Shown here in pieces: positions 1 through 25,631 of a stretch of 25,631 nt of DNA. A program made the translations under genes and the position numbers. The number at the start of each line of letters is the position of its first letter. Positions within the stretch are counted from its first letter, which is position 1. The notes below the pieces were generated by a model. It did no database searches. It saw only the letters and a program-made list of their open reading frames with translations, and was not told where the DNA came from. This DNA comes from a virus: positions 1 through 25,631 of the IMG/VR virus record IMGVR_UViG_3300027508_000045; one strand, written 5' to 3'.

Positions 1-32
1 TGGTCAACGACCTTCTCGCGCCCCGGGGCCAT
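1..32 (-). CDS. 5' end of next morphogenesis gene (partial)
   Basis: An ATG at 32-30 opens a frame encoding MAPGREKVVD before the window ends. The ATG overlaps the TAA stop of the adaptor gene (TAATG), the same translational coupling used across this operon. By analogy with the P22 gene order, the next gene after an adaptor would be a neck or tail protein, but ten residues are too few to identify it. Confidence 0.6.
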   Translation of the reverse strand, partial: MAPGREKVVD

Positions 33-718
33 TAGCCGCCGCTCCAGTCATACTTCTGGTCGGGGTAGGCCATGCGCGTCGGGTTGATCGTGTAGCGGCG
101 GATGTCGTCCAGCAGCGTCTTGCGGTCGTCATCGGCTAGCGCCTTGAGGTTCGCCGCTGCCGCCGCTTCCGTGCCGCCCTTGAGAAGCAACTGCGCCGCC
201 GCGTTCCAGACAAGAATGAGGTGGCAGTTGTCGGGGTAATCCACGACCGACGTATCGCTGGCAAGATCCAGCAGCGCGGTCGGCTTGTAGTTCACCCCGA
301 CGTACAGCCCCGTGCCAGAGGCGACCGGAAGGATCTGGACTCCCTGCCCGATGATGTAGTACAGGCGCGGGTAGGTCGGCAGATAGTTCGTCGTCGTCGC
401 CAGCGGCACATCTTGGAAGCGCGTCTGATCGTACAGCACGTTGCCGTCGCTGACCGACATGACGCGATAGAAGTTCTGCTGCGTGTCGCCCGACCCTGCA
501 TTGAGGTCGGTAAACGCAAACTGGCCGTTTACATCCGTTGTCACCTGCCGCAACCCGAAGGTGTAGTACGGCGCAGCGTTCAGGATGTTCGACCACTCGT
601 TGTCAAACACGTTGTTGAGTACCGTCTTGATCGTGTTATCCGACCAGCGCGTAGATCCCACCGCGTCCATGTACTCGCGTGTGTCCGTGACAAGCTGCTG
701 GAGGGTAACTGATGGCAT
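32..718 (-). CDS. putative head-tail adaptor (head completion) protein
   Basis: This 228-residue protein lies three genes after the major capsid protein. The N-terminal 45 residues look helical (TLQQLVTDTREYMD, then DNTIKTVLNNVFDNEW), as in gp4/gp15/gp6-type adaptors that dock under the portal. A beta-rich middle and a helical C-terminal third (TEAAAAANLKALADDDRKT) follow. Its size, its helical start and its position after coat match phage adaptor proteins that close the head and link it to the tail. No catalytic motif is visible. The family assignment is inferred from context and general fold pattern. A different neck protein is possible. Confidence 0.5.
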   Translation of the reverse strand: MPSVTLQQLVTDTREYMDAVGSTRWSDNTIKTVLNNVFDNEWSNILNAAPYYTFGLRQVTTDVNGQFAFTDLNAGSGDTQQNFYRVMSVSDGNVLYDQTRFQDVPLATTTNYLPTYPRLYYIIGQGVQILPVASGTGLYVGVNYKPTALLDLASDTSVVDYPDNCHLILVWNAAAQLLLKGGTEAAAAANLKALADDDRKTLLDDIRRYTINPTRMAYPDQKYDWSGG

Positions 719-727
719 GACCGTCTC

Positions 728-1165
728 TTAGGAGTTCTTACGGGGGCGACCACGACCACGCTTGGCGGTGCCAGACGGGTCCGCGCCATCCAACACTTCG
801 GCAATCGCCGCCTCTACTGCGGCCTGTGCTGGCTGCTCGTTGAACGCATCAAGCGCATCAAGCATCCGGTTCACATCAGTGCGAGGAAACTCGCGGAACA
901 TCTTAGACAAATACCCCGGCGCAGAGTCAGGGGGACAGTCCATCGGCAGGTAGCCAATGATGTCATACGCTTGGGCGGGGCTGTAAGACTCGTTCTGAAT
1001 CCACTGCCGCCGCGTATCGTCGTCCGTCCATGTCAGGCACACACCCCATGCGCCTTGGACGAATCGGAGATGGAGGCCCGAATGGATCTCCCGAAGCCGC
1101 CGCTCAATCGTGGGCGACGGCTCAGGAGAGCCAAGGGCGTTCAAGAGAACGACCGGAGATGTCAC
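728..1165 (-). CDS. small morphogenesis-region protein with C-terminal AT-hook
   Basis: This 145-residue protein of unknown family sits between the virion-like gene at 1166 and the adaptor. The start is a GTG directly after the upstream TAA (TAAGTG). The N-terminal 75 residues hold a hydrophobic, Trp-rich segment (LRFVQGAWGVCLTWTDDD). Residues 100-130 are Ala-rich and acidic. The last residues, KRGRGRPRKNS, form a near-perfect AT-hook (GRP core flanked by basic residues), which in known proteins inserts into the DNA minor groove. Its position suggests a virion or packaging-associated DNA contact, but this is inference. Confidence 0.6.
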   Translation of the reverse strand: MTSPVVLLNALGSPEPSPTIERRLREIHSGLHLRFVQGAWGVCLTWTDDDTRRQWIQNESYSPAQAYDIIGYLPMDCPPDSAPGYLSKMFREFPRTDVNRMLDALDAFNEQPAQAAVEAAIAEVLDGADPSGTAKRGRGRPRKNS

Positions 1166-1597
1166 TTAGTTCTCGATGAGGAGTTCGACGTTCACCGTCA
1201 CATCGTCCGGCTGGGTCGTGACCGACCCGACCGTCACGATAGACACCCGAAGGCTATCGCCGGGGTTGAGCGTCCGCTGTGCGTCGGTCAGCGTGGACAA
1301 CACCGTGAACTGGAGCGGGGTATCCGCCGTCTTGGTGTTGATGTCCAAGCCGCTGGTCAGCGCCAGCGCCGTCGCCCCCGTCATCTTGAACAGCGTCACC
1401 ACGCAGCTCGTCGCCGCCGTGGGGAAGGTTTCCGCGCAAAGGGTTGCACGGTTGATGTAGCAGGTCGGGGCAAAGCCGCCAATGTTGTGCGTCTGCGTTC
1501 CCGCCGCCAACGTGCCGGTGTTCAACCGACCGCTCTGGAACGGGACCGGCAGCACCCCAAGGCGTCCCGGTCGTGGAGCAAAATAGTTATACGGCAT
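1166..1597 (-). CDS. small beta-rich virion-like protein
   Basis: This 143-residue protein follows the major capsid gene. I place the start at 1597 (MPYNYFAPRPGR), because a GGAG lies eight bases upstream. The in-frame ATG at 1624 has no visible ribosome site. The sequence is rich in Thr, Val, Leu and Gly, with alternating hydrophobic patterns (TSCVVTLFKMTG, QFTVLST, DSLRVSIVTVGS, DVTVNVELLIEN). This is the look of an all-beta sandwich such as a head decoration or stabilisation protein. No signal peptide, membrane segment or catalytic motif is seen. The decoration role is inferred from position and composition. It could also be a minor head protein of unknown role. Confidence 0.55.
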   Translation of the reverse strand: MPYNYFAPRPGRLGVLPVPFQSGRLNTGTLAAGTQTHNIGGFAPTCYINRATLCAETFPTAATSCVVTLFKMTGATALALTSGLDINTKTADTPLQFTVLSTLTDAQRTLNPGDSLRVSIVTVGSVTTQPDDVTVNVELLIEN

Positions 1598-1622
1598 CAG
1601 AGTCTCCGAGGGGATCAAGGGC

Positions 1623-1664
1623 ATGGATGGGGAGCGACCCAGAGTGAGCCGCCCCCCGATCCAT
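1623..1664 (-). terminator. possible weak hairpin after the capsid gene
   Basis: The segments 1623-1632 and 1654-1664 are complementary apart from one bulged base, giving a ten-pair GC-rich stem just after the capsid stop codon. No T-run follows on the minus strand, so this would be an attenuator, an mRNA 3'-end stabiliser or nothing at all rather than a classical terminator. Confidence 0.3.
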
Positions 1665-1667
1665 TAC

Positions 1668-2978
1668 TTAGACATGGCTGTAACGCGCCGTGTCGGTGTA
1701 GCCCGTGATGCTGCCGTGAGCGTTACGGGCAAGACAGGCAAGGTTGCCGTACCAGCCGTAGGTCGTCTCGAACGCATCGCGGCCCTGAATCCAGCGCCAC
1801 GGACCCGCACCCTCGAACTCGACGAAGCCCCAATCCTTCGCGTCCACCCACGCCAGCGACGGGATGTGGAGGAGATAGATGGTGCCAGCGGGGACGTAGT
1901 AGTCGGTCACGCACGGGATGCCGCAGACTTCAATGGCCTTGTAGCCGCCCTTGATCGTCGTGCTGAACTCGCCCGCCGTGAACCGACGCTGACCGACCAT
2001 GCTCTCCATGAGCTTCTTGGCGAGGCCAGGCGTGGTCATGAGCAGGAAGTCCTTCGGACGGGTCATCGCGTCCTTGCCGGAGCGACCCGAGATCTTCTGA
2101 ATGAGATCCCAGATGTCCGATTCGGTCGGCGTGTTCGCGTCCGGCGTATCCGTCCCCGCCACCAGTCGGGTCGCATCCCAAATGCTGTAGGTGCTGGCCG
2201 ACACATTGTGCAGCGAGGCATACGACCCGCCACGGTTGGTGATGTTGATCAGACCGTTCATGGCGCTGTTGAACGAGGTGTCGTTCGCGGTCGCCTTTAC
2301 GATCTTGTCCGTCGCGGCCATGCTGCTGATCGCGGTGCCCAGCGTCAGCGTGGCGTTGTCGCCGCTGTTGCTGATCGCCGTGATGGCGGCACGACCCAGC
2401 ACCGCGTCCGAGGACGAGGTGTCGAGGACGGCGATGTAGTCACCGACCGAGAGGAGCAGCGACCCCTGACCCGCCGAGGCCACGCCGTAGGGCGACGACA
2501 CGACGATGGACGTTGTGCTGGACACGCTGCTCACGAGGGCTACAATGCCATCCTGCTTGTTGTGCAGGGCTTGCTGCATGAGAAGCGAGGAAGCGTCCTT
2601 GATTTCTTCCATCGTCTTCTTGGCGATGGTCGTAAAGGCCGCGTCCTTGCTCTGGGTGCCGACGAACGCGAGGCCGTCGATCTGACGGGTCGTGTACGCA
2701 CGGACCACACCCACGTTACCCTGCACTTCCTGCGCCGTCGTGTCGGGCGGGAAGTAGCCAGCGGACGAGAACGTGGCACCAGCCGGACGGCCAACCACCA
2801 CGTCAAAGAACACGTTGTTACCGCCCCAACGCATGTTGCGCGGGCCACCCGCACGACCCTTCTCAAGCTGCGCGAGCAGCGGGGTCACGAGGTTCTGCAC
2901 CTTCTCACGGAACTGGCTGTAGACGTTCTTCAGTAGGCCAGTCAGTTCCGCATCCGAAATAACCGTAGGATTCGGCAT
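1668..2978 (-). CDS. major capsid (coat) protein
   Basis: This 436-residue protein follows the scaffold gene and is close to the size of P22-type coat proteins (about 430 residues). The N-terminal helix (residues 8-40) is followed by a Gly/Arg-rich loop (GRAGGPRNMRWGG, 41-53). A long alpha spine (about 112-145) carries MQQALHNKQDGIVALV. Residues 150-235 form a Ser/Thr/Val-rich, beta-like insertion (SSTTSIVVSS, GDYIAVLDTSSS, GDNATLTLGT) reminiscent of the I-domain in P22-like coats. The C-terminal part (FETTYGWYGNLACLARNAHG) resembles the end of HK97-fold coat proteins. An AGGA lies about ten bases before the ATG. The HK97 fold is a family-level inference. The role is well supported by its neighbours. 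Confidence 0.85.
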   Translation of the reverse strand: MPNPTVISDAELTGLLKNVYSQFREKVQNLVTPLLAQLEKGRAGGPRNMRWGGNNVFFDVVVGRPAGATFSSAGYFPPDTTAQEVQGNVGVVRAYTTRQIDGLAFVGTQSKDAAFTTIAKKTMEEIKDASSLLMQQALHNKQDGIVALVSSVSSTTSIVVSSPYGVASAGQGSLLLSVGDYIAVLDTSSSDAVLGRAAITAISNSGDNATLTLGTAISSMAATDKIVKATANDTSFNSAMNGLINITNRGGSYASLHNVSASTYSIWDATRLVAGTDTPDANTPTESDIWDLIQKISGRSGKDAMTRPKDFLLMTTPGLAKKLMESMVGQRRFTAGEFSTTIKGGYKAIEVCGIPCVTDYYVPAGTIYLLHIPSLAWVDAKDWGFVEFEGAGPWRWIQGRDAFETTYGWYGNLACLARNAHGSITGYTDTARYSHV

Positions 2979-3006
2979 GACGATATTTCCTTGTTACGAG
3001 AGTGAG

Positions 3007-4083
3007 TTACCGGATGGCAGACAACACTTCGTCCAGCGCACTGGACACCGCATCATCTACCGAAGCAATTCGTGACGCCCGTGGCTTTTCCGTGCTTGTC
3101 CCACCGGCACGTCCCACAGGCTTGGTGGCTTGACCAACCACCCGCTTGGCCTTCTGTGCGTCCACACGCGCTCGTTCCAGTTCCTTGCTTGCCGACGCTT
3201 GTACGGGCGACGGAGCAACGGGCTGGGCACGACGGCTATGCTGGAATTGCGCCCATGATGCCAAGTCATCCACGATGTACTTCCGCACCGCATCGTAACG
3301 TGACGCCGGAATGTAGGCTTGCCCGTTGGGTGCCTTCTCGACGTGCGCTTGCATCGCGTAAGTAAACCGTTCTAGCAGTTCGTCGGCAGAGACCGTCGGC
3401 AGTGCAGTGACAATCATGTCGATGGCTGGCGACACTTCGCTTTCGTAGAACTGCTTCCCACTGCGCTCAATATCGGCCATTTGATATTGGATACGCAAGT
3501 TTTCTGTTTCCTGCATCGCTCGCTCGGCTCGACGCTCAGGCGAGTTTTCTACTTCGTACGCTTCGCGTACGGCATGCAGGAAGTTTTCGTCCGTGAGAAG
3601 GCGCTCAATTTGCTTTTCGCGTTCTTCGAGCACGGCAACGTATTCCTGCAACTCCTGCTGTGTAGCTTGCGCTTGCTGCTCGACTTGCTTGATCTGCTGC
3701 TCACGCTCGGCGTTGTACACGCCCCACTGCGCGAGCTTAACCACCTGATCCAAGCGATCTTGGCGCACCTTGCCGTTCGCTTTGTACTCCACCACCAAGT
3801 CGGGGATCTCGACTTCCCCTTCGGCGTCCTTGAGCGTGAACTCGGTCGCCAACCCGTCCGTGACGACGGGCACCGCGACATAGCCTTCGGGGAGTTCTAC
3901 CGTTTCAGCAACGGGGGACTCGTCGCTGTCTGCTGCCTCGTCCGCGTCTGGCGTGGGGTCGATGTCTGGTGCCGCCTCGGCTTCGGCGACCGGCGCAACG
4001 GACTGCTCCGTCTCGTCGGCGTCGGGAGTCTGAGGGGGCAGCGCAGAGTCCACCGCACTGGCAATCGCTTCGGAAATATCCAC
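3007..4083 (-). CDS. capsid scaffolding protein
   Basis: This 358-residue protein lies between portal and coat, the usual scaffold position. The start is a GTG at 4083 with AGAGGA upstream. Residues 1-65 are strongly acidic and rich in Asp, Glu, Ala and Pro. Residues 100-200 are highly charged and rich in Gln and Glu (EREQQIKQVEQQAQATQQEL, EEREKQIERL) and predict a long coiled coil. The C-terminal 80 residues are basic (KELERARVDAQKAKRVV), like the coat-binding tail of known scaffolds. An acidic head, a coiled-coil rod and a basic tail are typical of proteins that guide coat and portal into the procapsid and then leave. No protease active site is apparent. Confidence 0.8.
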   Translation of the reverse strand: MDISEAIASAVDSALPPQTPDADETEQSVAPVAEAEAAPDIDPTPDADEAADSDESPVAETVELPEGYVAVPVVTDGLATEFTLKDAEGEVEIPDLVVEYKANGKVRQDRLDQVVKLAQWGVYNAEREQQIKQVEQQAQATQQELQEYVAVLEEREKQIERLLTDENFLHAVREAYEVENSPERRAERAMQETENLRIQYQMADIERSGKQFYESEVSPAIDMIVTALPTVSADELLERFTYAMQAHVEKAPNGQAYIPASRYDAVRKYIVDDLASWAQFQHSRRAQPVAPSPVQASASKELERARVDAQKAKRVVGQATKPVGRAGGTSTEKPRASRIASVDDAVSSALDEVLSAIR

Positions 4084-4092
4084 AAGATCCTC

Positions 4093-6321
4093 TTAGGGTT
4101 GGGCGGACAGGGCATCGGCGGCTTGCGCGGCCTGTTCTGCCTCTGGGGTTCCCGTCAACTGCTGTTGGAGCATCCCAACGACGCCGATTGGGGGGTTCCC
4201 AGATGCCAGCGGCATCTGTCCAGGAGAGATGGCGGGCACACTTGCGGCTGGCCCCACACCGGCAGGAGCTGGGGCTGGAGCGCCACCCTGCGGTGGCATC
4301 CCGCCCTGCTTCTGCGTGGCTTGATTTGCCAGAGCCATCCACCGCTCTTGTCCAGCGGCGATGATCTCGGGCGACAAGTCATCTTGCAACAGGATCTCGC
4401 GCTCCAGCACGTCTTGGTGGATCGCTTCGTTGTCCTGCCACCGCATATCGGGGACCGGCTCGCCCGACCGGATCGCGTCGGCCACGCGCTTGGCCCGCGC
4501 TTCCTGATCTTCGTCTGGCGTCCCGATGTCCTTCGCCATCGCAAACATCTGGCGACGACGGTATTCCTTGAGGTCGATCACGCCCGTCTGGAGCCAGTTG
4601 TCCAGCAGGTAGAGGCGGAACGCCATCGGCATCGGCATGAGGGTCGCCGGTTCCACGCGCACATCCGACTCGCCATCGAAGTCCGACGCGCTGACCGCTC
4701 GCGCCAGATCAGGGCGGTTCTTGCCAATCGCGCCAAGCGAGCGCGGCAGGGAGTAGCCCCATGCCATCGCCGCCATCGTCACCTTGCACCAGTCGGTGTA
4801 GGCATACGACAGCGCCGTGATGGGCGGCGAGAACACGCGCTCCAACTGCTCACGGCTGGCGATAATGGCACGGCCCGACTCGCCCGTGACCTGTCCACGA
4901 CTGACCGCGTTCCAGCCCGACGCATCCTCGAACGCCGTCTTTTCCAGCGCCAAGGCTTCCTTCACATCGTTGCCGACGCTAAAGCCCTGTACCGGCTGGA
5001 TGGTATCGCTCATCGGTCCTGCGCCACGCACTTCGATCATGCTCGTGACGCCGCCCATAAACGTCTCCGTGGAGATCGCGTTGGGGCGCGTCAGGAACCG
5101 GCCACCGGCGTTCACGCGGATATTCTCGACCCACTTGGACAGCAGCGCATTGACGCGCATCTGGTGGTCGAGCCACTGCTCCATGATCGGGCGCGGGTAG
5201 TACGACGGGTCGCTGGAGCCGTCACGCACCGCCACGACGGGGATCACGCCCCACAGCAACGGGGACGGCCCGAAGACCACGTTGTTGCCGACCACGACCA
5301 TCTGCAAGCCTTCGGGGAGGGCATCGGGATGGGGTGCAACGTACACCGTGAGGCGCTCGGTCACATCTTCGTTGCGTAGGCGCTGGCCTTCGCCTATGGT
5401 CGTTTGCGTTAGCACCCACGACCCGATACCCTCCGCGCCCGAATACGTCGGTGCGTTGCCAGGGGACTGCATCGTGTCCGATGCGTCCAAGCCCGTCACC
5501 CCGTAGCGGAAGCTGGCTTCCGAGCGCGAGATTACTTCCCGAATGATGACCCAGTACGGCGCTTGCGTGGCCGTCGCGTTGGGCGACACGCGCACCTGCT
5601 CCACACGGAGCGTCTGACACCCGATGTCGCCCAGCGGCTTGCGCTGTCCAGGCCGCTCGCCCAACCGCTCATCCCACGGGCCACGGTCGGGGTCCCAGAA
5701 CATGTGCCAAAAGCTCAAACCGTCCGTCTGCGCCCAGAACGCGGCTTCGCGTCCGATGCGCTGCATCTGCTGCTGCTCGTACTGGTACTCCAGCGCGAGC
5801 TGCTGCGCGGTGGCCTTGCGCTTGTCGTCAGGGTCTTGCGTTGAAGGCGTGACGGCAAAGCCCGGCTTCTGATCCATCATGATCTGGAGGCGCTGGTCGA
5901 GCGCCTTGTCGATCATGTTGTACACGACACGCGCTGCATCACGCGGACGGGCCGGTTCACGCCACGGTCCCAAGCCCGACGCCGAGATCCACTGCTGGCC
6001 GGCACGGAACAAGCGGTTGCGCTCCACGAGGTGCAGGTGCATCTGCACCGACTCGCGGCGGCTGGTCCACAAGTTGTGGCACCACGAGGCCCACGCTTGC
6101 ATGGAGTCCGCCAACTCAGGGATCGCGGCGGGAAAGTCTGCGCCGTACATCGCCTTCTGCAACGCGGCGAGATCTTCGTCTGGCGTTGCGCCCGTGTCCT
6201 CTGGCGGGTTGGGGGCCACTTCCGCATTGGGATCACGCGGTACATCCACACTCAGCAGATCAGCCATCATCTGCTCAAGGTTCATCCCTTCTTCCAACTC
6301 AGGCGTCAGCGGCAGCGTCAT
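4093..6321 (-). CDS. portal protein, P22-like size class
   Basis: This 742-residue protein lies directly upstream of the scaffold gene. Its length is close to the P22 portal (725 residues) and well above the roughly 400-550 of HK97-type portals. The N-terminal 60 residues are acidic. Residues 75-130 (WTSRRESVQMHLHLVERN, GQQWI) resemble the conserved start of this portal family. Helical wing and stem segments follow, with EKTAFEDASGWNAVSRGQ (about 463-480) near the stem region. The C-terminal 100 residues are rich in Ala, Pro and Gln, as in the flexible barrel end. It would form the dodecameric DNA channel bound by TerL and the adaptor. Its ATG overlaps the stop of the HNH gene by four bases (ATGA). 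Confidence 0.85.
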   Translation of the reverse strand: MTLPLTPELEEGMNLEQMMADLLSVDVPRDPNAEVAPNPPEDTGATPDEDLAALQKAMYGADFPAAIPELADSMQAWASWCHNLWTSRRESVQMHLHLVERNRLFRAGQQWISASGLGPWREPARPRDAARVVYNMIDKALDQRLQIMMDQKPGFAVTPSTQDPDDKRKATAQQLALEYQYEQQQMQRIGREAAFWAQTDGLSFWHMFWDPDRGPWDERLGERPGQRKPLGDIGCQTLRVEQVRVSPNATATQAPYWVIIREVISRSEASFRYGVTGLDASDTMQSPGNAPTYSGAEGIGSWVLTQTTIGEGQRLRNEDVTERLTVYVAPHPDALPEGLQMVVVGNNVVFGPSPLLWGVIPVVAVRDGSSDPSYYPRPIMEQWLDHQMRVNALLSKWVENIRVNAGGRFLTRPNAISTETFMGGVTSMIEVRGAGPMSDTIQPVQGFSVGNDVKEALALEKTAFEDASGWNAVSRGQVTGESGRAIIASREQLERVFSPPITALSYAYTDWCKVTMAAMAWGYSLPRSLGAIGKNRPDLARAVSASDFDGESDVRVEPATLMPMPMAFRLYLLDNWLQTGVIDLKEYRRRQMFAMAKDIGTPDEDQEARAKRVADAIRSGEPVPDMRWQDNEAIHQDVLEREILLQDDLSPEIIAAGQERWMALANQATQKQGGMPPQGGAPAPAPAGVGPAASVPAISPGQMPLASGNPPIGVVGMLQQQLTGTPEAEQAAQAADALSAQP

Positions 6322-6746
6322 GGTGTAGTCCTTTTGTTTAGCCGATATGCTCTATTCCTTTTGTTTCTACAAGGAACGCACTCTCGCCCAACTTTTACTT
6401 TTGTATACTCACTGCCGCACTTTGGGCACACAAGTTTTCTAGAGCATATAGCAGAAACCGACATGCTATTAATGTCAAGCATGTTTTCGCGCTGTGTAAT
6501 AGGGCGCAAATGATCTGGGTTTACGCAATCCCTGTTTTTGCACAAATGGTCAAGAACTAACTTATCAGGGATAGCATCAACAAATTGTTCATACGAAACT
6601 CTATGAACAAGATATGTCTTCCCCATATACCCCAAATGGGCATAACCATTGGTTTGTTTTGCGCCAAGCCAAATCCAACACCCAGATTCTGGCACTGGGA
6701 TAGACTTGTGCAACACTCGTTCTTTTAACGTGCGATGCAATGTCAT
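6318..6746 (-). CDS. HNH homing-type endonuclease with C-terminal zinc ribbon
   Basis: This 142-residue protein has the classic free-standing phage HNH layout: GCWIWLGAK at 22-30, VHRVSYE at 47-53, and the beta-beta-alpha metal core LDHLCKNRDCVNPDHL at 65-80, with catalytic H67 and metal ligands around N76 and H79. REN follows at 86-88. CPKC (107-110) and CVPC (123-126) form an extra zinc ribbon. Such enzymes nick or cut DNA and spread within phage populations. The gene overlaps the portal start by four bases and the upstream membrane-protein gene by four. It is visibly richer in A and T than its neighbours, which fits a recent insertion between structural genes. Confidence 0.9.
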   Translation of the reverse strand: MTLHRTLKERVLHKSIPVPESGCWIWLGAKQTNGYAHLGYMGKTYLVHRVSYEQFVDAIPDKLVLDHLCKNRDCVNPDHLRPITQRENMLDINSMSVSAICSRKLVCPKCGSEYTKVKVGRECVPCRNKRNRAYRLNKRTTP

Positions 6747-7021
6747 CCGTCTATCCTCCCAATACCCACAGCAGATCTCACGCGGTTCCAGTCCCGCAAT
6801 TCCTCGAATCGCTCACGCACGGCACGGAGCACTTCTTCCTGCGCCCATGCCTCGCGTTCTTGCATCGCGTAGGCTACAAGGTCTTCTGGTACGTCGATCT
6901 CCGCATACGCGGTTGCTCCGCTTACACTGCGAGGCGGCGCAAACGCGAGTGCGACCTGACACACACGAAACACTGCCGCGAGGACAACGACGGCCCAAAT
7001 CGCGTGAGCAAGCAAGGGCAC
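6743..7021 (-). CDS. small single-pass membrane protein
   Basis: This 92-residue protein starts from a GTG at 7021, three bases after the upstream TAA. Residues 3-28 (LLAHAIWAVVVLAAVFRVCQ) form one hydrophobic helix that could be a membrane anchor or an uncleaved signal. The rest is charged and helical (EREAWAQEEVLRAVRERF). No family is recognised. It lies in the head-gene operon just upstream of the HNH gene and is coupled to it by a four-base overlap. Possible roles include a minor virion or inner-membrane protein. Nothing in the sequence decides. Confidence 0.6.
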   Translation of the reverse strand: MPLLAHAIWAVVVLAAVFRVCQVALAFAPPRSVSGATAYAEIDVPEDLVAYAMQEREAWAQEEVLRAVRERFEELRDWNRVRSAVGIGRIDG

Positions 7022-7022
7022 G

Positions 7023-7361
7023 TTAGACGCCGTTGTACTTGAGCGTGATAACCGGCGATCCCGACGTGTAGGCGCTGCATCGCGCCCGCACCCCCGAGTA
7101 CGCTTGCGTGCTGGCGTTCCAAATCCCCGCTGCCGTGGCGGTCGTCACTGCCGTGGTCGTCGCTGGTGCCGCGCCCACCGGCTGCATATGCAACGCCACC
7201 CAGTTGGTGTTGTCGCAAGTGGCCTCAAACGTGATCGTCGCGCTCAACGCGCCCGCGATCTGGACTGACACATTCCCGCTCGACGGAAAGCCGACCAACG
7301 TGGCGGCATCGTTCTGGGCGGCGACGGTTACGCTGTTTTTCATCTGGGTGCCAACAGACAT
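7023..7361 (-). CDS. small beta-rich virion-like protein
   Basis: This 112-residue protein begins at ATG 7361 with a clear GGAG ten bases upstream. It is rich in Ala, Thr, Val and Ser with alternating hydrophobic strands (NVSVQIAGALSATITFEATC, NWVALHMQPV) and ends with PVITLKYNGV. The pattern fits a compact beta-sandwich such as a head fibre, decoration or receptor-exposed protein. It resembles the protein at 1166-1597 in composition, though I see no clear sequence identity. The function is unknown. Confidence 0.6.
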   Translation of the reverse strand: MSVGTQMKNSVTVAAQNDAATLVGFPSSGNVSVQIAGALSATITFEATCDNTNWVALHMQPVGAAPATTTAVTTATAAGIWNASTQAYSGVRARCSAYTSGSPVITLKYNGV

Positions 7362-7392
7362 CGGATGCTCCGTGTGCTAAATGGTCAATCGC

Positions 7393-7665
7393 CTAGTTGC
7401 AATCCCACGCTCGCAACGACTTGTTGATCCGTGAGTTCGGATCGTTGGCCGTCTTGGCGCTGGTCAGCTTTTGCTTCATGCCCTTCATGCGTCGGCAAAA
7501 CGCCACACGCCGCTTGGCCGATGTTTCAGACCGAGCGGCTTCGGCTTTCTTCACCGGACGCTTGATGTCCCGCCCCTCAGCGCGAAGCGAAGCGCGGCCC
7601 TTTTCGTTCAGGCCACCCTCCGGATTCTTTCCTTCGGCTCGCTGCCACGCGGGAGACTTTGGCAT
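7393..7665 (-). CDS. small basic conserved phage protein (DUF6321-like)
   Basis: This 90-residue, strongly basic protein starts with MPKSPAWQRAEGKNPEGGLN and ends with KLTSAKTANDPNSRINKSLR plus AWDCN. The same layout recurs in many environmental phages: an N-terminal SPAWQR..GKNP.GGLN.KGR motif, a Cys-Arg-Arg-Met centre and a TANDPNSRINK.L..W.C end. I recall it as DUF6321, of unknown function. The ATG overlaps the stop of the acidic upstream gene (TGATG), so an acidic and a basic protein are made coupled. A nucleic-acid or head-associated role is a guess. Confidence 0.75.
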   Translation of the reverse strand: MPKSPAWQRAEGKNPEGGLNEKGRASLRAEGRDIKRPVKKAEAARSETSAKRRVAFCRRMKGMKQKLTSAKTANDPNSRINKSLRAWDCN

Positions 7666-8048
7666 CAGTCGTCGTACTCGTCTTCGTCGTCCGACTCGTC
7701 TTCTGACTCGTCTTCCGAGTCTTCCGACTCCATTCCCGAGTCGTCCTCTTCGTCCTTGAGCAGCGCGAGTTCGGCCTTGAGATAGCCGATCTTTTCTTCG
7801 AGGGCAGCGATCTTGTCGGCCTTCGACATACCCTCACCCTTCGAGGCGTCCAGTTCCTCGCGCATGGACTTCTCCTCGCCCATCTTCTCGCCCATTGGAC
7901 CCTTCGGCTTTCCAATGGCGATCATCACAGCCACGCCAGGGCCCTTGCCCTTGCGCTGCATGACGGGCTTCCGCTTGAGCTTCTCTTTAAGCTGGCTCTG
8001 CATGTCCTGCTGCTTTGAGGCGACCGCCTCCATCCCACTCTTTGGCAT
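7665..8048 (-). CDS. small charged protein with poly-acidic tail
   Basis: This 127-residue protein has a basic, Met/Lys-rich first half (KLKRKPVMQRKGKG), a predicted coiled coil at about 78-98 (ADKIAALEEKIGYLKAELAL) and an extreme acidic tail from residue 99 made almost only of Asp, Glu and Ser. A GAGGA lies just upstream of the ATG. It sits between TerL and the basic DUF6321-like gene. The polyanionic tail could bind basic partners or mimic DNA. No family is recognised. Confidence 0.65.
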   Translation of the reverse strand: MPKSGMEAVASKQQDMQSQLKEKLKRKPVMQRKGKGPGVAVMIAIGKPKGPMGEKMGEEKSMREELDASKGEGMSKADKIAALEEKIGYLKAELALLKDEEDDSGMESEDSEDESEDESDDEDEYDD

Positions 8049-8057
8049 ATGGCTTCC

Positions 8058-9407
8058 TCACCACCCGTCCGACGGGAGTTGTGACGTAAAGTTTCCTATT
8101 GCCGCCAAAGAGCGCGGCGGGCCCGACTCGCCATTTTCCACGTTACTGTCTCTTCCATGTTCGCGCAATGGGAATGGCGTAAACTCTGCGGGCGGAACAC
8201 CTTGCACGCGGTCCCATCCGTACAGCGCCAGTCCGAGCGCCATCACGCCGTCGTCGTGCTCCCCTGGCGGCGCTTCGTATTTCACGCCGGTCGCCGTGTA
8301 GGTGAACTCGAACGCCTCCAGTTCCGCGACCAGCCACTTAGCGGCCTCGGTGTCGGGCAGCGTCAGCTCGTCCCCCTGAAACGCGGCGACCAGCCGCTGC
8401 ATGAGGCGCAGCTTGGACGGCTGGGTAAAGACGTGGGGCGTGACATCGACCCCCATAAGCTGCAAATCGCTCACAATCGCGTCGCCTACGCCGGTCGCGT
8501 CGGCCACGGTGGGGGTCTGCCCTACGATGTCCCGCACCTTCTGCTTGGTGACCGCCCACGGGGCTTGCCACCGCTCCAGCATTACCACCCTTCGGTAGGC
8601 ATCCATCCCGACCACCACGGTGAAGTCAAGACTTCGGGCCAAATCGACGCCGTATACGACGGCGGGGAGGCGGTCTCGCTCGTTTTCGGGCTTAACGGCG
8701 CGTCGGATGGCGTCGAGACCGAAGGGGTTTGCGCCATCATCTGTCGGAACGCCCTCGAACTCCTGCGCGAAGACCTCTGGCGGCAGTTCGCGGCGAGCGA
8801 TTTCCACCTCTTCTGCCGGTATATAGGGGTTTTCCAGCGTCGAGGCCCGGAAGCTCTGCCAATCGGGGTCATCGGTCAGCCCTCGGTTGAATAGCGTGAC
8901 AAATCCGTGTCGCCGCCCCTTGGGCGTCCCCAAAATCAGCGCGCGCCCGCCCAAATCCACCAGCGTCGGGCGGATGGCGGCTTGCCAGACCTCCAGCAAA
9001 TCGCGCACGATGCCCGCCTCGTCGATCACCGCAAGCTTGTATTTACGGCCACGGGCCGGATCGGGCGTATCCAGCGTCCAGACCTCGACAATTCCGCCTG
9101 TAACCAGCTCCAGGCGCTTGTCTTGCTCGGAAACACGTGCTGTGACGGGGGCGAGGCGGTCCACCAGCTCGCGCCACGCTTCGAGCGCGATCTTGTAGCT
9201 GGGCGCAAACCACGCGGCGGGCTCGCCCGCGAGGGCCACGTCACAAACTTCGCGGATGCCACAGGCTGATTTTCCCCACCGGCGACCGCACATGACCACG
9301 CGGAAGCGGGCGGGGTGGCTGGCGATGGCGGCTTGACCTGGATGACGCCGGTGGAGGCGTACGACCGCCTCCGTGCCCCCTTTGTGCTTCCCTTTAGGGC
9401 TCGCCAT
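8058..9407 (-). CDS. terL: terminase large subunit (packaging ATPase-nuclease)
   Basis: This 449-residue protein carries both terminase domains. The ATPase domain has Walker A CGRRWGKS at 40-47, Walker B LAVIDE at 125-130, and the coupling segment LILGTPKG at 157-164. The RNase H-fold nuclease domain begins with VYGVDLA (D255) and continues with ADATG (D303) and HDDGVMALGLAL (D385/D386), the acidic metal-binding residues expected for headful or cos-cutting nucleases. It would pump DNA into the procapsid through the portal, working with TerS at 11230-11736. Its ATG overlaps the stop of the upstream metalloprotease-like gene by one base. Several genes separate TerS and TerL, which is unusual but not rare. 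Confidence 0.95.
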   Translation of the reverse strand: MASPKGKHKGGTEAVVRLHRRHPGQAAIASHPARFRVVMCGRRWGKSACGIREVCDVALAGEPAAWFAPSYKIALEAWRELVDRLAPVTARVSEQDKRLELVTGGIVEVWTLDTPDPARGRKYKLAVIDEAGIVRDLLEVWQAAIRPTLVDLGGRALILGTPKGRRHGFVTLFNRGLTDDPDWQSFRASTLENPYIPAEEVEIARRELPPEVFAQEFEGVPTDDGANPFGLDAIRRAVKPENERDRLPAVVYGVDLARSLDFTVVVGMDAYRRVVMLERWQAPWAVTKQKVRDIVGQTPTVADATGVGDAIVSDLQLMGVDVTPHVFTQPSKLRLMQRLVAAFQGDELTLPDTEAAKWLVAELEAFEFTYTATGVKYEAPPGEHDDGVMALGLALYGWDRVQGVPPAEFTPFPLREHGRDSNVENGESGPPRSLAAIGNFTSQLPSDGW

Positions 9408-9727
9408 CAGCCGAACCGCTCCCGCATCCGCGCGCTGGCAATGGCGTCACAGACGGCCTCGACCAGTTCATCGTTCATCCCGTTGGACAGTCCTGCGTCA
9501 TCCAGCGCCACATGGGTCAACTCGTGGAACAGGACGCGCCACTGGTGCCGCTTCATGGCGGTTTTGTCGAGCGTGATGGTGCGCGTCGAGTCATCCCAGA
9601 TGCCCCAGCACTCGTCCCCGTCGGGGTGCTTGATCTTGGGGGACAGCACGACCGTCACCTCCCCTGCGGGGGCCATGAGGGTCTTGGGAAGCGCCGGAAA
9701 GCTAACGGATTTTTTTGAGGGTGACAT
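9407..9727 (-). CDS. small HExxH zinc-metallopeptidase-like protein
   Basis: This 106-residue protein carries FHELTHVALDDAG at 67-79, a canonical HExxH zinc site (H68, E69, H72). Glu87 or Glu90 (NDELVEAV) is in the right place for the third ligand, as in the gluzincin layout of ImmA/IrrE and related phage peptidases. The preceding segment, ECWGIWDDSTRTITLDKT (39-56), looks like the beta-strand edge that precedes the active helix. The protein is short for ImmA (about 150 or more residues) and lacks a DNA-binding domain. The gene lies between a phosphoesterase and TerL. A role in processing a head protein or a host regulator is possible but unproven. Confidence 0.7.
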   Translation of the reverse strand: MSPSKKSVSFPALPKTLMAPAGEVTVVLSPKIKHPDGDECWGIWDDSTRTITLDKTAMKRHQWRVLFHELTHVALDDAGLSNGMNDELVEAVCDAIASARMRERFG

Positions 9728-9728
9728 G

Positions 9729-10817
9729 TTAGACGGGCTGCGCGATGATAGTCTGGCCCACCGTGGTCACCACGGCGCGGTCTTTGACCACGTTCACTAA
9801 TTCGACCCCATAGCCCCCGTGTTCCTCGCTGTGCGCGATGATGGCAAAGCCGTTGGTCCAGTTGGGGGCGCTGACGTAACTGGGGTTCAGGTCGCACATA
9901 CAGCCGATTTCGTAGGCGCGGCGCACCTGTTCTGGCCGGTTTCCTACTGCTGGAATCCGCTCCAGGCTGCTGCCCATGCGATGTGTGTGACTGTGCATGA
10001 CGCTGGAGTGCCACTTTTCCGCGTGGCCTCGGGCGCTATAGGCGGCGTGCTTGCGAACGAGGTCACCGTGCAGGACCAGCAGCTCATCGGCGATCATCAC
10101 GTGGTCAGCCAAGCGAATCGGGCACCATTCGGGGTAGAACCACGTCTGGTACTGCAAAAGCTGTTCGGCCTTGGGGTGCCCGTACAGCACTGGCACACGG
10201 TCACTGAGGTAGCGATGCCAGCGCGAGGCGGTCCCGTTCCCGCTATGGTTGGCCTCGGTTTCGACCAATTCCATGCCCCACGCCGCGCCGAGACTGTGCG
10301 CCAAGTGCAGGAACTTGTGGAACTCGGTCACTTCTTGGCGCAAATCCCAGGTATGGCGCTGATCCTTAGGATACCGGCTGACGGCCAGCAAATCTACCGT
10401 GTCGCCGTTCAGGATCAGGCGCTGGGGGCGGACCTGGCTGATGACTTCCAGCAAAATCGCCACACTGGCGTGACTTTGGGCCGGAAAATGGAAGTCGCCC
10501 GCCACAATCGTGTACGGGTTGCTGGTGGCGGTACGCTTGGGTTTGTCTGGGGCGGGGAGGGCGACGGGGCGGAGCTGGTCCAACCACTCGGGAATCTGGT
10601 CCTGCCCAATTTTGGCGGCGGGATCAAAGAGTGCCCGATCCAAGCCGTCCGCCTTGTGCTTCAGGTTGCGGACGACCCCGACCCCTAAGACCTGTTGTTT
10701 GTTATGCACGGACGCATACGACCGCTGCATCTGCTGCGCGATCTGCGCAATAGTCAACCGCGCATTCGTCAGGTCGCGGAGCGTCTGTTCGTCTTCAGGC
10801 GTCCACGGGTTTGGCAC
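9729..10817 (-). CDS. HTH-fused calcineurin-like metallophosphoesterase
   Basis: This 362-residue protein starts at a GTG (10817) with GGAG four bases upstream. The reading frame extends further 5' but would then run deeper into the zinc-ribbon ORF. Residues 4-50 (WTPEDEQTLRDLTNARLTIA onward) form a Myb/GcrA-like helix-turn-helix. From residue 100 the calcineurin fold is complete: GDFHF (107-111), NGDTVD (137-142), the Asn-His pair at 190-191, LHGD (249-252) and HSHTHR (275-280), the dimetal ligands. Such enzymes cleave phosphoesters in DNA, RNA or nucleotides. The domain fusion suggests a DNA-directed enzyme. Its location between TerS and TerL points to packaging or DNA-end processing, but the substrate is unknown. 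Confidence 0.85.
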   Translation of the reverse strand: MPNPWTPEDEQTLRDLTNARLTIAQIAQQMQRSYASVHNKQQVLGVGVVRNLKHKADGLDRALFDPAAKIGQDQIPEWLDQLRPVALPAPDKPKRTATSNPYTIVAGDFHFPAQSHASVAILLEVISQVRPQRLILNGDTVDLLAVSRYPKDQRHTWDLRQEVTEFHKFLHLAHSLGAAWGMELVETEANHSGNGTASRWHRYLSDRVPVLYGHPKAEQLLQYQTWFYPEWCPIRLADHVMIADELLVLHGDLVRKHAAYSARGHAEKWHSSVMHSHTHRMGSSLERIPAVGNRPEQVRRAYEIGCMCDLNPSYVSAPNWTNGFAIIAHSEEHGGYGVELVNVVKDRAVVTTVGQTIIAQPV

Positions 10818-10977
10818 GCGACTCCGATTGCAAAGGCTGGGGTGGGCCGGTATTCGGCACCGGAATATACACCTCGCCACACTTCCCGCACGGGTCGCCA
10901 GCGGCAGGACGCCCCCACTCCCCGCACAACGCGCAGCGGTGCAGGGTTCGTGAGGGGGGACGCGCAGGGTGTGTCAT
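10795..10977 (-). CDS. small zinc-ribbon protein
   Basis: This 60-residue ORF has two CxxC pairs, CALCG (15-19) and CGKCG (30-34), spaced as in a treble-clef or zinc-ribbon fold, with a Pro-rich tail. It begins one base after the 3' end of the tRNA and overlaps the next gene by 23 bases. The upstream bases are the tRNA acceptor stem, so there is no normal ribosome site. Translation would have to be leaderless after tRNA processing, or the real start differs. The cysteine spacing is the main reason for accepting it. Confidence 0.5.
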   Translation of the reverse strand: MTHPARPPSRTLHRCALCGEWGRPAAGDPCGKCGEVYIPVPNTGPPQPLQSESRAKPVDA

Positions 10978-10978
10978 A

Positions 10979-11050
10979 TAGCGGGGGAAGGAATCGAACC
11001 TTCGACCTGCGGAGTATGAGTCCGCCGAGCTTCCACTGCTCCACCCCGCA
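10979..11050 (-). tRNA. tRNA-Met(CAT), initiator-like
   Basis: The minus strand folds as a 72-nt cloverleaf. The acceptor stem has six GC pairs plus an unpaired first position (T1 opposite T72) and discriminator A73. The D-stem GAGC/GCTC has a 7-nt loop. The anticodon stem GCGGA/TCCGC carries the loop CTCATAC (anticodon CAT). The variable loop is AGGTC, and the T-stem GAAGG/CCTTC has the loop TTCGATT. The unpaired 1-72 position and the A11-T24 pair are hallmarks of bacterial initiator tRNA-fMet. Only two of the three anticodon-stem GC pairs of initiators are present (31-39 is A-T). No CCA is encoded. An elongator Met or lysidine-modified Ile tRNA is less likely. Confidence 0.9.
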
Positions 11051-11229
11051 CCGAGATCTCTCGTTCTCTTGTGAACGCGTTGACATGAACCGTTTCGCGT
11101 ATTCGCTGTGCGTACGCTTTGCGTTCATCCCCCCTCTCACATCTCCCCCCAACCTCTGGGGTTTGGCGCTGGCTGTCAATCCCCCTTCATGCAAACTTAA
11201 CCAAATCTTAATCTTTCCCTCATCTTCGC
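11051..11229. other. spacer between TerS and the tRNA
   Basis: This 179-base gap holds no credible gene. It contains one copy (11076-11091) of a motif, CGTTGACATGAACC, that is closely related to copies at the TerS start and upstream of the HNH gene. A pyrimidine-rich stretch lies at 11126-11155. A frame is open through here on the minus strand, but it runs straight through the tRNA and is treated as spurious. Confidence 0.6.
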
Positions 11230-11736
11230 TTAATCCTCGCCAGCGGCAATCCGGAGCGGGGTTTGGACGGCGATCTGCATAATCGCCCCGCTGACCACCT
11301 CCTTGGCGCTTTCGGTCATCGCTCGGACGTTCTTCACCGGCACGTCGTCCTCCACGATCTTCACCTGGAGCGTCTGCGCGCCTTGGTGCTCCACGGTCTG
11401 GCGATCCCCGTATTCTGCCGGATTCGCCTTCCCCGCTGCCCATTTCAGCGTTTCGATCAGCACCCGATCTGCGGCGCTGGAGTAATTCGTACTCTCCCGC
11501 GCCACCCGAAGCGCCTCCTCCGCCATCGCGCTCGCCATGAGCTTCTTGGCGCGCTGATACTCTCCCGCCCACTCCTCGCGCTCCGTCATCCACCGGCGCA
11601 CCGTGCCATCCGACACGTCCAGCTTCATCGCGCCAACCGCCTCCTTCACCGTCTGCCCGTCCGCCATCCGCCCCAGCACCTCCGCCACAATCTCCGCCTT
11701 CCTCCCTTCACTCTCCGCGTGTTTCCGCGTTGACAT
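11230..11736 (-). CDS. terS: terminase small subunit
   Basis: This 168-residue protein starts at ATG 11736 (MSTRKHAESE), preceded by AGGGAG. A longer in-frame ORF exists upstream but overlaps the HNH gene and looks like shadow sequence. Residues 10-52 are a helix-turn-helix (EIVAEVLGRMADGQTVKEAV, then DVSDGTVRRWM). A helical oligomerisation segment follows (ADRVLIETLKWAAGK). The ending, NPAEYGDRQTVEHQG, is a signature of phage TerS proteins. It would bind the packaging site and recruit TerL at 8058-9407. It is separated from the HNH gene upstream by 16 bases. The assignment rests on domain pattern plus the HNH-TerS neighbourhood that is common in tailed phages. Confidence 0.85.
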   Translation of the reverse strand: MSTRKHAESEGRKAEIVAEVLGRMADGQTVKEAVGAMKLDVSDGTVRRWMTEREEWAGEYQRAKKLMASAMAEEALRVARESTNYSSAADRVLIETLKWAAGKANPAEYGDRQTVEHQGAQTLQVKIVEDDVPVKNVRAMTESAKEVVSGAIMQIAVQTPLRIAAGED

Positions 11737-11752
11737 GTACCACTCCCTGTGA

Positions 11753-12028
11753 TTAGCGCATCGAGCCATCCGCCTTGCGCGGAAAGCTCCGGTTCGTCCC
11801 CTTGGACACGACGCGCGCATTGTCCACGCCGTTCCCGCCGCCCTTGGACAACGGGCGCACATGATCCACGTCCTGCCCCTTCTTCACCGCCTTCCGCTTC
11901 AACACCGCTCTCCGCAGCCGCTTCCGCTTCGCGTTCCCGCTCTGCGCCCCTGTGCCGCTCTCTCCGCGCGCTTTCTGCCCCGCATACTCCCGCGCGTAGT
12001 CCCGCTCGTACCCTGCGCTTGATGGCAT
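11753..12028 (-). CDS. HNH endonuclease next to TerS
   Basis: I place the start at 12028 (MPSSAGYERDYAREY), giving 91 residues, because a near-perfect GGAGGA lies just upstream. The frame extends further 5' into low-complexity repeat DNA. Residues 33-50 are very basic. The HNH core is DVDHVRPLSKGGGNGVDN at 52-69, with the catalytic DH pair, the GG turn and the Asn ligand, followed by ARVVSKGTNRSF and ending KADGSMR. Short HNH proteins of this kind sit beside terminase genes in many phages, where some are needed for cohesive-end cutting by terminase. It is the first gene of the leftward packaging operon. An alternative start at 12106 (MSTEAM) has a weaker ribosome site. Confidence 0.85.
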   Translation of the reverse strand: MPSSAGYERDYAREYAGQKARGESGTGAQSGNAKRKRLRRAVLKRKAVKKGQDVDHVRPLSKGGGNGVDNARVVSKGTNRSFPRKADGSMR

Positions 12029-12163
12029 CGCTCCTCCGTTGTCGTCGCCCGCACGCCCACTCCGCGCTAACATAATGCCCCCACGGCACATCGCCTCCGT
12101 TGACATGTACCATGCCCCTTCTGACCGTGTGAGGGTGGTGCAATACCGCGCGTGTTGCCGCTC

Positions 12164-12175
12164 GGGGTATACCCC
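12164..12175. repeat. perfect 12-bp palindrome GGGGTATACCCC
   Basis: A perfect dyad next to the left alternating purine-pyrimidine block, in the region where a promoter for the leftward HNH-TerS operon would be expected. The TATACC within it could act as a -10 element on either strand. No matching -35 is obvious, so an operator or a structural boundary is equally possible. Confidence 0.4.
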
Positions 12176-12177
12176 CT

Positions 12178-12335
12178 CGCGCGCGTGCACGTGCGCCCAG
12201 GCGCACGTGGGCACGTGCACGTGTGCGCGTGCGTATGTGCACGTGCCCACGCGCCCCCACGTGCACGTGGCGCGCGCGAGAGAACGCCCTGAGCGATCTC
12301 GCGTGTGCGCGTGTGTCGCGCGCGTAGGCTATAGA
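12178..12335. repeat. left alternating purine-pyrimidine (Z-DNA-like) block with cruciform repeats
   Basis: This stretch is made mainly of GTGCAC, CACGTG and GCGCGC steps with a few breaks. It holds three perfect dyads: a 10-bp inverted repeat with a 2-base centre (CACGTGCGCC at 12188 and its complement), a 14-bp inverted repeat GTGGGCACGTGCAC at 12207-12220 matched at 12237-12250, and the 14-bp palindrome CCACGTGCACGTGG at 12257-12270. Such DNA can adopt left-handed or cruciform structure under negative supercoiling. It mirrors the larger tract at 15387-15566. Confidence 0.8.
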
Positions 12336-12390
12336 CTCGCGCGCGTGCGCGGGGCGCTTGGTTGCGATTTTTCCCCTTCCCAACGCCCCG

Positions 12391-12629
12391 CTCGAGCTCG
12401 TGTCATTCCGCGCGCCACGTGCCGATCCCCTCGATCCCCTCGAGCCCCGCGCCGCGCAGCGCCTCGCGCGCGCACGCGCACGAGAAAACACCCTAAGGAA
12501 ACACCCCGGTATTCCGGCTTTTGGAACCGCCCTCGAGCTCGAGCGGGGTTCCCTCGAGGGGCTCGAGCTCACGCCCTCGAGAGCTCGAGGGGCTCGAGCT
12601 CGAGGGCGGCGCTATTGTTGACTCTCGAG
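12391..12629. repeat. left CTCGAG/GAGCTC palindrome cluster
   Basis: Eleven CTCGAG hexamers occur in 239 bases, several fused as CTCGAGCTCGAG. The arms 12527-12543 and 12593-12609 are a perfect 17-bp inverted repeat that could form an 83-base hairpin. The inner sequence is itself made of nested CTCGAG dyads. Two 18-base words, one containing GAGCTCGAGGGGCTCGAG, recur in the right cluster at 15117-15362. Confidence 0.85.
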
Positions 12630-12646
12630 AGCACGGGCCGTACGTT
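12618..12646 (+). promoter_or_regulatory. sigma70-like promoter of the island with palindromic operator candidate
   Basis: TTGACT (12618-12623) and TACGTT (12641-12646) are separated by exactly 17 bases. They lie about 60 bases upstream of the first island gene and fit a -35/-10 pair, with a weak -10. The perfect 10-bp palindrome CTCTCGAGAG (12622-12631) overlaps the end of the -35 and the spacer, a good position for a repressor site. Confidence 0.45.
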
Positions 12647-12704
12647 GGGGTGGTGCGCGGCGGGGGCCGCGCACGGCAGGACAACTCAACGCAAGAGGGA
12701 AAAG

Positions 12705-12857
12705 ATGACGATGGCGATTTTGGTAACCGGCGCAGGGCTCATGTCGATCATTGCGGGACTGGGCACGCGTTCGCTCACGCTTGTCGGTGCGGGTGCCGTG
12801 GCGCTCGTAATCGGCGCGCTCCTCGTGGCGCTGCACGACTTGCGGGGGGATGACTGA
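12705..12857 (+). CDS. 50-residue two-helix membrane peptide
   Basis: An ATG at 12705 with GAGGGA four bases upstream opens a 50-codon gene whose TGA overlaps the amidoligase ATG (TGATG). The peptide has two hydrophobic segments, about 4-20 (AILVTGAGLMSIIAGLG) and 23-43 (SLTLVGAGAVALVIGALLVA), separated by a short Thr-Arg turn. It ends with a charged tail, HDLRGDD. This predicts a small inner-membrane hairpin protein. Its tight coupling to the next gene suggests that it serves the amidoligase system, for example as an anchor. It could also be a holin-like or superinfection peptide. It is the first gene after the island promoter. No family is recognised. Confidence 0.65.
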   Translation: MTMAILVTGAGLMSIIAGLGTRSLTLVGAGAVALVIGALLVALHDLRGDD

Positions 12858-14083
12858 TGCCGACGCCCAACGAAACCGAAACCGCGCACGAAACGCCGAC
12901 GTGCTGCGCAGAGTGCTGCGCCGTTGTGCGCGACGATGACGACACCGTGCTAGTTGGCGATCGCGTTGTGCACGCGTTTTGCGCGTTCGAGTGCTCGTAT
13001 TGTGACGCGTACACGTTGCGTAGTGACTCAACGCGCGCGTTCGATGAATGGGGAAACATCGTGCACTTGTGCGAATCGTGCGCCGACGCCCACACGTTCT
13101 CGTGTGCGGATTGTGATAGGCTGTACACCGACGGCGCATGGGGAACAGACGGCGTGTGCAGAGAATGCGAACTCGAGCGCGAAGAGCGCGCCGAACGTGA
13201 AGCGCAAACGCGCGTGATTGGTGGATACCACAACGGCGAACGCCGCGCGCAAACGGTACCGCTGCCGTCGGCGTGGACGCGTGCACACGGTGATCGGCAT
13301 TTCGGCGTTGAACTCGAAGTTGAGATGGCCGACGCCGACGCGAGCGATGAACAGCGCCACGACACGGCGCGTGCGTTGCTCGACGTGGCGAACGGCGACA
13401 CGCGCCGCGTATGGGCAGAGCACGACGGCAGCCTCACGTGGGGATTCGAGCTCATCACGCAACCGATGGGCCTCGATGCGCATGAGGAACTGTGGTCGCG
13501 TGTGTTGTCGCAAACGGCGGCGCGCGCGTTGCGTTCGCACGACACGCGCACGTGCGGACTGCACGTCCACGTGTCGCGCCGTGGCCTCACCACACTGCAA
13601 CTCGCGCGCGCCGTTGTGTTTCTCAACGCACCGGAGAACGAAACGCTTGTACGCGCCATCGCGCGGCGCTATGGCAACTCGTACTGCCGCATCGCGAAGA
13701 AAGCGCTACGCAATGCGGCGCAGTCGTACGACCGGTACGAGATGCTCAATCTCACGAACTCACGCACCGTTGAGTTTCGCCTATTCCGTGGCACGTTACG
13801 CGCGGAAACGGTGCTCGCGTGCGTTGAGTTTTCCAACGCCGTGCTCGAGTTCGCGCGCACGGCGTCGAATGGCGATCTAAGTACGCGTGCTTTCCTCGAG
13901 CACGTTTACGACGTCGCGAACGCCGCCGACACAAAGCATCTGCGCCGATGCTTTGCGCGCCGCGTGACAGAGCGCGCCGCGCCGCGCTACGAGCCGTTGC
14001 GTAGCGCCATTGAAGCTATCACGAAGCGCGCAATCCGCGCGCCGCGTGTCACCGACACTGCAACCCGTTGGGCGGAGATCTAA
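12857..14083 (+). CDS. Amidoligase_2-family ligase with N-terminal zinc-knuckle array
   Basis: This 408-residue protein has two parts. Residues 1-105 hold thirteen cysteines, mostly in CxxC pairs (16-21, 46-49, 72-75, 83-86, 101-104), predicting two or more zinc ribbons. From residue 148 the ligase domain shows GVELEVE (150-156), EHDGSL (188-193), GFELITQP (196-203), CGLHVHVS (233-240), a YEMLNLTN segment (294-301) and TVEFRLFRGTL (304-314). These acidic and His motifs match the glutamine-synthetase-like putative amidoligases (PF12224), thought to join carboxyl and amine groups using ATP. Members are known to sit beside glutamine-amidotransferase-like genes, as here. The substrate is unknown. 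The zinc array may bind the target or nucleic acid. CTCGAG occurs three times inside the gene. Confidence 0.85.
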   Translation: MPTPNETETAHETPTCCAECCAVVRDDDDTVLVGDRVVHAFCAFECSYCDAYTLRSDSTRAFDEWGNIVHLCESCADAHTFSCADCDRLYTDGAWGTDGVCRECELEREERAEREAQTRVIGGYHNGERRAQTVPLPSAWTRAHGDRHFGVELEVEMADADASDEQRHDTARALLDVANGDTRRVWAEHDGSLTWGFELITQPMGLDAHEELWSRVLSQTAARALRSHDTRTCGLHVHVSRRGLTTLQLARAVVFLNAPENETLVRAIARRYGNSYCRIAKKALRNAAQSYDRYEMLNLTNSRTVEFRLFRGTLRAETVLACVEFSNAVLEFARTASNGDLSTRAFLEHVYDVANAADTKHLRRCFARRVTERAAPRYEPLRSAIEAITKRAIRAPRVTDTATRWAEI

Positions 14084-14085
14084 CC

Positions 14086-15015
14086 ATGTGCCTTATCATC
14101 GTTCAACCAGCAGGACACACACTCCCACGTGCGCGCCTCGTGGAAATTTTCTCACGCAATGATGACGGGTTCGGCATTATGCGCGCCGTCGGTGGTGTGC
14201 TACACACGTGGCGAACCGTGGGCGACGTCAACGAGATGCTCGCGCTCTACTACGCGCACGCCGCGGGGCGTGCGTGCGTGCTGCATTGGCGCATGGCAAC
14301 GCACGGTAGCGTGAATCTCGAGAACGCCCACCCGTTCACACTTACGCCAGATGTGGCGTTCGTCCACAACGGCGTGCTCGAGATCGGCACACCGACGCGC
14401 GGGATGTCCGATACGTGGCATATGGCGCAGCACGTGCTCGCGCCGATGGCGCGCGACAATGCCGATGCGTTGTTCTCGAGCGACGTGCAACGCGTGCTCG
14501 AGGGGATGATCGGCACGAGCAACAAGTTTGTGTTCGCACACGCCGATGGGCGCGTTGCCGTCGTGAACCGCGCGGCTGGCGTTGAGTATCATGGGTGCTG
14601 GTACTCGAACACCTACGCATGGAATCCGCCCGCGCATCTACGCGCGGCGCGTACCGCGCGCAGCTACTCGAACTACCTGCACGACGTTGAGTGGGAGAGC
14701 CCCGCGACGGTGCATGGCCCCGCGTGTGTGACGGTGACGCCGTTGCACGACGACACGCCCGCGCTACTCACGAGCGACGGCGAAGACGCCGACGAGCTCA
14801 TGCGCGAATGTGTGCGTGTCGAGCTCGTCGAGCTCGCGGAGCGCAACGGCGAAGCGGGGGCGCTCGAGTGGGTCCGCGACTATCCCAACGCCGCAGCAGA
14901 GCTACTCTGCGAGCACTACACCGTGACGGCAGAGGACGCCGCGTTTCACGTACGCACCGACGCCGCATCGGTCGCCTCGTGGGTGTTCGAGCTCGTACCA
15001 TTGCTCACCGACTAA
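14086..15015 (+). CDS. class II glutamine amidotransferase-like Ntn hydrolase
   Basis: I start this 309-residue protein at ATG 14086 so that it begins Met-Cys (MCLIIVQPAG). Removal of Met would expose Cys as the catalytic N-terminal nucleophile. A frame six codons longer would hide it. A GGAG lies nine bases upstream. Class II hallmarks follow: NDDGFG (25-30), HWRMATHG (67-74, the usual Arg-x-x-Thr-x-Gly region), HPF (82-84), VHNGVL (93-98, the Asn-Gly oxyanion motif) and NKFVFAHADG (146-155). The C-terminal 130 residues are of unknown fold, with an acidic helical part (DADELMRECVRVELVELAER). The protein probably releases ammonia from glutamine or an isopeptide for the adjacent amidoligase, or trims its product. 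It lies two bases after the ligase stop in the same operon. Confidence 0.85.
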   Translation: MCLIIVQPAGHTLPRARLVEIFSRNDDGFGIMRAVGGVLHTWRTVGDVNEMLALYYAHAAGRACVLHWRMATHGSVNLENAHPFTLTPDVAFVHNGVLEIGTPTRGMSDTWHMAQHVLAPMARDNADALFSSDVQRVLEGMIGTSNKFVFAHADGRVAVVNRAAGVEYHGCWYSNTYAWNPPAHLRAARTARSYSNYLHDVEWESPATVHGPACVTVTPLHDDTPALLTSDGEDADELMRECVRVELVELAERNGEAGALEWVRDYPNAAAELLCEHYTVTAEDAAFHVRTDAASVASWVFELVPLLTD

Positions 15016-15035
15016 CGCACACGCCCCGCAACCCA

Positions 15036-15066
15036 ACGCCCCCGTGCTCACGCGCGGGGGCGTTTT
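15036..15066 (+). terminator. rho-independent terminator of the island operon
   Basis: ACGCCCCCG (15036-15044) pairs perfectly with CGGGGGCGT (15055-15063) across a 10-base loop, followed by TTTT, 20 bases after the stop of the amidotransferase gene. Outer flanking sequences (about 15020-15035 and 15067-15086) are also largely complementary and could extend the stem. The T-run is short. Confidence 0.75.
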
Positions 15067-15088
15067 GCGTTGGGGGCGTGCGGGGCCG

Positions 15089-15244
15089 TAAACGCCCCGC
15101 AGAGCCCCGAACGCCGCTCGAGCGGGGCAACCCTGCCCTCGAGCCCTCGAGGGCCGCACGCGAGCTCGAGGGCCCCGTAGGGCTCGAGCTCGAGGGCCCC
15201 GTGGTGCTCGAGCCCCTAAACGCCCCGCAGAGCCCCGAACGCCG
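15089..15244. repeat. 28-bp direct repeat, two copies
   Basis: The 28 bases at 15089-15116 recur exactly at 15217-15244, 128 bases apart. The second copy then diverges into GTTCGGGGG where the first continues into CTCGAGCGGGG. An 11-base fragment (CCCCGCAGAGC) recurs again at 15303-15313. The CTCGAG cluster lies partly between the copies, which suggests a duplicated block. Confidence 0.85.
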
Positions 15245-15362
15245 TTCGGGGGCACCGATTCCCCACACAACGCGAGATCGCCCCTCTACGAGGCTACTGG
15301 GGCCCCGCAGAGCGCCAGCACGCGCACCCCACGGCGTCGCCCTCGAGCTCGAGGGGCTCGAG
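15117..15362. repeat. right CTCGAG/GAGCTC palindrome cluster
   Basis: Ten CTCGAG hexamers occur in 246 bases. Adjacent units are fused at 15183-15194 and 15342-15353. Two 18-base words are shared with the left cluster. The dyads could form several alternative hairpins. The cluster sits between the island terminator and the alternating tract, the mirror of the left-hand order. Confidence 0.85.
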
Positions 15363-15386
15363 CCCCTGTGGCGTCGCCTGGCGCCT

Positions 15387-15566
15387 CGTGCGCGCGTGTG
15401 CGTGTGTGTGTGCGTGTGTGTGTGCACGCGCACACGTGTGCACGTGTGCACGTGTGCACGTGTGCGCGTGTGCACGTGTGCACGTGTGCGCGTGTGCGCG
15501 TGTGCACGTGTGCGCGTGTGCGCGTGTGCACGTGTGCACGTGTGCGCGCACGCGCGCACACGCACG
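15387..15566. repeat. 180-base uninterrupted alternating purine-pyrimidine tract with tandem octamers
   Basis: Every base from 15387 to 15566 alternates pyrimidine-purine with no break. From 15433 to 15544 it consists of 14 tandem copies of C(A/G)CGTGTG, with position 2 reading A A A A G A A G G A G G A A. The left end is TG/CG-rich and the right end turns into CGCGCACGCGCG. This is close to ideal Z-DNA-forming sequence and a slippage-prone minisatellite. It is not protein-coding in any convincing way. Confidence 0.95.
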
Positions 15567-15567
15567 A

Positions 15568-15608
15568 GCTTACCTCTCAGGCTTACCCCTCGGGGTTACC
15601 TCTCAGGG
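15568..15608. repeat. three 13-bp tandem repeats
   Basis: GCTTACCTCTCAG (15568-15580), GCTTACCCCTCGG (15581-15593) and GGTTACCTCTCAGGG (15594-15608) are imperfect copies in tandem, directly after the alternating tract and followed by TTTTTG. They may be iteron-like protein sites or slippage products. Confidence 0.7.
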
Positions 15609-15785
15609 TTTTTGCGTTCGGGGCGCGCGCGTGGCGCGCGTGGAGAGAGAGTGAGGGCAGAACTACTATGCCGCAGAGCAAAACTAGGGCTTGCAAAACG
15701 CGCGATGGTCGCGCATTGTGTTGGCGTGGCGAGGGACAACCCTCTGCCGCCATCAGACCCCCGGCTGATGACTCCCTCTTGCCAT

Positions 15786-15823
15786 CACACCCCGCCGCCT
15801 CTGCGTGAGACGAGCGGGGTGTG
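15786..15823 (-). terminator. possible terminator hairpin after the leftward replication operon
   Basis: CACACCCCGC (15786-15795) pairs perfectly with GCGGGGTGTG (15814-15823) around an 18-base loop, about 20 bases after the stop of the last leftward gene. No T-run follows on the minus strand, so it may act with another factor or only protect the mRNA end. Confidence 0.4.
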
Positions 15824-15844
15824 GTGCGTTATGGGGTGGGGAGA

Positions 15845-16177
15845 TTACCCCTCTAGGATACGCTTGCGGATCGGGTGCACCCACGGCTGTGGTACCCAGT
15901 AATCAGGGTCTTCCGGTGTATTGCGCTTTAGGCGCTTTGGCGGTGTCTGACCCTCCTCCATCGGAACTATAGACCAGACCAGCCGATGCCCATGAGCATT
16001 GTTCAGCTTCTGCGCGTGCACGTACCCTTGCTCTTCCAGCGCACGGCAGATGTAATGGACTGATCTATTGGGTTTACCCAGCACCTTGGCGATCTCTGCC
16101 GTGGTAATCGTCTTGTGCGCCTTGATTGCGCCAAGGACGAGCCGCTTGTTCTCTTCTCCGTAATTGTTAATGCCCAT
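15845..16177 (-). CDS. winged-helix DNA-binding protein
   Basis: This 110-residue protein has residues 10-70 fitting a MarR/DeoR-like winged helix: LVLGAIKAHKTITTAEIAKV, then the recognition helix region RSVHYICRALEEQGYV, then a wing ending HRLVWSIVP. The C-terminal 40 residues are Pro-rich (DPDYWVPQPWVHPIRKR). The gene is the last of the leftward replication operon and overlaps the gene upstream by 11 bases, with AAAGGG before its ATG. It may be a late regulator acting at the nearby repeat region. No effector domain is seen. Confidence 0.65.
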   Translation of the reverse strand: MGINNYGEENKRLVLGAIKAHKTITTAEIAKVLGKPNRSVHYICRALEEQGYVHAQKLNNAHGHRLVWSIVPMEEGQTPPKRLKRNTPEDPDYWVPQPWVHPIRKRILEG

Positions 16178-16490
16178 CGCTACCCTTTACCTCGGTAAGA
16201 TGTTGCGCGGCGAGCGTGGCGTTCGCCTCGCTCAGTCGCTGGTTTTCTTCCCGCAACCGGCGGATGATCTCTGAGAACATCCACTTCTCGGATGGCTGGC
16301 ACCCGATGGCGTCTGCTGCGTCGATCACGCACTGCTCAATGGTCCGCATCGCCGACTGGCGCTTTGCGTCACTCGCTGGCGCGCCCCAGGCGGCAGCGAC
16401 CTCCAGCCGCTCGAACGTGTCGAGCGCGTTGGTCGCTGTCCGCAGACGGTCACGAAGCACACGAAGATAGCGCGGCAGTCCGGTGCTCAT
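16167..16490 (-). CDS. small helical protein with C-terminal coiled coil
   Basis: This 107-residue protein starts at ATG 16490, preceded by GAGGGA. The start overlaps the stop of the upstream gene by four bases (ATGA). The sequence is helical throughout. The C-terminal part, EIIRRLREENQRLSEANATL, has coiled-coil heptads. A conserved-looking segment, MRTIEQCVIDAADAIGC, lies mid-protein. No family is recognised. Its neighbours are two HTH proteins, so a regulatory partner role is possible. Confidence 0.6.
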   Translation of the reverse strand: MSTGLPRYLRVLRDRLRTATNALDTFERLEVAAAWGAPASDAKRQSAMRTIEQCVIDAADAIGCQPSEKWMFSEIIRRLREENQRLSEANATLAAQHLTEVKGSDGH

Positions 16491-16858
16491 GTGTAGTTCC
16501 CTCGGCGTGGCATATCCATCCACTTCTCCAGCTCAGTGCGCTCGTACAGGACGCGCCCGCCGACCTTGCGATACGGCGGTGACTTCCGCTCGCACCGGAG
16601 CTTTGCCAGCGTCTGCTTGCTGACGCGCATATACGTTGCCGCCTCGTCCGATGTCAGAAAGTCTTTGTGCACCTGCACGCGCTGCTCGGCGGATTCAGTG
16701 CGCCGCCGAAGTTCCGCGATCAGCTCTTTGGCGGCGGTCGTTTCCTTCACGATGCGCTCCAGTTGGCCGATGCGGGTCTGCCACACCTCGCGCTCTGCGA
16801 CTAGCTCGATGATCCGCTGTCGCAGTGCGTCTGCTTCTCCCTCATACCGCTCAGCCAT
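16487..16858 (-). CDS. excisionase/MerR-like HTH protein with coiled-coil N-terminus
   Basis: This 123-residue protein starts at ATG 16858 (MAERYEGEADALRQ). The longer upstream frame is shadow of the next small gene. Residues 10-60 form a coiled coil (EADALRQRIIELVAEREVWQ and following). Residues 67-117 are a HTH_17-type domain: FLTSDEAATYMRVSKQTLAK, then PPYRKVGGRVLYERTELEKW. This is the standard layout of phage excisionases and small DNA-bending activators. No integrase is found in the window, so it may be a transcription factor or a replication accessory protein. The coiled coil would dimerise it. Confidence 0.75.
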   Translation of the reverse strand: MAERYEGEADALRQRIIELVAEREVWQTRIGQLERIVKETTAAKELIAELRRRTESAEQRVQVHKDFLTSDEAATYMRVSKQTLAKLRCERKSPPYRKVGGRVLYERTELEKWMDMPRRGNYT

Positions 16859-17021
16859 TGGGCGTGTCCTCCGTCTTGCCGTGCAGCGAGCAGTCTGGCG
16901 TGATCCAGAACTGCCACACGCCATCCACCTGATACGCGCCTCTCCCCCGCCCATTGTCGAGGACGGGGCAGGTGCAGCCGAGGGCGACAGCGGCGTCACT
17001 GCCTGGATTCGGCTGCGTCAT
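16851..17021 (-). CDS. 56-residue small Cys-containing protein
   Basis: A minus-strand ATG at 17021, overlapping the upstream stop by four bases (ATGA), opens a 56-codon gene. It ends eight bases into the next gene. Its centre reads GCTCPVLDNGRGRG, followed by QVDGVWQFWITPDCSLHG. The sequence looks like a compact two-strand protein with three Cys and one His that could bind zinc. Similar short CxCPVxDN proteins appear in phage early regions, but I cannot name the family. Confidence 0.65.
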   Translation of the reverse strand: MTQPNPGSDAAVALGCTCPVLDNGRGRGAYQVDGVWQFWITPDCSLHGKTEDTPNG

Positions 17022-17359
17022 GCGTCCTCCTGCTCGGCATCTTCAACGGCGGCTGGCAACGCCACACGGATCGCATCAAGCACAATGTCAAGATCGACAT
17101 GGTGCAGTCCTTCGATTGTCCGTTGTGTCATGCGGCGTACAACCTTCTCACTCGGCTCCCGCAGCGCGGCGAGAATGGCCCGCAGCCGGTCGATCTCGGC
17201 GCAGAGGATCAGTCCCTCTCCTGCGTTCAACGTGCCGCCCTTCCGTGCCCAGTGTTCGGCGTTCGCCAGCTTGTCGCTCGCGTAGCCGGTGCGGTGGGAG
17301 CCGGCGCTGCCGAAGTTGCCGTCCGCTTTCGCGTCGGTCGGGTCTGGTGTCTGGCTCAT
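17018..17359 (-). CDS. hypothetical protein
   Basis: This 113-residue protein is coupled on both sides by ATGA overlaps. The N-terminal 45 residues are polar. Residues 46-66 (NAGEGLILCAEIDRLRAILA) and 86-105 (LDIVLDAIRVALPAAVEDAE) look helical. No motif or family is recognised. Its place among small early genes suggests an accessory function. Confidence 0.55.
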   Translation of the reverse strand: MSQTPDPTDAKADGNFGSAGSHRTGYASDKLANAEHWARKGGTLNAGEGLILCAEIDRLRAILAALREPSEKVVRRMTQRTIEGLHHVDLDIVLDAIRVALPAAVEDAEQEDA

Positions 17360-17526
17360 GGGGTGTCTTCTGGTGCGGTCTCAATGGAAACGAGCGTAAG
17401 CTGCATGACGAGCTGCACGCGCTGTGTTTGCAGCGTACGGAGTTCTTGGATCAGCGCCGTGATACGGGTGTCGATCTCTTCAAGCAGCACAGGGGCGTGA
17501 TCGACGACGGCCTTCATGAGATTCAT
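17356..17526 (-). CDS. 56-residue small helical protein
   Basis: A minus-strand ATG at 17526 opens a 56-codon gene. Its start overlaps the upstream stop by four bases and its stop overlaps the downstream ATG by four. Residues 11-45 form one amphipathic helix (EEIDTRITALIQELRTLQTQ) with coiled-coil character. No family is recognised. Confidence 0.65.
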   Translation of the reverse strand: MNLMKAVVDHAPVLLEEIDTRITALIQELRTLQTQRVQLVMQLTLVSIETAPEDTP

Positions 17527-17738
17527 GCGTCCTCTGGGGTTTTGATGAAGCGGACCATTGTTTGGATGTGTCCTTCACGAGCGAGTTCTTCGTTTTCGTA
17601 CCGGATGATCGTCGGCTCTTCGGTGTGTCTGGTCTTGATGGGGAACACCCAAGTCTCGTGCGCGTACGCCTGAACGGGCGGGTCGAGATCCTTGGTGACG
17701 ATGAGATAGCCTGGGATGCGGTTTTTGAGATACATCAC
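17523..17738 (-). CDS. hypothetical small protein overlapping the resolvase frame
   Basis: A gene of about 71 residues. The likely start is GTG 17738 with GGAG seven bases upstream. The next codon is ATG (17735). The frame itself extends to a TTG at 17780. The sequence reads as a real protein (RIPGYLIVTKDLDPPVQAYA, then TWVFPIKTRHTEEPTIIRYE), with alternating strands and a helical end. It overlaps the 3' part of the RusA-like frame by up to 164 bases. No family is recognised. Confidence 0.6.
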   Translation of the reverse strand: MMYLKNRIPGYLIVTKDLDPPVQAYAHETWVFPIKTRHTEEPTIIRYENEELAREGHIQTMVRFIKTPEDA

Positions 17739-18114
17739 GTAGTGGCTCCAGTAATCGAATGGTGATGGTCGCGCCTGCAATAAGGGGCGACACGTTGAGG
17801 TCGTCGAAGATCCAGTGTTCGTCGCGCACCTGCTTGTCGTCGATCCACACCCCGCCGCTCGCGGTGATTCCGTCTTTCAGGCTCTTGCTGAAATTGAGAT
17901 CACGGTGTCGGCGATCCGGTGCGCGGACAACGATGACAATGCCGATGCGCTGTCGTGTTTCAGTCCACCCTGCTTGCTCTGCCGCAAGCCGTGCCAGCTC
18001 GCCGATCACGTGCTTCGACTGGCGATACCGCTTGCTCAGGATGTAGCCGCGCACGTACTTCCGGTTGTCACTACACAGCGCCTCCCACGGGACGGTAAAC
18101 GTCAGGGCGGGCAT
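17575..18114 (-). CDS. RusA-like Holliday-junction resolvase
   Basis: This protein starts at ATG 18114, 13 bases inside the methyltransferase gene. Residues 1-123 match the RusA fold: TFTVPWEALCSDNRKY at the start, VVRAPDRRHRDLNFSKSLKD (62-81) holding D72 and D81, and VWIDDKQVRDEHW (89-101) with the DD pair at 92-93 and K94. RusA dimers resolve four-way junctions made in phage recombination and replication. Known RusA proteins are about 120 residues. Here the frame stays open for 179 residues, and the last 55 lie over another gene and look like shadow sequence. The functional domain is probably complete. The tail is doubtful. Confidence 0.75.
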   Translation of the reverse strand: MPALTFTVPWEALCSDNRKYVRGYILSKRYRQSKHVIGELARLAAEQAGWTETRQRIGIVIVVRAPDRRHRDLNFSKSLKDGITASGGVWIDDKQVRDEHWIFDDLNVSPLIAGATITIRLLEPLRDVSQKPHPRLSHRHQGSRPARSGVRARDLGVPHQDQTHRRADDHPVRKRRTRS

Positions 18115-19097
18115 GACGCTGCCTCGACCATCCTCGCGAGCCGCGCGGCGAACCACGCAACGCAGACACTGCCCACGCCGTTGCCGCACAGGCGGTATCG
18201 TGCCGCGTCCGAGAGGAGGAAGGGCGTCCCGTCCTCGTGTGCGCCGTACCGCGTCCAGTGATCCGGCCACGACATCAACCGCTCGCACTCAAGCGGCGTG
18301 ATGCGGCGAGGGAGTCCTACGCCGACAGCCGAGAGCGTCTGCTGGATTTGCAGCGCGTCCTGTCCGTTGCCACCAGGCCCTGCGGTATGTGCGCCCATTG
18401 TAAGTGTTGGGAAAACCGGCTCTACAACGCCTTCAACGCCGCCTCTAACGCTGGAGGCAGCGATTTCCCGCGCTTGCTGGCGCGGCGAAGGATGCCCGCA
18501 CACGCCTTCTGAGAGAGCCAATACTTCGGCGGGATCGACCCCACCGGCTCGAGCAGCGACGACAAAGACACGACGGCGGCGCTGTGGGGGGCCGAAGTGT
18601 TGCAGGTCCAACACGCGCCACGCGGCCACTCCGGTAGATCCTGCTGCCACACCTGACTTGCGCCATCCGTCCTGGGGAACAGCAACGTCGGCTCCCACGA
18701 AGGCTGATAGGACGGCGGCGAAATCGTGGCCGTTGTTAGAACTGAGGGCTCCAAGGACGTTCTCCCAGATAAGGTACGGGGCCTCGCTTTCTTTCCAGAT
18801 GCGGACCTGTTCATGAAACAACCCAGAGCGTGCGCCGTCCAACCCCGCCCGCCGTCCCGCCACACTCAAGTCCTGACACGGCGACCCGCCGCTTATCAGT
18901 GTCACGCCACGGAACTGCGTCCCGTCGATCTGCGCGACATCCCCATGCAGGGGCACGGTCGGCCACTGCCTCCGCAGTACGGCCCTCGCGTTGGGCTCGA
19001 TCTCGGCGTGTGCGATAGGCTCGAACCCCGCCGCGTCGAGCCCCATACTGAGCCCTCCTGCTCCTGCAAACAACTCCACGTACGTCAAGCCACTCAC
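18102..19097 (-). CDS. orphan C5-cytosine DNA methyltransferase
   Basis: This 331-residue protein starts at GTG 19097, whose GTGA overlaps the primase-helicase stop, with GGAGG eight bases upstream. All main motifs are present: VELFAGAGGLSMG (7-19, AdoMet binding), SPCQDLS (72-78, catalytic C74), ENV (112-114), QRRRRVFVV (172-180), a motif IX-like RRITPLECERLMSWPDHW (264-281) and GNGVGSVCVAW (305-315). The target-recognition region (180-262) is short. It transfers a methyl group from AdoMet to cytosine C5 in a specific DNA site. No restriction enzyme gene is nearby, so it probably protects phage DNA from host nucleases or tunes expression. Confidence 0.93.
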   Translation of the reverse strand: MSGLTYVELFAGAGGLSMGLDAAGFEPIAHAEIEPNARAVLRRQWPTVPLHGDVAQIDGTQFRGVTLISGGSPCQDLSVAGRRAGLDGARSGLFHEQVRIWKESEAPYLIWENVLGALSSNNGHDFAAVLSAFVGADVAVPQDGWRKSGVAAGSTGVAAWRVLDLQHFGPPQRRRRVFVVAARAGGVDPAEVLALSEGVCGHPSPRQQAREIAASSVRGGVEGVVEPVFPTLTMGAHTAGPGGNGQDALQIQQTLSAVGVGLPRRITPLECERLMSWPDHWTRYGAHEDGTPFLLSDAARYRLCGNGVGSVCVAWFAARLARMVEAASCPP

Positions 19098-20827
19098 TGT
19101 GCGTTCCTCCCGATGCGTGCGGTCCATCCATCCTTCTCTGGCGGTGACACCCGAGTCTCCAGCCGCAGGGTCCGGTAGTCCCAGCGCACCGGAAGATCGG
19201 CCACGCTGCCGTGTCGATTCTTGTCCACGATCAACCACGTGTCTGCCATCCCGCCGTGCCGCTCGAAGCGCGAGTGGTCGAACAACAGCACTTGGTGTGA
19301 GTCGTTCTCAATCGCACTACCGCCCATCAGTCCTTGCGCGACGGGCCGCTCGCTGCGGTTGGCAGAGGTCTGCCGGTTGAACTGCGAGAGGGCTACCATC
19401 ACGATCTGGTACTGCTGCGCCAACTCACGGAGCCGGTGCGCGACCTGCTCAATCCGCTCGTTGATGCTGTGGCTATGGCTCGTGTACGCCAACTGCATGT
19501 AGTCGATGAGGAAGTACCGCGACCCGTGCACATCCACGTGGTACTTGATCGCCGCCTCCACGTCCGAAAGCCGTGACATCGGGCGTCGGTTCACCATCAC
19601 GTGTCCGCCTGTTTGTGTACGGATATTGTCGAGTGTCACCGATGCCCGTATAAACGCGTCCTGCGAGAATGATTCACCCTGCTCCAGTACACTGACCGAC
19701 TCCCCGCTGACCACCGAGAGAAGGCGCGTCGCCAGCTCGCTGCGTCCCATCTCCAGCGAGATAAAGGTCACGGCCTCGCCATGCAAGATCGCCTGTGCTG
19801 CTAAGTTGATGGCTACCAACGACTTACCGGTTCCAGTGTTCGCCCCGATGGTGATGAACCACCCGCGCGCCAGCCCAACGCCACCCCCACCTCCACGGCA
19901 CAGCGTATTCCAGCCCGAGAGCATGGTCGGGACCGCATCAATGGGGGCCAGCTTTTCTTCCAGCAGGTGCTCCAGCGTCATCCCGCTCAGGCTGTCGAAG
20001 GCCACCGTGGGCGGCTCCGTCCCGATGGGCACGGCTGTATTGACGATATGCGCCCACGCGGACTCCCACGGCTCCCCGTGGGCTTGCACGGCTTGATGCA
20101 GGTCACACAGGTCCTTGATGCGCTGCCCACGGTACGTCACGTCCTTGAGGACGCGGGCCGACGGGAGGGATCGCGCGACGTTGGCGACCAGCGTGGCCCC
20201 GCCCTCGTCAGGCTCCTGCCATACAGTGACGTCCCGCCCCGAGAACAGCAGGGCATACTCTGACTTCCAGAGCGACGCCCCTGGAACGCCCACCACGCAC
20301 AGCCCGCGCTGCCATCCCGCGTGGCAGTCCGACTCGCCCTCGACGATCAGGACGGGGCCCGTCGTAGCGGCCAGTACGTCCTGCCCGTAGAGCGGCGTGC
20401 CGGTGCCGTCCGCCATCCAGAATGTCCCCTTCCGCGTGCGGCACTTGGTGCGGATGGTCTGCCCCTCCGCGTCGCGGTAGGGGATCGCCACCAGCGGCTC
20501 CCCGTACTTCCCGTCCCGCTGCGTTACTCCTGCTCGGGTGAGGACGTCAAGGGCGAGCCCTTTCCGCTCGGCGTACTCGACGAGGGTGAGCCCTGTGTTG
20601 CCGGTCTGGACAGGGATCTCCACGCCCAAAACCTCGGCCAGCGTTGCCAGCCCTTCGGAAAATCCACAGGCACTGCACCCCCACGCGTGATCTCCGAGCC
20701 ACGCGGAGGCGGTGGAGTCGTTGTGTCGAGGACAGCGAAACGCAATGCTCTTGCCTGATTTCTTCGCCGCATACCGCCCCCGCAACAGGTGGGATTTGAT
20801 AATGCCGTGTGCGTCCAACGTGTTCAT
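19094..20827 (-). CDS. fused primase-helicase (T7 gp4-like)
   Basis: This 577-residue protein starts at ATG 20827, overlapping the upstream stop (ATGA). An ATG four codons earlier is less well coupled. The order is a zinc finger (C32, H35, C51, C54 in CPRHND and CSACGF), a TOPRIM primase core (IVEGESD at 161-167 and EPDEGG at 205-210), then a RecA-type hexameric helicase with Walker A GANTGTGKS (328-336), Walker B FLIDYMQL (439-446), and SQFNRQTSANRSERP (481-495). It would prime and unwind DNA at the phage replication fork. It stands upstream of the methyltransferase and RusA genes and downstream of the winged-helix replication protein. No separate DNA polymerase gene is in the window. Confidence 0.93.
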   Translation of the reverse strand: MNTLDAHGIIKSHLLRGRYAAKKSGKSIAFRCPRHNDSTASAWLGDHAWGCSACGFSEGLATLAEVLGVEIPVQTGNTGLTLVEYAERKGLALDVLTRAGVTQRDGKYGEPLVAIPYRDAEGQTIRTKCRTRKGTFWMADGTGTPLYGQDVLAATTGPVLIVEGESDCHAGWQRGLCVVGVPGASLWKSEYALLFSGRDVTVWQEPDEGGATLVANVARSLPSARVLKDVTYRGQRIKDLCDLHQAVQAHGEPWESAWAHIVNTAVPIGTEPPTVAFDSLSGMTLEHLLEEKLAPIDAVPTMLSGWNTLCRGGGGGVGLARGWFITIGANTGTGKSLVAINLAAQAILHGEAVTFISLEMGRSELATRLLSVVSGESVSVLEQGESFSQDAFIRASVTLDNIRTQTGGHVMVNRRPMSRLSDVEAAIKYHVDVHGSRYFLIDYMQLAYTSHSHSINERIEQVAHRLRELAQQYQIVMVALSQFNRQTSANRSERPVAQGLMGGSAIENDSHQVLLFDHSRFERHGGMADTWLIVDKNRHGSVADLPVRWDYRTLRLETRVSPPEKDGWTARIGRNAQ

Positions 20828-21399
20828 TCCATGCTCCATGCGCGGTCTTGTCGCTTGATCTTCGGAACACCATCGACATCCGTAAACGACTTATCGTGGA
20901 TGAGGAGTTGGTCTTGCGGCACCCACGAGAACCGCCCACAGGTATTGGCGACCACCCAGAGATGCTTGTGCTGCGCGGGCTCCATGCCAAAGCCGTCCTT
21001 CATGTGGTCCACGGCGAACCACAGATAGCCGTAGTCGATGGTCAGCTTGTGGTCCTCGTCCAGCAACTGCACCCGCATCTCGTCGAGGTACGGCGGCTGT
21101 ACGATCTCCGCGTCCCAGCCATAACAGTCCCACGTGAAATACTTGGCAGACAACGGCAGCAGCGTGTCGGTCGGGTCTTTCTCCGTGTGCCAGCGCAGCG
21201 CATGGAGCGGAAGGTCCACGACCATCGCGCCGTTCTCCAGCACGACATGACACCCCAGCACGCGGTTCGGTTGGACGCTGACGCCCCACCAGACCGCAGG
21301 GATCAGCTCATACGACGTCAGATCATGCGCGTTTGGGCGCACGTAGTGGGCCATGACCCACACGTAGCGGTGGCGCGGGAGGGGGATGTTGTGCGCCAT
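20824..21399 (-). CDS. hypothetical phage protein
   Basis: This 191-residue protein is taken from ATG 21399 (MAHNIPLPRHRYV), with GAGGA ten bases upstream and the ATG overlapping the upstream stop (TGATG). It is rich in Trp, Tyr and His. The core includes AKYFTWDCYGWDAEIVQPP and YGYLWFAVDHMKDGFGMEP. No catalytic motif is recognised. It is tightly coupled to the primase-helicase (ATGA) and may be a replication accessory protein. Confidence 0.6.
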   Translation of the reverse strand: MAHNIPLPRHRYVWVMAHYVRPNAHDLTSYELIPAVWWGVSVQPNRVLGCHVVLENGAMVVDLPLHALRWHTEKDPTDTLLPLSAKYFTWDCYGWDAEIVQPPYLDEMRVQLLDEDHKLTIDYGYLWFAVDHMKDGFGMEPAQHKHLWVVANTCGRFSWVPQDQLLIHDKSFTDVDGVPKIKRQDRAWSME

Positions 21400-21614
21400 C
21401 ACGCCCATTCCTCTTGCAGCAAAAGATCTGGGTCGTATCGGCGGATACGCGAGAACACATCTTCGTACGTGGGGAGGATAAGCGCAACCTCCCATTCCCA
21501 TCCACCTTGTTCGCTCAAGAGATACATGACCCAGTTTCCTGATGTGAGAAAGCGGATGTGCACAAGTTCGTCGGTGCTATTGAGGTAAAACACGCGGTCA
21601 GTAAAGTGCTTCAT
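21399..21614 (-). CDS. hypothetical small protein
   Basis: This 71-residue protein starts MKHFTDRVFYLNST and contains several short strands (VHIRFLTSGNWVMYLLSEQG) and an acidic end (YDPDLLLQEEWA). Its ATG overlaps the stop of the upstream gene by four bases and its stop overlaps the downstream ATG. No family is recognised. Confidence 0.6.
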   Translation of the reverse strand: MKHFTDRVFYLNSTDELVHIRFLTSGNWVMYLLSEQGGWEWEVALILPTYEDVFSRIRRYDPDLLLQEEWA

Positions 21615-22339
21615 GCTGCTCCCAGAGCGAGGCGGTCAAACTCGGAAACGTCTTGGCCTGAACGCGCCCACTCTTCGCGCGTCCGCCCGTGTACGGTGAC
21701 CTGCGCGTATTGCTCCCAGACGCCATCGCGGAAAAAGGACGCTATCCCACGGACGTACCGGCTGTCGGTCTGGCTACGCAGGATGTGCTGGGCGTACTGC
21801 TTTACGGCGCTGACCAGGGTGGCGACAGGTACCCCTGCCTGTACCGCCTCCGCCACGGCCTGACGCGCTGGGACGTACCGGTGGGGTTCGGGGCGCGGAG
21901 GGTAGTGTGTCCAAATTTCCGCCATCGCCAGCCGAAACTGCTCCGCCTCAAACAGCGCAGCCAGATCCGACTTCTTAGATCGTTTAGTAGATCGTTCTTC
22001 TTCTCGTTTGGGTGACTGCGCTGACGGGGGTGGGGTGACTGCTGTGACACCCCCCTCCGACTCCCCTGACACCCCCTGCTCAAGCACCACTTCGTACACG
22101 GGCGTGCGTCCCATCCGTTCCGTTCGCCGCAAATACCCCGCCTCAATCAGCGCAGGGACCGCACGCTGGACTGTGCGAATCGACAGGTTGCACGCCTTCG
22201 CCAGCGTCCCGACGCTGGCCCACACGTTCCCGCCGAGGCGGTTGGTAAACGTCCCAATCGCGCACAGCACCCGCAGTTGCGTATCCGTCACCGCCGAATC
22301 AGCGACCGCTGCGGCGGGGACAATCGACAACACCGGCAT
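21611..22339 (-). CDS. winged-helix phage replication protein
   Basis: This 242-residue protein has a MarR/HTH_36-like winged helix at residues 18-88: DTQLRVLCAIGTFTNRLGG, then ASVGTLAKACNLSIRTVQRA, then ALIEAGYLRRTERMGRTPVY. A polar linker (about 90-125; PPPSAQSPKREEERSTK) leads to a helical C-terminal domain with SRYVRGIASFFRDGVWEQYA, a motif seen in replication initiators and helicase loaders such as DnaT/O-like proteins. It would bind the phage origin and recruit the primase-helicase encoded two genes downstream. An AGGGGGAGG sits directly at the ATG. Alternatively it could be a simple transcription regulator, but the domain order favours replication. Confidence 0.75.
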   Translation of the reverse strand: MPVLSIVPAAAVADSAVTDTQLRVLCAIGTFTNRLGGNVWASVGTLAKACNLSIRTVQRAVPALIEAGYLRRTERMGRTPVYEVVLEQGVSGESEGGVTAVTPPPSAQSPKREEERSTKRSKKSDLAALFEAEQFRLAMAEIWTHYPPRPEPHRYVPARQAVAEAVQAGVPVATLVSAVKQYAQHILRSQTDSRYVRGIASFFRDGVWEQYAQVTVHGRTREEWARSGQDVSEFDRLALGAA

Positions 22340-22363
22340 CCTCCCCCTCTCCCCCTGTTGGCG

Positions 22364-22591
22364 TTATTTCCGGTGCCGACTGTGGCTCCCCATTGAGCCA
22401 CCCCGTTGACGCATCGGCTCCCCCATGCGCTCCAGCATCCGGTGGACGGCTTGGAACGTGACCCCGACCTGCTCGGCGACCGCCCGCAAGGACAAGCCGC
22501 TGCGGTAAAGGGCCCGTACCTTCGCCCGCCGAATCTCGTGCGGGCGGTTTCCTGCGTGCGTGTCCTCGTGGACTAGTGTTGAATTAGGCAT
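22364..22591 (-). CDS. small HTH protein
   Basis: A 75-residue protein from ATG 22591 (MPNSTLVHED), or 79 residues if ATG 22603 is used (GGGAG ten bases upstream). Residues 25-55 read AKVRALYRSGLSLRAVAEQV, then GVTFQAVHRMLERMG, a sigma-region-4 or transposase-type helix-turn-helix. The tail is Gly/Ser/His/Arg-rich. It overlaps the nuclease gene upstream by 8 to 20 bases. It is probably a small DNA-binding regulator. Confidence 0.65.
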   Translation of the reverse strand: MPNSTLVHEDTHAGNRPHEIRRAKVRALYRSGLSLRAVAEQVGVTFQAVHRMLERMGEPMRQRGGSMGSHSRHRK

Positions 22592-23432
22592 CGGCTGTGA
22601 CATGGTTCGTGTGCTCCCACTGTTCGCAGAATGGGGCGACGTCGCAGTAGTGCACGCACCGCTTGTACTCCCCGATGCGCTTCTCCACCACGTAGCCCTC
22701 TGGGACGTCGTTTGGGGACGGCTCCTCGTGCAGTACGCGCAGCGCGCGCTTGCCATCAGGCTTGATGATTGCGTAGCGGTCCCCGCTGTACCACCGCTCC
22801 TCGTCCGTGCACGGAACCACCGTGCCCTGCTGCGCGGTCTGGTGCCCCCGCACGCGTTCGAGGATGTAGGCTTCCGTTTCCGCCAAGTCCCATACGGGGA
22901 TGTCGATGGCCTGAATCGCCGCCTTCGGGTAGTCCGCGTTCCGCTCGGCTTCCGTCTTCCGCCAGTCGCGGAAGATGGCGATGATCTGGAGCGCCTTGAT
23001 GTCGTGCCCGTTCTGGTGCGCCAGCCACCGCAGGATGTTCAACTGGCGCGTCCACGCATCGTTGCCCTTGGCCTTGTACACGGTGGTCACCTTGTAGTCC
23101 ATCAGTGTCCCCGTGTCGAGCGCCATCACGTCAAACTGGCCCGAAAGTGTCCAGCCGTTGACCTTGGCATAGAGGCGCTCTTCTGCCACCATGCCTTCCG
23201 CGCGCAACCCCGCCCGCTCAAGGATCGTGTGTACCGCCTGACCCAAGAGCGACCACAAACGCTCCGACACATCGACCGTGATGTGCGAGGCGTACTGCTT
23301 CGAGAGTGCCACAATCTGCGGCGCGTCGATCAGCTTGGTGGCGGAGATGTCCCCGCCACCTTTGTACGGATCGTTGGTCACCGCATCGACAATAGACTGC
23401 GGCAACCCGTGGACGTTGGTGATCTTAGGCAC
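22584..23432 (-). CDS. RecB/Cas4-like PD-(D/E)XK exonuclease with Cys cluster
   Basis: This 282-residue protein is taken from GTG 23432, with GGGG eight bases upstream. A TTG two codons earlier is less well spaced. Numbered from that TTG, the nuclease core has H70 (LGQAVHTIL), E87, D103 in SGQFDV, the D114-x-K116 pair in LMDYKVTT, and Q132 in RQLNILRW, the RecB motif set. Four cysteines (210, 261, 265, 271; CTDEERW and RCVHYCDVAPFC) are placed like the iron-sulfur cluster of Cas4/AddB-type nucleases. It would resect DNA ends for recombination, next to the OB-fold protein. A role in degrading host DNA is also possible. No Cas genes are present. Confidence 0.82.
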   Translation of the reverse strand: MPKITNVHGLPQSIVDAVTNDPYKGGGDISATKLIDAPQIVALSKQYASHITVDVSERLWSLLGQAVHTILERAGLRAEGMVAEERLYAKVNGWTLSGQFDVMALDTGTLMDYKVTTVYKAKGNDAWTRQLNILRWLAHQNGHDIKALQIIAIFRDWRKTEAERNADYPKAAIQAIDIPVWDLAETEAYILERVRGHQTAQQGTVVPCTDEERWYSGDRYAIIKPDGKRALRVLHEEPSPNDVPEGYVVEKRIGEYKRCVHYCDVAPFCEQWEHTNHVTADA

Positions 23433-23610
23433 TGACAATCCCCTTGTTGAGCCTTTCGATCAGCTCCTTACAGACACCCTCCATGCCTTCCTGCGAGAGC
23501 GCCTTGATAAACTCGCGCCCGTTCTCTTCGTCGTTCTGCATAACCGACACCGACAGCCCGACGAGCGCCAGCAGTGCTGCCCGTTCCAGTTCGTTGAGTT
23601 CGAGGGTCAT
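23425..23610 (-). CDS. hypothetical small helical protein
   Basis: This 61-residue protein is fully helical in appearance (LNELERAALLALVGLSVSVM, then CKELIERLNKG). The start is coupled by ATGA to the gene upstream, and the stop overlaps the nuclease GTG start. No family is recognised. Confidence 0.6.
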   Translation of the reverse strand: MTLELNELERAALLALVGLSVSVMQNDEENGREFIKALSQEGMEGVCKELIERLNKGIVSA

Positions 23611-23846
23611 GATACCGTCCCGTCGGCTGGGGTGATCTGTAGCGCCGCCACGTCCATCATCTCGTCCAGCTTCTTCATCACCGTGCCCGCCACATCCTCC
23701 GCGCCGTCCAGCTTGGAGATCGTCTCCAGTACCGACGCGCCGAGCTTGAAGTCCTGCGTGAGCGTTGCAATCCCGAGTTCAGACAGCAGGGAGAGTATGA
23801 CAGCCTCCCTGCTGCTCAGGCCGAGTTCGATCCGCGTGGTATCCAT
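23607..23846 (-). CDS. hypothetical small protein
   Basis: This 79-residue acidic, helical protein (REAVILSLLSELGIATLTQD, then AGTVMKKLDEMMDVAALQI) lies between the OB-fold gene (TAATG overlap) and another small gene (ATGA overlap). It resembles the 61-residue neighbour in style, and the two might be a diverged pair. No family is recognised. Confidence 0.6.
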   Translation of the reverse strand: MDTTRIELGLSSREAVILSLLSELGIATLTQDFKLGASVLETISKLDGAEDVAGTVMKKLDEMMDVAALQITPADGTVS

Positions 23847-24313
23847 TACCGCGTGGCCTTGATAAACAGCGTAGCCGCCGCCGACTGGATCACCGCGCCG
23901 TCAAACGGCACGCCCGCCGTTTCCAGCCTGACGCCGATGGTCGCCATCGCCGCATCCACGCACTGACCGTAGATTGCCGCCAGTTCGGACATCGAAGGCG
24001 CAGGTACCGCGGTGCGCGCTGGGGCCGCAGCGGGAGTGGCAGCAGGAGCGCCAGCGCCAGCGGGGACGCGGTTGATATTCGTGAACGTCTTGCCGTCCTT
24101 CTTGATCTGCTCGAAGTGCATACGCTGCCCCACCACAGTCTCGAAGTTGAGCTTGTTGCGGTCCAACTGCGACGTGGCAGAAGAGAGGGACACGTACACC
24201 GTCGTGCCGTCGTCGCCCGTGAACTGCACCTGCGGGCCGAAGTTCCCTTCCGTTTCCTCTACCGCCACGATGTTCATCGTGATCGGACCCAGTGCCAGCT
24301 TGTGAATCGCCAT
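23846..24313 (-). CDS. OB-fold protein, putative ssDNA-binding protein
   Basis: This 155-residue protein starts at ATG 24313, preceded by GGGGG. The longer frame to 24367 covers the promoter region. Residues 1-82 have a five-strand OB-like pattern: ITMNIVAVEETEGNFGPQVQ, then TTVYVSLSSATSQL, then VVGQRMHFEQIKKDGKTFTN. A flexible Ala/Pro linker spans about 83-106, followed by a helical C-terminal domain (SELAAIYGQCVDAAMATIG). It is the first gene of the recombination/replication operon, which fits a ssDNA-binding protein working with the RecB-like nuclease. It lacks the acidic tip of typical SSB. The role is an inference from fold pattern and context. Confidence 0.6.
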   Translation of the reverse strand: MAIHKLALGPITMNIVAVEETEGNFGPQVQFTGDDGTTVYVSLSSATSQLDRNKLNFETVVGQRMHFEQIKKDGKTFTNINRVPAGAGAPAATPAAAPARTAVPAPSMSELAAIYGQCVDAAMATIGVRLETAGVPFDGAVIQSAAATLFIKATR

Positions 24314-24331
24314 ACAACCCCCACACAAAGT

Positions 24332-24344
24332 GTTGTGCGACAAC
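24332..24344. promoter_or_regulatory. operator-like dyad before the OB-fold gene
   Basis: GTTGTGCGACAAC is a perfect 5-bp inverted repeat around GCG. It lies between the proposed -10 and the start of the leftward replication operon, where a repressor could act on early transcription. It could also form a small mRNA hairpin. Confidence 0.3.
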
Positions 24345-24366
24345 CCTGTTGTTGACGCACAGGCCA

Positions 24367-24395
24367 AGTGTACGTGTGGTTGACGATTTACGCAA
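24367..24395 (-). promoter_or_regulatory. candidate promoter of the replication operon
   Basis: On the minus strand TTGCGT (24395-24390) and TACACT (24372-24367) are 17 bases apart, about 55 bases upstream of the OB-fold gene and downstream of the lysis-operon terminator. The matches to -35 and -10 consensus are moderate. No better pair was seen in this gap. Confidence 0.4.
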
Positions 24396-24420
24396 GGGGG
24401 CTGTTGGTAGCATGAAACAA

Positions 24421-24450
24421 GCGCGCCGTTTCCACGAGGGAACGACGCGC
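24421..24450 (-). terminator. rho-independent terminator of the lysis cassette
   Basis: The 30 bases form a long stem (GCGCG and CGTTTCC arms with one internal mismatch, closed by a four-base ACGA loop), followed on the minus strand by TTGTTT. It lies about 50 bases after the endolysin stop. A second small hairpin, GGGCAC/GTGCCC (24468-24484), precedes it. Confidence 0.7.
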
Positions 24451-24497
24451 TGTGTTAGGGAAACTAGGGGCACGCTAAGTGCCCATTGTGTCAACAG

Positions 24498-25016
24498 TTA
24501 CGGTGTCTTTGTGCGGAGCGCGGTGGCAACCGCTGCGCGGAATGGGGGAAGCTCAAGGCCACGGGGGTCGGTCTTTCGCCCAGCCGGTGTGGCGATGAGT
24601 GCGTGCGTGGTGATGCGCGAGGCTGGGATCGCAAAGTGTCGGCAAAGCTCCGCGCACACCTCGATAGCGGCGATGCGCTGTGCCCCTGCGTACGGCTCTT
24701 CGCCGTCGTTGCGGTTACTCAGGCACACGCCGATGGTGTAGTCATTGCAGTCGGATACGCCGTCCCACACAGACCGCCCTGCGTGCCACGCGCGCTGCTC
24801 GGGCGGGACGATCAGGTAAACGTCGCCCCTCCGTCCAATAAGCACGTGGTATGACACTTGAGACTCTGAGCGGCGTATCCAATCCATGCTCGACGCCACC
24901 GAACTGGAGGCGTCGGCATGGAGGACGATCCCGCTGATCTTCGCCGTAGCAGGGCGCGCGTTGTGGTTTGGGCTCGGACGAGACTGCCACGAACGCGGCG
25001 GGACGAAGGCAGACAT
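24498..25016 (-). CDS. N-acetylmuramoyl-L-alanine amidase (endolysin)
   Basis: This 172-residue protein starts at ATG 25016, one base after the holin stop. The longer frame upstream lies over the holin gene. The Amidase_2/T7-lysozyme fold is recognised by GIVLHADASSS (H33), VSYHVLIGRRGDVY (56-57 Tyr-His), RAWHAG (H78), DYTIGVCLSNRN (92-103), TTHALI (H138) and GRKTDPRG (K148, D150). The zinc ligands are H33, H138 and D150, with Asp where T7 has Cys. It cleaves the amide bond between MurNAc and the stem peptide to lyse the host. There is no cell-wall-binding domain and no signal peptide, so it needs the holin for export. Confidence 0.92.
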   Translation of the reverse strand: MSAFVPPRSWQSRPSPNHNARPATAKISGIVLHADASSSVASSMDWIRRSESQVSYHVLIGRRGDVYLIVPPEQRAWHAGRSVWDGVSDCNDYTIGVCLSNRNDGEEPYAGAQRIAAIEVCAELCRHFAIPASRITTHALIATPAGRKTDPRGLELPPFRAAVATALRTKTP

Positions 25017-25017
25017 G

Positions 25018-25320
25018 TCAGCCCTTCTTCTGCTTGGCGTAGTGCATGGCGTAGGCCAGGGCCGTGCCAATGACCGCCTTCACCGCGTCCTTATCGAGCG
25101 TGCTCAGGCAGTTGACCCCCTCGGCGTTGCACTGGAAGTCCACGCCAGAGACTGCGCCAAGCGCCGTCAGGGCAATGGCAATGACCATCACAGCGAAACG
25201 CTTGGCGACGGGCGGCAGCGCATCCACGGTAGCGGATAGCGACTTGAGCCCCTGCATCACCACAAACGTCAGCGGGCCGACGACGATGGGAAGCAGCGCG
25301 TTCGTGAGAAAACTCGGCAT
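25018..25320 (-). CDS. holin-like membrane protein
   Basis: This 100-residue protein sits directly upstream of the endolysin with GGAG before its ATG. Hydrophobic segments lie at about 5-23 (LTNALLPIVVGPLTFVVM), 39-58 (AKRFAVMVIAIALTALGAVS) and possibly 80-93 (AVIGTALAYAMHY). A basic tail (AKQKKG) follows. Size, membrane segments, charged C-terminus and gene order fit a phage holin that permeabilises the inner membrane. Cys64 and Cys71 could form a disulfide if periplasmic. The family is not identified. Confidence 0.7.
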   Translation of the reverse strand: MPSFLTNALLPIVVGPLTFVVMQGLKSLSATVDALPPVAKRFAVMVIAIALTALGAVSGVDFQCNAEGVNCLSTLDKDAVKAVIGTALAYAMHYAKQKKG

Positions 25321-25340
25321 AGCTTATCTCCGGTGCATGG

Positions 25341-25631
25341 TTAATCGGAATGGCGGTCGAGCCGCCCTTCCACGTGCGCGATTTTTGTTAGCGCATCGCG
25401 CAACAGCGCATACATCTCGCCCATATCCTTGCGAATATCCCGTACGTCGCGCTCCATCTTCGACACGGTGGTTCGCAGGACGGCGTACGACATGACGCCT
25501 CCTATAACGGCAGACACGACCGGCACCATCATCGCCATACTTGTGCCGGTTGTGGAGTTGTTCTGGAGCAAAACCGCACCAATGGCGCTCACGACCCCAA
25601 CCCCGCTGGCCCACCCCGCATCAGTCGTCAT
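25341..25631 (-). CDS. membrane-anchored coiled-coil protein of the lysis cassette (possibly partial)
   Basis: 96 residues are visible from an ATG at the window edge. The true start could lie further upstream. Residues 5-22 (AGWASGVGVVSAIGAVLL) and 33-52 (MAMMVPVVSAVIGGVMSYAV) are hydrophobic. Residues 53-92 (VSKMERDVRDIRKDMGEMYA and following) form a coiled coil. Next to holin and endolysin this could be a holin partner, a hemolysin-XhlA-like protein in reversed order, or a spanin component. The sequence alone does not choose. Confidence 0.6.
   Translation of the reverse strand: MTTDAGWASGVGVVSAIGAVLLQNNSTTGTSMAMMVPVVSAVIGGVMSYAVLRTTVSKMERDVRDIRKDMGEMYALLRDALTKIAHVEGRLDRHSD

Follow-up and report, generated by a model that had tools for sequence, protein, structure and literature searches.

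What is the island of three plus-strand genes that sits between two minus-strand operons in a record of an uncultured phage, with palindrome clusters and alternating purine-pyrimidine blocks on both of its sides? The record is IMGVR_UViG_3300027508_000045 of IMG/VR; 'the window' below means the whole stretch analysed, its positions 1 to 25,631 (25,631 nt). A preliminary description of the sequence had offered two answers, a self-contained cassette or a structured locus such as an origin, recombination or packaging site, and had considered the architecture undescribed, which we can repeat on the basis of literature searches only. We consider it likely that 12164 to ~15700 arrived by horizontal transfer as a cargo cassette, which lies in an accessory slot of this phage group and is transcribed away from the late operon. 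The features of the region are as follows (strand in brackets where there is one).

11230-11736 (-): terS, the small terminase subunit gene, where the late operon begins; Pfam Sf6_terminase
11753-12028 (-): small protein of 91 aa, HNH-like, encoded upstream of terS; weak Pfam HNH matches
12100-12177 (-): conserved element that lies upstream of terS and forms the island's left edge; alignment and pattern search
12178-12353: left alternating block, interrupted, longest run 36; run count and a diverged counterpart in related locus L008
12391-12629: left CTCGAG cluster with 11 copies and strong self-complementarity; word counts and fold
12705-12857 (+): 50-aa hydrophobic, membrane-like protein; open frame, membrane nature judged by eye
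12857-14083 (+): amidoligase, Cys-rich N-terminal part (by eye); Pfam Amidoligase_2 and PHROG amidoligase families
14086-15015 (+): class II glutamine amidotransferase, with Cys2 directly following the initiator Met; Pfam GATase_4 and GlmS
15034-15066 (+): terminator-like hairpin after the three-gene operon; fold z -1.92
15117-15362: right CTCGAG cluster, 10 copies; word counts and fold
15387-15566: right alternating block, perfect over 180 of 180 bases; run count
15780-15830: hairpin between convergent transcripts; fold z -4.27

The amidoligase matched Amidoligase_2 (PF12224) at E 1.9e-9, with 38.2 bits against a curated cut-off of 22, and the amidotransferase matched GATase_4 at E 9.7e-6 (25.1 bits, cut-off 23) and the GlmS glutaminase at E 2.1e-4, the latter alignment covering residues 19-105 with ATHG and HNG included. 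Together with Cys2, these are what we take to be the defining motifs of class II amidotransferases, and all three are common to the window protein and that of podovirus ctgrD200. AlphaFold models made with no alignment were too poor for use (pLDDT 40.5 and 43.1). The 50-aa frame, which overlaps the start of the amidoligase gene by one base, had no match in a Pfam scan. On the other side of the edge, Sf6_terminase was matched at E 2.6e-20 by the longer frame 11230-11862, within which terS probably starts at the ATG at 11736, and the HNH matches of the 91-aa protein fell below the cut-off (E 0.027-0.048). A search with the HTH gene of the right flank matched only a second record that is identical across the island, IMGVR_UViG_3300027151_000026, apart from a distant match in L129 (29%). 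Promoter and terminator scans of the region gave no excess over shuffles, the terminator-like count being 3 against a shuffle mean of 3.7. Elsewhere in the window, a cytosine methyltransferase lies at 18102-19238.

Palindromes and composition of the island

The reported clustering of CTCGAG and GAGCTC was borne out: 29 of the 30 CTCGAG and all 13 GAGCTC copies in the window lie inside 12164-15608. As had been counted before, 11 CTCGAG copies fall in the left intergenic stretch (12076-12704) and 10 in the right (15016-15844), and a further 8 lie in the two enzyme genes; the words of 18 bases said to be shared between the flanks are likewise there, as an exact 19-base word at 12581 and 15345. 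A first-order Markov model predicts 0.9 copies in 12077-15844, where 29 were seen. Within the enzyme genes the 8 copies compare with 2.90 expected, and none of 1000 synonymous shuffles reached 8, an over-representation beyond codon usage. Folding was strong for a piece of the left cluster (12523-12612, z -5.25), with z -3.43 at 15110-15215 and -0.65 at 15325-15370 in the right one.

Six-base palindromes in general were about nine times denser in 11951-15701, the best two-rate segment, than in the rest of the window (0.0488 against 0.0053 per base). When ten words were omitted, most of them constituents of the blocks and clusters, 18 palindromes remained in the 3.4-kb island and 60 in the 22 kb outside, only about a twofold difference, and this weaker contrast counts against the cargo-cassette reading. 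The 20 other phage genes, all read in frame, showed strong avoidance, with 88 palindromes where 271.4 were expected (none of 1000 synonymous shuffles was as low), whereas the two enzyme genes held 77 against 67.3 expected from synonymous shuffles, that is, no avoidance. The seen/expected ratio for the window's slot was 1.13; in a comparison from which one L010 core gene was dropped, the slot genes of relatives showed avoidance in six of seven cases (0.19-0.41), L018 having 0.95 on 915 bp. Across 209 kb of relatives (17 loci, some near-duplicates), CTCGAG occurred 7 times against 67.8 expected; avoidance specific to this word was considered and then widened, as the phage group avoids many palindromes. 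The dinucleotide distance of the island genes, 184.6, exceeded that of every one of 98 overlapping windows outside (mean 66.5, maximum 131.6).

The island is thus foreign in composition, with sharp edges; its palindrome density and the lost avoidance in its enzyme genes argue that the segment was acquired from elsewhere, probably recently, and the odd composition of the borders marks it in the same way. Loss of a phage's own palindrome avoidance thereby serves as a clean, sharp-edged marker of recent cargo. The CTCGAG clusters would be a word bias of the donor DNA. Against this reading, searches for that donor with the amidoligase gave no match in a genome contig collection, none in 50 genomes rich in CTCGAG (a search that took in 50 of 73 loci and had no positive control of its own) and none in 18 CTCGAG-rich viral contigs, in a search where three named phages did match; dinucleotide neighbours of the island included no convincing source.

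The slot beside terS

In all seven relatives that read through this place, the genes just upstream of terS lie on the opposite strand, with one ORF excepted in L015, and the same sandwich with other genes is seen in L129, L051 and L052. Neither enzyme was found in the seven. By tblastn against all loci compared, both enzymes matched only in the window's own species, L038, L127 and L128, and no amidotransferase was found among 12 other records, 7 of which end before the slot (L014 was outside this set). The place next to terS thus has a constant strand and variable contents, the latter sampled in relatives by Pfam only, and forms an accessory slot running from the early region to the conserved element upstream of terS. 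The island fills it, beginning directly at that element. Aligned across the window and nine relatives, the element reads CACGGYCAGA, 5-15 bases, then GTACAWGTCAA, with a run of G or C around TAT or a variant further upstream; its pattern was found in 10 stretches of the viral contig collection and once in the window. The HNH-like protein is 69% identical to L129:8424-8699, at the far side of the slot of L129. This describes, for an uncultured phage group, a variable gene slot beside terS with a conserved element at its edge.

Because relatives carry opposite-strand genes at the same place, in seven of seven cases, the reversed orientation of the island, earlier read as the mark of a special element, is no such sign. 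The suggestion of a self-contained cassette fared better, being supported by the sharp compositional edges, the foreign dinucleotides, the lost palindrome avoidance and the absence of the enzymes from the seven relatives. The idea that the genome has a clean physical end at terS was also considered and rejected: 8 of 13 other terS contigs end nearby, but their ends do not coincide.

The alternating blocks and the borders

A long alternating block had been described on each side. This holds for the right block, largely an array of the 8-base units GTGTGCAC/GTGTGCGC; the left one is interrupted, its longest run lying at 12211-12246 with runs of 19, 17, 14 and 18 nearby. The mirrored order had been read correctly: genes, then CTCGAG cluster, then alternating block. 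Chance alone would give it half the time, however, there being two features on each side. A tract of 180 bp is rare: among 134 loci (1.24 Mb, overlapping and chosen by convenience, not at random) alternating runs above 20 were confined to L008 and to loci from the window's own species; a run of 32 was absent from 10 of 11 records searched, some of the ten stopping short of the slot, the exception being the identical record, which was also the only match in the viral collection to 28 bases taken from the array of 8-base units. The repeats are not scattered through this genome, which had been named as a sign that the flanks are unrelated to the module, but an alternating block does recur at the left edge in L008. 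That locus is ~85% identical to the window over its contig, 98.0% identical over 12027-12177 and 75.0% identical over the block beyond, which begins at exactly the same edge, and the left block may therefore not be a recent private gain. The blocks would be simple-sequence arrays grown in untranslated DNA, and may have aided recombination at the slot.

Could the blocks and clusters instead be functional borders, forming Z-DNA or cruciforms that would insulate the cassette, allow its exchange, or serve replication or packaging? The perfect 180-bp alternation speaks for this, as does the placing of the blocks between divergent and convergent transcripts, and the L008 left block still alternates in 0.916 of its steps despite 25% divergence, against 2% in the adjoining 151 bp. 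However, 16 of the 24 substitutions in that block are transitions, which keep alternation automatically; runs of 32 are missing from the ten records above, and other phages carry the enzyme pair without blocks. An origin, recombination or packaging site finds no support in the flanks, which are GC-rich (0.69-0.70), with no AT-rich unwinding region and no inverted word of at least 12 at the edges; cumulative GC skew declines on both sides of the island with a small local rise only and no clear switch. We judge functional borders improbable. A bolder version, to which we give little credence, is that these phages retain Z-prone tracts beside the terS element and do not merely tolerate them, a fast-changing, alternation-preserving border in at least two related phages then being a recombination or topological boundary for cargo exchange, with the CTCGAG clusters as a matching second layer. 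If the tracts did function, they would be a DNA-structure border for cargo exchange, and this is directly testable.

Improbable too is an assembly chimera, in which low-complexity blocks caused a foreign contig to be falsely joined into the phage contig. The island edges do coincide with simple-sequence blocks, the island genes are in none of the relatives compared, and the 8 contig ends noted above fall within ~415 bp upstream of the terS match; yet the second record is identical across the island (possibly from the same source material), the alternating block of L008 sits at precisely this edge, the island, with a gene pair known from phages, has both the slot and the strand that one would expect, and a false join would presumably be needed at both ends. 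A transposon or integron-like unit, as a discrete foreign segment with similar sequence clusters on both sides might suggest, is very improbable, since Pfam recognised no transposase or integrase among the island genes, the edges share no inverted word of at least 12 and direct matches of 8 bases only, with no terminal inverted repeats, and the words shared by the flanks fall within the CTCGAG clusters.

The enzyme pair and known systems

Judged from its sequence, the cargo cassette is likely one for attaching or amidating small molecules. The amidotransferase would release ammonia from glutamine, and the amidoligase would use ATP to link this ammonia, or a different amine, to a carboxyl group. 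The target may lie on the host envelope, where the small membrane-like protein would assist, and such a change would alter the surface against competing phages. Passages of PMC10580990, citing Iyer 2009, already propose ligase and glutaminase activity with envelope modification, and phage cassettes of amidoligase and amidotransferase are covered in parts of PMC3890496, PMC3517423 and PMC10580990. As here, an amidoligase has a class II amidotransferase adjacent to it or close by in Pseudomonas phages UFV-P2 and tf, Methylophilales phages MEP401 and MEP402 and podovirus ctgrD200; for UFV-P2, published excerpts also describe ATP-grasp and COOH-NH2 ligase genes, with an HNH gene separating the two enzymes. 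The window pair differs in that it lies beside the terS region on the strand opposite the other clear window genes, follows the gene of a small membrane-like protein and is set between palindrome and alternating blocks.

In ctgrD200, MEP401 and MEP402 the two enzymes are adjacent, with neither alternating blocks nor CTCGAG clusters. Relatives with the genes and no repeats had been named as a sign that flanks and module are unrelated; this is borne out in part, for the enzyme pair. Palindromes seen/expected in the pair were 0.60 in ctgrD200 (mild avoidance) and 0.93 in MEP402 (none), against 0.86 and 0.76 in their other genes (little avoidance). The ctgrD200 stretch is CTCGAG-rich (24 against 5.3 expected), with no copy in the pair and no cluster.

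Like CTCGAG here, HIP1 and its alternates in cyanobacteria are cases of a single short palindrome in great excess, both inside genes and outside them. HIP-like iteration is genome-wide and comes with a methyltransferase for the palindrome; CTCGAG is confined to the 3.5-kb island (29 of 30 copies), and palindromes are avoided in the rest of this genome. The island also resembles the variable accessory slots of phage genomes, a general concept, in its fixed place, conserved edge and changing contents; the difference is that the cargo here is recent enough to lack the palindrome avoidance of its group.

Genes of the island and their predicted role

The island noted in the preliminary description is confirmed as real, and is probably recent cargo in an accessory-gene slot upstream of the small terminase gene terS, odd-looking yet largely explicable. 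The clear phage genes of the window, a virus record of 25,631 bases, lie on the minus strand: left of the island are those for terminase, portal and capsid, and right of it are replication genes (DnaB helicase, initiator and cytosine methyltransferase). Another record, 32,522 bases long, matches the window without a difference across two DNA alignments joining to 1233-24080. Between these minus-strand blocks, as had been described, three plus-strand genes are present at 12705-15015:

12705-12857, plus strand, 50-aa protein, hydrophobic as judged by eye
12857-14083, plus strand, amidoligase (Amidoligase_2, E 1.9e-9)
14086-15015, plus strand, class II glutamine amidotransferase (E 9.7e-6)

In the amidotransferase, Cys2 is present and residues 19-105 align with the GlmS glutaminase domain. 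The two enzymes are predicted to carry out amidation or ligation fed by glutamine, with the envelope as a possible site of action. The pair is already known in phages: both genes are reported for phage tf (PMC3517423) and for MEP401 and MEP402 (PMC10580990), and are listed with an ATP-grasp gene for UFV-P2 (PMC3890496). The MEP401/MEP402 authors repeat the suggestion, citing Iyer 2009, of a cell-wall change against superinfection (PMC10580990).

Palindrome bias and alternating blocks

When all 64 six-base palindromes were counted and the window segmented at two rates, the best palindrome-dense segment was 11951-15701 (0.0488 per base vs. 0.0053 outside). The 20 other window genes hold 88 palindromes against 271.4 from synonymous shuffles, with none of 1000 shuffles as low, and the two island enzymes hold 77 against 67.3 expected. 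Such avoidance is strong and general across the group: over 162 kb (nine relatives plus the window minus the island), at least 13 of the 53 testable palindromes fell below 0.3 of expectation, vs. 1 of 2705 non-palindromic words. Restriction-site avoidance is known in prokaryotic viruses (PMC6286503). The excess of palindromes in the island shrinks to only about twofold (18 in 3.4 kb vs. 60 in 22 kb outside) once ten words, most of which belong to the blocks and clusters, are taken out. Dinucleotide distance agrees with the foreign composition, at 184.6 for the island genes against 66.5 on average and 131.6 at most in 98 overlapping windows outside.

The CTCGAG clusters proposed for either side of the genes hold up, with 11 copies left and 10 right, and the repeats are not scattered over the window, since 29 of 30 CTCGAG and all 13 GAGCTC lie within 12164-15608. 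The enzyme genes themselves contain 8 CTCGAG (2.90 expected; 8 reached in none of 1000 synonymous shuffles). The flanks share a 19-base word, where 18 bases had been claimed, and single-strand folding gave z -5.25 for the left flank and z -3.43 and -0.65 for two pieces of the right. A viral contig (L033:3600-3700) carries a CTCGAG tandem array. The long alternating purine-pyrimidine block reported for each side stands on the right, where it is unbroken for 180 bases and consists largely of arrayed 8-base units, but not on the left, where interruptions limit it to runs of at most 36. Among 134 overlapping loci (1.24 Mb), no alternating run exceeds 20 except in those of the window's species and in L008, a contig under a different dataset number.

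As to whether the enzyme pair occurs elsewhere without the repeats, the examined stretches of MEP401, MEP402 and ctgrD200 do lack such blocks; the relatives whose contigs read through the slot have neither enzyme. The stretches of MEP401 and MEP402 have a longest alternating run of 16 and no CTCGAG; that of ctgrD200 has no alternating run of 24 or more and 24 CTCGAG against 5.3 expected, none inside the pair and at most 3 within 250 bases, which may hint at the background such cargo comes from. The pair's palindrome ratio is 0.60 in ctgrD200 (mild avoidance) and 0.93 in MEP402 (none).

The slot beside terS

Relatives were gathered via terS (14 loci, the identical record among them), DnaB and a conserved DNA element, and genes of the seven read-through loci were called by simple codon-usage picking. 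In all seven, genes directly upstream of terS lie on the opposite strand, with one exceptional ORF in L015. Like those of the window, the slot genes of L129, L051 and L052 are sandwiched by co-oriented early and late genes; L010 and L015 have their early genes on the opposite strand too, so that there the slot continues them. The early gene block is flipped relative to the late genes in L010, L011 and L015, against the window, L129, L051 and L052.

Slot contents vary between relatives. DUF7249 genes are carried by L051 and by L045, which belongs to the same record as L010, and in L129 a protein weakly matching VWA adjoins a 508-aa protein that has no Pfam match and looks AAA ATPase-like by eye, possibly a conflict system (L129:9177-12259). 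An HNH-like gene adjoins terS in the window (11753-12028) and has a 69% identical copy at the far side of the L129 slot (L129:8424-8699), which argues that genes move about in the slot. Palindromes in slot genes stand at 0.19-0.41 of expectation in six of seven relatives and 1.13 in the window; the value for L018, 0.95 on 915 bp, is ambiguous. With tblastn, both enzymes matched only the window's species and three named phages among all loci collected by then. Across whole records, only the identical one of the 13 searched has the amidotransferase, but 7 of the remaining 12 stop before the slot; the amidoligase was found in none of 8 in a search run without a positive control, nor, with positive controls included, in the record of L129.

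Eight of the 13 other terS contigs (L007, L008, L009, L012, L014, L016, L017 and L019) stop at most about 415 bp upstream of where terS matches. Their ends do not coincide, which is what assembly breaks at a variable slot would be expected to give. A tRNA-Met gene lies at 10979-11050, with terS on one side and the next late gene on the other, in a stretch with matches in relatives.

The left edge and the source of the island

An alignment of the region upstream of terS from the window and nine relatives shows a shared pattern: TAT or a variant of it set within a G-run or C-run, followed by CCACC, CACGG(T/C)CAGA or near it, and GGTACAAGTCAACG or near it. This conserved element (window 12100-12177), to which just 10 stretches of the viral collection match, could serve late-operon control or be a terminase site, and the island's left alternating block begins directly at it. 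L008 is 98.0% identical to the window over 12027-12177; beyond, its block is 75.0% identical and alternates in 0.916 of steps, and there the contig stops. Transitions make up 16 of the 24 differences and keep alternation by themselves, so the alternation in L008 needs no selection, though selection may have contributed. On the simplest reading the left block, at least, was already there before the two phages diverged, which fits uneasily with a wholly recent gain of the island.

Possibly a foreign segment was falsely assembled into a phage contig, but this requires two false joins restoring slot, strand and edge. The origin, recombination or packaging site once suggested is without support, as the flanks are GC-rich, cumulative GC skew falls to the left and right of the island apart from a small local rise, and the island edges are not joined by any inverted word of at least 12 bases. 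For the preferred reading as cargo, no donor was identified by searching the amidoligase against genome_contigs, 50 CTCGAG-rich genomes and 18 CTCGAG-rich viral contigs. The iterated palindrome bias of the island is most simply the donor's signature, and it is similar to the highly iterated palindromes known from cyanobacteria (PMC4390886).
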